From positions 1 through 46,051 of the forward strand of contig CAMAUC010000019.1 in NCBI GenBank assembly GCA_945861265.1: DNA of 46,051 nt. The letters run 5' to 3'. Both the position numbers and the translations under genes were made by a program. The notes under the pieces were generated by a model. It saw only the letters and a program-made list of their open reading frames with translations, did not search any database and had not been told where the DNA came from. Positions 1 to 46,051 of the stretch are shown here, piece after piece; within the stretch, counting starts at the first letter, position 1, and the number at the start of each line of letters is the position of its first letter. The stretch is from Rhizobium sp. Q54 (GTDB taxonomy: Bacteria; Pseudomonadota; Alphaproteobacteria; Rhizobiales; Xanthobacteraceae).

Positions 1-1175
1 GCGTCTTCGATCCGCGCCACGAACGGCGCGGTCTGATCGTTGGCAACCAGATCGTCGCAGAACATGCGGGCTTCCTCGCGCGCGGCCTCGACGGCGAAGC
101 GCCGCAGCAGCGCCAGCAAAGACGCCATCTCCGGATTGCGTTCGGCCTCGCAGGCCGACAGCACGCGCTCGACCATGCGGCGCTTTAGACGCGACACGCC
201 GCCCTGCTCGCCGACCAGCACGCCGTCGCGCAACGCCGCGATCGCTTCGCGGAACGCCGGATAGGCTGCGGCCGGCAATCCGGCCTTGCCGAACAACGCG
301 CGGAAGCCGGAAATATTCTTGTCGTGGATATAGCCGGTGACGCGGTCGAGCGGCATGCCGGACAATTCCGCCAGCGCTTCCTCGAACAGCACGACATTGC
401 CGGACAACAAAGCGCGCAGGATCATGCCGGCGGTGAGCTGGCCGCTGGTGCGCAGATGGCGCATCAGTTCGCCGATTTCCTCGTAAGGCGTTTCCGCGGC
501 CAGCGCCAATGTCGCCTTTTCACAGGCCTCGCGCGCGGCGTATTCGGCATGCTCCGAGCCAAGCCAATGCCGCGCGCTGACATAGCCGGCGAGCGTCTGA
601 GATAGCTTAGCCAGCAAGGTCTGGCGCGCCGCCATCGGCAGATCGGCGCGGCCGACGAGATTTTCACGGATCGGCGACAGGTGGCCGAAACGATCGACGA
701 TGCGGTCGATCGAGAATGGCGCGATGTCGGCGTCGCCGTTTTCCAGGAGCGCCAGACAGGCTTGCGCCGGACCGACTTCGGCAATGGCCGCGGCCAGCGG
801 CCGCGACAGCAGCGCGCGCCCGGCAATGGCGACCTGCGCCTCCGCATCGCCGGTGGCGAACAGATCGACCAGGTCTTCGTCGTTCAACAGAGGCGAGCGC
901 GATAAAATCGGCAGCGCGACATCGGTCTGATCGGCGGCCAGCGCGTGCACCACGATCGGCGGCGCTTTTTGCGCCGAGGCGAAAACTTCGGAAAGCGCGC
1001 CGCGTACCAGTGGCGACGGATCGTCCAGCAGCATGATCATCGCGCCTTCGGCGGCGGCGAGATCGTCCTCGGACAAATCGGAATGGAGATAGGCGCGCGC
1101 CAGGGCGGACGTTGCTTCGGCCCGCTCGCCGGCGGACGCATAGCGGATCCATTGCAGAAACTGCCGAACAATCAT
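1..1175 (-). CDS. DUF2336 domain protein, 3' part cut by the window edge
   Basis: The reading frame starts at ATG 1175-1173 and runs off the left edge without a stop, giving at least 391 residues. It begins MIVRQFLQWIRYASAGERAE and is made of alpha-helical, Ala/Leu-rich repeats with the look of the DUF2336 family, which is common in Alphaproteobacteria and often attached to sensory domains. There is no signal peptide or membrane segment in the visible part. Its molecular function is unknown. It lies downstream of and co-directional with the transglycosylase gene, separated by 169 bp. The family call rests on overall sequence character rather than a catalytic motif. The C-terminus is not visible, so an extra domain there cannot be excluded. 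Confidence 0.75.
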   Translation of the reverse strand, partial: MIVRQFLQWIRYASAGERAEATSALARAYLHSDLSEDDLAAAEGAMIMLLDDPSPLVRGALSEVFASAQKAPPIVVHALAADQTDVALPILSRSPLLNDEDLVDLFATGDAEAQVAIAGRALLSRPLAAAIAEVGPAQACLALLENGDADIAPFSIDRIVDRFGHLSPIRENLVGRADLPMAARQTLLAKLSQTLAGYVSARHWLGSEHAEYAAREACEKATLALAAETPYEEIGELMRHLRTSGQLTAGMILRALLSGNVVLFEEALAELSGMPLDRVTGYIHDKNISGFRALFGKAGLPAAAYPAFREAIAALRDGVLVGEQGGVSRLKRRMVERVLSACEAERNPEMASLLALLRRFAVEAAREEARMFCDDLVANDQTAPFVARIED

Positions 1176-1242
1176 GACACAACCAAACGCTACAACAATC
1201 GCCGTCAACAGCGGCGAACTCCAGAAGCCTAAGTCAGGACGC

Positions 1243-1257
1243 TTAACAAACCGTTCA
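1243..1257. promoter_or_regulatory. CtrA-like site, one mismatch (TTAA-N7-TTCA)
   Basis: TTAACAAACCGTTCA matches the TTAA-N7-TTAA CtrA consensus at 7 of 8 defined bases. It lies about 70 bp upstream of the DUF2336 start at 1175. A second TTAAC follows near 1271. With only one imperfect site this is a weak prediction. Confidence 0.3.
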
Positions 1258-1344
1258 CCATAGGTATTGATGAAACATTAACGACGATCGCCCGCGCGCG
1301 ACCTCGAATAAAAATGTTCGCGATGGAAAGCCGCGACGGCGACG

Positions 1345-2427
1345 TTACGCCTTGCCGCTGAAAATGCCGCGCGCGTTGGTGGCGCTGTCGGTGAACAGAT
1401 CGAGGCCGCGACCGTTGCGCGCCGCGCCCGGTCGCTGGCTCGGCTGATCCGCGCTGGACGGCGTCCACAGGCTGGCGACGGTTTGCGTGACCGGATCGTC
1501 GCCGCGATCGCTGAACATCGCCTGGAACAGCGGTTTGGCATCGGCGATGGCTTGCATCTTGCCGCGCGCATCGGCGAGCGCCTGGGTGAGGCCGGCGGTG
1601 TCCGGCGCGTCGACGGCGCGGGCCCGTGTCGGCACCTGAACGGGAGAATTGGCGGATACCGGCATGGCGGACAGGGCCATGGACGGGATGTCGGCCGCGG
1701 CCAGCCGTCCCAGTGCCGACAGGGAGGCCGGCGCGCCGGTTGAAGCAGCGGCCGCCGCCGCGACCGGATCGGCGCTGCGCGGCGTCAATCCCGCCAGAGC
1801 GACGGTGCGTGCATTATCGAACTTGCCGGTCAGCCGGGCATAGACCTGGCCGACGGTGCGGGCGCTGCCCGAACTGTCGTAGAAGATGCTGCGGTTAGCG
1901 GCGGCCGCCGACGGAAACAATTTGGCGGCATTGGTGTCCGGCTGCGAGTCGGCGGCGTTGATCATCTTGCCGGCGCCGGCGGGCCCGAGAAAATGCGCGA
2001 TGTAAAGCTCGCCCTCGGTCGGGCGGCGGCCGATCGAGCCAGTCAGCTGGAAGGCATTGGAGCGAGAGAAGGCGCCGGCCATCATCGCGCTGGCTTCCGG
2101 GTCGCTGCGCAGTTTCATGATCGCGGCGCGCGCGGTCGGGTCTTCCACGGTGTAGCGGCCGTCGGAAGTCTTGGTGATGGCGTCGGCATATTGGCCATAG
2201 CCGAGCGAAGCGCCTTCCTGCTTCACCGTGCCGAGCCAAGTCTGGTCGATAAACTGGTACAGGCCCTTGGCTGTCGAGGTCGACGCCTGCGCCGACGGAT
2301 TGAGCCCGGATTCGATCTTGGCGGTGGTCAACAGATACTGAAAGCTGATGCCGGTCGACTGCGACGCCTGCTTGATCGCCCCTGTAATCTGGGGTTGCAA
2401 ACTGCCTGAGACGGAATCGACGGCCAT
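1345..2427 (-). CDS. lytic transglycosylase (SLT domain), no signal peptide
   Basis: A 360-residue protein with an N-terminal lysozyme-like SLT domain (about residues 10-160). The catalytic Glu is E39 in AKIESGLNP, followed by the family motif AKGLYQF and an AHFLG segment. The remaining 200 residues are Ala/Ser/Pro-rich and low complexity. Members cleave peptidoglycan glycan strands. With no signal peptide, export through a flagellar or other dedicated route is possible but inferred. I chose ATG 2427 (MAVDSVSG) because GAGGG lies just upstream. An in-frame ATG 21 codons earlier would extend the protein with untypical residues and lacks support. A TATAAT hexamer sits immediately before the RBS. 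Confidence 0.85.
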   Translation of the reverse strand: MAVDSVSGSLQPQITGAIKQASQSTGISFQYLLTTAKIESGLNPSAQASTSTAKGLYQFIDQTWLGTVKQEGASLGYGQYADAITKTSDGRYTVEDPTARAAIMKLRSDPEASAMMAGAFSRSNAFQLTGSIGRRPTEGELYIAHFLGPAGAGKMINAADSQPDTNAAKLFPSAAAANRSIFYDSSGSARTVGQVYARLTGKFDNARTVALAGLTPRSADPVAAAAAASTGAPASLSALGRLAAADIPSMALSAMPVSANSPVQVPTRARAVDAPDTAGLTQALADARGKMQAIADAKPLFQAMFSDRGDDPVTQTVASLWTPSSADQPSQRPGAARNGRGLDLFTDSATNARGIFSGKA

Positions 2428-2502
2428 AAGGTTGCCCTCTATTATAGCGCGGCTGCGGCCAACAGGGCGCGAACGGACCCTGTTGACCATGGGTAGTTAT
2501 GG

Positions 2503-2517
2503 TAAACGATCCGTTAA
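2503..2517 (-). promoter_or_regulatory. CtrA-like site, one mismatch (TTAA-N7-TTTA)
   Basis: On the minus strand TTAACGGATCGTTTA matches TTAA-N7-TTAA at 7 of 8 positions. It lies about 76 bp upstream of the transglycosylase ATG (2427) and 55 bp upstream of the divergent MaoC gene. The transglycosylase is the more natural target if the site is real. Confidence 0.3.
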
Positions 2518-2571
2518 CGGTGGGCATGTCGGTCCGCTTTATGATCCGTTTTATGATTTGGAGACAGGCGA

Positions 2572-3054
2572 ATGACGGAAGCGATCCAACGGCACAAGCG
2601 CGGCGGCCTTTATTTCGAGGATATGGAGGTCGGCAAGCTTTATGAGCACCGTTACACCCGTACCGTCACGCAGATGGACAACATGCTGTTTTCCAACATG
2701 ACGCTCAATCCGCAGCCGCTGCACATCGACCGCCATTTCTGCGAGACCGAGACCGAATGGGGTCAGCCGCTGATGAACTCGCTGTTCACGCTCGGCCTGA
2801 TGATCGGCATCCAGGTTTCCGACATGACGGTCGGCACAACCATCGCCAATCTCGGCATGACCGACGTCAAATTCGGCAATCCGCTGTTCGAGGGCGACAC
2901 CGTCAACTGCACGACGACCGTCGTCAGCAAACGAGAATCGCAATCGCGGCCGAACGCCGGCATCGTCGAATTTCATCACAAGGCGTTCAAGCAGGACGGC
3001 AAGCTGGTCGCCGAATGCCACCGCAACGCCTTCATCATCAAGCGGCCGAAGTAA
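2572..3054 (+). CDS. MaoC-like (R)-specific enoyl-CoA hydratase
   Basis: A 160-residue single hotdog-fold protein of the MaoC dehydratase family, usual size for a one-domain member. Such enzymes hydrate enoyl-CoA or mesaconyl-CoA-type substrates in the cytosol. The substrate-loop residues lie around MTLNPQPLHID (residues 44-54), matching the Asn/Pro/His hydratase loop. RBS GGAGACAGGCGA directly precedes the ATG. The next gene, a CoA-ester lyase, follows after 23 bp, so the two probably form an operon acting on consecutive CoA intermediates (C-C cleavage and hydration, as in methylmalyl/citramalyl-CoA chemistry). The exact substrate cannot be read from the sequence. Confidence 0.88.
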   Translation: MTEAIQRHKRGGLYFEDMEVGKLYEHRYTRTVTQMDNMLFSNMTLNPQPLHIDRHFCETETEWGQPLMNSLFTLGLMIGIQVSDMTVGTTIANLGMTDVKFGNPLFEGDTVNCTTTVVSKRESQSRPNAGIVEFHHKAFKQDGKLVAECHRNAFIIKRPK

Positions 3055-3077
3055 GCCAACAAAGCAAGAAGAAGACC

Positions 3078-3947
3078 ATGCGCTCACTTCTGTTCGTGCC
3101 GGCCGACGCCGGTCCCAAGCTCGACAAGGCGATGGCGTCCGGCGCCGACGCCGTCATCATCGATCTGGAAGATTCGATTTCGCCGGAACGCAAAGAACAT
3201 GCGCGCGCCGCGTGTCTTGAGTATCTCAAGAGCGCGCAGCCAAAGACGCAACGCCCGCGTCTGCTGGTGCGCATCAACGGGCTTGAGACCGGCCACACCG
3301 ACGCCGATCTCGCGGCCATCGTGCCGGGCAAACCGGACGCCATTCTGTTGCCCAAAGCGGAAGGCGGCGCAAGCCTTGTCCATCTCGACGCCAAGCTGAC
3401 CGCGCAGGAAGCCATCGCCGGCGTCAGCGAAGGGTCGATCAAGGTGCTGGCGCAGAACGTCGAGTCATCGCTCGGCTTATTTCTGGCCGGCACATTTCGC
3501 GGCGTCTCTCCACGCCTGATCGGCATGACCTGGGGGCCGGAGGATCTATCCGCTGAACTCGGCGCCGAGGCCAACCGCGACGCGCAAGGAATTCTGACCG
3601 AGCCCTATCGCCTCGCCCGCTCGATCTGCCTGTTCAGCGCAGCGGCTGCAAAGGTGCCGGCGATCGAGACCATCTATGCCGACTTCCGCAACACCGACGG
3701 CCTGCGCCGCGAGACGATGGATTCGCGGAGAGATGGATTTACCGGACGCCTCGCCATTCATCCGGCGCAGGTGCCGGTGATCAACGAGGTCTATACGCCG
3801 AGCGCCGAACAGATCGAAAAAGCGAAAGCCGTGATCGCGGCTTTTGCGGCGCAACCCGGCGCCGGCGCGGTCGGCATCGACGGCAAGATGTACGACCGGC
3901 CGCATCTGGTAAGGGCGCAGCGGCTTATCGAAAACGCGAAAGGCTAA
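3078..3947 (+). CDS. HpcH/HpaI (CitE-like) CoA-ester lyase
   Basis: A 289-residue TIM-barrel protein of the citrate-lyase beta-subunit/malyl-CoA lyase family. It starts MRSLLFVPADAGPKLDKA. The acidic motif VIIDLEDSI (residues about 34-42) and arginine in LLVRING are the usual Mg2+/acyl-CoA site residues, and IGMTWGPEDLSAELG and AIHPAQV are family blocks near the metal and CoA site. It would catalyse reversible cleavage of a 3-hydroxyacyl-CoA (malyl-, methylmalyl- or citramalyl-CoA). Start ATG 3078 was chosen over an upstream in-frame start inside the MaoC gene because that start would overlap MaoC by about 300 bp. Co-transcribed with MaoC; convergent with hisI, whose stop is 3 bp away. Confidence 0.9.
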   Translation: MRSLLFVPADAGPKLDKAMASGADAVIIDLEDSISPERKEHARAACLEYLKSAQPKTQRPRLLVRINGLETGHTDADLAAIVPGKPDAILLPKAEGGASLVHLDAKLTAQEAIAGVSEGSIKVLAQNVESSLGLFLAGTFRGVSPRLIGMTWGPEDLSAELGAEANRDAQGILTEPYRLARSICLFSAAAAKVPAIETIYADFRNTDGLRRETMDSRRDGFTGRLAIHPAQVPVINEVYTPSAEQIEKAKAVIAAFAAQPGAGAVGIDGKMYDRPHLVRAQRLIENAKG

Positions 3948-3950
3948 GAT

Positions 3951-4394
3951 CTATTTATAAACCTTCGCCGGATCGAACGTCTTGTCGGCGTCGCGGAATT
4001 CGAGTTTGACCGCGCCCTTTTGTCCGAGCGGCGCGGCACGATAAAAGCACGAGCGGCGCCCGGTGTGACAGCCGCCGGCGCCAACCTGCTCGACCTTGAT
4101 CCACACCGCGTCCTGATCGCAGTCCACGCGCAACTCGGCGACGCGCTGGATGTGGCCGGACTGTTCGCCCTTCTTCCAGAGCTTCTTGCGCGAGCGGGAG
4201 AAGTACCAAGCTTCGCCGGTCTCGATGGTTTTCGCCAGCGCCTCGGCATTCATATGCGCGACCATCAGCACGTCACCCGACGCGATATCGGTCGCGACCG
4301 CGGTGACAAGCCCATCGGCGTCGAATTTGGGAAGAAGCGCCAAACCTTCTTCGATTTCGTTTGCTTCTTCGATGTCGTGTGAGTGCGTGGACAA
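3951..4394 (-). CDS. hisI: phosphoribosyl-AMP cyclohydrolase
   Basis: A 147-residue enzyme for the third step of histidine biosynthesis: opening the adenine ring of PR-AMP. The metal-binding and catalytic blocks are clear: [14 protein letters not shown] and the Zn-ligand block [13 protein letters not shown], plus [15 protein letters not shown]. It is the single-domain (HisI-only) form, not fused to HisE, as is usual in Alphaproteobacteria. The start is a TTG (4394-4392), supported by AGGAG seven bases upstream. An N-terminal tail rich in Glu (residues 8-16) precedes the domain. It sits 60 bp downstream of folE on the same strand. Confidence 0.95.
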
Positions 4395-4454
4395 GGAAAA
4401 CTCCTGAGGAATGCTTGTGGCCTTCCCCGTGACCCTGTCAGGTACGAAGGCCGC

Positions 4455-5108
4455 CTACTTCCCGCGCAGCAAAGTCATGAAGCGGACCAGCTGATTGGGG
4501 TCATTGCGGAACGTGCCGGAGAAATGCGTCGTCACCGTCTGCGCACCGAGCTTGCTCACGCCGCGGACCGACATGCACATATGCTCGGCCTCGATCATCA
4601 CCGCGACGCCGCGCGGCTTGAGAACCTCTTCGATCGCAGTCGCGATCTGCGAGGTCAGATGCTCCTGAGTCTGCAAGCGATGCGCATAGACATCGACCAG
4701 GCGCGCCAGCTTCGACAGCCCGACCACCCGCTCGGTCGGCATATAGGCGACATGCGCCTTGCCGTAGAACGGCATCATGTGGTGTTCGCAGTGCGAATTG
4801 AACTGGATGTCTTTGACCAGGACGAAGTCGTCATAGCCGCCTGTCTCGCTGAAGGTGCGGTCGAGCACCTCGGCCGGGCAGGCGCGGTAGCCTTCGTAGA
4901 TTTCCTCATAGGCGTCGATGACGCGCTTGGGCGTATCGAGCACGCCTTCGCGCGCGGCGTCGTCGCCGGCAAAGGCGATCAAGGTGCGCACGGCGGCTTC
5001 CGCATCCTCGCGCGACGGGCGCGGCGCGCTCGGCGTCGGCGCGGCCCGCACATGGTCGGACAGGCCCTGCTGGGAGAATGGCTTCACGATTGAATTCTTG
5101 GCGTCCAT
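4455..5108 (-). CDS. folE: GTP cyclohydrolase I, type IA
   Basis: A 217-residue enzyme that converts GTP to 7,8-dihydroneopterin triphosphate, the first step of tetrahydrofolate/pterin synthesis. The zinc site is visible in [12 protein letters not shown] and in [16 protein letters not shown], so this is the Zn-dependent Cys-containing type IA. The conserved blocks [19 protein letters not shown] and [10 protein letters not shown] are intact. Start ATG 5108 is supported by GGAGAGACCG upstream. A start 47 codons earlier would add an Arg-rich non-conserved tail. It is divergent from the IscU-like gene, with 263 bp between them. Confidence 0.96.
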
Positions 5109-5315
5109 CGGTCTCTCCGTTCGACCGGCGCTCACCCTGTGAAGGGCAACTCCGGGAGTGTCACCGGGGTGGCCGCGCCTGACGCCCTTTTGAGGCAATT
5201 TCGACGCGCATTCCATTCGGCAGGCGATTTCGGCCGGCAAAGGCCTCATTCCGCCATGCCCCCAAGTCCGCCTTTGCGAGAACCCCTTCTCGTACCGGCG
5301 GGGTGATCCCTATAT

Positions 5316-5339
5316 ATTGCTTTGTACGGACGAAGCAAT
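5316..5339 (+). promoter_or_regulatory. 10-bp-stem hairpin/operator upstream of IscU-like gene
   Basis: ATTGCTTTGT and ACGAAGCAAT pair over 10 positions (one G-T wobble) around the loop ACGG. It is preceded directly by TATATA and ends 32 bp before the ATG at 5372. This may be an operator or a leader hairpin for the Fe-S scaffold gene. It does not match an iron-control box that I recognise. Confidence 0.4.
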
Positions 5340-5371
5340 GTGCCGGATCAGGGTCGGGCGGGTCAATTTCG

Positions 5372-5818
5372 ATGCTAAATGACGTCTATAATGCCAAGAT
5401 TCTCGACCTGGCCGGCAATATCCCCCGACTCGGCCGGCTCGATCACCCCGACGCCAGCGCCACCGCGCACTCCAAGCTGTGCGGCTCGACCGTGACCATT
5501 GATCTGAAGATGGCCGATGGAAAAGTGTCGGACTTCGCCCATGACGTCAAAGCCTGCGCGCTCGGCCAGGCCTCCTCCTCGATCATGGCTCGCCATGTCG
5601 TCGGCTCTTCGCCGGATGAACTGCGATCCTTGCGCGAGACGGTGCGAAAGATGCTGAAGGAGAACGGCGCGCCGCCTTCTGGCAAATGGGCGGACATCGC
5701 GTTGCTGGAGCCGGTGCGCGACTACAAGGCGCGCCACGCCTCGACGCTGCTGACCTTCGATGCCGTGGTCAAAGCCGTCGACGAGATCGAGGCCAAACGC
5801 AAACAAGCGGCGGAATAA
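5372..5818 (+). CDS. IscU/NifU-N-like iron-sulfur scaffold, third Cys replaced
   Basis: A 148-residue protein of the IscU/SufU/NifU N-terminal fold, which assembles [2Fe-2S] clusters on conserved cysteines. Two ligand cysteines are present, C37 in SKLCGSTV and C62 in KACALGQAS. The usual third Cys (R-x-x-C-A) is replaced by His122 in KARHAST, and the Asp that normally follows the first Cys-Gly (CGD) is Ser39. This looks like a divergent alphaproteobacterial paralogue rather than the main scaffold. The start at ATG 5372 gives the usual scaffold N-terminus (LNDVYNAKILDLA). It converges with the ClpP-like gene, with one base between the stops. Confidence 0.85.
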   Translation: MLNDVYNAKILDLAGNIPRLGRLDHPDASATAHSKLCGSTVTIDLKMADGKVSDFAHDVKACALGQASSSIMARHVVGSSPDELRSLRETVRKMLKENGAPPSGKWADIALLEPVRDYKARHASTLLTFDAVVKAVDEIEAKRKQAAE

Positions 5819-5819
5819 C

Positions 5820-7190
5820 CTACTGCGCCGATGCGAGTCCGCCGGTCTTGCGCACAGCCAGGTCGGCGCGCGCGCCGATCGGTTTGGCGCAGGACGCGAT
5901 CAGCCGCGGCAGGCTCTGCTGCGCGCCGGTATTGCCGATGCGGATGGTCGTCACCAGGCCCTTTCGGCTCGTCTCGATCACCATCGAATGGCTGCCCGGG
6001 CCGGCGAATTCGCGGATCAAGCCGGCCGGCACCGCGCCCGCGGCCGTACTGACCAGTTCGCCCGGACCGTCATGACGCTGCGACGCCGTCACCACCAGCC
6101 TGGCGCGCACGCCGCCGGTGCGCAGACTGACGCTATCGGGCCTGGCCGATAGCCGCGCATCGTCGGTTATCGCGCGCCGTTCGACATAGCTGAGTTCAAA
6201 ACTGTCGGCATCGGCACCGCAGGCGACCGCCAGATCGAAGCTGCCGATCGGCTCGCCTTCGACCGTGAACGGATGCCGCCGCGCCAGCGAGGCAATGCCG
6301 CCGCGATCGACCATCGCCCAGCGCTGCTCGTTGATCGGCGTCGCGCGCAAGCCGCTGGTCATCGGCGCGGTTGGCGACGCCTGAACCGGCGGCGTCACCG
6401 CGACGGCGGCAGCAGCCGGCGCAGCCGCATCGTCGGTGGCAAGCCTGGTGCGGCGCAATTCGTCGCGCGTCATTGTGTGCAGCGGCTCCCATGGCGGAAT
6501 CCGCAGCGCCAGATCGAGCAGATCGATCGACGCACCCATCTCGGCGGTAAATTGCGCGAGGCGCCCGATGTCGCGCTGCACCAGCACGAGATCCTCCGCC
6601 GAATACGTCGCGGCTGTCGGATCGTCGCGACGATCGCCGAGCCATATCTGATGCACCATCACCCGCGCCTCGATTGGCACCGTGCGCTGCACGCCGCCGA
6701 GCAGCACGAAGGCGCACATGGATTCGCAATCGGCGCGCGGCGAGACCACCGCGGGAATGTCGGCATTCCGGCCCAAATTGTCTTTGGCGTTATCTTTGGC
6801 GAAATCCTTGGCGGCGGCCCTGCCGACCACATCGCCTTTGAAATCGACCACACGGCCGACGGTGGCCGCGAGCCGCAATTTCCGCACTTCGCGGCCGAGC
6901 GCGATGGCGCCCAGCACCGAGCCGCCATCGGAATCGAGGACCAGGATGGCATCGGTCAAATCCCGGCCCTGCATGGCCCGGGTGAAATCGCGCGCGCTGT
7001 CGGCGGTGATCGCGCCGCTGGCGGCGATGTATGTCTTGCAAGTCGCGCCGCAGCTTTCAGCCGGACCCTGGCGGCGCAGATCGAAGCGCATCGGCAGCGT
7101 GCGGTCGCCGGCCTGGGCCGGCAACGCGCCAACCAGCGCCGCAAGTAGCGCAACGACGGCGCCCAAAGCGCCAAGAAGGGAGCAACGCAT
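5820..7190 (-). CDS. exported ClpP/crotonase-fold protein (COG3904-like)
   Basis: A 456-residue protein with a clear Sec signal peptide (residues 1-27, ending AQA). Residues about 75-185 resemble the ClpP/SppA fold seen in alphaproteobacterial predicted periplasmic proteins: LVLDSDGGSVLGAI forms the oxyanion-type Gly-rich strand, Ser157 in CESMCAFVLLGG is the probable nucleophile and His180 in VMVHQIW the probable base. A Lys/Asp/Asn-rich insertion (DFAKDNAKDN) lies between them. After an Ala/Pro linker (about 260-285) comes a beta-rich C-terminal half with no recognised domain. Probable role is proteolysis in the periplasm, but substrate and activity are inferred. Confidence 0.7.
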   Translation of the reverse strand: MRCSLLGALGAVVALLAALVGALPAQAGDRTLPMRFDLRRQGPAESCGATCKTYIAASGAITADSARDFTRAMQGRDLTDAILVLDSDGGSVLGAIALGREVRKLRLAATVGRVVDFKGDVVGRAAAKDFAKDNAKDNLGRNADIPAVVSPRADCESMCAFVLLGGVQRTVPIEARVMVHQIWLGDRRDDPTAATYSAEDLVLVQRDIGRLAQFTAEMGASIDLLDLALRIPPWEPLHTMTRDELRRTRLATDDAAAPAAAAVAVTPPVQASPTAPMTSGLRATPINEQRWAMVDRGGIASLARRHPFTVEGEPIGSFDLAVACGADADSFELSYVERRAITDDARLSARPDSVSLRTGGVRARLVVTASQRHDGPGELVSTAAGAVPAGLIREFAGPGSHSMVIETSRKGLVTTIRIGNTGAQQSLPRLIASCAKPIGARADLAVRKTGGLASAQ

Positions 7191-7551
7191 TCATCCCCCT
7201 ATCAGCGCGGAAGACAAAGAATCTGTCCCAACTATGGAACGGAACTGTTTCTCGCGCGTAAAGAAGAAGCCGGACTCTGTTTATCGATATGCATTACGCA
7301 TCGAAGCGGAGATGGAACTTGCATATCAAGTCGAGCCGTCACGGCTTCAACAAACCCCCGAACATGTCGTTTTTAAAACGTTCACTGGATTCGCGTCCAG
7401 TGTAAAAAGGCTGCTGTCCCAGGCCTGTTCTGCCCTGTCTCGCGCCAGCTTCACCGAATTGGAACTTGCCGTGGAACTTTGATAAGAGACTGCGGCGCAG
7501 AGCTTTATGTATAAAATACGACACGTTCCACTTCTGGAACCCGGCGAAAGC
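7191..7551. other. 361-bp gene-poor gap, lower GC, with EcfG-like promoter and hairpins
   Basis: No confident gene. Three things stand out. GGAAC at 7236-7240 followed after 16 bp by CGTA (7257-7260) resembles an EcfG general-stress promoter (GGAAC-N16/17-CGTT), plus strand. A perfect inverted repeat, CACTGGA-TTCGCG-TCCAGTG, lies at 7383-7402 (7383 is off by at most a base). GTTCCA-CTTC-TGGAAC lies at 7525-7540, just before yidD. A plus-strand frame beginning MERNCFSRVKKK at 7234 and ending at 7482 (82 aa) is open, but its third-codon-position GC is well below that of neighbours and it has no RBS, so I do not call it. Confidence 0.4.
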
Positions 7552-7896
7552 ATGCCTGAAATTCCGTCACCGTCAAAAATTTTTGCCGCCAGTGTTGCCG
7601 GTTTGCCGCGCTTCGCCGGCCGCGCATTCGTGGCATTATACCGTTACACGCTGTCGCCGCTGATCGGTCCGCGCTGCCGCCATTTGCCGAGCTGTTCGGA
7701 ATATGCCGACGAAGCCATCGCCCGCTTCGGCCTGTGGGCCGGCTCATGGATGGCGCTGGCGCGCATTCTGCGCTGCCAGCCCTGGGGCACGCACGGACTG
7801 GATTTCGTGCCGAAGTCTTTGCCCGCCGCTGCGCGCTGGTTTACGCCGTGGCGCTACGGCCGCTGGCGCGGCACCAACGACACAGCCTCGCCGTGA
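7552..7896 (+). CDS. yidD: YidD membrane-protein insertion efficiency factor
   Basis: A 114-residue small protein with the diagnostic YidD core YRYTLSPLIGPRCRHLPSCS followed by EYADEAIARFG and LRCQPWGTHG. YidD assists YidC-dependent insertion of inner-membrane proteins and is membrane-associated through an amphipathic helix. Start ATG 7552 (MPEIPSPSK, after GGCGAAAGC) was preferred over ATG 7507 because it leaves about 17 residues before the conserved LPRFAG block, as in relatives. Its stop TGA overlaps the next ATG by one base (TGATG), so the DedA gene is probably translationally coupled. Confidence 0.93.
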   Translation: MPEIPSPSKIFAASVAGLPRFAGRAFVALYRYTLSPLIGPRCRHLPSCSEYADEAIARFGLWAGSWMALARILRCQPWGTHGLDFVPKSLPAAARWFTPWRYGRWRGTNDTASP

Positions 7897-8897
7897 TGAA
7901 GAATCGCGGCCACATGTTTCTGCTGCTGGCGATCGCGGTGAGCGCGCTGGCGACCTTGTTTTTTGGTTTGCGCAGTTATGGCTCCTTGCAACTGCTGCGG
8001 TCGGCCTATGAAGCCGGCCGGCCGCAGCTCAGCAGCGTCCGCGCCTGGATGACGCTCGAACATGTCGCCGTAACCTATCGCGTGCCGCTCACCGAGTTGA
8101 TCCCGCGCCTCGATTTGCCGACTGACACCAAACGCGACGACAGCCTGAAAGACATTGCCGACAGACGCGGGGTTGGACGTTTCGACTTTGTGCGCCAGGT
8201 GCAACGCGCGCTCGGGCAATCGGCGCCGCTCCCCAATGACGCCGCCGACAAAACGCAAAACGGATGGCTTGGCCGGCTGACGGACGCTGTCCTGACCGCT
8301 GTGCTCGCTTATGGCTATCCGGCTTTTGCGGCGACGCTGCTCATGGGTGCGCTCGGCTTGCCGCTGCCAACCGGGCTGGTCGCCATTCTCGCCGGATCGC
8401 TCGCTGCGCTCGGTCGCATCGACCTGATCCCGGCCGCGGCAATCGCGGTCACCGCCTCGCTCGGCGGCGATATGCTGGCCTATCTGATCGGACGCACAGT
8501 CAACGAACGCTTTCTCGTCCGCCACGGCCGCCTGCTCGGCCTTTCGCCCGCGCGGCGGCAGCACGCGCAGTCTTTGTTTGCGCGTTGGGGCGGACTGACA
8601 GTCGTATTCTCGCGCACGCTCGTGTCGCATTTGAGTTCGTTCACCAGTCTGCTGGCGGGACTGAGCCGATATAATATGCTGTCGTTCCTGTTATTCTCAG
8701 CAATCGGCCGCCTGTTATGGACCTCGCTCTATATCGGTGTCGGCTATGGCGTCGGCAGCAATATCGACGCAGCCGGTCAGTTTCTCGGCAATCTGAGCGG
8801 GCTCCTGGCGGCGCTCGCGGTACTCTTGGTGTCGGCCGCCTACCGAGCCGGTTTTATGCGATCGGAAATCGGCGCGGGATCCGCGAAAGAAAGTTAG
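7896..8897 (+). CDS. DedA/SNARE-associated family membrane protein with extra N-terminal domain
   Basis: A 333-residue membrane protein. Residues 6-26 form an N-terminal hydrophobic segment. The segment 40-115 is soluble and probably periplasmic, unlike typical DedA proteins. From about 130 the sequence follows the DedA/VTT pattern: paired helices around GLPLPTGLVAILAGSLAALG, a Gly-rich turn ASLGGDMLAYLIGR, an Arg in FSRTLVSHLSSFTSLLAGLS, and C-terminal helices. DedA proteins act as lipid scramblases/flippases or affect proton-motive force. Coupled to yidD by the TGATG overlap. The unusual feature is the 75-residue soluble insertion before the core. Confidence 0.8.
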   Translation: MKNRGHMFLLLAIAVSALATLFFGLRSYGSLQLLRSAYEAGRPQLSSVRAWMTLEHVAVTYRVPLTELIPRLDLPTDTKRDDSLKDIADRRGVGRFDFVRQVQRALGQSAPLPNDAADKTQNGWLGRLTDAVLTAVLAYGYPAFAATLLMGALGLPLPTGLVAILAGSLAALGRIDLIPAAAIAVTASLGGDMLAYLIGRTVNERFLVRHGRLLGLSPARRQHAQSLFARWGGLTVVFSRTLVSHLSSFTSLLAGLSRYNMLSFLLFSAIGRLLWTSLYIGVGYGVGSNIDAAGQFLGNLSGLLAALAVLLVSAAYRAGFMRSEIGAGSAKES

Positions 8898-8978
8898 CCT
8901 CTCGCGCGCGGCCAAAACCGGGTGGACAGCGCCACGCCGGTCGCTTCTATTGGCGGCACTCGCCCGCAAGGATTCGCA

Positions 8979-9899
8979 ATGCTCTCGCCCGCCCTGACAA
9001 TCAATCGCCAATCCTGGCTACTCTTGATAATCCTGTCGGTGCTATGGGGCGGCTCGTTCTTTTTCGTCGCCGTCGCGCTGCGCGAACTGCCGCCGATGAC
9101 TTTGGCGCTGGCGCGCGTCGCTTTCGCCGCGGCGTTTATTTATCCGATTTTCAAGATGCAGGGCGGCCGCCTGCCGGCGACTTTCGCCGGCTGGCGGCCC
9201 TTCATCGTGATGGGCCTGTTCAACAACATCATTCCGTTCTCGCTGATCTTTGCCGGTCAGGCCCGCATCGCCAGCGGGCTTGCCTCCGTGCTCAATGCGA
9301 CCACGCCCCTGTTCGCGCTTCTGGTGCTGGCCTCCTTTGGCGAGGAAAAACTGATCCTGCGCCGCGTCGTTGGCGTGCTGATCGGGCTTGCGGGAGTCTA
9401 TGTGCTGCGCGATCCGGATCTGGCGCCGACCGAAGGCCAGACCGTCGGCATGCTGCTGTGCCTTGGCGGCGCGTTGAGCTATGGCTTTGCCGGATTGTGG
9501 GGCCGGCGCAACTTCAACAAGGTGCCGCCTTTGACCACCACGACCTGCCAGCTCATTTCGTCGAGCGTCATCATGGCGATCATTGCCGGCGCCGCCGATC
9601 GGCCGTGGCAGCTGCCGATGCCGGGCCTAACGACCTGGAGCGCCGTCGTCGGGCTGGCGGCACTGTCGACCGCGCTCGGCTATATTCTATTTTTCAGAAT
9701 CCTGGCGCAGGCCGGCGCCGCCAACGTCATGCTGGTGACGCTGCTGATCCCGGTCACCGCCATTGGCCTCGGCGTGCTGGTGCTGGGCGAGCCACTTTTG
9801 CCGCGCGAAATCGTAGGCGCTTTGGTCATCGCCGCCTCGCTTCTGGTGATCGACGGCCGGGTGCTGGGGTGGGCCAGAGGGCGCCTAGCGAAGCGCTAA
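8979..9899 (+). CDS. EamA/DMT-superfamily transporter (RhaT-like)
   Basis: A 306-residue inner-membrane protein with about ten hydrophobic segments arranged as two EamA repeats, residues about 12-140 and 155-290. Typical repeat starts are [17 protein letters not shown] and [17 protein letters not shown], and each half ends with a charged loop ([18 protein letters not shown]). Members export metabolites or amino acids; the substrate is unknown. Start ATG 8979 follows AAGGATTCGC. Lies 81 bp after the DedA gene and 97 bp before thrS. Confidence 0.87.
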
Positions 9900-9954
9900 A
9901 ACCATATTGCACCGGCCGATTCGCCTGCTATATCGGGTTCCAAATCTACGCTTA

Positions 9955-9972
9955 CCCACGCTCGTTCGTGGG
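9955..9972 (+). promoter_or_regulatory. hairpin in the thrS leader
   Basis: CCCACG-CTCGTT-CGTGGG forms a perfect 6-bp stem ending 12 bp before the AAGGAG ribosome-binding site of thrS. It could mask or time initiation. I see no T-box features and no operator-like copy of a tRNA-Thr arm. Confidence 0.3.
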
Positions 9973-9996
9973 AGTGAGCTTAAAGGAGACAAGACC

Positions 9997-11958
9997 ATGG
10001 TCGCCCTGACCTTTCCCGACGGCGCACGCCGCGACTACCCCGACGGTATTACCGGCCTCGATATCGCCAAGGGCATTTCGCCCTCTTTGGCCAAGCGCAC
10101 CGTTGCGATGGCGCTCGACGGCGTCGTCGTCGACCTCGCCGACGCTATCGAGAAAGATGCCAAAATCGAATTCGTCTCGCGCGAAGACCCGCGCGCGCTG
10201 GAGCTGATCCGGCACGACACCGCGCACGTTCTGGCTGAGGCCGTGCAGGCGCTGTGGCCCGGCACGCAGGTGACCATCGGCCCGGTGATCGAGAACGGCT
10301 TCTATTACGACTTCGCGCGCAACCAGCCATTCACGCCGGAAGACCTGCCCGTCATCGAAAAAAAGATGAAGGAGATCATCGCCCGCGATAAACCCTTCAC
10401 CAAGGAAATCTGGTCGCGCGACGACGCCAAGAAGGTGTTCGCCGACAAGGGCGAGAACTACAAGGTCGAGCTGATCGACGCCATTCCGGCCGACCAGTCC
10501 TTGAAAATCTACAAGCAAGGCGACTGGTTCGATCTGTGCCGCGGTCCGCACATGACCTCGACCGGCAAGATCGGCACGGCTTTCAAGCTCATGAAAATCG
10601 CCGGCGCCTATTGGCGCGGTGACTCGAACAATCCGATGCTGTCGCGCATATACGGCACGGCTTTCGCCAAGCAGGAAGAACTCGACACCTACATCAAGAA
10701 CATGGAAGAGGCCGAGAAGCGCGACCACCGCAAGTTAGGGCGCGAGATGGACCTGTTCCACTTCCAGGAAGAAGGCCCCGGCACCGTGTTCTGGCATGCC
10801 AATGGCTGGACCATCTTCCAGGAGATCGTCGCCTATATGCGCCGGCGCTTGCGCGGCAATTATCAGGAAGTCAACGCGCCGCAGATGCTCGACAAGTCGC
10901 TGTGGGAGACGTCGGGGCACTGGGGCTGGTTCCGCGAGAACATGTTCCAGGCGACCTCGGCCGGCGACGACACCGAGGACGAGCGCGTCTACGCCATCAA
11001 GCCGATGAACTGCCCCGGACATATCCAGATTTTCAAGCACGGCCTGAAGTCGTATCGCGATCTGCCGCTGCGCATGGCCGAGTTCGGCATCGTGCATCGG
11101 TACGAGCCGTCCGGCGCGATGCATGGCCTGTTGCGCGTGCGCGCTTTCACGCAGGACGATGCGCATATCTTCTGCACCGAGGACCAGATGGCGGCCGAGT
11201 GCATGGCGATCAACGATCTGATCCTGTCGACCTACTCTGACTTCGGCTTCACCGGCGATCTCACCGTCAAACTGTCGACGCGGCCGGAAAAGCGCGTCGG
11301 CTCGGACGCGGCGTGGGATCACGCCGAAAACATCATGCAGAACGTGCTCAAGCGCATCGAAGCCGAAGGCGGCAATCGTATCAAGACCGCGATCAATCCC
11401 GGCGAAGGCGCATTCTACGGTCCTAAATTCGAATATGTGCTGCGCGACGCCATCGGCCGCGACTGGCAATGCGGCACCACGCAGGTCGATTTCAATTTGC
11501 CGGAACGCTTCGACGCTTTTTATATCGCCGCCGACGGCTCAAAGAAGCCGCCGGTGATGATCCACCGCGCCATCTGCGGCTCGATGGAACGCTTCCTCGG
11601 CGTCGTCCTCGAACACTATGCTGGGCACCTGCCGCTGTGGCTGGCGCCGAAGCAGGCCGTCGTCTGCACCATCACCTCGGATGCCGACGACTATGCTTCC
11701 GAAGTGGCCGCCGCCGCGCGCAAGCTCGGCCTGCGCGTCGATGCCGATCTGAAGAACGAGAAGATCAATTATAAAGTGCGCGAGCACTCGCTGATGAAGG
11801 TCCCGGCGCTTCTTGTCGTCGGCAAGAAGGAAGCCGAGACCCGCTCGGTGTCGATCCGCAGGCTCGGCAGCGACGGACAGACCGTGCTGCCGCTCGACGA
11901 GGCGCTCAAGACATTGGCGGCGGAAGCGCTGCCGCCGGATTTGAAGCGGGCCGGATAA
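9997..11958 (+). CDS. thrS: threonyl-tRNA synthetase
   Basis: A 653-residue class II aminoacyl-tRNA synthetase of normal bacterial length. Order of domains: TGS (1-62), the tRNA editing/SAD domain with [11 protein letters not shown] (from about residue 70), the catalytic core with the Zn ligand C339 in MNCPGHI, motif 2 region [18 protein letters not shown], motif 3 in [13 protein letters not shown], and the anticodon-binding domain from about 545. It charges tRNA-Thr and edits Ser-tRNA-Thr. Start ATG 9997 follows AAAGGAGACAAGACC. The upstream in-frame start at 9907 would add 30 residues not seen in the family. Confidence 0.98.
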
Positions 11959-11969
11959 CGCGGCCCGCT
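11945..11969. terminator. bidirectional hairpin between thrS and the cytochrome gene
   Basis: AGCGGGCC and GGCCCGCT pair perfectly (8 bp) around a 9-nt loop. The hairpin overlaps the 3' ends and stop codons of both convergent genes. It lacks a long T tract, but its position suggests a shared terminator. Confidence 0.5.
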
Positions 11970-12282
11970 ACTTCCCCTGGCTTTTGATATATTCGGCGAT
12001 ATCCGCCGCCTCGGCCCGCGACAGGTTCATGTCCGGCATTTTCGGGTGCGGCAGCAACAGGAACAGCGCCAGCTTCGACGTGTCGAGGTCGGGCGTCTTG
12101 CCGATCGCGGAGAACGGCGGCGCCTGGCCGCCGGCGCTTTGCTGGTCGGCCGCGACGACATGACAAGTGGCGCACCAGCGCTTGGCCAGGGTTGCGCCCT
12201 GCTCCGCGTCGGCCGCGAGCGCGCCATGCGATAGACCGACGACGGTTGTCAGTGAAAGCATCACAGTGGACATGCGAATCAT
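11968..12282 (-). CDS. small exported class I cytochrome c
   Basis: A 104-residue protein with a signal peptide (about 1-23, ending ALA) and one heme c motif CATCH; the distal methionine is in HPKMPDMNLS, and AADIAEYIKSQGK forms the usual C-terminal helix. This is the size of a soluble periplasmic electron carrier. The partner is unknown: no oxidase or dehydrogenase gene is adjacent. Start ATG 12282 is supported by GAGG eight bases upstream; ATG 12273 is an alternative. Confidence 0.9.
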   Translation of the reverse strand: MIRMSTVMLSLTTVVGLSHGALAADAEQGATLAKRWCATCHVVAADQQSAGGQAPPFSAIGKTPDLDTSKLALFLLLPHPKMPDMNLSRAEAADIAEYIKSQGK

Positions 12283-12358
12283 CGGTAAAACCTCGACCTG
12301 TTGGAGAACGCGCAATGTATCAGATAGCGTGGGCCTTGTCGCAGTGACTTATATCAAA

Positions 12359-12386
12359 GGCTTTGGATCAATGGCTTTGGATCAAT
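12359..12386. repeat. 14-bp unit in two exact tandem copies
   Basis: The unit GGCTTTGGATCAAT occurs twice in direct contact and continues with GGC. The second copy contains the stop codon (TGA, minus strand) of otsA, so the duplication straddles the gene end. It probably arose by slippage. Confidence 0.8.
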
Positions 12387-13785
12387 GGCCGTCCGGCAAT
12401 GCTCCCGACGCTGCGCCCCGGGGCCTTTCCAGCACGCCGAGAAAGCGCTCCGCCCACTGGCTCAGATCGTTCTGCTTTAAAACGCGATAATTGGCGGCGT
12501 GCCGTTGCACGCGCTCGTCGAGCGGCATCGCCAGAGCGCGATCGATGGCGATGGCGACGCCTTCGGAATCGTAAGGATTGACCAGCAAGGCGGCGCTGCA
12601 TTCGCGCGCAGCGCCGGCAAAGCGCGACAGGATCAGCACGCCGGGATCGTCCGGGTTTTGCGCCGCGATGTATTCCTTCGCCACCAGATTCATGCCGTCC
12701 CGCAGTGGCGTCACCAGGCCGGCGCGCGCGGCGCGATACAGCCCGGCAAGCGCGGTGCGTCTATGCGCCTTGTTGATGTAACGCACAGGCGTCCACGAAG
12801 CCTCGCCATAGGCGCCGTTGATGCGTCCGACTTTTTCGCCGACTTGCCGGCCGAGATTGGCATATTCCTCGATATCGGTCCGGCTGCGCGGCGTGATCTG
12901 CAAATAGGTCACCTGGCCGCGCCAACGCGGAAAATTGGTCAGCAACCGTTCGAATGCATCCATGCGCTCAGGGATGCCCTTGCTGTAATCGAGCCGGTCG
13001 ACGCCGATGATCATCGCGCGTCCCGACAGGCTGCCCATCACCTCGCGCACGAAGGTGGAATCGACGGCGCGGCGCGCCAATCGCTGGAATGCATCGGTCT
13101 CGACGCCGACCGGAAAAACACCGAGCCGCACATCGCCTTCGTCGAAGGCAAAACTGTCGGCGTCGAGCCGCCGCAAGCCGCGCTCGTTGGCGAGATAACG
13201 GGCGAAATTGGCGGCGTCGGTCTCGGTCTGGAAGCCAACCAAATTGTAATAGCCGAGCGACGGGATGAGTTGCTCGTGATTGGGCAGCGCCGTCACGATT
13301 TCTTCCGGCGGAAACGGAACATGGATGAAGAAGCCGATTTTGTTCTTGTGCCCGCGCTCGCGCAACGCCTTGGCCAGCGGCATCAAATGATAGTCATGCA
13401 CCCAGATGACGTCGTCCGGACGCAATATCTTCTCCAGATTTTTGGCGAAAAACCCATTGACCCTGAAGTAGCCGCCAAGATCACGGCGCGTGAATTCGGC
13501 GAGATCGAGCCGGTAGTGCAGGATCGGCCACAACACGCGGTTGGCAAAGCCGTTGTAGAATTCCTCGTAATCGTCCTTTTGCAGATCGACCGTGACATAG
13601 GACACGTTGTCCTTGTCGAGTGTCCGCGCCGGCTCCGGCGCGCCGTCGGACACACGTCCGCTCCAGCCGAACCAGACGCCGCCGCGCCGTTTGAGCGCCG
13701 GACGAATAGCAACCTCCAGCCCGCCGGCGCGCGCGCTGCCATCAGGTATGCCAACTCGGTTGGAAACTACGACGAGCCGCGCCAA
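12382..13785 (-). CDS. otsA: trehalose-6-phosphate synthase (GT20)
   Basis: A 467-residue retaining glycosyltransferase making trehalose-6-phosphate from UDP-glucose and glucose-6-phosphate. Family blocks are all present: VVVSNRVG at the N-terminus, [54 protein letters not shown] and the UDP-glucose site [18 protein letters not shown]. No ATG precedes the conserved N-terminus. A TTG at 13785 preceded by GGGGAG (seven-base spacing) gives [12 protein letters not shown], the expected start. It overlaps the upstream GH15 gene by 19 bp, which implies translational coupling. Confidence 0.95.
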
Positions 13786-15563
13786 TACCGGTCTCCCCAA
13801 CTGCGTGACAATTTCATCGCGCTCATGATCAATCCGGCCATCGAATAGGTTTGCGGGAAATTCCCCCACAGCTTTCCGGTCGCCGGATGAATGTCCTCGG
13901 ACAACAGACCGTAACGGTTTCGCATTTTCAGGGCATCGACGAACATGTCGCGGGCTTCGTCGTGCCGCCCGATTTCCCACAACGCATCGACCAGCCAGAA
14001 GCGGCAGATAAGAAAGGCCGTCTCCGGCATGCCGAAATCGTCGGCGGCGACATAACGCATGACGTGATGGCCGCGCCGCAGCTCGCGTTCGATCGCCTCG
14101 ACGGTGGCGACAAAGCGCGGATCGTCGGCGGCGACCAGACCGAGTTCGGACAAGAGCAGCGAGCTGGCATCGAGATCGTCGCCGCCGAAAGCGCCGGAGA
14201 ATGCATTGCGCTTGGCGTTCCACGCCCGCTGCGTAATCTCGTCTCCGAGCCGCATGGCATTGCCGCGCCAGTACGCGGCGCGATCGGCAAGACCGAGATG
14301 GTCGGCAATGGCTTCAAGCCGCTGACATCCGGCCCAGCACATCGCCGCCGAATGCGTATGCACCTGCTGGCGGCCGCGAAATTCCCAGATGCCCGCATCG
14401 GGTTCAAGTGCCAGCCTGGCTGCCTGCTCGCCGAGCGGCTCCAGCGAGCGGAACAGCGCGACGTCGCCGGGCTTCGGCAGCCGGCGGTCGAAAAACATCG
14501 GCGTCGCGGCAAGGATGATACTGCCGTAAACATCGTGCTGCGTCTGATGCACGGCGGCATTGCCGATACGCACCGGCCCGTCGCCGCCATAGCCGGCAAG
14601 CGCGGGTGCGACCCACTCCTCCAGCCTGTCGGTGTGGACGATGCCGTAAAGCGGCCGGATGGTATCGGCGCGCCCGGTCGATATGCTCAGGATGTAGGAG
14701 ATGAACTCTTCCATCGTCCGCGTCGCGCCGATGCGGTTTAGTGCACTGACAACAAAGAATGCATCGCGCAGCCAGCAGTAGCGATAATCCCAGGTGCGTC
14801 CCGATCCCGGGCCTTCCGGAATCGACGTGGTGAGCGCGGCGACGATCGCGCCGGTTTCCTCGAAATTGCACAGCTTGAGCGTGATGGCGGCGCGGATGAT
14901 CTCGTCCTGCCAGTCGATGGAGAAGGCCAGCCGGCGCACCCACTCCTGCCAGTAGTCGAGCGTGCGCCGGTAAAGATCGCGGCACGTGCTCTCAAGCGCG
15001 TGCTCGAACGGCTCGTCGGTGCCGAACACCATATGCACGGGCCTTGTCAGCACGAACGAGGCTTCGTTCTCGATCTGCGAGATCGCCGCGTCCGTTGTGA
15101 GACGCACCGGCACCTCGTCGCGCCAGAAGCGGATATGATTGCTGCCGGTCGAGCGCTGCTCGACCGGCGCGCCGTGCCGATGCGTGACGCGGAAGCGGAT
15201 GGTGATGCGCGGCATGCCGGCGATCGGCTCGACGATGCGCACCAGCTGCGGCGGCCGGAAGGTGCGGCCGAAATTCTGGAAGCGCGGCGCGAAATCGGTC
15301 ACGCGCACCTTGCCGCCCTTGCTGTCGGTCAACTCGGTCACGACCATGGCGGTGTTGCGAATATAATTCGACGTGGATTCGACCTGATCGTCGAGCATCA
15401 CATCGGTGAAGCCTTTTTCCTCGTCGCCCGACAGCAGCCGGCAAAACACCGGATCGCCGTCATAGCGCGGCAGGCACCACCACAAAATCCGTGCGTCCGG
15501 ATTGACCAGGGCGGCGGTGCGCCCATTGCCGATCACGGCGATATCGAGCCCGTAATCCGTCAT
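13767..15563 (-). CDS. GH15 family glycoside hydrolase (glucoamylase/trehalase-like)
   Basis: A 598-residue protein with an N-terminal beta-sandwich (about 1-210) and a GH15 (alpha/alpha)6 barrel. Diagnostic blocks are RTWDYRYCWLRDAFF, HTHSAAMCWAG, LSEDIHPATGKLWGNFPQ and a substrate-site GHHVMRYVAADDFG. GH15 members hydrolyse terminal alpha-glucosidic bonds; some bacterial ones act on trehalose. No signal peptide is seen, so it is cytosolic. Its place between otsB and otsA, 11 bp after otsB and overlapping otsA, suggests trehalose or glucan turnover linked to trehalose synthesis. Whether it is a trehalase is inference from context. Confidence 0.9.
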   Translation of the reverse strand: MTDYGLDIAVIGNGRTAALVNPDARILWWCLPRYDGDPVFCRLLSGDEEKGFTDVMLDDQVESTSNYIRNTAMVVTELTDSKGGKVRVTDFAPRFQNFGRTFRPPQLVRIVEPIAGMPRITIRFRVTHRHGAPVEQRSTGSNHIRFWRDEVPVRLTTDAAISQIENEASFVLTRPVHMVFGTDEPFEHALESTCRDLYRRTLDYWQEWVRRLAFSIDWQDEIIRAAITLKLCNFEETGAIVAALTTSIPEGPGSGRTWDYRYCWLRDAFFVVSALNRIGATRTMEEFISYILSISTGRADTIRPLYGIVHTDRLEEWVAPALAGYGGDGPVRIGNAAVHQTQHDVYGSIILAATPMFFDRRLPKPGDVALFRSLEPLGEQAARLALEPDAGIWEFRGRQQVHTHSAAMCWAGCQRLEAIADHLGLADRAAYWRGNAMRLGDEITQRAWNAKRNAFSGAFGGDDLDASSLLLSELGLVAADDPRFVATVEAIERELRRGHHVMRYVAADDFGMPETAFLICRFWLVDALWEIGRHDEARDMFVDALKMRNRYGLLSEDIHPATGKLWGNFPQTYSMAGLIMSAMKLSRSWGDRYWRGSS

Positions 15564-15574
15564 GCGATTTTAAA

Positions 15575-16360
15575 TTACTCATAGCGGGCGAGCTGCCGCA
15601 GGGCCCGGCGAACCTGAGCCGGAGAGGAGAAAATGCCCGACAGCCCGGAAAAGTTCCGTCCAACCGAAAAACCTTTGCCGCCCAACGCCGGCAACGCCAC
15701 GAAAGCCGCCTCGTCGGTCACGTCGTCGCCGATAAACACCGGCATTCGGCCGCGAAATGGCGCTTGCATCATGAGCGCGCGCACGCCGTCGCCTTTATTG
15801 ATGCCGGGGCGCTTCACCTCGACCATGGCCTTGCCCAGCAGCACCTCGGTCGGCTCCGCGGCAAACGCGGCGCGGCTGGCCTCGACATGGGCGCGCAACC
15901 GGTCTTCCTGTTGCGGCGCCCGGCGGTAATGCAGCGCCACCGAGTAGCCCTTGTCCTCGAAGTCGATACCGGAGCCCGGCGTCGCCGCATCGGTCAGGTG
16001 GCGTCGCATATCGCTCGGCAGATCGTCGATGCGCGAGGCCGCGGCGCCGGCAATGCGCAATTCGGCACCGTGGCCGCCGACCGACGACAAACGCAGCGGT
16101 GCGAAAAGAATGTCGAGATCGCGGATCGGCCGCCCGCTGACCAGCGCCAGCGCGCCGCCGGTCAATCGATCGAGCGCGGCCAGATCGTGCTTGAGCGTAT
16201 CCGGCACATCGACATCGAACGGCGACGGCCCGATGTCGATCAAGGTGCCGTCAACATCGAGGAGGAGCGCGATCGCTCCGGGATCGAATTTGGCAAATTC
16301 GTCCAATGCAGAATTGTTGGCCTGGCAGTCGGCGGTATCGTTCGCAGTGGATTGAGTCAC
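15575..16360 (-). CDS. otsB: trehalose-6-phosphate phosphatase
   Basis: A 261-residue HAD-superfamily phosphatase removing phosphate from trehalose-6-phosphate. HAD motif I is LLLDVDGTLIDI (about residues 32-43; nucleophile Asp and acid Asp), motif II is LALVSGRPIRDLD, the conserved Lys is in KRPGINKGDG, and motif III/IV is PVFIGDDVTDEAAF. A start GTG at 16360 is preceded by GGAAGG. It lies 25 bp after the exported-protein gene and 11 bp before GH15 in the same transcription unit. Confidence 0.94.
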   Translation of the reverse strand: MTQSTANDTADCQANNSALDEFAKFDPGAIALLLDVDGTLIDIGPSPFDVDVPDTLKHDLAALDRLTGGALALVSGRPIRDLDILFAPLRLSSVGGHGAELRIAGAAASRIDDLPSDMRRHLTDAATPGSGIDFEDKGYSVALHYRRAPQQEDRLRAHVEASRAAFAAEPTEVLLGKAMVEVKRPGINKGDGVRALMMQAPFRGRMPVFIGDDVTDEAAFVALPALGGKGFSVGRNFSGLSGIFSSPAQVRRALRQLARYE

Positions 16361-16385
16361 AATCAGCCTTCCAGCGCGGCGGAAT

Positions 16386-17426
16386 TTATTGCGCCATCAC
16401 TTCGACGTCACCATCGACCCCGGTGACAACCTTGAATTCTCGCTCGAACACCTTGCCTTCGTTGCGGGCGATGGCGCGATATTCGCCTTCGCCGAGCACA
16501 ACGCGCGGAAACGCACCGATCGATTCCTTGATGACGTCGCCGCCGGGAGTCAGCACCGACCAAGCCGTGTTTGCTAACGCCTCGCCGCCCTTTTCGTTCA
16601 CCAGCTTGAGCGTGATGACGGCGGCGCGGTGATTGACGACGATATCGGTGAGCTTGCCAGCCTGCACCCTGATGTCGGAGCGCACCTGCGAATTGGCGTC
16701 GCCATAGTTCGACACGATGTAATAAAGCCCTTCCGGCACCATCACCACCGCGCCGGTCATCACATGTTCGGCGATCGGCCGGCGGTCGCCGGCCTCGAAC
16801 TGGCTGCCTTTATAGACGTCGAACGAAATCTGGCCGGCGGGGATCGTCACGTCGCCGACGCGGCCTTCAATGCGCAGGCCGCCGGCCGGCAGATCGAAAT
16901 CCTCGCGCACGGTCGCGCCGCGCAAGGCCACAGGCTTCACCGCGGTGGCGAGGCCGAAGCCGACATGGACAATGTAATTGCCGGATGGCAGCACCAATGT
17001 CGGCGCGGCGGTTTTATCTTCGCGGATCAGCTTGAACGCGCCGCCGGGCTCGGCTTTGCCGGCATAGATGCGCCAGGTCAGACCGCCGGCGATCGGCGGC
17101 GCGTCCTTGCCGAAGCGCGCCGACAGCGAAAGCGCAACCTGGCCGGCCGGCACCATGGGCGTCGGCGGCGGCATCACCATCGGCGTCGCCTGCTGCGGCG
17201 GCGCGGGCGGCGGCGGCACGCCGCCGCCCGGACCGAAGCCCTCGCCGCGGATGGCCGAATTGGGCGACAGCAGCCCGGTCGATGGCGAGGATGAAAACAG
17301 CGAGCCGCCGGACTGCGCCCGGGCCTCGCCGGGACAAATCGCCGCGAAGGCCGCGACCATAAGGCCAGCCCAAACGAATTGCCGGGGCCGGCCGGAAAGA
17401 GCGGCGATTGCGGATGGGCGCGTCAT
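16386..17426 (-). CDS. exported protein of unknown function with Pro-rich linker
   Basis: A 346-residue protein with a signal peptide (about 1-38, ending ARAQ). A Pro/Gly-rich linker with runs such as GGGVPPPPAPP (about 65-95) leads to beta-rich repeats that look like carboxypeptidase-regulatory or transthyretin-like beta sandwiches (for example LPSGNYIVHVGFG and VPEGLYYIVSNYGD). No catalytic motif is seen. Similar exported proteins of unknown role are common in this bacterial group. It is the first gene of a run with otsB, GH15 and otsA, with only 25 bp to otsB, so it may be co-expressed with trehalose synthesis. Confidence 0.7.
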   Translation of the reverse strand: MTRPSAIAALSGRPRQFVWAGLMVAAFAAICPGEARAQSGGSLFSSSPSTGLLSPNSAIRGEGFGPGGGVPPPPAPPQQATPMVMPPPTPMVPAGQVALSLSARFGKDAPPIAGGLTWRIYAGKAEPGGAFKLIREDKTAAPTLVLPSGNYIVHVGFGLATAVKPVALRGATVREDFDLPAGGLRIEGRVGDVTIPAGQISFDVYKGSQFEAGDRRPIAEHVMTGAVVMVPEGLYYIVSNYGDANSQVRSDIRVQAGKLTDIVVNHRAAVITLKLVNEKGGEALANTAWSVLTPGGDVIKESIGAFPRVVLGEGEYRAIARNEGKVFEREFKVVTGVDGDVEVMAQ

Positions 17427-17502
17427 GTCGCCAGCGTTTTCGGCCTAAATCGCGGCGATTTCAAGCCAAATGCGCCCCCGCGGCGATCACCCGCGCAAAC
17501 GG

Positions 17503-17527
17503 AAAAGCCCGGCCCCAAGGGGCCGGC
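17503..17527 (-). terminator. terminator of the cheW/CA/MCP operon
   Basis: On the minus strand CCGGCCCC-TT-GGGGCCGG forms an 8-bp GC stem, followed by GGCTTTTCC. It lies about 75 bp after the MCP stop and before the next minus-strand gene, so it separates the chemotaxis operon from the trehalose operon. Confidence 0.7.
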
Positions 17528-17600
17528 CTCCGCCGTTGGTTTGTGTCCCGATCGGCCGTATGGCCTTACGCGGGAAGCATCTGGAAGGGCTTCTCAGCCA

Positions 17601-19706
17601 CTAGAATTCCTTCCAGTCCTCGGCTTTGACGGCGGTCGCAAGCTGGGTACGCATCTGCTGCACCGGACCACCGCGATTGCCGCGCGGCTCGCCAGCCGGG
17701 CCGGCTTTCGTGACGGCGGCCATCGGGGCCGGCTTGGCCTTGACGGCGGTGTCGCGCGCCGGCTGGTTGGCCATCGCGGCAGGAGCTGCGAATTCGCCGG
17801 CGCCGCCGATCTGGAAGAAGGCCACCTGCTCGTCCATCGCCTTGGCCTGGAATTCCAGGGTCTTGGCGGTGGCGGCGTTTTCTTCGACCAGAGCCGAGTT
17901 CTGCTGGGTGACTTCATCCATCTGGGTGAGCGCCTTGTTGATCTGCTCGATGCCGGTCGCCTGCTCGATCGAGGCATTGGCGATGTCGGAGACGACCGCC
18001 GCCACCTTGTTGATCGATTCGACGATCTCGGTGAGCGACTCGCCGGCCTTGTTGACCAGTTCGACGCCGTCCTTGACCTGGCCGTTCGAGTTGGTGATCA
18101 GGTCCTTGATGTCCTTGGCCGCCTGCGACGAACGCTGCGCCAGGCTGCGGACTTCAGAGGCCACCACCGCGAAGCCACGACCCGCATCGCCGGCCCGCGC
18201 CGCTTCCACCGCCGCGTTGAGCGCCAGCAAGTTAGTCTGGCGGGCGATTTCATCGATGACGCCGATGATGTCGGAGATCTTGCGCGAGGATTCTTCGATC
18301 TTCGCCATGGCATCGACAGCCTTGGCGACGATCTGGCCGCCGCGGTTGGCGACGTCGCGGGTCTGGTTAGCGTCGGTATTCGCCATTTGCGCGTTTTCGG
18401 AGTTCTTCCTCACGGTCGCCGACAGCTCTTCCATCGCCGCTGAAGTCTCTTCCAGGCCGGCGGCCTGCTCCTCGGTGCGCTGCGACAGGTCGGTGGTGCT
18501 TGTCGAGATTTCGGCCGAGGCGTTGGTGACCTCGCGGCCCGAGGATTTTATCGCGCTGATGGTCGAAGAAACCTTCTCCGCCATCAGTTGGACCGCATCG
18601 GCGATCTGCCCGACTTCGTCTTTGCGCCCAAGCCCCGGCACCTCGATCGAGAAGTTGCCGCTCGCAATCGTCTCCAATGGAGCGACCAAGGCGGTGATCG
18701 GTTTGGCAATGCCGCGGCCGATCAACCAAGCGAGTAACGCGCCGATAACCAGGCCGCCGATCGCCATCGCCGCGATAAGCCACTGCACGCTGGTCATGAG
18801 TGTCTCCGCGGACTCTTCCTCTTTCGACGCCAGTTCGCTCGTCGCGAGCTTGATGTCGGTGACGATCGACGCAATTTGTCCGCCAAGCTTCTTCATCTCG
18901 CCGTTCAACAAAACGTCGATCTCGTGCGCGTCGGCGGCGGCCTTGGTGTAGCCGGCGTTGTATTTCTCGGACAGCACCTTGATCTCTTCGAACAGCTTGC
19001 GGGCGTCACCGGTCGTGGCGGCGTCGAGGCCCGTCATGACAGACTTCAAGTCGGCAAAGGCCTTGCTGGCCGCGTCGGCGGACGCCTGGTCGTGCCGCGC
19101 CAGGACCTTGTTGACGCTTAACCGCGCCAGCATGACATGCTTGAGCCCTTCGCCCGCCAGCGTCAGCATGGTGCCGTTGCCGGTCTTGGCCGCGGCGGCC
19201 TGGAGAGCCTCGAAATCCGCGCGCAACTTGAGACCGCTCGGGTCGAGAACGTCGTTGACGAGCGCGGCCTCCTCCTGCCGCAACGTCACCACCTTCTCGA
19301 AATCGGCTTTCCACGTGGCCGCCTGCTTCTTTACCTCGGCAATCTTCTGCTTGCGATCCGGATTCGTTACCGACGCCTCGACCATCTGGATCGCTTCAAA
19401 CAGCGTCACCAGCCCCTGCCGGGCGCTTTCAAGAAATGCCTTCTCGCCGGTCAGTCCGAACTCGCGCGCCTGCCAGCGAGCGAACAACAAGGAGCGGTCG
19501 ACCGCCGCCGCGCGCGTGCTGTTGGCGGACTGACGCGCAAACTCCCTGAAGCCGTGCTCCACACTGCTGAAAGCCAGATAGGCCGTTCCGGAAATAAACG
19601 CCGTGATCGCGAGCACGACGGCAAAGCCGATAGCAATCTTGGTGGCAATTTTACGGTTGGTAAAGAGACCGGTCAGGCCGCGGCTCTGAGTGGATTCATA
19701 AGACAT
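17601..19706 (-). CDS. methyl-accepting chemotaxis protein with large helical periplasmic sensor
   Basis: A 701-residue chemoreceptor. TM1 is about residues 24-47; a periplasmic all-helical region of about 260 residues follows, the size of a helical bimodular (HBM) sensor rather than a 4-helix bundle; TM2 is about 309-330; HAMP is 331-384. The signalling tip carries [20 protein letters not shown]. The last five residues are DWKEF, matching the x-W-x-x-F tether that recruits CheR/CheB. It is the last gene of an operon with cheW and an alpha-carbonic anhydrase, 18 bp after the latter. The ligand is unknown; known HBM receptors bind small carboxylates. Confidence 0.95.
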
Positions 19707-19724
19707 AAGGTCAATCCTTCTGGA

Positions 19725-20519
19725 TCAGTTCGATTGAATGATGAAGCGGTGGTTGCGGCTCTGGACAGGCCGCGCATTGTTCGGAAACAACTGGGCAAAC
19801 TGTTTGATCTGTTCGGCAGACGCTTCGATCGGCTCTCTGAACACCGTCCAGGTCAGGCCTTCGGAACACGGCGGCGTCGTCAGCGAGCCCATGTAGCGGA
19901 AGTAGCCAGGCGCCTTCGGCAACAGACCGTTCGGATCGATCGATCCGGCAACGCGCTGCTCCGGCCCCTCGGTCTTCGGCATGGCATCGAAGATCGATTG
20001 CAAAGCCGAGTTCTTCTCGCCGGGCTTCACGAACACGCCGACAACCGCGAGATTCCCCGTACTCGACTTGTGCACGAAGTGGCATTCCAGATCGAAAGGC
20101 TTGCCGGCCAGCAAGTGCTCGCTCGGATGATGGAAGTGAAACTGCAGCAATTCGTATTTGGCGCCGCCGATCGTGCAGGATGAACCGGCGTCGGCATTCA
20201 CCTGGATGGTATGGCCGTTGTTCAAGATGCGCAGCGGCAGCGGCTTATAGTTGAGCGCCACCGCACCTGCCTCGCCGTTCATCGCATTGGCCAGATCGAC
20301 CGGCGTCTGTTCGAGACCGAGCTGACAGACTTTGAAATCCGGCTGCAGCTCTCCCCAATGTTCGGCGCCGGTGTCTCCGGCATAGCTCCAATGCGGCGCC
20401 GCGTGACCCGCCGGTCCGGCGGCATGCGGAGTCTCGGAGGCGCCGGCATAGCCGGCTGCGAGGCAGCAAGCGCAGCCCAGCGTGGCGGTGCGAAGAAAAT
20501 GGCGTCGATTGAGTTGCAC
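19725..20519 (-). CDS. exported alpha-class carbonic anhydrase
   Basis: A 264-residue alpha-carbonic anhydrase. The three zinc histidines are H128 and H130 in LLQFHFHHPSEH and H147 in LECHFVHK; the Thr199-equivalent block is SLTTPPCSEGLTWTVF, and C65/C218 are placed as the usual disulfide. The N-terminus NRRHFLRTA followed by a hydrophobic stretch is a Tat-type signal, so the folded enzyme is exported to the periplasm. It interconverts CO2 and bicarbonate plus H+. GTG start at 20519, with AAGGA nine bases upstream. It sits between cheW (12 bp away) and a chemoreceptor gene (18 bp), an unusual setting. Confidence 0.95.
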   Translation of the reverse strand: MQLNRRHFLRTATLGCACCLAAGYAGASETPHAAGPAGHAAPHWSYAGDTGAEHWGELQPDFKVCQLGLEQTPVDLANAMNGEAGAVALNYKPLPLRILNNGHTIQVNADAGSSCTIGGAKYELLQFHFHHPSEHLLAGKPFDLECHFVHKSSTGNLAVVGVFVKPGEKNSALQSIFDAMPKTEGPEQRVAGSIDPNGLLPKAPGYFRYMGSLTTPPCSEGLTWTVFREPIEASAEQIKQFAQLFPNNARPVQSRNHRFIIQSN

Positions 20520-20531
20520 GGGCTAGATTCC

Positions 20532-21065
20532 TTACTGTTCGGATAAATCGGAAGACGTCACTCGCGCGGAATGCAAATCCGGCAACGACAGCAGGTTAGG
20601 CAAATCGATCAGGGCGATCATGACGTCGTCATGGGTCACGATGCCGGCCAGGAAACTCGCCGCGTCCGACCCGCCGGTGCGCGGCACCTTCTGGATCTGG
20701 GCGGCTTCGATCGTCACGATGTCGAGCACGCGGTCGCCGATCAGGCCAACCTGCCGTCCGCCGATCTGCACGATAATGACGATATGCAGCGGCGTGGTTT
20801 CGGTCAGGCCCTGGCCGAAGCGGCAGCGCAGATCGACGATCGGCACGATGGCGCCGCGCAGATCGAGTACACCGCGCACATAATCTGGCTGCTTCGGCAA
20901 ATGGGTGATGTCGGTCCAGCCCTTGATCTCTCGAACCGCCATGATGTCGACGCCGTACTGGTCGTTGCCGATGGCGAAACTGACGAACTGGGTCTGTCCG
21001 GCGGCAGCGGCCGAGCCGGCCCATGTCGCGCTGGAAGTGTTGGAAGCAACGGCGTGCTGGTGCAT
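20532..21065 (-). CDS. cheW: CheW chemotaxis coupling protein
   Basis: A 177-residue CheW protein that links receptors to the CheA kinase. The two SH3-like subdomains are recognisable from FVSFAIGNDQYGVDIMAVRE, the conserved VRGVLDLRGAIVPIVDL block and VGLIGDRVLDIVTI. The N-terminal 25 residues are an Ala/Ser-rich extension. Start ATG 21065 follows GAGG; an upstream ATG at 21143 would add 26 unrelated residues. First gene of the operon with alpha-CA and MCP. No cheA, cheY, cheB or cheR lies in this window, so the module must use kinase machinery encoded elsewhere. Confidence 0.95.
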   Translation of the reverse strand: MHQHAVASNTSSATWAGSAAAAGQTQFVSFAIGNDQYGVDIMAVREIKGWTDITHLPKQPDYVRGVLDLRGAIVPIVDLRCRFGQGLTETTPLHIVIIVQIGGRQVGLIGDRVLDIVTIEAAQIQKVPRTGGSDAASFLAGIVTHDDVMIALIDLPNLLSLPDLHSARVTSSDLSEQ

Positions 21066-21267
21066 AGGCCTCGGCCCTTCTGTAAATTTGTGACTGTGCG
21101 GGATGCGGCGGGTGGACGCGCACTTTTGATCGAGTGCCCGCAACCTAGGGGCGCCGGATTGACTGGGCGTTAGACCGGAAAGCGCAGCCGCTGCTCCAGG
21201 ACTGCAGTGCGGCGGGTTTTATCGAGCGATTTCGCCAGCCATGATGGCGCGCATACCAGCCAGTCAC

Positions 21268-21279
21268 ACCGAATTCGGT
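21268..21279. promoter_or_regulatory. 12-bp perfect palindrome in the AraC-cheW intergenic region
   Basis: ACCGAATTCGGT is a perfect palindrome followed by a direct repeat of ATTCGG (21281 on). It lies 43 bp upstream of the AraC-type gene and about 200 bp upstream of cheW, a plausible operator for one of the divergent genes. Confidence 0.35.
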
Positions 21280-21321
21280 ATTCGGAGACCGTCCTGTAAA
21301 ACAAACTAGCCGGCGCCCGGT

Positions 21322-22395
21322 ATGTCAAAACCACTCGCTACAAGTGTCGTGAAATTTGCAAATGAAGAGTGGCAACTTGCAACTACGCTGCGGGCATCGC
21401 TGATCAGCCACGCACTGAGACACATGAGCCACCTCAACGCCTTTACCGTTGCCAGCACGCGACACATCGACGAGATGCGTGGCATCCTGTTCGATGTTTA
21501 CGACGCCCGGCTTTTCGATCTGCACGGCGACGGCAACCGCTTTGCGGCGAAGGCGGCCTATTTTCGTTTCGGTTCGTCGAACCTTTCCTATTGCGCGCAT
21601 CAGGCGCCGGTGCGCATCGAATTCCGCGAGGACGACTACATCCGCTTCCAGGTCTGCACAGCTGGCAACGGCCGCACTGTCATCGGCGGCGCACCGGTCG
21701 GCGTCGACGAGAAAAGCATCGTCTGCTCGCCATCGAATTCGGCCATGGAATTCGGTCCCTCACTGGAGCAGTTTTCGTTGCGGGTCAGCCGCACGGTCCT
21801 GGAGGAGGATCTGACGATCTTGCTTGGGGCGCGCCCCAAGCAAGCGCTTGCCTTCGCATCGACTGCCGACTGCAATATCGGCAGCACATTGCGGCTGCGT
21901 GAAAAGATCATTTACGTCGCCAACAGCATCGACGTTTCGGACGACCCCATTCCGGCGCCCATGCTGCGCGAGATGGATCGCATGATCCGCATCTCAACGC
22001 TTTATGGCATGCCGAACAACTACAGCGAGCGCCTCTATGCGGCCGAGCCGGCCTCCGCGCCATGGCAGGTCAAGAGGGTCGAGGAATGGATCGACCCGCA
22101 TTGGCGCGACGAGGTGACAATCGACCAACTGGCCGAGGTTTCCGGTTCAAGCGTGCGCAGTATCTTTGCCACCTTCAAGGCGGCGCGCGGCTATACGCCG
22201 ATGGCCTATCTCAAGCGCGTCCGCCTGCACGCGGCGCGCGGCATGCTGCTGGTCGCGCAGCCGGGCGCGTCGGTGACCGCCATTGGCCTAGCCTGCCAGT
22301 TCGCCAATCTCGGTCATTTCGCGTGCGACTATCAGGAGCAGTTCGGCGAATTGCCGTCGGCGACCTTGCAGAAAGCGCGAGCCCTCGCCGCATAA
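21322..22395 (+). CDS. AraC-family transcriptional regulator
   Basis: A 357-residue regulator. The N-terminal 220 residues look like the AraC_binding_2 type sensing domain (EFGPSLEQFSLRVSRTVLEE). The C-terminal double helix-turn-helix spans about 245-355: VTIDQLAEVSGSSVRSIFATF (helix 1 region) and a second unit with AIGLACQFANLGHFACDYQEQFG. Start ATG 21322 has no strong RBS; an alternative is ATG 21424 (MSHLNAFTVAS), close to the usual domain start. Divergent from the cheW operon with 256 bp between; it could control that operon, but no direct evidence exists. Confidence 0.88.
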   Translation: MSKPLATSVVKFANEEWQLATTLRASLISHALRHMSHLNAFTVASTRHIDEMRGILFDVYDARLFDLHGDGNRFAAKAAYFRFGSSNLSYCAHQAPVRIEFREDDYIRFQVCTAGNGRTVIGGAPVGVDEKSIVCSPSNSAMEFGPSLEQFSLRVSRTVLEEDLTILLGARPKQALAFASTADCNIGSTLRLREKIIYVANSIDVSDDPIPAPMLREMDRMIRISTLYGMPNNYSERLYAAEPASAPWQVKRVEEWIDPHWRDEVTIDQLAEVSGSSVRSIFATFKAARGYTPMAYLKRVRLHAARGMLLVAQPGASVTAIGLACQFANLGHFACDYQEQFGELPSATLQKARALAA

Positions 22396-22474
22396 CAGCC
22401 GCGTTCGTTCCGGCGCGCTTTGTCAGCCGCATCCCGCTATGCTACGGCCCATCGTCCGCTCGATGAGGCCTGGA

Positions 22475-23047
22475 ATGATTGACGCTTTAGAAGTTCTCAA
22501 AACCCGCCGCTCGGTCAAGCCGATTGAACTGAGCGGGCCCGGCCCGACCGCCGCCGAAATCGATACCCTCCTCACCATCGCCTCACGCGTGCCGGACCAT
22601 GGCAAGCTTGCACCGTGGCGCTTCATCGTCTTTTCCGGCGAAGCCCGCCGCGCCGCCGGCGCGCCGATCGCCGCCGCCTTTGGCGCAACGCATCCCGGCG
22701 CGACGCCCGACCAGATCGAATTCGAGGCGAACCGGCTGGCGCGCGCGCCGCTGGTCATCGCCGTGGTCAGCCGCGCCGGACCGCACGCTAAAATTCCCGA
22801 ATGGGAGCAGCAGATGTCGGCCGGCGCTTCCGCCATGCTTATGGCCACGGCGGCGCATGCCTTGGGCTATGCCGCGAGCTGGCTGACCGAATGGTATGCC
22901 TATGATCGCGCCGTGCTCGATGCCTTTGGTCTTTCGGCGTCGGAGCGCATCGCCGGCTTTGTCCACATCGGCAAAGCGGCCAAGCCGCCGGAGGACCGCG
23001 AGCGGCCAAAGCTCGCGTCCATCGTCACGTATTACGCCGGCGCATGA
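22475..23047 (+). CDS. YdjA-like nitroreductase (FMN oxidoreductase)
   Basis: A 190-residue nitroreductase-fold protein of the small YdjA type (about 183 aa in Escherichia coli). The FMN-binding N-terminus KTRRSVKPIELS, the RVPDHGKLAPWRF block and the central QQMSAGASAMLMATAAHALG helix followed by SWLTEW are family features. It is a homodimeric NAD(P)H-dependent flavoprotein, and the physiological substrate is unknown. Start ATG 22475 follows GAGGCCTGG. Its stop codon lies inside a 49-bp palindromic repeat (23040-23088), so the repeat supplies the gene end. Confidence 0.9.
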   Translation: MIDALEVLKTRRSVKPIELSGPGPTAAEIDTLLTIASRVPDHGKLAPWRFIVFSGEARRAAGAPIAAAFGATHPGATPDQIEFEANRLARAPLVIAVVSRAGPHAKIPEWEQQMSAGASAMLMATAAHALGYAASWLTEWYAYDRAVLDAFGLSASERIAGFVHIGKAAKPPEDRERPKLASIVTYYAGA

Positions 23048-23088
23048 TCCCGAAAAGTGGGTACCGGTTTTCGGATAAGATCATGCGC
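23040..23088. repeat. 49-bp extragenic palindrome, copy 1
   Basis: Outer arms GCGCATGATC / GATCATGCGC (10 bp) and inner arms CCGAAAA / TTTTCGG around a short loop. Nearly identical to the copies at 30003-30051 and 35191-35239. It includes the TGA stop of the nitroreductase gene and ends 19 bp before the flavin reductase ATG. Confidence 0.9.
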
Positions 23089-23107
23089 CAAACGAAAAGA
23101 GAGTTTC

Positions 23108-23713
23108 ATGTTCTACGAACCGGAAAAGCGCGACAGAGCGCTGCTGCCGCACGATCCGTTCAAGGCGATCGTCGCGCCGCGCCCGATCGGCTGGATCACC
23201 GCGATGAGCGCCAAGGGCGAGATCAATCTCGCGCCCTACTCGTTCTTCAATGGCGTCAACAGCCGGCCCAATCTGGTGATGTTCGCCAGTGAGAACTACA
23301 AGGACACGGTTGCCTTCATCGAGGAGACCGGCGAATTCGTCTGTAGCCTGGCGACCTATGAATTGCGCCATGAGATGAACGAGACAGCCGCGCCGCTGCC
23401 GCGCGGCGTCAACGAAATGGTGCGGGCGGGCTTAGCGCCGGCGCCGTCGCGCATGGTCAGACCGCCGCGCGTCGCCGCCAGCCCTTGCGCGCTTGAGTGC
23501 AAGATGACCCAGATCGTACAAATGAAGAGCCATGACGGCGAGCCGGTCGATTGCCACGTCGTGTTCGGCCAGGTGGTCGGCGTCTATATCGACGACCGTT
23601 TCATCGTCGACGGGCTGCTCGACACCGCCGCGATGCAGCCGATCGCCCGCTGCGGCTACGACCAGTACGCCACGGTGAACAGCGTTTTTGCAATGCAGCG
23701 TCCGCTAAAGTAG
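23108..23713 (+). CDS. flavin reductase-like, FMN-binding split-barrel protein
   Basis: A 201-residue protein of the flavin_reduct (split barrel) family: VAPRPIGWITAMSAKGEINL, APYSFFNGVNSRPNLVMF and a Gly-rich strand near VVFGQVVGVYIDD form the FMN site. These proteins bind FMN and reduce flavins or act as small flavoprotein oxidoreductases. Start ATG 23108 follows AAAGAGAG. Position downstream of the nitroreductase, across the 49-bp palindrome, suggests a two-gene redox unit, though the palindrome may end or stabilise transcripts between them. Confidence 0.87.
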   Translation: MFYEPEKRDRALLPHDPFKAIVAPRPIGWITAMSAKGEINLAPYSFFNGVNSRPNLVMFASENYKDTVAFIEETGEFVCSLATYELRHEMNETAAPLPRGVNEMVRAGLAPAPSRMVRPPRVAASPCALECKMTQIVQMKSHDGEPVDCHVVFGQVVGVYIDDRFIVDGLLDTAAMQPIARCGYDQYATVNSVFAMQRPLK

Positions 23714-23916
23714 CGGTATCGATGAACCATTTGCGCCGCCGGGCATTATTCTTCGCCCGCCGCGTTTAACCATAATGAAATCACCCGAGCGCACATTCAT
23801 TGTCACGTTTTGGTCACAGCTGGCCGACATCAGTTTTCACCATGTTGGGTCGAAATTCTTGTCGGGCGGCGGGCCCGCTTTGATGATGCGGCCGGGACCA
23901 GGGGAGACCATGTTTG

Positions 23917-24933
23917 GTGTTTGAGGGATTATTCTCGCGCGGCGACCGCTCCGCCGACGCCACGACCCAGGTCAAACCGGAAAGCACGCGGCCGAGCATC
24001 GGCCTGGCGCTCGGCGGCGGCGCCGCGCGCGGCTTTGCTCACATCGGCGTTCTGCAAACTCTGGCCGCGCACGGCATTGTGCCGGACGTCATCGTCGGCA
24101 CCTCGATCGGCGCGGTGGTCGGCGGCTGCTATGCCGCCCACCAGCTTGAAGGCCTGGAAACCTGGGCTCGCGGCCTCAAGGTACGCAGCATCTTCAGTTA
24201 TCTCGACATCAGCCTGTCCGGGTCCGGACTGATCAATGGTGGGCATCTTGCCAGCAAATTGACCGAGGCGCTGGCCGACAACCGCATCGAAGACTTGCCG
24301 ATCCGCTTCGCCGCCATTGCCACCGAATTCAATACCGGCCATGAAATTTGGCTGACGCGCGGCCGCGTCGCCGAGGCGATGCGCGCCTCCTACGCGCTGC
24401 CGGGCATTTTTCCGCCGGTGAAGATCGGTGGCCGCTGGCTGGTCGACGGCGCCCTGGTCAACCCGGTGCCCGTCTCGGCGGCGCGCGCGCTCGGTGCCCG
24501 ACTGGTGATCGCGGTCAATCTCAACGCCGATTTGTTCGGCCGCGGCACCATCATCGCCGATCATGGCTCCAATCAGGACGACGACGACGAGGCCGCGCAA
24601 TTGGCCGCCCAGCCGCAAGGCCTGCGCGGCATGTTCTCGGGCGAGCGCTCGTTGCGCCGCCAGTTCTTCGGCACGCGCGGCCGCCCCGGCATCCCGACGG
24701 TGATGGTCGAAGCCTTCAATGTCATGCAGGACCGAATCACGCGCGCGCGGCTGGCCGGCGATCCGCCGGACGTACTGATCACGCCGCGCCTGGGCAAAGT
24801 CGGCTGGTTCGACTTTCACCGCGGCGCCGACGCCATCAAGATCGGCGCCGAGGCCGCCGAGAAAGCCATGGAAGGCATCACCGAGGCGATCGCCGGCCTG
24901 TCGCAGGCTTACAGTAATGACGGCGGCAAATAG
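23917..24933 (+). CDS. patatin-like phospholipase (RssA-type)
   Basis: A protein of 338-339 residues with the patatin Ser-Asp dyad: oxyanion motif LALGGGAARGFAHIG, nucleophile elbow VGTSIGAVVGG and Asp in LVDGALVNPVPV. It hydrolyses acyl ester bonds in lipids; there is no signal peptide. The start is uncertain: GTG 23917 (MFEGLFSRGD) or TTG 23914. An ATG at 23910 with the best RBS (GGGGAGACC) is out of frame and gives only a four-codon peptide. A Asp/Glu-rich insertion (QDDDDEAAQ) is present at about residue 222. Convergent with the CBS gene. Confidence 0.9.
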   Translation: MFEGLFSRGDRSADATTQVKPESTRPSIGLALGGGAARGFAHIGVLQTLAAHGIVPDVIVGTSIGAVVGGCYAAHQLEGLETWARGLKVRSIFSYLDISLSGSGLINGGHLASKLTEALADNRIEDLPIRFAAIATEFNTGHEIWLTRGRVAEAMRASYALPGIFPPVKIGGRWLVDGALVNPVPVSAARALGARLVIAVNLNADLFGRGTIIADHGSNQDDDDEAAQLAAQPQGLRGMFSGERSLRRQFFGTRGRPGIPTVMVEAFNVMQDRITRARLAGDPPDVLITPRLGKVGWFDFHRGADAIKIGAEAAEKAMEGITEAIAGLSQAYSNDGGK

Positions 24934-24949
24934 TCAGGCGTCCAAGCGA

Positions 24950-25381
24950 TCAGGCCGTTTGAATATAGCCGCGTAACGCTTCGGCATCCTGTTCGATTTC
25001 CCCGACGCGCTGTTTGACCACGTCGCCGATCGACACCACGCCGATCAATTTTCCATCGCGCAGCACCGGCATGTGACGGAATTTTCCCGCCGTCATGCGC
25101 TCCATGATATCGGCGATCGAGTCGTTCTCGCCGCAGGTGGTGACATTGCGCGTCATGACCTGACCGACCGGTACTGCGAGCGCGTCGGCGCCCTGTTCGG
25201 CGACGGCGCGCACGATGTCGCGTTCCGACAGAATGCCGGCAAGACGTCCGCCGGCGCCGCGGATGACGACGGCGCCGATACGATGTTCGCTGAGGAGTTT
25301 CGCCGCCGCCGAAAGATCGGCGGTCGGTTCGATGCTAACGATGTCGCCGCCCTTTGCGGCCAGGATCGCTTTCACGTTCAT
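24950..25381 (-). CDS. two-CBS-domain protein
   Basis: A 143-residue protein made of two CBS motifs (a Bateman module), about residues 10-65 and 75-135: LLSEHRIGAVVIRG...LAGILSERDIVRAV and MTAGKFRHMPVLRDGKLIGVVSIGDVVKQRV. Such stand-alone modules bind adenosine nucleotides and sense energy charge or act as partner subunits. Start ATG 25381 follows GGGAGAGTGCC; an upstream in-frame start at 25480 lacks an RBS. Located between convergent patatin and the rhomboid gene on the same strand. Confidence 0.92.
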   Translation of the reverse strand: MNVKAILAAKGGDIVSIEPTADLSAAAKLLSEHRIGAVVIRGAGGRLAGILSERDIVRAVAEQGADALAVPVGQVMTRNVTTCGENDSIADIMERMTAGKFRHMPVLRDGKLIGVVSIGDVVKQRVGEIEQDAEALRGYIQTA

Positions 25382-25514
25382 GGCACTCTCCCTGTCACCC
25401 GAATTGTGGTTACGCGGGAACTGTTGAGTCTCGGGTCTGTGCCAACGATCCTGCCGCGTATCCGGTTCCGTCAAGCACATTCGCGATAATGGCTACGCTG
25501 CGGCGCGGCATAAC

Positions 25515-26264
25515 CTAATGCAATGTCGGGCCATCATTGATGAATGGCGGCAGCGTCGGCTTGGGATCGAACCAGGAAAACAGCAACAACCCGGCGAGAA
25601 AGCCGCCGATATGGGCTTGCCAGGCAACGACCTCGTTGTCGCCGGTGATCGATTGCGAGCCGAGGCCAAAAAGTATGTTGATACCAAACCACACCGCCAG
25701 AAAGGCCAGCACGCGCGGGTCGCTCAGCACATGGCGCAGCGGCAAGGCCGGCACCCGGAAGGAGTCGTCGTCGCCGCCGCGCAGCGCGCCGAGCGGTCCG
25801 CCGCGCTGAAACGCGAACCGCATCGCCGCCGCCATCGCGCCCGAGATTGACGCCGAGGCGCCGATCATCGGCGCTTGCGAGCCACTATTGGTCAATAGAT
25901 GCATCGCCGCGCCGGCCGCGGCGGTGATGGCAAAGAATGCGAGAAACCGCATCGCGCCGAAGCGCCGCGCCACGGCGCTGCCGAAGGCCAAAAGCCACAC
26001 CGCGTTGACGCCGAAATGCATCCAGCTGCCGTGCAGCAGCGAATAGGTGACGAAGGTCCAGACGTCGGCGCCGACGCCGCCGGGCAGCAGACCGCCGAGC
26101 ACGGCGGTCGAATCATAGCGCGCCGGGATGAAGGCGAAATAGAGCAAGATCCAGATGTCCTGGTCCTCGGTCAACAACAGCGTGCGCACGCCGTGAATGA
26201 GCACCAGCACCGCCAGCGATGCGACAATAACCGAAGGGACGTTGAACAGCGGTTCGCGTTGCAC
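25515..26264 (-). CDS. rhomboid family intramembrane serine protease
   Basis: A 249-residue, about six-TM protein. The rhomboid signatures are HGSWMHFGVNAVWLLAFG (TM2 His/Asn), IGASASISG (TM4, first Ser the nucleophile) and AHIGGFLAGLLLF (TM6 His base), so the dyad is intact. Rhomboids cleave single-pass membrane proteins. There is no ATG near the conserved N-terminus QREPLFNVPSV. GTG 26264 with GGAAA six bases upstream fits. A longer frame to ATG 26414 would run through a strong terminator at 26360-26385, which makes it unlikely. A Gly/Asp-rich loop (RGGDDDS) lies before TM5. Confidence 0.88.
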   Translation of the reverse strand: MQREPLFNVPSVIVASLAVLVLIHGVRTLLLTEDQDIWILLYFAFIPARYDSTAVLGGLLPGGVGADVWTFVTYSLLHGSWMHFGVNAVWLLAFGSAVARRFGAMRFLAFFAITAAAGAAMHLLTNSGSQAPMIGASASISGAMAAAMRFAFQRGGPLGALRGGDDDSFRVPALPLRHVLSDPRVLAFLAVWFGINILFGLGSQSITGDNEVVAWQAHIGGFLAGLLLFSWFDPKPTLPPFINDGPTLH

Positions 26265-26359
26265 GGGCACTTTCCGTTTGCGGGGCCAAAATTGACCCCT
26301 GCCCGCCTTTTTTTTACGCGGCGCGAGCCATCGCGAAAAGTATGACAGACGCGGGACAT

Positions 26360-26385
26360 AAAAAAAAGGAGGGCTCGCGCCCTCC
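26360..26385 (-). terminator. strong rho-independent terminator, minus strand
   Basis: Read on the minus strand: GGAGGGC-GCGA-GCCCTCC followed by eight Ts. It lies upstream of the rhomboid gene and therefore ends a transcript coming from beyond 26400, which requires a minus-strand gene or RNA in 26400-26710. Confidence 0.85.
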
Positions 26386-26453
26386 CTCGACCCGCGTTTC
26401 AAAACGATAGCCACGCCCTAAGGCATGGTCGCATCGCCTCCTCGATCCGCGGT

Positions 26454-26618
26454 TCAATTCAGTTGCGGCGTCGTCGTCGAAACGATGAACGCCGGCCGTT
26501 CGTGTGGATCGAGCGCAGGCATAGGCGCACGCGCTGCGATTACCAAGGCCATCGCGGTTTTAACGCTAATGCGCGCCGGCGGTCGGGGCAGCGCGGCCAC
26601 GGCACGCACCCTGCTCAT
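26454..26618 (-). CDS. possible small protein preceding the terminator
   Basis: A 54-residue frame from ATG 26618 (MSRVRAVAALPRPPARISVK) with a moderately hydrophobic centre TAMALVIAARAPMPAL and the tail IVSTTTPQLN. No recognised family. Support comes mostly from context: it ends about 70 bp before a strong minus-strand terminator that otherwise has no gene to serve. The frame is open further to 26720, and an overlapping plus-strand frame is also open, so composition alone is not decisive. A non-coding RNA is the main alternative. Confidence 0.3.
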   Translation of the reverse strand: MSRVRAVAALPRPPARISVKTAMALVIAARAPMPALDPHERPAFIVSTTTPQLN

Positions 26619-26711
26619 CCGATGCTGTCGCGGCGCAAAGCCGGCGCCTTTGTCCCGAACGGGGACAGATGAGCTGCCGGCACCGTCTCGCGACGGAACA
26701 GGTGGCGCGCC

Positions 26712-27371
26712 ATGAAACATTCATCGACACGGGGCTTGTTTGATTACTGGAACAAACAGCGCGGCGCGCGTCCGGCGCCCGAGCGCGTCGACATCGAGCC
26801 GACCGGCATTCGCCGCGAACTGGGCGACGTCTTCATGCTGGCGACCGATTTCGCCGACAATCTGCGTTTTCGCCTCGCCGGTACGCGCGTCTGCGCGCTG
26901 TTCGGTCGCGAGATCAAAGGCGAGACCTTCGCCACTCTGTGGGACGCTGAGAGCCGCGGCACCATCGACGATCTGGTCGCGGCCGTCACCCATGAACGCA
27001 TTGGCGCGGTTGCCGGGCTTACCGGCTACGCCGCCGACGGCGACGAAATCGATCTCGAGATGATCCTGTTGCCGCTCGCCCATAGCGGACACGCCCGCAT
27101 TCGCGCCATCGGCGCGCTGGTGCCGATGGTGCCGCTCTATTGGCTGGGCGAGAAGCCGGTGGATGCCTTGCGCCTTGGCGCGCTGCGCCCTATCGGGCTG
27201 GATTGCGGAAGACCGTTCGGGCGGCGCGTCAGTCTGCCGCCCGCGCAGCAGCCGGACATCATGCGCGAGCCGCGCGAAATTCTGCCGCCGGCTCAGGCGA
27301 GCCATCCGCGGCATCCATTTGTCGTTTACAATGGCGGTCGCGACACGCAGCCGGGCGAAAAAGCCGGCTAA
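26712..27371 (+). CDS. PAS_5 family single-domain regulator (MopJ-like)
   Basis: A 219-residue protein with an N-terminal PAS-like domain of the PAS_5 type (about 1-150): LFDYWNKQRGARPAPERVDI, MLATDFADNLRFRLAGTRVC and MILLPLAHSG. No kinase, GGDEF or other output domain is attached. The Caulobacter MopJ motility regulator has this architecture. The C-terminal 60 residues are Pro/Arg-rich and look disordered. It precedes a double-PilZ gene by 71 bp, with a CtrA-like site between, suggesting a place in motility or cell-cycle control. Ligand binding is not evident. Confidence 0.75.
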   Translation: MKHSSTRGLFDYWNKQRGARPAPERVDIEPTGIRRELGDVFMLATDFADNLRFRLAGTRVCALFGREIKGETFATLWDAESRGTIDDLVAAVTHERIGAVAGLTGYAADGDEIDLEMILLPLAHSGHARIRAIGALVPMVPLYWLGEKPVDALRLGALRPIGLDCGRPFGRRVSLPPAQQPDIMREPREILPPAQASHPRHPFVVYNGGRDTQPGEKAG

Positions 27372-27382
27372 CGAACCATTAA
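27368..27382 (+). promoter_or_regulatory. CtrA-like site (CTAA-N7-TTAA) upstream of PilZ gene
   Basis: CTAACGAACCATTAA has one mismatch to TTAA-N7-TTAA and starts within the stop codon of the PAS_5 gene. It is 61 bp upstream of the PilZ ATG, a suitable distance for promoter control. Confidence 0.45.
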
Positions 27383-27442
27383 TCTTACGCCAATAGGCTC
27401 ACCGCTCACGGGCTAATTCCGCCCGAACGAGCCACCGCGCCT

Positions 27443-28066
27443 ATGGCCATACCGCTGATCAAGCCCAAATTTCTGCCGCTGGCCGACGAACGTCGCCGCC
27501 ATCAGCGCGTCAAGGTCAATCTGCTTGGCCGCTATATGCTGGCCGACTACCGCGAATTCCCCTGCCAGGTGATCGACATGTCGCCTGGCGGCATGGCTGT
27601 GGCGGCGCCTGTGGTCGGCGAACCGGGCGAAAGGGTGATTGCCTATGTCGATCATCTCGGCCGGCTCGAAGGCAAGATTGCCCGCATCATCGACAATGGC
27701 TTTGCCATGAGCATCGCGGCGACGTCGCGCAAGCGCGACAAGCTCGCAGCCCAGCTCACCTGGCTCGCCAATCGCCAGATCCTCAATCTGCCGGAAGACC
27801 GCCGTCACGGCCGCTTCGTGCCGCGCAACACTTCGGCCCGCCTGATCCTGCAAAACGGCACCAATGTCGCCTGCCGCGTCATCGATCTGTCGGCCTCGGG
27901 CGCCGCCGTTGCGATCTCGCCCGATCTGCTGCCGCCGGTCGGCGCCGCGGTGACCATCGGCAAGACCGCCGGCCGTGTGGTGCGCCATATCGAACATGGC
28001 TTCGCCATCGAGTTCCAGCGGCTGCAACACCCCGACTTCATCGAAGACAACGTCACCGGCGAATAA
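27443..28066 (+). CDS. tandem PilZ-domain c-di-GMP effector
   Basis: A 207-residue protein formed by two PilZ domains. The first (about 15-95) has the Arg motif ERRRHQRVKV and DMSPGGMAV; the second (about 115-200) has DRRHGRFVPRN and DLSASGAAV. Both carry the RxxxR and DxSxxG elements that bind c-di-GMP. No other output domain is present, so it likely works by protein contact, for example on flagella or polysaccharide synthesis. The tandem arrangement allows two ligand sites in one chain. Preceded by a CtrA-like site; follows the PAS_5 gene. Confidence 0.92.
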   Translation: MAIPLIKPKFLPLADERRRHQRVKVNLLGRYMLADYREFPCQVIDMSPGGMAVAAPVVGEPGERVIAYVDHLGRLEGKIARIIDNGFAMSIAATSRKRDKLAAQLTWLANRQILNLPEDRRHGRFVPRNTSARLILQNGTNVACRVIDLSASGAAVAISPDLLPPVGAAVTIGKTAGRVVRHIEHGFAIEFQRLQHPDFIEDNVTGE

Positions 28067-28538
28067 ATCGCCGCGGTTTCGTTGCAATGTTGAACGGACC
28101 GCGCCTTTTGCGCACCGCCTTTTCGTCCCCAACCAGCCACCCATTCGACCGACGCGCTAACGCGCGAATATGCGTTTGCGTATCAAGGTCAGCGCGGCGG
28201 CAACACATTCGCTAAAATTGCGCGGATTGCCGAGCCGTCAATCGCGGCTTCGGATGCCGTTTTCCACCCCGCCCAAGCCGCTTCGATGGCCGCGGCCACG
28301 GTAAACGCCGCCCCGTTTCCGGCGCCCCGGACGCCTGTTTCCAGCCTTAAGTCTATTAACGTATAAACTTTTAGATAAATGCGGAAATACTGTATTTTAT
28401 TCGAGTTTAAGTCTTAGTTTTACTGTATTCGCCTCTCTCTTTACTTGTCTTTTCAGACAATTGCCTGTCTCTACTTAGTCGCGCCGAAAAAGCTTTGCGA
28501 CATCTTGGTCCCCGAGGACAGGGGAAGGGACCAGGACT
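28067..28538. other. 472-bp intergenic region with AT-rich promoter stretch
   Basis: No gene is supported. The first 270 bp are GC-rich without features. 28340-28480 is unusually AT-rich for this window (for example TTAAGTCTATTAACG and TAAACTTTTAGATAAATG), consistent with a strong or regulated promoter region for the cysteine protease. TGGTCCC (28506-28512) pairs with GGGACCA (28527-28533), and the right arm abuts the AGGA ribosome-binding site, so the hairpin could hide it. Confidence 0.5.
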
Positions 28539-29207
28539 ATGCAAAACCGTTTCAGTTACGCTCTGCGGGCCGGCACCGCGCTCGCTTTCGCTCTCACCGC
28601 ATTGGCCATGACCACCGCCGGCAGCGCCGCCGGCGAGCGCGTCGCCTCGCTTTACGCGGGACCGCCGACCGAACGCGCCATCTATGCCGCCGTTGGCGAC
28701 GCCACCCGCGCGCCGATCGGCTGGGTCGAGTTCTGCATCGAATACAAGAACGAGTGCACCGCCCGGCCTTCGGCGCCGCGCGACATCGTTCTGACAAACA
28801 AGGCCTGGGACGATCTGGTCAAGGTCAACAACTGGGTCAACGAGACCATCAAGCCGGTCACCGACATGGAACACTGGGGCGTGGTCGAACGCTGGAACTT
28901 GGGCGAAGACGGCCGGGGCGACTGCGAGGATTACGCGCTGCTCAAGCGCAAGATGCTGATCCAGGCCGGCTGGCCGCGCGAGGCGCTTTTGATGACGGTC
29001 GTGCGCGACAAAAAGGGCGAAGGCCACGCCGTGCTGACGGTCAAGACCAATCGCGGCGAATACATTCTCGATAACCAGGAAGCCGAAGTGCTGGACTGGA
29101 CGCGGACCGGATACAAATTCGTCAAGCGCCAGTCGCAGGTCGACCAGAATACCTGGATCGCACTCGGCGAACCGCGCGGCGCTCCGGCCACCGTCTCGGC
29201 CCGCTAG
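28539..29207 (+). CDS. LapG-type transglutaminase-like cysteine protease (BTLCP)
   Basis: A 222-residue exported protein: signal peptide about 1-30, then the bacterial transglutaminase-like cysteine proteinase fold. The triad is visible as C129 in GRGDCEDYALLKR, H163 in GEGHAVLTV and D178 in YILDNQ. LapG, the best-known member, cuts a surface adhesin and is controlled by the c-di-GMP receptor LapD. No LapD or adhesin gene is in view, so the role here is inferred. The long AT-rich leader and RBS-proximal hairpin imply regulated expression; a strong terminator follows 145 bp after the stop. Confidence 0.9.
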   Translation: MQNRFSYALRAGTALAFALTALAMTTAGSAAGERVASLYAGPPTERAIYAAVGDATRAPIGWVEFCIEYKNECTARPSAPRDIVLTNKAWDDLVKVNNWVNETIKPVTDMEHWGVVERWNLGEDGRGDCEDYALLKRKMLIQAGWPREALLMTVVRDKKGEGHAVLTVKTNRGEYILDNQEAEVLDWTRTGYKFVKRQSQVDQNTWIALGEPRGAPATVSAR

Positions 29208-29352
29208 CAATCCAAAGAACAGGACCATGCGCCTGTGGCGCGTGGTGGAGGGAAAAGATTTTGCTCACTGTCTGAGCGAAGAGGAAAACGAACAAAGAAT
29301 TCGCGCCCCGGTCACGTCCCCACCCCTCCCCGTCCCCAGACCGGGTCCGCGA

Positions 29353-29392
29353 GCGGCCGATCCTCCCCCAAGGATCGGCCGCACCCTTTTTT
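29353..29392 (+). terminator. strong rho-independent terminator after the BTLCP gene
   Basis: GCGGCCGATCCT and AGGATCGGCCGC pair perfectly over 12 bp around CCCCCA, followed by ACCC and six Ts. It lies between the BTLCP gene and the convergent gamma-carbonic anhydrase gene. Confidence 0.92.
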
Positions 29393-29412
29393 GGGGGCAT
29401 CGTGCAAAATAA

Positions 29413-29943
29413 TCACCCGATCTTCTTCAACCCCTTCGCATATTGCTTCCAGCGATTGACATAATAATCCGCGCCGCCGCGGATCATCGCGTGCGCCTTT
29501 TCGTCCAATGTGCGGATGGCGCGCGCCGGCGAGCCGACGATCAGCGAATTATCGGGAAACGATTTGCCTTCGGTCACAAGAGCGCCAGCGCCGACCAGCG
29601 AATTATTGCCGATCTTCGCGCCGTTGAGCACGATCGCGCCCATGCCGATCAATGAATTGTCGCCGATGGTGCAGCCATGCAGCATCACCTTGTGGCCGAT
29701 CACGCAATTGGCGCCGATGACCATGGGATAGCCCATGTCGGTGTGCAGCGTTGAATTGTCCTGGATCTGCGAGCGCTCGCCGAGTTCGATCCATTCATTG
29801 TCGCCGCGCAGCACCGCGCCGAACCAGACGCTGGCCTCGCGCTTGAGCCGCACGCGGCCGATCAGCACCGCCGTCTCGGCCACCCAATATTGTCCATCGG
29901 CGGGAAATTCCGGCGCCTGGCCGTCGAGTTCATAGATCGGCAT
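29413..29943 (-). CDS. gamma-class carbonic anhydrase-like left-handed beta-helix protein
   Basis: A 176-residue protein of the gamma-CA/YrdA-PaaY group. It shows hexapeptide repeats (VIGANCVIGHKVMLHGCTIG, IGMGAIVLNGAKIGNNS). The three zinc histidines are H67 (STLHTDM), H84 and H89 (IGHKVMLHGC), with the spacing found in Cam-type enzymes. It may hydrate CO2, but many members have low or no activity. Start ATG 29943 follows AAGAGGAGCGATC; the frame to 30027 has no support. It is cytosolic, unlike the exported alpha-CA at 20 kb. Confidence 0.93.
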   Translation of the reverse strand: MPIYELDGQAPEFPADGQYWVAETAVLIGRVRLKREASVWFGAVLRGDNEWIELGERSQIQDNSTLHTDMGYPMVIGANCVIGHKVMLHGCTIGDNSLIGMGAIVLNGAKIGNNSLVGAGALVTEGKSFPDNSLIVGSPARAIRTLDEKAHAMIRGGADYYVNRWKQYAKGLKKIG

Positions 29944-30002
29944 GATCGCTCCTCTTAAGGATCGCGAACTTGCCCGATCGGACGCTGCGAGGAAAGAGTT
30001 TA

Positions 30003-30051
30003 GCGCATGGTCCCGAAAAGTGGGCACCGGTTTTCGGACAAGACCATGCGC
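30003..30051. repeat. 49-bp extragenic palindrome, copy 2
   Basis: Outer arms GCGCATGGTC / GACCATGCGC with the same inner CCGAAAA / TTTTCGG core as copies at 23040 and 35191. The A-to-G change in the left arm is matched by T-to-C in the right arm, so pairing is kept. It lies between the unknown membrane gene and the gamma-CA gene. Confidence 0.9.
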
Positions 30052-30059
30052 AAATTGGC

Positions 30060-30383
30060 TTAAGCGAGGATCAGTCCGACCGCCCGCACCAGCACCAGGC
30101 CGGACATCAGGCTCCAGAAACCGGCGACCAAAGTGGCGAAGAACACGAACTGGAAGCGGCCGGCGTCGCGGCGCTCAGTCAGTAACGTGTTGCGCATGAT
30201 CAGGAACGGCGCCGCCACGATCAGCAGCGGCACGGCCGCGATCGCCTGAGCCTTCGGTCCGTTCGACAGCAGCGTGAAACTCGGCAGCTTGCTGGTGAAA
30301 AGCCGATAGGCCGAACTGCACAGGCCGGCGACGGCAAAGCCGAAGGCCAGGGCCAGAACCATCTGCAACGACTGTGGCGACAT
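30060..30383 (-). CDS. small membrane protein of unknown function
   Basis: A 107-residue protein with three predicted membrane segments: about 5-28 (LQMVLALAFGFAVAGLCSSA), 45-65 (AIAAVPLLIVAAPFLIM) and 80-105. No recognised catalytic motif, and I cannot name a family. Start ATG 30383 is supported by GAGG; an upstream in-frame ATG (30470) would add an Arg-rich tail. It is divergent from the gene at 30550, sharing a region with two CtrA sites, so both may be under cell-cycle control. Confidence 0.7.
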   Translation of the reverse strand: MSPQSLQMVLALAFGFAVAGLCSSAYRLFTSKLPSFTLLSNGPKAQAIAAVPLLIVAAPFLIMRNTLLTERRDAGRFQFVFFATLVAGFWSLMSGLVLVRAVGLILA

Positions 30384-30473
30384 GCGGTGCCTCGAACGCG
30401 GATACAATCGCGGAAGTAACTCGGATAGCGGGGCATTAGTCGCAGACCGGCGGCCCCGCGCGCCAGCCAAAGC

Positions 30474-30508
30474 TTAACAAATGGTTAACCCGTTAACCGC
30501 CGATTAAC
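30474..30508 (+). promoter_or_regulatory. two perfect tandem CtrA binding sites
   Basis: TTAACAAATGGTTAACC and TTAACCGCCGATTAACC are two exact TTAA-N7-TTAA(C) matches, in the same orientation with starts 19 bp apart. That places four TTAA boxes at 30474, 30485, 30493 and 30504. It lies 42 bp before the ATG at 30550 and 90 bp before the divergent ATG at 30383. The match to the Caulobacter and Sinorhizobium consensus is exact; function is inferred. Confidence 0.75.
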
Positions 30509-30549
30509 CTTGGCGTGGGACTAAAAGGCCGTCCTTTGCCGGAGTTGGA

Positions 30550-31278
30550 ATGGCCTATCTCGCGCATCACGATCAGCATGCCGCGCCGCGCCGCGCGCGG
30601 CAGCGCCGCTCCGGCCATAATCCGCTCGCCGCCCCCGTTCTGGTGTTCGCCGCCGTCTGCTTTTTCGCCGCGGCCTACGTCGCCTATGTGTTGTGGCCGC
30701 GCTGGCCGGATGCGCCGGTCGCGCTCGGCGCGCCATCGCTGCCGATCAATATCGCCGGTGCGCCGTTCAACATCGAGCCCGCCGCCATCCGCATTCCGCT
30801 GCAACGCCACGCCGGTTCGCAGAACCGCGTCGATCTTGCTTACCTGTGGCCCTCGCTGGCGCCGCCCGATCCGGCGATTAAAATCGTCGACGGCTTAGCC
30901 GTAGATCCCAATGAGCGGTTGTTCGTGACGATCCTGGCCAATGACGGCACCATGCCCGTCGCCGAGCGCGTGGCGACCATCTATCCGCGCTATCTCGGAC
31001 GCGAGACTGCGCCGGGCGCCGACGGATTGACAATGTGGGCGTTTCGCGACGGCACGCCCTATCAGGGCGAGGAGCTAATCTTCGAGCAGGCCGCGCCCGA
31101 ACACTTCCGCGCCCGCTGCTCGCGCAAGGGCGTGACCAATACCGGCACCTGCCTCTTGGAGCGGCGCGTCGGCAATGCCGACATCACCTTCCGCTTTCCA
31201 CGCGACTGGCTGGTGGATTGGCCTGCCGTCGCTGCCGGCATCGATAAATTGATGGCGCGCTGGCAGCCGGCGAACTGA
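30550..31278 (+). CDS. single-pass membrane protein of unknown function, probably CtrA-controlled
   Basis: A 242-residue protein: Arg-rich N-terminus (RRARQRRSGHN), one TM segment (about 25-48, PVLVFAAVCFFAAAYVAYVL) and a periplasmic domain of about 190 residues. The periplasmic part has recurring beta strands (PFNIEPAAIRIPLQR; FVTILAN) and two cysteines at about 199 and 207 (RARCSRKG, TGTCLLER) that could form a disulfide. No known domain is recognised. The start ATG 30550 follows CCGGAGTTGGA. The upstream tandem CtrA sites are the best clue, pointing to cell-cycle, division or envelope-related expression. Confidence 0.75.
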   Translation: MAYLAHHDQHAAPRRARQRRSGHNPLAAPVLVFAAVCFFAAAYVAYVLWPRWPDAPVALGAPSLPINIAGAPFNIEPAAIRIPLQRHAGSQNRVDLAYLWPSLAPPDPAIKIVDGLAVDPNERLFVTILANDGTMPVAERVATIYPRYLGRETAPGADGLTMWAFRDGTPYQGEELIFEQAAPEHFRARCSRKGVTNTGTCLLERRVGNADITFRFPRDWLVDWPAVAAGIDKLMARWQPAN

Positions 31279-31321
31279 TAGCCGGCGAGAACACCCGCAA
31301 ACTAAACTGCCGGGATGAAAT

Positions 31322-31750
31322 CTAGAAGTTCGGGTTTTCTTCGTCGACCAGATCGATGTCGAGGATCGGCAATTCGAGAATGTAGGTCTTGCGGCCCTTC
31401 TCGGCTTCGAGAAACAAGACGCCGAGGAAATCGTCGCCGAGATAGACTTCGAGCGAGTCCATCTTCTTCGGCCGCGTCACCACACGAATCTTCTGGTTGT
31501 CGAATTTCAGCCGCAGATAATTCGTCAGTGTCGGCACCGGCTGCATCGACGGGTCCTGGCTAACCTGAATGACCATGCGGAAATTATACGAGCGCTCGCC
31601 GTCCTCGTCGTCGACGGTCATTTCGCCGAGATCGTCTTCGCCGACGAAAACCTCGGCGATGTCGCCCTGCTTCGGCACCACGCGAATATGCGGGTTGCCG
31701 AAAACCTTTTTCAAATAATTGTCGAGCTTTCTGACTTCCTGCACGTCCAC
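31322..31750 (-). CDS. DUF3126 protein, two domain copies
   Basis: A 142-residue protein built of two related halves: residues 5-68 (VRKLDNYLKKVFGNPHIRVV, AEVFVGEDDLGEM) and 73-138 (LTNYLRLKFDNQKIRVV, LEVYLGDDFLGVLFLE). DUF3126 is usually a single domain of about 70 residues, so this is an in-frame duplication. Function unknown. Start GTG 31750 with GGGAG seven bases upstream. Found next to cysE, as is common in Rhizobiales, suggesting a link to cysteine synthesis. Confidence 0.85.
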   Translation of the reverse strand: MDVQEVRKLDNYLKKVFGNPHIRVVPKQGDIAEVFVGEDDLGEMTVDDEDGERSYNFRMVIQVSQDPSMQPVPTLTNYLRLKFDNQKIRVVTRPKKMDSLEVYLGDDFLGVLFLEAEKGRKTYILELPILDIDLVDEENPNF

Positions 31751-31817
31751 CGGGCGGCTCCCTTATCGCTGTAATGGGTGTTAGTTGCCCGATTGAGCGT
31801 TCAAGCGCAACCCACTA

Positions 31818-32648
31818 TCAGCCGTCGAGCATGATGCCATAGAGCATCTGGTCCATGGTGCGCGAGGGCTCGGCGCAGCCGGCCTCGCCGACCACTTTCG
31901 CCGGAATGCCGGCCACCGTGACATTGTTCGGCACGGCCTTGATGACAACGGAGCCCGCGGCGATGCGCGAGCAGTGGCCGACTTCGATATTGCCGAGAAT
32001 TTTCGCGCCGGCGCCAATCATCACGCCGCGGCGGATTTTCGGATGGCGGTCCTCGTGTTCCTTGCCAGTGCCGCCGAGCGTGACGTCGTGCAGGATCGAC
32101 ACGTCGTCGTCGATCACCGCAGTTTCGCCGACCACCAGACCGGTGGCGTGATCGAGGAATATGCCGCGGCCGATGACTGCGTGCGGATTGATGTCGCACT
32201 GGAACGCCGCCGAAGACCGGCTTTGCAGATAGAGCGCGAAATCCTTGCGGCCCTTGCCGATGAGCCAGTGCGCCAGCCGGTGCGTCTGGATGGCGTGGAA
32301 GCCCTTGTAATACAACACCGGCTCGATGAAGCGCGTGGTCGCCGGATCGCGGTCGATGGTGGCGACGATATCGGCGCGGAAGGCGTCGCCCAAAGCCGGC
32401 TGATCCTCGAGCGCCTCGCGGAACGCCTGCCGGATCAGGTCGCTCGACACATCGGGATGCTCGAGCCGCTGGCTGACGCGGTGCGCGACCGCGGTTTCCA
32501 GCGTGTAGTGGTGCAGGACGTTCTCATAGATGAAGCTCGCCAGCTCCGGCTCGCGGCGGGCGATATCCTCTGCCTCTTGGCGGATCCGGCTCCAGACCGG
32601 GTCAACCTTGTCGAGGGCATTCGCCGGGCGCGTCTGAAATTGAGCCAT
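31818..32648 (-). CDS. cysE: serine O-acetyltransferase
   Basis: A 276-residue enzyme that acetylates L-serine with acetyl-CoA, the first committed step of cysteine synthesis. An N-terminal helical SATase domain (to about 150) is followed by a left-handed beta-helix with INPHAVIGRGIFLDHATG, the catalytic His/Asp region, and HPKIRRGVMIGAGAKILGN. The C-terminal tail ends DQMLYGIMLDG, not in the Ile used to bind the O-acetylserine sulfhydrylase. ATG 32648 is set by AGGAGA ten bases upstream; a TTG at 32657 is too close to the RBS. Followed by DUF3126. Confidence 0.97.
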   Translation of the reverse strand: MAQFQTRPANALDKVDPVWSRIRQEAEDIARREPELASFIYENVLHHYTLETAVAHRVSQRLEHPDVSSDLIRQAFREALEDQPALGDAFRADIVATIDRDPATTRFIEPVLYYKGFHAIQTHRLAHWLIGKGRKDFALYLQSRSSAAFQCDINPHAVIGRGIFLDHATGLVVGETAVIDDDVSILHDVTLGGTGKEHEDRHPKIRRGVMIGAGAKILGNIEVGHCSRIAAGSVVIKAVPNNVTVAGIPAKVVGEAGCAEPSRTMDQMLYGIMLDG

Positions 32649-32748
32649 GGGCGTCAAGTCTCCTGATCGACTCTCTGGTCCCCACAGATAGGGCTTTTAT
32701 CACAAATATTCAGGGGGGTAGAGGGGCCGTTGACGGTGCGTAAGGGCC

Positions 32749-33513
32749 TTAAGGCCGCCGGTCAAGGAAGGCCAGGACCCCAGCTTTATAGGCCTTGTCG
32801 CCAACCGCCAGCATATGGTCGCGATCCGGGATATCGAGCGCCTCGGCGCCCGGAATAAGGGCCGCCAACTCGTGCGCCGAGCCGGCGACGTCATCCCTGG
32901 TGCCGACCGCAACCATTACCGGGATACCGATGGCGGCGACCTGCTCCCGGCTCAGAACCTGACGCGAGCCGCGAATGCAGGCGGCCAGCGCTTTGAGGTC
33001 CGACTTTGTCTGCTGGGCGAAGGCGCGGAATACCCGGCCGGTCGGATCGGTCACGGCCTCGAGCGACGGCGCTTCCAGCGCATCGGCAATCGACTCCGGC
33101 AGGCCAACGCCGCTGACCAGCCTGATGCCGAGGCCGCCGAGCACAGCCGCGCGCACCCGCTGCGGATGTGTCACGGTGAGATAGGCGGTGATGCGCGCGC
33201 CCATCGAATAACCCATGACGTCGGCGCGCTCGATTTTGAGATGATCGAGCAGCGCCCGCGCATCCTCGGCCATGCGTTCGGTGTGATAGGCGGACGGCTC
33301 GTACAGCTTGCTTGACGCGCCATGGCCGCGATTGTCGAGCGCGATCACCCGCCGCCCGGCGCGCGTCAACGTCGTCACCCAGGCGGTGGAGACCCAGTTG
33401 ACTTCCTTGGTCGAGGCAAAGCCGTGGATGAGCAGGATCGGCTCGGCACCAGGAAGGTCTTGGCCCTCGTCGATATAGGCAATCTCGACATCGCCGTTCT
33501 TGAAACTGGGCAT
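32749..33513 (-). CDS. alpha/beta hydrolase
   Basis: A 254-residue alpha/beta-hydrolase fold enzyme with all active-site parts: oxyanion HGFAST (H30), nucleophile S103 in MGYSMGARI, acid Asp in GTRDDV and catalytic His in IPDRDHMLAVGD. No signal peptide. It could be an esterase, dienelactone-type or C-C bond hydrolase; substrate unknown. It lies upstream of cysE on the same strand with 100 bp between. The stop codon is in a perfect 12-bp palindrome GGCCTTAAGGCC (32745-32756). Confidence 0.9.
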   Translation of the reverse strand: MPSFKNGDVEIAYIDEGQDLPGAEPILLIHGFASTKEVNWVSTAWVTTLTRAGRRVIALDNRGHGASSKLYEPSAYHTERMAEDARALLDHLKIERADVMGYSMGARITAYLTVTHPQRVRAAVLGGLGIRLVSGVGLPESIADALEAPSLEAVTDPTGRVFRAFAQQTKSDLKALAACIRGSRQVLSREQVAAIGIPVMVAVGTRDDVAGSAHELAALIPGAEALDIPDRDHMLAVGDKAYKAGVLAFLDRRP

Positions 33514-33552
33514 CAGTCCACCGCGCGCGAGGGGCGTTAAGAGCCGCGTCTT

Positions 33553-34752
33553 TTAAGCGCCCGCCTGCATCGCCGCAAGGCGGCGCAGCCGCCGCCTTTT
33601 GCGGTGATCCAGCACGCGCTGCGTGGTGCGTTCGGTCGCGCTCTTGAGCGACGACACCAGCCCGAACAGAGTGGCGAGCGCCCAGAATATCCAGAGGCTG
33701 AGATCGAAGGCGGCCATCGACAGCGCAATCGCGCCGCGTCCGGCGACTTTTAATATCGCGCGCGTACGGCTGCCGGACTTTTCCGCCAAAGTCGCGACCC
33801 GCGCCATCTCGCGCGGCGTCTCAGCGACTTTCAAGCCATCGAGCGCGGCGTGTGTTCCGGCCTTTGCCTGCACGCGGCCGACATCGCGCGCCAGATGCAT
33901 CAAGCCTCCGGCGCGCTCGACCTTCACCGCCTCGCGCGCGGCGCGCACCGCGAGCAATGGCTGTGCGATCGAGAAGCCGCCGACCGCCGCTTTCAACTGA
34001 TTCCAGTCGACGACGCTGCGCAGCGCGCGCCCGATATAAGCGGCAAGATCGGCGCTCAAAGTGCCGGTCTTGCGCGCGACTTTCGCCAGCGACAGGCCGA
34101 CGCGCGCCGGCGCCGCCGCGCCGAGTGTTGCGTATGTACCGGCGGTAATCGCGAGGCCAACGCAAGCCAATCCCAACACCAGTTCGTCGGCCTTCTGCCC
34201 GGTCGCCAGCCGCGTGCCCTCGCGCGCTGCGTCGCGAATATCGCCGAACACGAACAGATCGCCGAGCGTGGTGCCGGCCAGTCCGGCCATGTCATTGGGT
34301 TCGCCGGTCACAAGGCCGAGCGCGAAGCTTTGCGCCGCGTGGCGCGTGCTGGCGTCCTCGGTCACCACCGCGTTCACTTTGTCGGTGAGCGCGGGATCGA
34401 GCGCGACTTTCCGGTCGGCGGCAAGATCGACAAAGCTCTTGGCCAGATCGCTGTCTTTCGCGGCCAGCGCCTGTTCGATTTCGCGGCCCGCCAGTTCGGC
34501 GTTGAATTTTTCATCGAGCGCGCGCGCGGCGATGCCCGCCGGATCGTCCTCGATACTCATCAGATATTGCGCATCGAGCCCGCGCGGCACCACATAACAG
34601 GCGAGCCCTGCGAACAGCGCGAACAAGACAATCACCGGCGCAATGCGATGGCGGCGCATCACCCAGCGTTGCGGTATTGCGCGCTCGGCCAACGGCGTTT
34701 CGGTTACCGGCTCCTGCCACGGTGGCGGCGCGAATCCTTGTGCGTCCCGCAT
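33553..34752 (-). CDS. membrane protein of unknown function
   Basis: A 399-residue protein: Pro-rich N-terminal tail, TM1 about 38-55 (IVLFALFAGLACYVV), a helical region, a hydrophobic stretch at about 190-213, another near 355-380 (LSLWIFWALATLFGLVS), and a highly basic C-terminus (DHRKRRRLRRLAAM). The middle is Ala-rich and amphipathic. No named family is recognised. Similar proteins are found in Rhizobiales, but I infer nothing about role. The RBS is weak and the true start could be ATG 34659 (MRRHRIAP). Confidence 0.65.
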   Translation of the reverse strand: MRDAQGFAPPPWQEPVTETPLAERAIPQRWVMRRHRIAPVIVLFALFAGLACYVVPRGLDAQYLMSIEDDPAGIAARALDEKFNAELAGREIEQALAAKDSDLAKSFVDLAADRKVALDPALTDKVNAVVTEDASTRHAAQSFALGLVTGEPNDMAGLAGTTLGDLFVFGDIRDAAREGTRLATGQKADELVLGLACVGLAITAGTYATLGAAAPARVGLSLAKVARKTGTLSADLAAYIGRALRSVVDWNQLKAAVGGFSIAQPLLAVRAAREAVKVERAGGLMHLARDVGRVQAKAGTHAALDGLKVAETPREMARVATLAEKSGSRTRAILKVAGRGAIALSMAAFDLSLWIFWALATLFGLVSSLKSATERTTQRVLDHRKRRRLRRLAAMQAGA

Positions 34753-34940
34753 GCTAGGCGCCCGATTCCTGGTCCCTTGGGGATAACCCCGACTGCATTC
34801 GCATCATTGGGGAAAACGCCTTCGATTCAAAGGGGTTCCGCTGCATTCCCGGTAACGGCTAACGCAGTATCAACGCTAGGCATGACGCCCCCGCCTCGCT
34901 ATGGTGCGCCCGACAAATCGCTCTTAAAAAGGCTTTTCTC

Positions 34941-35186
34941 ATGGCGGAACACGTCGTCCCCCATTTTCACAACGATCCGGGCGTGCCAGTGATCGAAATC
35001 GGCGCCAGGGAATTCATGTGCGTCGGCGCCACGCCGCCTTACGACCACCCGCATGTCTTCCTCGACATGGGTGCCGACAACGAAATCATTTGCCCCTATT
35101 GCTCGACCTTGTACCGGCTCGACGCCGCGCTCGATCCGCACGCCGCCCGGCCGCCTGCCTGCGCGCTGCCGTTGGTGGAAGCTTAG
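34941..35186 (+). CDS. zinc-finger CHCC (NDUFS6-like) protein
   Basis: An 81-residue protein of the zf-CHCC family. The ligands are C27 (FMCVG), His in the YDHPHVFLDMG segment and C51/C54 in EIICPYCSTLY. The mitochondrial relative NDUFS6 is a zinc-binding accessory subunit of respiratory complex I. Alphaproteobacterial homologues are candidates for complex I assembly or accessory subunits. No complex I genes are nearby. RBS AAAGGC precedes the ATG. A 49-bp palindrome follows 5 bp after the stop. Confidence 0.92.
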   Translation: MAEHVVPHFHNDPGVPVIEIGAREFMCVGATPPYDHPHVFLDMGADNEIICPYCSTLYRLDAALDPHAARPPACALPLVEA

Positions 35187-35190
35187 ATTC

Positions 35191-35239
35191 GAGCATGATC
35201 CCGAAAAGTGGGAACCGGTTTTCGGATAAGATCATGCTC
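35191..35239. repeat. 49-bp extragenic palindrome, copy 3
   Basis: Outer arms GAGCATGATC / GATCATGCTC; the second base pair of the stem changed from C-G to A-T in both arms relative to the other copies. Same inner CCGAAAA / TTTTCGG. It sits between the zinc-finger gene and the FAD monooxygenase gene. Confidence 0.9.
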
Positions 35240-35266
35240 CGCGTAAATATTATGGAGTGCTGAGCC

Positions 35267-36523
35267 TTGGCGTCCGACCGTCACGTCATCGTCGCCGGCG
35301 GCGGCATTGCCGGGCTGACGGCGGCGCTGACTCTGTCGCGTGCCGGATTTCGCACCACGCTGCTTGAGCAGGCCGCGAAGCTGGAAGAAACCGGCGCCGG
35401 CATCCAGCTCTCACCCAACGCCAGCCGCATCCTGATCGGGCTCGGCCTGCGCGACAAACTCGAGCCACTGGTCGTCAGGCCCGAGATGATCCGCGTGATG
35501 TCCGGCGGTTCGGGCCGCGAGATCACGCGCATTCCGCTCGGCCTCAAGGCTGAGCGCCGTTACGGCGCGCCGTTCTGGACCATCCACCGCGGCGACTTGC
35601 AGGCGGTGCTGGCCGAGGCGGCCCAGAACGCGCTCGATGTCACGGTCAAGCTCGGCGTGCGATTCGACGACTGCGCCGCGCATGGCCACGGCGTCACCAT
35701 TCAGGCCTATCGCGGCCGTCAGATCGTCGACGAACGCGGCGCCGCCTTGATCGGCGCCGACGGCATCTGGTCGAGCGTCGGCGAACGGATGAAGTGGCAA
35801 CGACCGCCCGCCTTCGCGCACCGCACCGCCTGGCGCGCGCTGGTGCCGGCTTCAAGCGTGCCGCTGCATTTCCGCAGCGACGTGGTCAATCTCTGGCTCG
35901 GGCTCGACGCGCACCTGGTTCTCTACCCGGTCAAAGGCGGCGACCTCATCAACATCGTCGGCATCGTGCATGACGAATGGAACGAAACCGGCTGGCAGGC
36001 CGCCGGCGATCGCGCCGAGATCTTGCGCCACTTCGCCCGCTTCACCTGGGCCGACAATGTCCGCGAGTTGATCGGCATTCCCGATCGCTGGCTGAAATGG
36101 GCGCTGTACGACCGCGTCACGCCGTTTCTCGGCGGCGAAGGTCCGGTGACCCTGATCGGGGACGCCGCCCATCCGATGCTGCCGTTCCTGGCGCAGGGCG
36201 CCGGCATGGCGATCGAGGACGCGGAGGTGCTGGCCGATTGCATGAAAGCCTATTTCGGCGCGCCGGAAGCGGGCTTGCGCGCCTATGAGGCGGCGCGGCG
36301 CGCGCGGACCGAACGCGCCCAACAAATCTCGCGCAAACAGGGCACGCTCTATGGGCAGACCGGTCCCGAGGCGCTGATCCGCGATCTCGGCATGAAATTG
36401 TTGGGCGGAGAAAGACTGCTCAGACGCTACGACTGGCTTTATAGTTGGCAGCATAGAGCGCGCGCGCCGGACGAAGACGATAAAACGCGCATGAAAAAAT
36501 ACGATCTCGGGGAGGATGTGTGA
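35267..36523 (+). CDS. FAD-dependent aromatic-type monooxygenase
   Basis: A 418-residue single-component flavoprotein monooxygenase of the salicylate/6-hydroxynicotinate hydroxylase type. It has the FAD dinucleotide motif VAGGGIAGLTAALTLS, the DG motif LIGADGIWSSV and the second FAD contact LIGDAAHPMLPF. It uses NAD(P)H and O2 to hydroxylate an aromatic-like substrate, which is unknown. The start is TTG 35267 (MASDRHVIVAGG) with GGAG nine bases upstream. Its TGA overlaps the ATG of the MetE-like gene (TGATG), so the two are probably coupled. Confidence 0.9.
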   Translation: MASDRHVIVAGGGIAGLTAALTLSRAGFRTTLLEQAAKLEETGAGIQLSPNASRILIGLGLRDKLEPLVVRPEMIRVMSGGSGREITRIPLGLKAERRYGAPFWTIHRGDLQAVLAEAAQNALDVTVKLGVRFDDCAAHGHGVTIQAYRGRQIVDERGAALIGADGIWSSVGERMKWQRPPAFAHRTAWRALVPASSVPLHFRSDVVNLWLGLDAHLVLYPVKGGDLINIVGIVHDEWNETGWQAAGDRAEILRHFARFTWADNVRELIGIPDRWLKWALYDRVTPFLGGEGPVTLIGDAAHPMLPFLAQGAGMAIEDAEVLADCMKAYFGAPEAGLRAYEAARRARTERAQQISRKQGTLYGQTGPEALIRDLGMKLLGGERLLRRYDWLYSWQHRARAPDEDDKTRMKKYDLGEDV

Positions 36524-37545
36524 TGTTGTTCCCGACCACCATCGCCGGCAGTCTGCCGAAACCATCGTGGCTCGCCGAGCCCGACAAGCTCTGGCCGCAA
36601 TGGCGCCTGCAAGGCGCCGACCTGGCGCAGGGCAAGCTCGACGCGACATTGCTCGCCATCAAATTGCAGGAAGACGCCGGCATTGACATCGTCTGCGACG
36701 GCGAAATGTCGCGCCAGCATTTCGTGCATGGCTTTCTCGAATTCATCGACGGCATCGACACCGAACACAAAGTCGAAATGGGCATTCGCGCCAACCGCTA
36801 CAAGGCGATGGTGCCGCAGGTGCGCGGCGCGCTGACCTTGAAAGGCCGCGTGCACCAGACCGAGGCGAAACATGCCCGCGCGCATACGACGCGCCAGTTG
36901 AAGATAACCTTGCCCGGCCCGATGACCATTGCCGACACGGTCGCCGATGCGCATTACGGCGACAAAGTGAAAATGGCTTTCGCCTTCGCCGATCTCCTGA
37001 ACAAGGAAGCGCGCGCGCTGCAAGCCGACGGCGTCGACGTCATCCAGTTCGACGAACCGGCCTTCAACGTGTTCATGGACGAGGTGCCGACCTGGGGCAT
37101 CGAGGCGCTGCACCGCGCCATCGACGGGCTGACCTGCACCACCGCCGTCCACATTTGTTACGGCTACGGCATCAAGGCCAATATCGACTGGAAGAATTCG
37201 CTCGGCTCGGAATGGACGCAATACGAAAAGATTTTCCCGGCGCTCGGCAAAAGCAAAATCGGCCAGGTGTCGCTCGAGGCGATCAATTCGCGCGTGCCGC
37301 TCAAGCTGTTGTCGCTGCTCGGCGACAAGGACGTGCTGATCGGCGTCATCGACGTCGCCAATGACACGGTCGAGACGCCCGAACAGGTGGCGCAGGTTAT
37401 CGCCGACGTCATGAAATATGTGCCGAAGGAGCGCATCGTCTGCGGCACCAATTGCGGCATGGCGCCGATGCACCGCGATTTAGCCGAAGCAAAGCTCGTC
37501 GCGCTCGGCGCTGGGGCGAAGCTGGCGCGGCAGAAGCTGGCTTAG
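36523..37545 (+). CDS. core MetE-like cobalamin-independent methyltransferase
   Basis: A 340-residue enzyme equivalent to only the C-terminal catalytic half of MetE (full MetE is about 750 residues). The zinc ligands expected for MetE are seen as H210 and C212 (TAVHICYGYG) and C307/C311 (CGTNCGMAP), with Glu252 in SLEAINSR as candidate fourth. It should transfer a methyl group to a thiol such as homocysteine. Core MetE proteins lack the N-terminal folate domain, so the methyl donor may differ. Coupled to the FAD monooxygenase, which could generate or process the donor. Confidence 0.85.
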   Translation: MLFPTTIAGSLPKPSWLAEPDKLWPQWRLQGADLAQGKLDATLLAIKLQEDAGIDIVCDGEMSRQHFVHGFLEFIDGIDTEHKVEMGIRANRYKAMVPQVRGALTLKGRVHQTEAKHARAHTTRQLKITLPGPMTIADTVADAHYGDKVKMAFAFADLLNKEARALQADGVDVIQFDEPAFNVFMDEVPTWGIEALHRAIDGLTCTTAVHICYGYGIKANIDWKNSLGSEWTQYEKIFPALGKSKIGQVSLEAINSRVPLKLLSLLGDKDVLIGVIDVANDTVETPEQVAQVIADVMKYVPKERIVCGTNCGMAPMHRDLAEAKLVALGAGAKLARQKLA

Positions 37546-37655
37546 CGCGCGATCACATCCGCGCGACCCTTGATCCAGGTCAATATGGCCGGCCAGCCTT
37601 TATATATTCAATGCTCCATATGTGATCGGACCCCCGATTCCTTGGAGACACCACC

Positions 37656-38171
37656 ATGCTCACGCAAAAAGCCTGGTCGCCATACCTCGCCGGCATCGTC
37701 ATCGGCCTGCTGCAAATCCCGGCCTTCCTGATCATCGAGACCGCGCTCGGCGCGTCGTCATCTTATGTCACGATCGGCGGTGTCATCGCCTCCTGGTTCG
37801 ATCCGGCGATCCTCAGCATCGGCTATGTCGCCCGCCACGTCGCCATCAATGCCAAGAACTGGTGGCAGGTCGCGCTGGTCGGCGGCGTCGCCATCGGCGC
37901 CTTCCTGTCGATGAAGATGTCCGGCGCGCGGCGTCACGCCATTTCGCCGATCTGGCAGCGCGCGCTCGGCTCGGCTTCGCCGGCCAAGCGCTACGCCGTC
38001 GCCTTCTTCGGCGGCTTCATCATGCTGTTCGGCGCGCGCATCGCCGACGGCTGCACCAGCGGCCACGGCCTGTCCGGCATGGCGCAACTCGCCGTTGGCT
38101 CGACCGTCGCGGTCGCCGCCATGTTCGTCGGCGGCATCGCCACCGCCACCCTCGTTCTGCGCCGCATCTGA
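37656..38171 (+). CDS. YeeE/YedE transporter, N-terminal-type half
   Basis: A 171-residue membrane protein with about four TM helices and the family Cys motif ADGCTSGHGLSG. YeeE/YedE (TsuA-like) proteins move thiosulfate or other sulfur species by relay on conserved cysteines. In many species the two halves are fused; here the gene pair is split, with the partner 23 bp downstream. RBS TTGGAGACACC. The preceding region (37590-37625) has a TATATATT stretch. No ArsR/BigR-type regulator or sulfurtransferase is adjacent, although such genes often accompany this pair. Confidence 0.9.
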   Translation: MLTQKAWSPYLAGIVIGLLQIPAFLIIETALGASSSYVTIGGVIASWFDPAILSIGYVARHVAINAKNWWQVALVGGVAIGAFLSMKMSGARRHAISPIWQRALGSASPAKRYAVAFFGGFIMLFGARIADGCTSGHGLSGMAQLAVGSTVAVAAMFVGGIATATLVLRRI

Positions 38172-38194
38172 TAACCGGCAACAGGAGCCTTCAA

Positions 38195-38818
38195 ATGTCC
38201 GTCACCCTCGCCATTGCCGTCGGCCTGCTCATGGGCGTCGTGTTCGGCTTCGCGCTGGAGAAGTCGCGCGTGTTCGAGCCCGGCATCATTGTCGGCCAGA
38301 TGCAGATGCGCAACTTCATCATGCTCAAGGTATTCCTCGCCGCGGTCGCCACCGGCGCGGTGGTGCTCGCTGTGCTCAATGGCTTCGGCTACGTCAAGCT
38401 CGCGCCGAAAGCCGCGCTTTATGGCGCCGACATTGTCGGCGGTCTTATTCTCGGCGCCGGCATTTCGCTCGCCGGCGCCTGCCCCGGCACGACTTTGGCG
38501 CAGATCGGCGCCGGTTACCGCGACGCTTTGTTCACGCTTGTCGGCGGATTGTTCGGCGCGGTCGCCTATTCGTATGCCGAGCCCGCTTTGAGCAAGACCT
38601 TTCTCGGCCAGGGCGGCGGCAAGCTGATTTTCAGCGATCTCGCCGGCATTCCCTACTGGGTGGGGGCGCTGATCCTCGCCGCGGTAATCGTCGTCATTCT
38701 CGTCGCGCTTGAATCCTGGCGTCCGTGGCGCCCGGAACTGGGCAACGATAGCGATGGCGACATTGCCTCGGCGCCAGCCGCATCGACCAAGACCATTCAC
38801 ATCGTCCCCGCCGAATAA
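38195..38818 (+). CDS. YeeE/YedE transporter, C-terminal-type half
   Basis: A 207-residue membrane protein with the second family Cys motif AGACPGTTLAQIGAG and about five TM helices. Together with the previous gene it would make a complete sulfur-compound transporter. RBS AGGAG, start ATG 38195. The C-terminal tail of about 30 residues (from ELGNDSDGDIA) is polar and probably cytosolic. DUF2892 follows after 13 bp, so the three genes form one operon. Confidence 0.9.
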   Translation: MSVTLAIAVGLLMGVVFGFALEKSRVFEPGIIVGQMQMRNFIMLKVFLAAVATGAVVLAVLNGFGYVKLAPKAALYGADIVGGLILGAGISLAGACPGTTLAQIGAGYRDALFTLVGGLFGAVAYSYAEPALSKTFLGQGGGKLIFSDLAGIPYWVGALILAAVIVVILVALESWRPWRPELGNDSDGDIASAPAASTKTIHIVPAE

Positions 38819-38831
38819 CCAGGAGAGTGTC

Positions 38832-39026
38832 ATGACTGCCAATGTCGGAACCATCGACCGGATCGCCCGCGTCATCATCGGGATCGCGCTGATCGCCTTT
38901 GCGCTCGGCTTCATCGCCCCCGGCACCTCATGGGCCTGGGTCGGCTGGATCGGCGTCGTGCCGCTCTTGACCGCCGCGCTCGGCACCTGCCCGGCCTATA
39001 GCGTCGTCGGCTGCTCGACGAAGTAG
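38832..39026 (+). CDS. DUF2892 (YgaP-like) membrane protein
   Basis: A 64-residue protein starting MTANVGTIDRIARVIIG with two TM helices, matching DUF2892, the membrane part found in rhodanese-like YgaP. It ends with two Cys: TCPAYSVVGCS, the YgaP-like pattern. Such proteins occur with sulfur-handling genes; here with the YeeE pair. It probably has a role in sulfur-species handling or membrane tethering. RBS AGGAGAG. Confidence 0.9.
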   Translation: MTANVGTIDRIARVIIGIALIAFALGFIAPGTSWAWVGWIGVVPLLTAALGTCPAYSVVGCSTK

Positions 39027-39040
39027 ACTGAGCGCCAGCC

Positions 39041-39087
39041 TCGTCGTCCTGACGTGTTCGCCGCAAGGCGGACACGCAGGATGACGA
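39041..39087. repeat. REP-like palindrome with GCAA tetraloop
   Basis: Two arms of 20 bp (CGTCGTCCTG / CAGGATGACG and CGTGTTCGCC / GGCGGACACG) pair with one bulged A at 39052 and two wobbles around GCAA. It resembles extragenic palindromes seen in rhizobial genomes. It is placed between the DUF2892 gene and the Cu-ATPase gene. Confidence 0.75.
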
Positions 39088-39145
39088 TGGGGGTTCGCAT
39101 TCCGTCCGAACTCGCCTATCTAAGAGCTCCAACCAAAGGCGAGCC

Positions 39146-41467
39146 GTGACCGACCATTCAAGCCACCACCACCACGCCCCTTCCGAAGGCGTACTCGATC
39201 CGGTCTGCGGCATGACGGTCGATCCGCATACCGCCAAGCACCAGGCGTCGCACCACGGCCATCCGTATTATTTCTGTTCGGCCGGCTGCAAAACGAAATT
39301 CGTCGCCGATCCGGCGAAATATCTCGGCGAACGCGAACCGGAACCTGTCGTCGAAGGCGCGACCTATACCTGCCCGATGCATCCGGAAATCCGCCAGTCT
39401 GGCCCGGGCGCCTGCCCTATCTGTGGCATGGCGCTGGAGCCGGAGATCGCCACCGCCGATTCAGGTCCCAATCCCGAACTCGCCGACATGACGCGGCGCT
39501 TCTGGATCGCGCTGGTGCTGACGCTGCCGGTGTTCGCGCTGGAAATGGGTGCTCACATATTCGGCGCGCACGGTTGGGTCGACGCGAAACTGTCGAGTTA
39601 CATCCAGTTCGCCTTCTCAACGCCGGTGGTGCTGTGGGCGGGCTGGCCGTTTTTCGTGCGCGGCTATCAGTCGCTGGTCACGCGCAATCTCAACATGTTC
39701 ACCTTGATCGGCATGGGCACCGGCGTCGCTTACGTCTACAGCCTCGTCGCCACTTTCGCGCCCGGCATTTTCCCGCACGCCTTCCGCGGCCACGATGGCC
39801 AGCCGGCGGTCTATTTCGAGGCCGCCGCCGTCATCACTGTGCTTGTGCTTGTCGGCCAGGTGCTCGAACTGCGCGCGCGCGATGCCACCTCCGGCGCGAT
39901 CAAGGCGTTGCTCAATCTGGCGCCGAAGACCGCGCGCCGCGTCACCGCCGGCGGCGGCGACGAGGAAGTATCGCTCGATGACGTGAAGGTCGGCGACAGC
40001 CTGCGCGTACGGCCCGGCGACAAGGTGCCGGTCGACGGCACGGTGCTGGAAGGCCGCTCCTCGCTCGATGAATCGATGGTGACCGGCGAGTCGATGCCCG
40101 TCACGAAAGAGAAAGATGCGCGCGTTATCGGCGGCACGCTCAATGCCTCCGGCAGTTTCGTCATGCGCGCCGACAGAATCGGCCGCGATACGCTGCTTTC
40201 GCAGATCGTGCAGATGGTCGCGACCGCGCAGCGTTCGCGCGCGCCGATCCAGCGTCTCGCCGACCGGGTCGCGGGCTGGTTCGTGCCGACGGTGATCGCC
40301 GTCGCGCTCATCGCATTTGCCGCCTGGGCGACGTTCGGCCCCGAGCCACGCTTCGCCTTCGGACTGGTCGCCGCCGTCAGTGTCCTCATCATCGCCTGCC
40401 CCTGCGCGCTGGGACTTGCAACGCCGATGTCGATCATGGTCGGCGTCGGGCGCGGCGCCGAAGCCGGCATCCTGATCAAGAACGCCGAGTCGCTCGAGCG
40501 TATGGAATCGATCGACACCATCGTCATCGACAAAACCGGCACCTTGACCGAAGGCAGACCGAAGGTCGTCGCCGTCCTGCCGGCTGACGGCTTCAATGAA
40601 GAGGACGTGCTGCGCATCGCGGCCAGCGTCGAGCGCGGCAGCGAGCATCCACTCGCCGCGGCGATCGCGCGGGCGGCCGCGGAACGCAATCTCGAGCTCA
40701 ACCCCGTTCGCGGTTTCGACTCGCCCGCCGGCAAGGGCGTCATCGGCATGGTCGCCGGCAAACGTATCGCACTCGGCTCGGCGAAATTTCTCACCGAACT
40801 GAGCATCGATACCGCCGCTTTGCACGACGCGGCGGAAACACAGCGCAACGACGGCGCCACCGCGATCTTCCTCGCCGTCAACGGCAAAGCCGCCGGCATT
40901 CTCGCCATCGCCGATCCTATCAAGGCGACGACGCCCGCGGCGCTTAAGGCTTTGGCCGACGCCGGCATCCGCGTCGTCATGCTGACCGGCGACAACCGCA
41001 CCACCGCGATGGCCGTCGCCAAGCGTCTCGGCATTACCGAAGTCGAAGCCGACGTTCTGCCCGATCAGAAAAGCGCGGTGATCGAGCGACTGACGCGCGA
41101 GGGCCGCATCGTCGCGATGGCCGGCGACGGCGTCAACGATGCGCCGGCGCTCGCGGCGGCGCAGGTCGGCATCGCCATGGGCACCGGCTCGGACGTCGCC
41201 ATTGAGAGCGCCGGCATCACATTGCTCAAGGGCGACCTGATGGGCATCGTCAAGGCGCGGAACCTGTCCGCCGCCGTGATGGGCAACATCCGGCAGAACC
41301 TGTTTTTCGCCTTCATCTATAATTCGGCCGGCGTGCCGATCGCCGCCGGCGTGCTTTATCCAATCTTCGGCCTGCTGCTGTCGCCGATCTTCGCGGCGGC
41401 GGCGATGGCGCTGTCGTCGGTCAGCGTCGTCGGCAATGCCTTGCGGCTGCGCGCGCTGAAGCTCTAG
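39146..41467 (+). CDS. copper P1B-type ATPase with YHS and heavy-metal-binding N-terminus
   Basis: A 773-residue Cu-transporting ATPase. The N-terminus has a His run (SHHHHAP), a YHS domain (DPVCGM, with FCSAGC) and the short heavy-metal-binding domain TCPMHPEI...GACPICGM; there is no HMA domain. The membrane CPC motif is C418-P-C420 in IIACPCALG, the phosphorylated Asp is D462 in [11 protein letters not shown], and the HP motif is GSEHPLAAA. It probably exports Cu+ or delivers it to cuproenzymes. Start GTG 39146 follows AAAGGCGAGCC. No copper-sensing regulator is next to it. Confidence 0.96.
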
Positions 41468-41479
41468 GAGTCGACCATC

Positions 41480-42493
41480 ATGCGTCGATCGTTGCCGGTG
41501 ATTCCTGTCGCATTATTAGCGGCGTCACTTGTCGCCGCCAGCGCGCAGGCGGCCGAATGGCGCGCGCAACGCATCGCCACGCCGGCACGGGTCACCGCGA
41601 TTGAAACGGTCGACGGCCGGGCGCGCGTCAATGCCGGCGGGCTCTGGTACAGGATCGACGCGACCAAGGACGGCGCCGCGCTGAGCTTCGTCGACACTGT
41701 GCCTAAGGCCGACCTGCCGGACGGCGCATTGCCGGACGGCCGCGTTGTCACCGGCACGCGCGACATCGCCCGCGCCTGGCTGGCCGAGCCGACCGGCCGT
41801 TACGACCACGGCATTCTCGGCGACAAGATCGAAGCCGGCAGTCTGGTGATCGTGACGCGCGACGGCAAGCGCCACACCGTGCGCCTGAAGGACGACGCCG
41901 TGTTTGAAGATCTTCAGCCCCGGCTCGCCGATTTCGACGGCGACGGCCGCGACGAGATCGTCGTTGTGAAGTCCTATCTCAAGCAGGGCTCGGCCCTGGC
42001 CATTGTCGCGATGCGTCAGGGCAGCTACGAGATCGTTGCCGAGATGCCGCCTTTAGGCGGTCCGCATCGCTGGCTCAATCCGGCCGGCATCGGCGACTTC
42101 AACGGCGACAAAAAGACCGACATCGCGCTGGTGCGCCAGCCGCATGTGATCGGCGAACTCGAATTGTGGACCTGGAACCATGGCGGCGACGGGCGTCTGC
42201 GCAAAAGCGCCACACTGCCCGGCGTCAGCAACCACATCGCCGGCACGCGCGCACTCGACATGAGCGCCGTCGCCGATTTCAACGGCGACGGCGTCGCGGA
42301 TATCGCGCTGCCATCGCTCGACCGCGGCCGCATGCGCATCGTTGCCTTTGCGCCGGCCGCGCGCGACATCGCCAGTATTATTTTGCCGGCCAAAGCCGCG
42401 ACCAATATCGCCCTCGTCGCGTCGACATCAGCGCCGCCCATGATTGCCGTCGGTCTGAGCGACGGCAGTCTGGCGCTGATCCGGCGCGACTAG
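41480..42493 (+). CDS. exported VCBS/FG-GAP repeat protein
   Basis: A 337-residue exported protein (signal peptide about 1-24, ending AQA). It has a beta-propeller-like structure with Ca2+-binding loops DFDGDGRDEIV, DFNGDKKTDIA and DFNGDGVADIA, and further weaker blades. Such proteins bind ligands or surfaces; no enzyme motif is seen. It starts 12 bp after the Cu-ATPase stop, so it may be co-transcribed, which would suggest a periplasmic role in metal handling, but this is inference. Confidence 0.85.
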   Translation: MRRSLPVIPVALLAASLVAASAQAAEWRAQRIATPARVTAIETVDGRARVNAGGLWYRIDATKDGAALSFVDTVPKADLPDGALPDGRVVTGTRDIARAWLAEPTGRYDHGILGDKIEAGSLVIVTRDGKRHTVRLKDDAVFEDLQPRLADFDGDGRDEIVVVKSYLKQGSALAIVAMRQGSYEIVAEMPPLGGPHRWLNPAGIGDFNGDKKTDIALVRQPHVIGELELWTWNHGGDGRLRKSATLPGVSNHIAGTRALDMSAVADFNGDGVADIALPSLDRGRMRIVAFAPAARDIASIILPAKAATNIALVASTSAPPMIAVGLSDGSLALIRRD

Positions 42494-42541
42494 GCGAACG
42501 ATCGGCAAGCTTGCGTTAAATGCCTGCGCTAAAAGCCGGCG

Positions 42542-42709
42542 CTAATAAACCGCCAGATATTTCAGCAGCGACAGCACGCCGATGATGATGACGACGATGC
42601 GCACGATCTGCTTGGCGCGGCCGTCGATCGGCAGCATGTTGACGAGATAAAGCACCAGAACGATGACGAGAAACGTGATCAAAATACTGACGAGAAAACT
42701 AATGCCCAT
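42542..42709 (-). CDS. small two-TM protein (Thivi_2564-like)
   Basis: A 55-residue protein: MGISFLVSILITFLVIVLVL, a short loop with LPIDGRAKQIVRI, and a second helix VVIIIGVLSLLKYLAV. It fits the small membrane protein family named Thivi_2564, from memory. The start ATG 42709 follows the strong RBS AGGGGGC. Function unknown. GGAAC at 42781-42777 on the minus strand, about 70 bp upstream, could be the -35 of a stress-type promoter. Confidence 0.8.
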   Translation of the reverse strand: MGISFLVSILITFLVIVLVLYLVNMLPIDGRAKQIVRIVVIIIGVLSLLKYLAVY

Positions 42710-42848
42710 GGCAGCCCCCTTTGGTTCGCACCCGAATGGTGCGATCTTACGCTATTAAGAGGCCCGCGGGCAAAAAGTTCCATCTGAGCGTTTCCCGGCG
42801 AAGTGGGAACAGTCCGGAAGCGCGAAACAACTGAGCGTTTCCGCCTGG
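42710..42848. promoter_or_regulatory. promoter region of the small membrane protein, with hairpin and direct repeats
   Basis: On the minus strand, GGAACTTTTTGCCC (from about 42781) resembles the -35 of EcfG-dependent promoters, but the -10 (CGTT) is not exact. TCGCACC-CGAAT-GGTGCGA forms a perfect 7-bp hairpin at 42726-42744 near the RBS. A 12-bp direct repeat CTGAGCGTTTCC occurs at 42784-42795 and 42831-42842. Confidence 0.35.
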
Positions 42849-43235
42849 TCAGCGGCGGGCCGGCCTGCCCTTCGGCGGGGTCTTTGGCGGCTCCTCCACC
42901 GCCAGCGGCGGGCAATTCTTGGCGGCGGTCGCCTTGCCCAGCTCGGCAAGTTCGCCGCGCGTCTGCAGATATTCGGCGCGATAGGCCAAGGTCGCGGCGA
43001 TCGCGCCGCCGGGGCCGCTTTCCGCCTTGGCGATCAGCACGACCAGTTCGCCTTCGCGCGTCCGCAACGACGGCTCCAATGCCGCCATCTGCGCGCAGCT
43101 GTAGAGTTGGTATTTTCCCGGCGACACCAGATGACTGCCGTCATCGGACGCGCCGTATTGCGTGGCGCAGCCGGCCAGGCACGCGCCGCCCAGCGTGGCC
43201 ATAGCGACAACAAATCGGTGTGCGAAATTGCTCAT
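42849..43235 (-). CDS. lipoprotein of unknown function
   Basis: A 128-residue lipoprotein: signal MSNFAHRFVVAMATLGGACL with lipobox LAGC, so Cys23 is the lipidated residue. The rest is a helical domain (YQLYSCAQMAALEPSLRTRE, AYRAEYLQTRGELAELGKA) with a second Cys pair and a Pro/Lys tail (EEPPKTPPKGRPARR). No family recognised. The start ATG 43235 fits the signal; an upstream frame to 43571 would lack one. It is on the minus strand, so its promoter shares the region 43236-43500. Confidence 0.8.
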   Translation of the reverse strand: MSNFAHRFVVAMATLGGACLAGCATQYGASDDGSHLVSPGKYQLYSCAQMAALEPSLRTREGELVVLIAKAESGPGGAIAATLAYRAEYLQTRGELAELGKATAAKNCPPLAVEEPPKTPPKGRPARR

Positions 43236-43506
43236 GCGCGGCCTTATAAATTCTTGTCGCCACAGGTAGTTAGATACAAGCATGAAAACTAATTCATTAG
43301 ACTTCACTAGACGATTTTGACACGTTGAAAGTGTAGAATGATTCGGGCGCCCGTCTTGCGCAGAATCAAGTCGCGTAACGTCGTCGTGGGTTGGCGAACG
43401 AGAGTAACCTGGGGATCGAATAGAACGATGTCCCGCGATTTGTACTGCGTCGGGTGAAATTATAGCAAACCTCCTCCGACGTATCTTCATGTGTACCGGC
43501 GGGCGC

Positions 43507-43582
43507 CTAGTGCCCCGTTTCCGAAGTTCGTGATACATCGCAGCAAGCTCCGACACGAACTTCGGAAACAAAGGGGCACTAG
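43507..43582. repeat. large palindrome H1, 76 bp, outer and inner stems with bulge
   Basis: Outer stem CTAGTGCCCC / GGGGCACTAG (10 bp), then inner stem of 16 bp GTTTCCGAAGTTCGTG / CACGAACTTCGGAAAC, an AAA bulge on the right arm (43570-43572) and a 21-nt loop (43533-43553). Every position in both stems pairs. Partner of the element at 43596. Confidence 0.95.
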
Positions 43583-43595
43583 CAAGGATATGATT

Positions 43596-43673
43596 CTAGT
43601 ACCGCTTATCGATTTGAAGTTCCTGAACGAACTCGCGGCAAGTGATGCAGGAACTTCAAATCGGCGGTACTAG
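43596..43673. repeat. large palindrome H2, 78 bp, covarying with H1
   Basis: Outer stem CTAGTACCGC / GCGGTACTAG (10 bp), TTAT bulge on the left arm (43606-43609), inner 16-bp stem CGATTTGAAGTTCCTG / CAGGAACTTCAAATCG, and a 22-nt loop. Same architecture as H1, with compensated changes. The bulge is on the opposite arm, so H1 and H2 are inverted relative to each other. Confidence 0.95.
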
Positions 43674-43728
43674 CCGCCAGCCGGGTCGAGCATCCGCGTC
43701 ATGTGACGATACCTCGAAGGAGTGTCGC

Positions 43729-45789
43729 GTGCACGAATCCCCGATCCGCTGGTCAACAGCCCTTCAGTGGCTCCAGACTCATGCCTTTCGGCGGCCTGAA
43801 TCCTGGGAGGCGCGCTTTGGCAAAGAGCAAAGTCACCAGCGGCTGTTGCAGCAGGAAAGCAACGACCGCTACCGCGCCGTCGTCGAAACCGCGGTCGACG
43901 CCATCATCATCGCCGACAAATCCGGCATTGTCCGCGCGTTCAACCCGGCCGCCGAGATCATATTCGGTTACACCGCCCACGAGGTGATCGGCCAGAACGT
44001 CCGCATGCTGATGCCGGAGCCGGACCGCAGCCAGCACGACAGCTACCTCCGGACCTATCGCGAGACCAAGGAGCGCAAGATCATCGGCATCGGCCGCGAG
44101 GTCACTGGCCGGCGCAAGGATGGCTCGACTTTGTCGCTCGATCTGTCGATCGCCGAGTGGCGCGATATCGACGGCCGGCAATGCTTCACCGGCATCATGC
44201 GCGACGTCACCGCGCGCAACCAGCAAGCGGCCGAGCTGCAACAAGCGATCGCCACCGCGCAGACCGCCCGGCTCGATGCCGAGGCCGCCAACCGCGCCAA
44301 GACCGAATTCCTCGCGACGATGAGCCACGAGATCCGCACGCCGTTGATGAGCATCAGCGGCTTCACCGATCTCTTGGCGCGCAAGGGCCGGCTCAGCGTC
44401 GAGCAGCGCCGCTATGTCAGCCTCATCCGCACCGCCAATGAATCGCTGGCGACCATCGTCAACGACATCCTGGATTTTTCCAAGGTCGAGGCCGGCCAGC
44501 TGGAACTGCAAAACCGGCCGTTCTCGCTGCAAACGATGATCCACGACACGGTCGCCATCGTCCAGCCGATCGCGGCGCGCAAGGCGCTGCGCCTGAAATG
44601 GACAGTCGACCGCGGCATCCCGGAATGGGTCGAGGGCGACGACGCGCGCTTGCGGCAGATCCTGCACAACCTGCTCAACAATGCGATGAAATTCACCGAA
44701 CTCGGTGCGGTGACGGTCAGCGCCACGCCGATGCTCGGCCGCGACGGCCGCGATCTCATCCAGTTCGCGGTCAGCGACACCGGCATCGGCATTCCGCCGG
44801 AACACCGCGAGCGTCTGTTCAAGAAATTCTCGCAGGCCGATGGCTCGATCAGCCGGCGCTTTGGCGGCACCGGCCTTGGCCTCGCCATCAGCAAGCGGCT
44901 GGTCGAACTGATGGGCGGCTCGGTCGGCGTCGACAGCGAAGTCGGCAAAGGCACCACGATCTGGTTCACGGTGCCGCTGGCGGCGGCGGCGGCGCCCGAC
45001 GCGAAGCCGAAAGCAACAGCGGCGGTCGAGGAAGCCAATCTTTGCCGCGGCAAGATATTGCTGGTCGACGACATCGAAACCAACCGCGAGATCGTCATGG
45101 CCTTTCTCGAGGACGCCGGTTGCGACGTCGTGCAGGCCGGCAGCGGCGCCGAGGCGTTGCGGCTGATCGAGGAGACCGCGTTCGATCTGGTGTTGATGGA
45201 CATCCAGATGCCGAACATGGACGGCGTCACCGCCACGCGCCTAATCCGCCAGATGAAAGCGCCGGTGCGCGACATTCCGGTGCTGGCGATGACCGGCAAT
45301 GTGCTGCCGCGGCAGATCCAAAGCTTCATCAATGCCGGCATGAACGACCACATCGGCAAGCCGATCGAGCGCAAGAAGCTGTACAGCAAATTGTGGTGCT
45401 GGCTGCCGCGCAAGCTGGCCGCGGAGCCCGCGGCTCTCGCTTCCTCGCCTATGTTCAACCGCACCAGGCTGGACGAGTTGATCGACAGCCTCGGGCCGCG
45501 CAAGGTCGAGCACACCTTGCGCATGTTCCAGAAACAGCTCGGCGACTGCTTTCAATCGGATATCGCCCAAGCGCGCAGCGAGGCGCATGACCTGATCAAC
45601 GCCGCCGGCGTCCTCGGCTTTGAACTATTGCTCGATTACGCGCTGGCGCTCAAGGACACGCCGGACGGCGTGTCCGTTAGCGATGCGTTGATGGCCGATT
45701 GCCGCGACACCCGCGACGCCGTGCTGGAGATCATCGAAACCACCGTGCTGCCGCACCTCGCCGCGCCGGGATTGAGGAAGGCGGGGTAG
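43729..45789 (+). CDS. FixL-like PAS hybrid histidine kinase with receiver and HPt domain
   Basis: A 686-residue soluble sensor kinase; no TM segment. Domains: PAS (about 45-163) closely like the FixL heme domain; HisKA with phospho-His H200 (MSHEIRTPL); HATPase (N-box [25 protein letters not shown]) to about 417; receiver (phospho-Asp D491 in [11 protein letters not shown]); C-terminal HPt-like domain with His620 in [13 protein letters not shown]. In the PAS domain, H103 in [10 protein letters not shown] aligns with the heme ligand H200 of Bradyrhizobium FixL and R123 in IIGIGR with R220, while R206 and H214 equivalents are Thr and Lys. Start GTG 43729 follows AAGGAG. No response regulator partner is adjacent. 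Confidence 0.9.
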
Positions 45790-45810
45790 CGGCGTTCACG
45801 TCGGTTTCAG

Positions 45811-45831
45811 GGCGCGGTGCATAACCGCGCC
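45811..45831 (+). terminator. possible terminator after the hybrid kinase
   Basis: GGCGCGGT-GCATA-ACCGCGCC, an 8-bp perfect stem, 22 bp after the kinase stop. There is only a weak T-rich tail (GTTGTGATTGTAATTG). It might alternatively belong to the minus-strand tRNA 3' side. Confidence 0.4.
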
Positions 45832-45853
45832 GCTGGTGTTGTGATTGTAATTG

Positions 45854-45941
45854 TGGTGCGGGCGGCCGGACTCGAACCGGCACGGAAGTTTCCCTCCGAG
45901 GGATTTTAAGTCCCATGCGTCTACCATTCCGCCACGCCCGC
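45854..45941 (-). tRNA. tRNA-Leu (anticodon UAA)
   Basis: 88 nt with the encoded CCA. Acceptor GCGGGCG / CGCCCGC, D-arm GGCGGAATGGTAGAC, anticodon loop CTTAAAA (UAA at 34-36), long variable arm, and T-arm with GGTTCGAGTCC. The long variable arm is as expected for a type II tRNA. The first base pair of the anticodon stem appears to be a T-T mismatch. Confidence 0.97.
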
Positions 45942-45949
45942 ATAACCCT

Positions 45950-45976
45950 GATCGTCCGCCGTCACGGCGGATGATC
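45950..45976. repeat. palindrome upstream of the tRNA
   Basis: GATCGTCCGCCG and CGGCGGATGATC form a 12-bp stem with one wobble around TCA. It lies just upstream of the tRNA 5' end and may be a terminator of a gene beyond the right edge or a REP-like element. No T tract. Confidence 0.5.
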
Positions 45977-46051
45977 TCCGGCGCGGCGGCGGGCTAACCT
46001 ATTTCGCTAATAACGGACCCCACACCGATTCCCAATCCTTGCCGGATGAAT

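What the first reader, a model, noticed from the sequence alone, without database searches (positions are those of the whole stretch)
17601..21065. Chemotaxis operon containing an exported alpha-carbonic anhydrase
cheW, alpha-CA and a chemoreceptor lie in one minus-strand unit with gaps of 12 and 18 bp and a terminator after it. The CA has all three zinc histidines and a Tat signal, so it should work in the periplasm where the receptor's 260-residue sensor lies. A CO2-converting enzyme in the same transcript suggests a receptor for bicarbonate, pH or CO2, with the enzyme generating or equilibrating the ligand. I know of no described system of this form.
Basis: partly seen in the sequence, partly recalled or inferred. 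Interest (0 to 1): 0.85.

Follow-up and report, generated by a model that had tools for sequence, protein, structure and literature searches.

The report
Carbonic anhydrase paired with a chemoreceptor
A gene for an exported enzyme that interconverts CO2 and bicarbonate sits directly in front of a gene for a swimming-direction sensor, and the same pairing recurs in many bacterial families with two different forms of sensor, so these bacteria may use the enzyme to smell CO2, bicarbonate or acidity.

Summary
cheW (20532-21065), a periplasmic alpha-carbonic anhydrase (CA, 19725-20519) and a chemoreceptor (MCP, 17601-19706) form one minus-strand unit with gaps of 12 and 18 bp and a terminator-like hairpin. 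The genome carries a second copy of the trio; its CA is 83% identical. The conserved unit is CA followed by MCP; cheW was seen only in near relatives. No MCP signalling domain lies within 400 bp on the opposite strand. Two sensor architectures occur: a helical bimodular one (window; fold of McpS) and a single four-helix bundle, distantly alike in their first part. The five catalytic residues are intact in 40 of 41 linked CAs. Best reading: an enzyme-coupled receptor for the CO2/HCO3-/H+ system. The rival is a CA that docks on the receptor, as PstS does on CtpL. The ligand is untested; most relatives of the sensor examined have no CA beside them, and one linked CA has decayed. No listing that I saw names a paper on the pair.

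The parts
20532..21065 (-). cheW, 177 aa, ATG start; coupling protein, first gene of the unit
   Evidence: PF01584 E 4.3e-34; before the CA only in near relatives
19725..20519 (-). alpha-carbonic anhydrase, 264 aa, GTG start, twin-arginine leader, H128/H130/H147 zinc ligands
   Evidence: PF00194 E 3.6e-42; best PDB match 6im0 E 8.6e-66; catalytic residues aligned
17601..19706 (-). methyl-accepting chemotaxis protein, 701 aa; periplasmic helical bimodular-like sensor about residues 47-305, HAMP 328-379, MCP signal 446-600
17509..17526 (-). terminator-like hairpin 74 bp after the MCP stop codon
21066..21321 (.). intergenic stretch that should hold the promoter; divergent AraC-type regulator gene starts at 21322
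   Evidence: promoter itself not identified (one search lists no sigma-70-like site here)

Best explanation
The CA and the MCP are a two-gene chemosensory module. The CA is exported to the periplasm (shown as a leader sequence, not as location) and there interconverts CO2 and HCO3- plus H+ (inferred from intact catalytic residues). The receptor's periplasmic helical sensor then reads the product, bicarbonate or protons (inferred), and passes the signal through HAMP and the signalling tip to CheW and CheA (standard MCP knowledge). The enzyme is needed because uncatalysed CO2 hydration takes tens of seconds (recalled) while a swimming cell compares concentrations over a few seconds (recalled), so without CA a CO2 gradient could not be read through bicarbonate or pH. 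The result would be taxis in gradients of CO2, inorganic carbon or pH.
For: Pairing of CA and MCP far above chance: 5 of 31, 8 of 37 and 10 of 69 CA genes in the order, class and phylum samples (plus the window), with the MCP downstream in each of them; no MCP signalling domain on the opposite strand within 400 bp. Two sensor architectures sit behind the same enzyme, in scattered branches of the CA tree (15 changes over 198 rows). Three zinc His, Glu134 and Thr214 intact in 40 of 41 linked CAs; the residue in the His64 place is His in 39 of 41. Duplicated as a unit in this genome and in the Dongia contig L088; Skermanella stibiiresistens SB22 also holds two pairs (L087, L094). Deposited annotation of two Skermanella plasmids shows CA then HAMP-MCP with a 27-bp gap.
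Against: No ligand evidence. Of 60 regions fetched around relatives of the sensor, 4 hold a CA next to it (one of these, G373, has a stop in the CA frame and a receptor cut short), plus one decayed remnant in G443, so the sensor family does not need a CA neighbour. Genomes with high-scoring sensors but no adjacent CA include G561, G557, G460, G672 and G519. The two sensor types are alike in their first part (hhalign probability 95.9), so they are not independent witnesses in full. Periplasmic bicarbonate can also leak out through porins (recalled), so a local pool is not assured. This genome shows no RuBisCO large subunit (95.7% complete), so attraction to CO2 for fixation is not the likely reason.
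Confidence: 0.48

Rival explanations
1. The CA works as a periplasmic binding partner: in its CO2-, bicarbonate- or other-ligand-bound state it docks on the receptor's helical sensor, as PstS docks on CtpL and TorT on TorS. Catalysis would be secondary.
For: The window's sensor has the fold of McpS (TM-score 0.86 on the target, rmsd 2.6 A) and matches TorS-TorT complexes weakly (E 0.013). A CtpL homologue is listed as HBM-like (passage) and CtpL is stimulated by Pi-loaded PstS (passages of PMC4926252). The two CA-linked sensor types resemble each other in their first part, which could hold a shared docking site. In this genome a neighbouring unit has the same layout with a secreted sCache_2 protein in place of the CA (L033 11381-11839).
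Against: The catalytic set is intact in 40 of 41 linked CAs, more than a pure docking role needs. Column differences between linked and unlinked CAs exist (L67, V64, T225) but can be shared ancestry.
Confidence: 0.25
2. The CA is co-expressed for a general purpose, such as buffering the periplasm or handling CO2 under the conditions in which the receptor is made, and the receptor senses an organic acid.
For: Known helical bimodular receptors bind carboxylates such as malate and succinate (PDB titles). Most examined relatives of the sensor have no CA beside them, and in G443 the CA next to such a receptor has decayed.
Against: Does not explain why two sensor architectures in 14 families sit next to this enzyme, nor the absence of the opposite orientation.
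Confidence: 0.22
3. Chance or inherited neighbourhood without function.
For: Some repeats are inherited (Rhodopseudomonas, Hyphomicrobium and window form related branches), and the two sensor types may share an ancestor.
Against: Binomial tail 1.1e-6 (6 of 34, class) and 2.7e-7 (8 of 64, phylum) at an assumed 1% background, the own genome left out; 2.0e-3 in the order sample (3 of 25) (not corrected for kinship). The genome has 19 MCPs, so about 0.5% of genes (gene number assumed). Starred branches force at least 5 changes for type I and 4 for type II.
Confidence: 0.03

Closest known systems
CtpL-PstS phosphate chemotaxis of Pseudomonas aeruginosa (PMC4926252, passages)
   Same: A helical bimodular-like chemoreceptor that relies on a separate periplasmic protein
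   Different: PstS is a transport binding protein, not an enzyme, and there is no CA; whether the CA binds the receptor is unknown
TorS sensor with periplasmic TorT (PDB 3o1h, 3o1i)
   Same: Helical periplasmic sensor with a separate periplasmic partner
   Different: Histidine kinase, TMAO ligand, partner not an enzyme; similarity to the window's sensor is moderate (TM-score on target 0.43-0.53)
McpS-type HBM chemoreceptors (PDB 2yfa, 2yfb) and PcpI (PDB 9snn; PMC9543091, passages; same PcpI assumed from the name)
   Same: Same fold as McpS (TM-score on target up to 0.86) and detectable sequence similarity (McpS E 6e-6, ancestral PcpI E 4.7e-6)
   Different: McpS is solved with malate and succinate and PcpI mediates taxis to two plant hormones; no CA partner in what I saw
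Carbonic anhydrase with soluble adenylyl cyclase in animals (PMC3918592, abstract start seen)
   Same: CA couples CO2 to a bicarbonate-responsive signalling protein
   Different: Eukaryotic, intracellular, cAMP output; no evolutionary relation claimed
Helicobacter pylori TlpA (PMC8406319, abstract start seen)
   Same: Bacterial chemoreceptor reported to respond to bicarbonate and acid
   Different: dCache sensor; no CA pair mentioned in the part seen

Membership tests
alpha-carbonic anhydrase | Carb_anhydrase domain above curated cut-off | tested here: met
   145.2 bits against 27
alpha-carbonic anhydrase | three zinc histidines plus Glu and Thr gate | tested here: met
   H128, H130, H147, E134, T214
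alpha-carbonic anhydrase | CO2 hydration activity | not testable with these tools
   needs purified protein
methyl-accepting chemotaxis protein | MCP signalling domain with HAMP and membrane-spanning sensor | tested here: met
   domains; membrane helices read from the model
helical bimodular (HBM) sensor | Pfam HBM PF16591 above cut-off | tested here: not met
   window member 16.2 bits against 29.8; 8 of 23 members match at E <= 0.01
helical bimodular (HBM) sensor | fold of two stacked four-helix bundles | tested here: met
   model against McpS, TM-score on target 0.86; filed only as HBM-like
CHASE3 sensor | Pfam CHASE3 PF05227 above cut-off | tested here: met
   34.1 bits against 28, but only residues 65-159, and 11 of 23 members match at E <= 0.01; the two-bundle model fits McpS better
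partner-dependent chemoreceptor (CtpL-PstS kind) | periplasmic partner binds the sensor | not testable with these tools
   no two-chain prediction available; adjacency only
partner-dependent chemoreceptor (CtpL-PstS kind) | partner is a solute-binding protein | tested here: not met
   partner is an alpha-CA
CheW | CheW-like domain | tested here: met
   117.5 bits against 23.5

The most novel reading that the evidence does not exclude
A class of enzyme-coupled chemoreceptors spread over at least two classes of Pseudomonadota: a periplasmic carbonic anhydrase joined to helical sensors of two architectures, making a CO2/bicarbonate/pH sense in which the enzyme, not the receptor, provides the chemical specificity.
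Probability: 0.4. Interest if true: 0.9.

Novelty: new variant of a known kind. Interest (0 to 1): 0.77.

Why it matters
How bacteria sense CO2 in the environment by taxis is poorly known (my judgement). Here is a gene pair, present in cultured strains (Skermanella, Rhodopseudomonas, Hyphomicrobium), that makes the question testable with two deletions. If right, it would show a receptor that delegates ligand recognition to a dedicated enzyme, which differs from direct binding and from transport-protein docking. It would also offer a first clue to the signal of the CA-linked members of two sensor groups.

Tried and rejected
Trio as the conserved unit: rejected, since cheW is absent from most CA-MCP loci examined. 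A natural CA-MCP fusion: none among the ORFs of loci L001-L401. CA as a pseudo-enzyme: rejected, except in G405, where the CA-like protein has lost residues and the neighbour is an MCP-like protein that looks cytosolic by eye; I count it as linked but treat it as a separate oddity. Link to CO2 fixation: no RuBisCO large subunit found in this genome. The two sensor types as unrelated: I first thought so; a profile comparison aligns their first 143 columns with probability 95.9, E 5.4e-9, so I withdraw it, and for that reason moved the best explanation from 0.50 to 0.48, docking from 0.22 to 0.25 and the novel case from 0.42 to 0.40. The first nucleotide search of plasmids: of 1705 records with a match the 20 listed cover only about a fifth of the query, in the MCP gene. 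Literature searches gave no paper on the pair as judged from listings (titles, abstract starts); one listed 15 of 186 hits and 42 listed 25 of 75, the others all their hits. One search was for the HBM receptors. Papers read: passages of PMC9543091 and of PMC4926252; the rest only as listings.

Rows left out: one search dropped two short CA pieces (L187 and L211, the same G443 remnant) from the first tree; the second tree left out rows under 150 aa. The census needed a CA ORF of at least 100 bits, so 5 fragment places of the 36 are not counted. The window itself was not in the locus list of that script and is added by hand, which changes 4 of 30, 7 of 36 and 9 of 68 into 5 of 31, 8 of 37 and 10 of 69. 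CAs with under 600 bp downstream were called not assessable only if unlinked. Two linked loci of the class sample were accepted on the sensor alone: L185 (G373, receptor ORF ends after 354 aa) and L282 (G605, cut by the contig end). For some loci only 1500 bp of flank were held, so an MCP with a long sensor could be missed there.

Full report
What is there. On the minus strand lie cheW (20532-21065), an alpha-carbonic anhydrase (CA, 19725-20519) and a methyl-accepting chemotaxis protein (MCP, 17601-19706), with 12 and 18 bp between them. Pfam assigns each: CheW, Carb_anhydrase, and MCPsignal with HAMP plus a CHASE3 match somewhat over its cut-off on part of the sensor. A hairpin of seven G-C pairs followed by GCTTTT lies 74 bp after the MCP. 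An AraC-type regulator gene runs the other way from 21322.

The same genome holds it twice. The genome (3.75 Mb, 133 contigs, 95.7% complete) has two alpha-CA genes. The second lies in a second cheW-CA-MCP trio on contig C4, 78% identical in DNA, with the CA 83% and the MCP 79% identical. Upstream of that trio lie two further cheW-MCP units. In one of them a secreted-looking single-Cache protein (sCache_2, E 5.9e-15) takes the place of the CA between cheW and MCP (L033 11381-11839). The near relative L075 has the same arrangement. So these units follow a pattern: cheW, optional periplasmic protein, receptor.

The CA-MCP pair is the conserved unit. A scan of named genomes, many of them MAGs, with three CAs kept the best 80 of 338 relatives (79 loci). 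In 28 of 80 CA genes an MCP lies next to it on the same strand, 5 being not assessable; this set is chosen for similarity to the window's CA. In two of the 28 the MCP lies upstream (L101, L150). The 28 include Rhodopseudomonas, Hyphomicrobium, Skermanella, Dongia, Kiloniellaceae and Rhodospirillaceae loci. cheW precedes the CA only in L074, L075 and L076, besides the window and its paralogue. Deposited annotation of plasmids of Skermanella rosea and S. mucosa shows carbonic anhydrase followed by a HAMP-domain MCP with a 27-bp gap.

Unselected samples agree. CA searches of the order (31 of 297 genomes with a CA), class (31 of 385) and phylum (61 of 398) gave 36, 37 and 69 places. After leaving out five fragments in the order sample, the CA lies next to a same-strand MCP at 5 of 31 (4 not assessable), 8 of 37 (1) and 10 of 69 (3) (window added by hand). 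The samples overlap: all hold the own genome's two loci, and class and phylum share G405. Together they hold 18 linked loci in 15 genomes of 14 families. Three deserve caution: G405 (altered CA, odd partner), G373 (stop in the CA frame, receptor cut short) and G605 (receptor cut by the contig end). By the count, which needs the MCP signalling domain, no MCP lies within 400 bp on the opposite strand in any sample. With the own genome left out and a 1% background, the binomial tails are 2.0e-3 (3 of 25, order), 1.1e-6 (6 of 34, class) and 2.7e-7 (8 of 64, phylum). These tails ignore kinship. The 1% is twice the rate implied by 19 MCPs in this genome.

Two sensor architectures. Type I (window) is predicted as seven helices forming two stacked four-helix bundles (mean pLDDT 83.8). 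Foldseek ranks PilJ first by E-value and then McpS, the latter with TM-score 0.86 on the target and rmsd 2.6 A, and a sequence profile finds ancestral PcpI and McpS. The window member does not reach the Pfam HBM cut-off, so I call it HBM-like. Type II (L054, L055, L135/L282, L150 and, outside the window's class, L332, L333, L334, L335, L337, L348, L401) is a single four-helix bundle (mean pLDDT 80.7) rich in His, 7 to 15 per 175 residues in the nine aligned; its PDB matches are weak (best E 0.025). The two are not unrelated: a profile comparison aligns their first 143 columns, with the first membrane helix, at probability 95.9 and 15% identity. On a tree of 198 CAs the linked ones need 15 changes of state; starred branches force at least 5 for type I and 4 for type II. 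The tree search was short and many branches are weak, so the number of independent origins is uncertain; one old pairing with losses and sensor change is not excluded.

The enzyme looks active. Residues H128, H130, H147, E134 and T214 are intact in 40 of 41 linked CAs, and position 103, which matches the proton-shuttle His64 of human CA II by recall, is His in 39 of 41. The exception to the five is G405. Unlinked CAs have lost such residues more often (for example H147 in 11 of 144).

Evidence against a strict partnership. Type I sensors are a broad alphaproteobacterial family: 73 of 385 class genomes have a match at E <= 1e-10. I fetched 60 regions, some overlapping, around the best matches other than the own genome's; 4 hold a CA beside the receptor (one being G373), G443 holds a decayed 171-residue CA remnant, and the rest none, some being cut by contig ends. 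Of the 30 type II loci returned, 6 have a CA, all of them rows of the query; G737 C117, without a locus in that call, is a further case found outside the query. So a CA neighbour marks a subset of these receptors. G557, G460 and G672 hold a CA elsewhere in the genome.

How it may work. The best-supported reading is that the periplasmic CA converts CO2 to bicarbonate and protons next to a receptor that reads one of these. Spontaneous hydration is too slow for the seconds-long memory of chemotaxis (recalled), so the enzyme would set what the receptor can follow. The main rival is docking of the CA on the sensor. CtpL, a homologue of which is listed as HBM-like, is stimulated by Pi-loaded PstS with a 1:1 complex of 3.7 uM (passages of PMC4926252), and TorS binds TorT (PDB titles). 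Both readings keep the pair as a functional module, which I hold at about 0.9. The specific enzyme reading gets 0.48.

Novelty. Literature searches of open PubMed Central papers, judged from their listings, gave none that describes a CA-chemoreceptor pair; two of them listed only part of their hits. Subscription papers are mostly outside that library, so this is not proof of absence. As a kind it is a variant of partner-dependent chemoreception, with an enzyme as the partner.

Noticed in passing
L033 9604-12543 (own genome, contig C4): A cheW - secreted-looking sCache_2 protein - MCP unit with the same layout as the CA trio; also seen in L075. It suggests that solitary periplasmic Cache proteins may act as receptor partners.
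   Followed up: partly
window 12382-16360, minus strand: A glycoside hydrolase 15 / trehalase-like gene and trehalose-phosphatase, with an overlapping ORF 12382-14223 that reads like trehalose-6-phosphate synthase (not searched).
   Followed up: no
window 16386-17426, minus strand: A 346-residue secreted-looking protein with no Pfam or NCBIfam match at E <= 0.001, just downstream of the MCP terminator.
   Followed up: no
A6, window CA residues 16-19: The end of the CA leader peptide carries a frequent Cys-x-x-Cys (GCACC, ACPTC, CPLC), also in some CAs without an MCP; unexplained for a cleaved leader.
   Followed up: no
L187 (G443): CA decayed to a 171-residue remnant without the zinc core, directly upstream of a type I receptor that is still open.
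   Followed up: partly
L303 (G405): CA-like protein with altered zinc and gate residues next to an MCP-like protein without an evident sensor, in a 1.9-Mb genome.
   Followed up: partly
L401 (G737): Two CA genes in tandem followed by a type II MCP; this genome has five CA places.
   Followed up: no
L188 (G363): MCP with a near-repeat of a PAS-like stretch and a partial duplication in the signalling tip; may be an assembly fault.
   Followed up: no

Follow-up and report, generated by a model that had tools for sequence, protein, structure and literature searches.

In the locus described here, the gene of an alpha-carbonic anhydrase (alpha-CA) lies beside that of a chemoreceptor (MCP), and its conservation and inheritance go with those of the receptor's sensor; a comparable pairing with another type of sensor is found in other Pseudomonadota, probably as a result of convergence. 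Since the pairing recurs in many relatives and seemingly arose again with a different sensor, it may be dedicated to the sensing of CO2, bicarbonate or pH. We give even chances to the proposal that the enzyme and the chemoreceptor work together as a single unit that senses inorganic carbon. A broader proposal is put forward more tentatively: chemoreceptors for inorganic carbon that are coupled to an enzyme would form a class of their own, which arose on two or more occasions (with helical-bimodular, HBM, sensors in Alphaproteobacteria and with sensors of four helices in other Pseudomonadota), and the ion that the receptor reads would be made from CO2 by a periplasmic CA dedicated to it.

The locus and its products

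The window, i.e., the whole stretch of DNA that was analysed (46,051 nucleotides from Rhizobium sp. Q54), holds the following features:

20532-21065, minus strand: cheW, chemotaxis adaptor (ATG start, 177 aa; PF01584, E 4e-34)
19725-20519, minus strand: alpha-CA, predicted to be exported (GTG start, 264 aa; PF00194, E 3.6e-42)
20079-20138, minus strand: zinc-ligand stretch of the alpha-CA (H128, H130, H147 and the Glu E134), read from the sequence; all four kept in 33/33 linked CAs
17601-19706, minus strand: chemoreceptor, MCP (ATG start, 701 aa), with HBM-fold sensor, HAMP, signalling domain and C-terminal DWKEF tail
18792-19565, minus strand: periplasmic part of the MCP, its sensor (approximately residues 48-305), predicted six-helix HBM fold
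19461-19466, minus strand: R81-E82 codons, close to where sensor helix 1 ends
19092-19097, minus strand: R204-H205 codons, a pair typical of CA-linked sensors
17509-17526, minus strand: terminator-like hairpin about 75 bp past the MCP stop (7-bp all-GC stem, short T run)

A minus-strand cheW/alpha-CA/MCP arrangement with a terminator after it had been described in a sequence-only reading of this DNA, and it is borne out by the gene coordinates (gaps of 12 bp between cheW and alpha-CA and of 18 bp between alpha-CA and MCP) and by the folding of the 50-nt stretch that includes the hairpin (-28.3 kcal/mol, z -3.3). The consensus scan returned 6 terminator-like sites against 4.2 expected, and is thus weak evidence by itself; it placed its single promoter-like site within the MCP gene and none upstream of cheW. 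The spacing of the three genes suggests that they are co-transcribed. The adaptor is well above the cut-off of the CheW domain (117.5 bits, cut-off 23.5), and is one of 9 CheW-domain places in the genome.

The alpha-CA scores 145.2 bits with PF00194 (cut-off 27) and its catalytic set is complete, comprising H128, H130 and H147, which we take by analogy to human CA II to be the zinc ligands, E134 and T214, presumably the gate, and H103, presumably the proton shuttle. Its Tat signal is recognised by NCBIfam TIGR01409 (17.8 bits, cut-off 16.7), the Pfam TAT_signal model giving 12 bits, under its cut-off of 22.7; both the three zinc histidines and the Tat signal had been proposed earlier, and both hold. 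Among the linked CAs, i.e., those next to an MCP, the three His, the Glu and the Thr are kept in 33/33 and the shuttle His in 32/33, and only 6 positions, at the cut-offs used, combine conservation in linked CAs with rarity in unlinked ones.

The MCP has MCPsignal (179 bits) and HAMP (38.1 bits) domains, both over cut-off, and ends in DWKEF, which fits the xWxxF tether. This C-terminal tether motif is not universal among MCPs, and it is missing from the Rhodopseudomonas-type CA-linked MCPs shown. The sensor, claimed earlier to have 260 residues, spans about 258 between two membrane helices, with limits drawn by eye on a predicted model. The AlphaFold2 model is all-helical (mean pLDDT 85.9) and resembles the sensor of McpS (PDB 2yfa) in Foldseek (TMt 0.86, rmsd 2.5, E 1e-4), a match also retrieved by profile search (E 3e-6). 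The Pfam HBM family PF16591 gives 16.3 bits, under its cut-off of 29.8, and CHASE3 gives 35.9 bits against a cut-off of 28, so the sensor is better described as having an HBM-like fold than as a filed HBM member; PF16591 matches 16 of the 31 rows of the sensor profile A2 at E <=0.1. As modelled, this fold suits a small-anion receptor. In the accessible parts of the sources, McpS is reported to bind carboxylates and HBM receptors TCA-cycle acids (PMC5795001), and McpN to bind nitrate through an Arg (PMC6381276). The ligand may be bicarbonate, CO2 or pH, and it could also be an organic acid, since HBM receptors bind these too.

Recurrence of the pairing

The sequence-only reading would have been refuted by a lack of conservation of the trio beyond this strain, and conservation was clearly found: the pair is spread over several Alphaproteobacterial families, in organisms that include Rhodopseudomonas, Hyphomicrobium, Skermanella and Dongia. 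The cheW/alpha-CA/MCP trio occurs at 5 loci in 4 of the 43 genomes of the genus, the window genome having two of them. In the family, the top 15 CA matches (14 of 391 genomes) all adjoin an MCP, and none of the lower-scoring places that were read does (0/27, out of 108). Among the named GTDB loci, the CA lies directly before an MCP frame carrying a homologous sensor in 24 of 79, counts that overlap with those of the genus and the family (8 of the 24 are assemblies of the family search) and include MCP frames that are interrupted (L020, L027, L059), truncated (L031) or cut by a contig end (L021). These counts indicate that the pairing is more than chance. The neighbourhood that the earlier reading had proposed to search for thus stands as regards the CA-MCP pair and not as regards cheW, which, among the linked loci read, is found immediately before the CA at the five loci of the genus and at no others. 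The core that is conserved consists of the CA and the sensor, cheW being part of the unit in the window's genus alone.

When linkage is mapped on a tree of 129 distinct CAs (all trees being quick and midpoint-rooted), 7 label changes account for the 33 linked CAs, the shuffled mean being 29.5 and none of 500 shufflings as low. The adjacency is kept down to about 45% CA identity and 22% sensor identity. The linked CA is an extra copy in 8 of the 14 family genomes, since these have an additional alpha-CA with no MCP beside it. Close CAs with no MCP are also found (L036, L041, L045, L050, L174), and in G538 the MCP is retained beside a CA remnant that has lost the zinc-site region. In the class search, 38 CA places were checked against sensor coordinates, the neighbouring DNA being read for a subset of loci, and the best candidates, up to five per genome, were scored for the sensor. 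Profile A2 was made of CA-linked rows and one unlinked neighbour (L021) and profile A3 of CA-linked rows only, so the share of linkage among their top matches is biased upward.

Several other leads were followed. Autotrophy was rejected as the motive in the window's genome, since a search of this draft (95.7% complete) for the RuBisCO large subunit gave none. Two long CA frames (L032, L124) seemed to be CA-MCP fusions, a possibility that was discarded for L032, in which the match begins at the CA's own signal peptide, and the extra length is therefore taken as upstream open frame. L031/G468, considered as a sensor with another output, ends just past the HAMP start and is accordingly treated as a truncated MCP. 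When the genes before 20 sensor MCPs were read by eye, no common upstream partner for the sensor type was seen; L133 had a CA remnant, and L132 and L139 showed no upstream gene. Within that set, a dehydrogenase-like gene is upstream in L138 and L142 (same genus), a similar lipid-kinase-like gene in L135 and L140, and another MCP precedes the sensor MCP in L133, L134 and L146.

The enzyme and the sensor as one unit

The signalling half of the window MCP is 76% identical to that of an MCP of its own genome whose sensor is unrelated, and only 33% identical to that of the Rhodopseudomonas CA-linked MCP, with which its sensor shares 41%. As in the window's genus they are joined to an unrelated MCP signalling half, the CA and the sensor behave as one unit. 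Distance correlations (Mantel) have an r of 0.85 for CA-sensor, 0.70 for CA-signalling half and 0.62 for sensor-signalling half, in the 13 of 32 pairs with the full signalling half in the DNA and with shared descent inflating all three values.

In the sensor tree, the CA-linked sensors make up 33 of the 40 rows of one group (SH-aLRT 93), outside which are 22 unlinked sensors and one stray. The other 7 rows of the group have no adjacent CA, L132 lying at a contig start, where adjacency cannot be judged. Which residues distinguish the linked sensors? R204 is present in 28/32 and H205 in 25/32 of them, and both in 0/22 unlinked ones; R81 (24/32) and E82 (26/32) are each found in about 1/22 unlinked sensors. 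These residues were chosen post hoc out of all columns, in a comparison that excluded the CA-remnant row, the unlinked in-group rows and L081. A divergent linked set (L035, L039, L042, L044, L046, L049, L067) has no His in the R-H pair. R204 and H205 are at the end of sensor helix 4, and in the HBM topology both they and R81/E82 would presumably be at the junction of the two modules.

A second pairing outside Alphaproteobacteria

Of the 11 rows of another, distinct CA clade (SH-aLRT 99), 8 precede MCPs with a four-helix sensor, a pairing represented by 7 MCPs from 6 genomes of other Pseudomonadota. The catalytic residue set is complete in 8/8 of these CAs, and the sensors have a high content of His and Glu. 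The model of this second sensor, built from 7 sequences, has four helices (mean pLDDT 80.1); Foldseek gave no match for it at E <=0.001, the nearest natural receptor domains being the four-helix Vc1313, PcaY_PP and Tar (E 0.01-0.04). One such sensor (G816) has no adjacent CA. The reading of the phylum search took in all 66 CA places, at two of which (G796:C56, G841:C30) downstream DNA was scant or absent, and the tree with this clade excluded 30 named loci, which came from cyanobacteria and others outside Pseudomonadota.

Proposed mechanism and alternative explanations

Without the enzyme, CO2 hydration would be slow relative to the seconds over which chemotaxis makes its comparisons. In the proposed mechanism, the CA would be exported by Tat to the periplasm beside the receptor, and there would equilibrate CO2 with bicarbonate and a proton. 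The HBM sensor would then read the product of the CA, most likely bicarbonate through the conserved basic residues R81, R204 and H205, or otherwise the proton, and HAMP and CheW would relay the signal to the flagellar motor, resulting in taxis in CO2, bicarbonate or pH gradients.

This is not the only manner of explaining the pairing. The ligand might be a nutrient, for instance an ordinary organic acid, and the CA a periplasmic helper for pH or CO2 that is merely co-regulated with the receptor. The affinity of HBM receptors for TCA-cycle acids, as given in the accessible part of PMC5795001, and the sensor-group members with no CA fit this reading, which we nonetheless consider unlikely, as it leaves unexplained why the CA and the sensor were not parted when the signalling half changed, the probable second origin, and why 8 of the 14 family genomes retain a linked CA in addition to an unlinked one. 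Rather less likely still is that the CA is a docked co-receptor (cf. TorT-TorS and PstS-CtpL), contact reporting its ligand state and catalysis being incidental. The sensor fold is common to TorS, solved as a TorT complex (3o1i, 3o1h), the binding protein PstS activates the HBM receptor CtpL according to the available part of PMC6321045, and the CA-sensor correlation tops the other two, in the 13 of 32 pairs and under the inflation by descent already mentioned. A pure binding partner, however, would not need the full catalytic conservation seen in the linked CAs, only those 6 positions distinguish them at the cut-offs used, and the second pairing has a different sensor fold.

The sensor could also be a pH receptor, titrating its own His and acidic residues while the CA makes periplasmic pH track CO2 fast. 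H205 is characteristic of linked sensors and the four-helix sensors are His- and Glu-rich, but the HBM type has one diagnostic His only, plus Arg, which suggests an anion, and surrounding buffering would probably dampen the signal; we regard this as improbable. Least of all do we expect a neutral gene order kept by descent, with no functional link: the linked CAs do cluster on the tree as descent alone would yield, but their adjacency survives the sequence divergence given above (about 45% in the CA, 22% in the sensor) and a swap of the signalling half, and reappears in a second CA clade.

Significance and comparison with known systems

If the CA and the receptor are a dedicated pair, they would provide a bacterial CO2/bicarbonate receptor with a concrete genetic handle, and an enzymatic preparation of the ligand, unlike direct binding or binding-protein relays. 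CO2 taxis becomes directly testable in Rhodopseudomonas, Hyphomicrobium, Skermanella and Dongia, for which CA inhibition offers a ready tool, and an HBM-like sensor subfamily gains a candidate function. That no system of this form had been described, as the sequence-only reading supposed, agrees with our search of the open-access literature, which most subscription papers lie outside: among the matches listed, also those on taxis to CO2 or bicarbonate, none describes a CA-chemoreceptor pairing.

The closest relatives in fold are the McpS-type HBM chemoreceptors of Pseudomonas (PDB 2yfa, 2yfb), with which the sensor shares, as modelled, the six-helix bimodular architecture and a distant sequence kinship, although the identity is only 12% and the accessible text on them mentions no enzyme partner. 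The McpN/PilJ-type nitrate receptor also has a helical sensor, in which an Arg serves to read a small planar anion (PMC6381276, in its available part), but it is a single four-helix bundle, unlike the six-helix sensor of the window. In TorS-TorT, CtpL-PstS and Tar with maltose-binding protein, a sensor is teamed with a separate periplasmic protein (PMC6321045, as far as accessible); there the partner is a binding protein, whereas here it is an enzyme with full catalytic residues. Bicarbonate is among the signals reported, in the portion available of PMC8406319, for the Helicobacter pylori chemoreceptor TlpA, an arginine/bicarbonate receptor whose sensor is of the dCache type, in contrast to the predicted all-helical sensor of the window. 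Finally, in the bicarbonate sensing of fungal and animal nucleotide cyclases, CA turns CO2 into the bicarbonate that the sensor reads (PMC3085406, from its accessible part). There the sensor is a eukaryotic cyclase, whereas the system of the window would be a bacterial chemoreceptor and, if the proposal is true, a bacterial counterpart to this CA-dependent CO2 sensing.

Organization of the locus

The minus strand of the window encodes a trio made up of cheW, an alpha-carbonic anhydrase (CA) and a chemoreceptor (MCP):

21065-20532, minus strand: cheW, CheW family match
20519-19725, minus strand: alpha-CA, alpha-CA family match and Tat signal
19706-17601, minus strand: MCP, HAMP and signalling domain matches

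These coordinates bear out the positions assigned to the three genes by a sequence-only reading, whose intergenic gaps of 12 and 18 bp were recovered with the same values; on the basis of this spacing, the trio would be co-transcribed. Downstream of the MCP is a GC hairpin accompanied by a short stretch of T, and a consensus scan of the window returned no promoter-like site upstream of cheW. A divergent AraC-type regulator (window 21322-22395) starts ~260 bp upstream of cheW and, as read by eye, a trehalose-type cluster of glycosyl hydrolase, phosphatase and synthase-like frames (window 12382-16360) lies downstream of the trio. The window is an entire contig from a 3.75-Mb draft genome.

Recurrence of the CA-MCP pair

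Both alpha-CAs of the window's genome (G000), which additionally encodes a beta-CA, lie within a cheW-CA-MCP trio, the second trio being part of an array with three MCPs and three CheW genes. In this array (L188, G000:C4, 7746-17612), the sensors are unlike and the signalling halves are similar. Across the genus, an alpha-CA is present in 16 of 43 genomes and the trio in four (five loci in total), with the MCP frame of the G033 trio running past the contig end. In G041 (L017, L020), one stop interrupts the MCP frame after the CA in this assembly. In the family, 113 of 391 genomes carry an alpha-CA, at 123 places (E up to 1e-60) whose scores split cleanly, since 15 places (14 genomes) have E <= 3e-115 and the next best has 6e-86. 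All of these top 15 lie directly before an MCP (linked CAs), a position occupied by none of the 27 inspected among the 108 lower-scoring places. Because eight of the 14 genomes also carry an unlinked alpha-CA from the lower-scoring set, the linked CA is an extra copy in them.

More widely, named GTDB genomes were scanned with a profile from five genus CAs and, among the 79 loci taken from the best 80 of 331, 24 have a same-strand MCP-type frame with a homologous sensor after the CA (three frames are interrupted, one is truncated after the sensor and one is cut by the contig end). Their hosts are Rhodopseudomonas, Hyphomicrobium, Skermanella, Dongia, Kiloniellaceae, Rhodospirillaceae and MAGs, and in two Skermanella plasmids the pair is annotated as genes, 27 bp apart. 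The sequence-only reading had proposed a search for the whole cheW-CA-MCP neighbourhood in other genomes: the CA-MCP pair does recur, but cheW immediately before the CA was found in the window's genus only. A class-wide sample of 385 genomes contains alpha-CAs in 32 (38 places) and the sensor type in 64 (E up to 1e-15), with coinciding coordinates twice each in G000 and G730, and also in G468 and G419. A CA remnant adjoins the MCP in G538, and sensors of the group with no adjoining CA occur in G653, G657, G555, G769 and G066; for the G457 sensor, the contig starts at the point where an adjoining CA would be expected. The G538 remnant (L133) is 171 aa long; its signal and C-terminal portion are still present but the zinc-site region is missing, and the MCP next to it looks intact.

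Co-inheritance of enzyme and sensor

When linkage is mapped onto a tree of 129 distinct CAs, of which 33 are linked, seven label changes are needed (shuffled mean 29.5, 0/500 as low). In a 63-row sensor tree, every CA-linked sensor (33, including the neighbour of the G538 remnant) falls in a single 40-row group (SH-aLRT 93), with 22 unlinked rows and L081 outside it. Over 13 pairs, distances correlate at 0.85 between CA and sensor; the values are lower when the signalling half is compared with the CA (0.70) or with the sensor (0.62), and shared descent raises all three. The signalling half of the window's MCP is 76% identical to that of an MCP from its own genome with an unrelated sensor, and 33% to that of a CA-linked Rhodopseudomonas MCP, with which its sensor shares 41%. 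The Rhodopseudomonas signalling half shares 50-58% with four other linked MCPs and 52.5% with each of two CA-less MCPs, a similarity in the same range that makes this half uninformative on the CA. In addition, the window's MCP has a DWKEF tail, absent from the Rhodopseudomonas type. Identity pattern and tail difference argue that the output half has been exchanged, in either direction, with CA and sensor staying together, and this is the strongest argument from the sequences for an enzyme working with the sensor.

Properties of the enzyme and the sensor

The three zinc His, together with the Glu and the Thr, are present in every linked CA (33/33) and the shuttle His in all but one (32/33), with some losses of catalytic residues among unlinked CAs. 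A twin-arginine-like signal (loose pattern) is present in all 34 measurable CAs before MCPs of the HBM type (the helical-bimodular fold of McpS), once as Lys-Arg, and 30 of 33 linked CAs fit a stricter pattern. At least two His occur in the short linker of 32/34 CAs before HBM-type MCPs, versus 23/99 unlinked ones with such a signal (the signal-bearing part of 144 unlinked CAs). In many of these CAs, linked or unlinked, the Tat signal contains paired Cys (CACC, CPxC) a short distance ahead of the probable cleavage site (window 20440-20519 and homologues).

An AlphaFold2 model of the sensor, from 31 sequences, has six helices (mean pLDDT 85.9). With this prediction, Foldseek matches McpS (TMt 0.86, rmsd 2.5), and its ranking by E-value places PilJ first and TorS-TorT later (E 0.02); profile matches comprise McpS (E 3e-6) and structures of ancestral PcpI (E 5e-9). 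The sensor scores under the cut-off of the Pfam HBM model and is therefore termed HBM-like. Two residue pairs of the window's sensor, chosen post hoc from all alignment columns, distinguish the 32 CA-linked sensors from the 22 unlinked outside rows: R204 (28/32) and H205 (25/32) versus 0 and 0, and R81 (24/32) and E82 (26/32) versus ~1 each. The His of R204-H205 is missing from a divergent set of linked sensors.

A second pairing with a four-helix sensor

Phylum-wide, the neighbourhoods of all 66 alpha-CA places (58 of 388 genomes) were inspected and, the window's two apart, eight linked CA genes were found outside the class, before seven MCPs in six genomes. G841, with five alpha-CA places, has a tandem pair of alpha-CA genes before one MCP (L241, 6103-7846). 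These MCPs have a four-helix sensor (~240 aa when its membrane helices are counted), a weak relative of Tar-type domains; the profile of this sensor aligns with the HBM set over only about the first 155 residues. Seven of the eight best places in a search for this sensor are CA-linked, the query having been built from those same seven, and G816 carries it without an adjoining CA. The catalytic set is complete in all eight CAs, three of which fit the loose twin-arginine pattern; by eye, the signals of these three look like ordinary signal peptides. The eight CAs belong to a separate clade (11 rows, eight linked, SH-aLRT 99), in a tree region with no HBM-linked CAs. Two independent origins of the pairing are the simplest reading and, the trees being quick ones, are graded as probable.

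Possible mechanism and precedents

The pair is adjacent and conserved, its catalytic residues are kept and the CA is co-inherited with the sensor, whose predicted fold is of an anion-receptor type. A CA-coupled receptor for inorganic carbon or pH would best explain this: an exported CA would locally equilibrate CO2, bicarbonate and protons, the sensor would respond to bicarbonate or protons, and the output would be taxis. The ligand may instead be an organic acid. The enzyme can be dispensed with, as is shown by the CA-less sensors of the group and of G816, by close CAs that have no MCP beside them and by the G538 remnant. No RuBisCO was found in the window's genome, so autotrophy is not the reason for the pairing there.

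Searches of an open-access collection, in which most subscription papers are missing, yielded no description of a CA combined with a chemoreceptor. The single elements have precedents: helical sensors bind small anions (PMC5795001, PMC6381276), partner proteins dock onto sensors (PMC6321045), bicarbonate sensing depends on a CA in fungi and animals (PMC3085406), and a receptor of another kind, in Helicobacter, has bicarbonate as one of its signals (PMC8406319).
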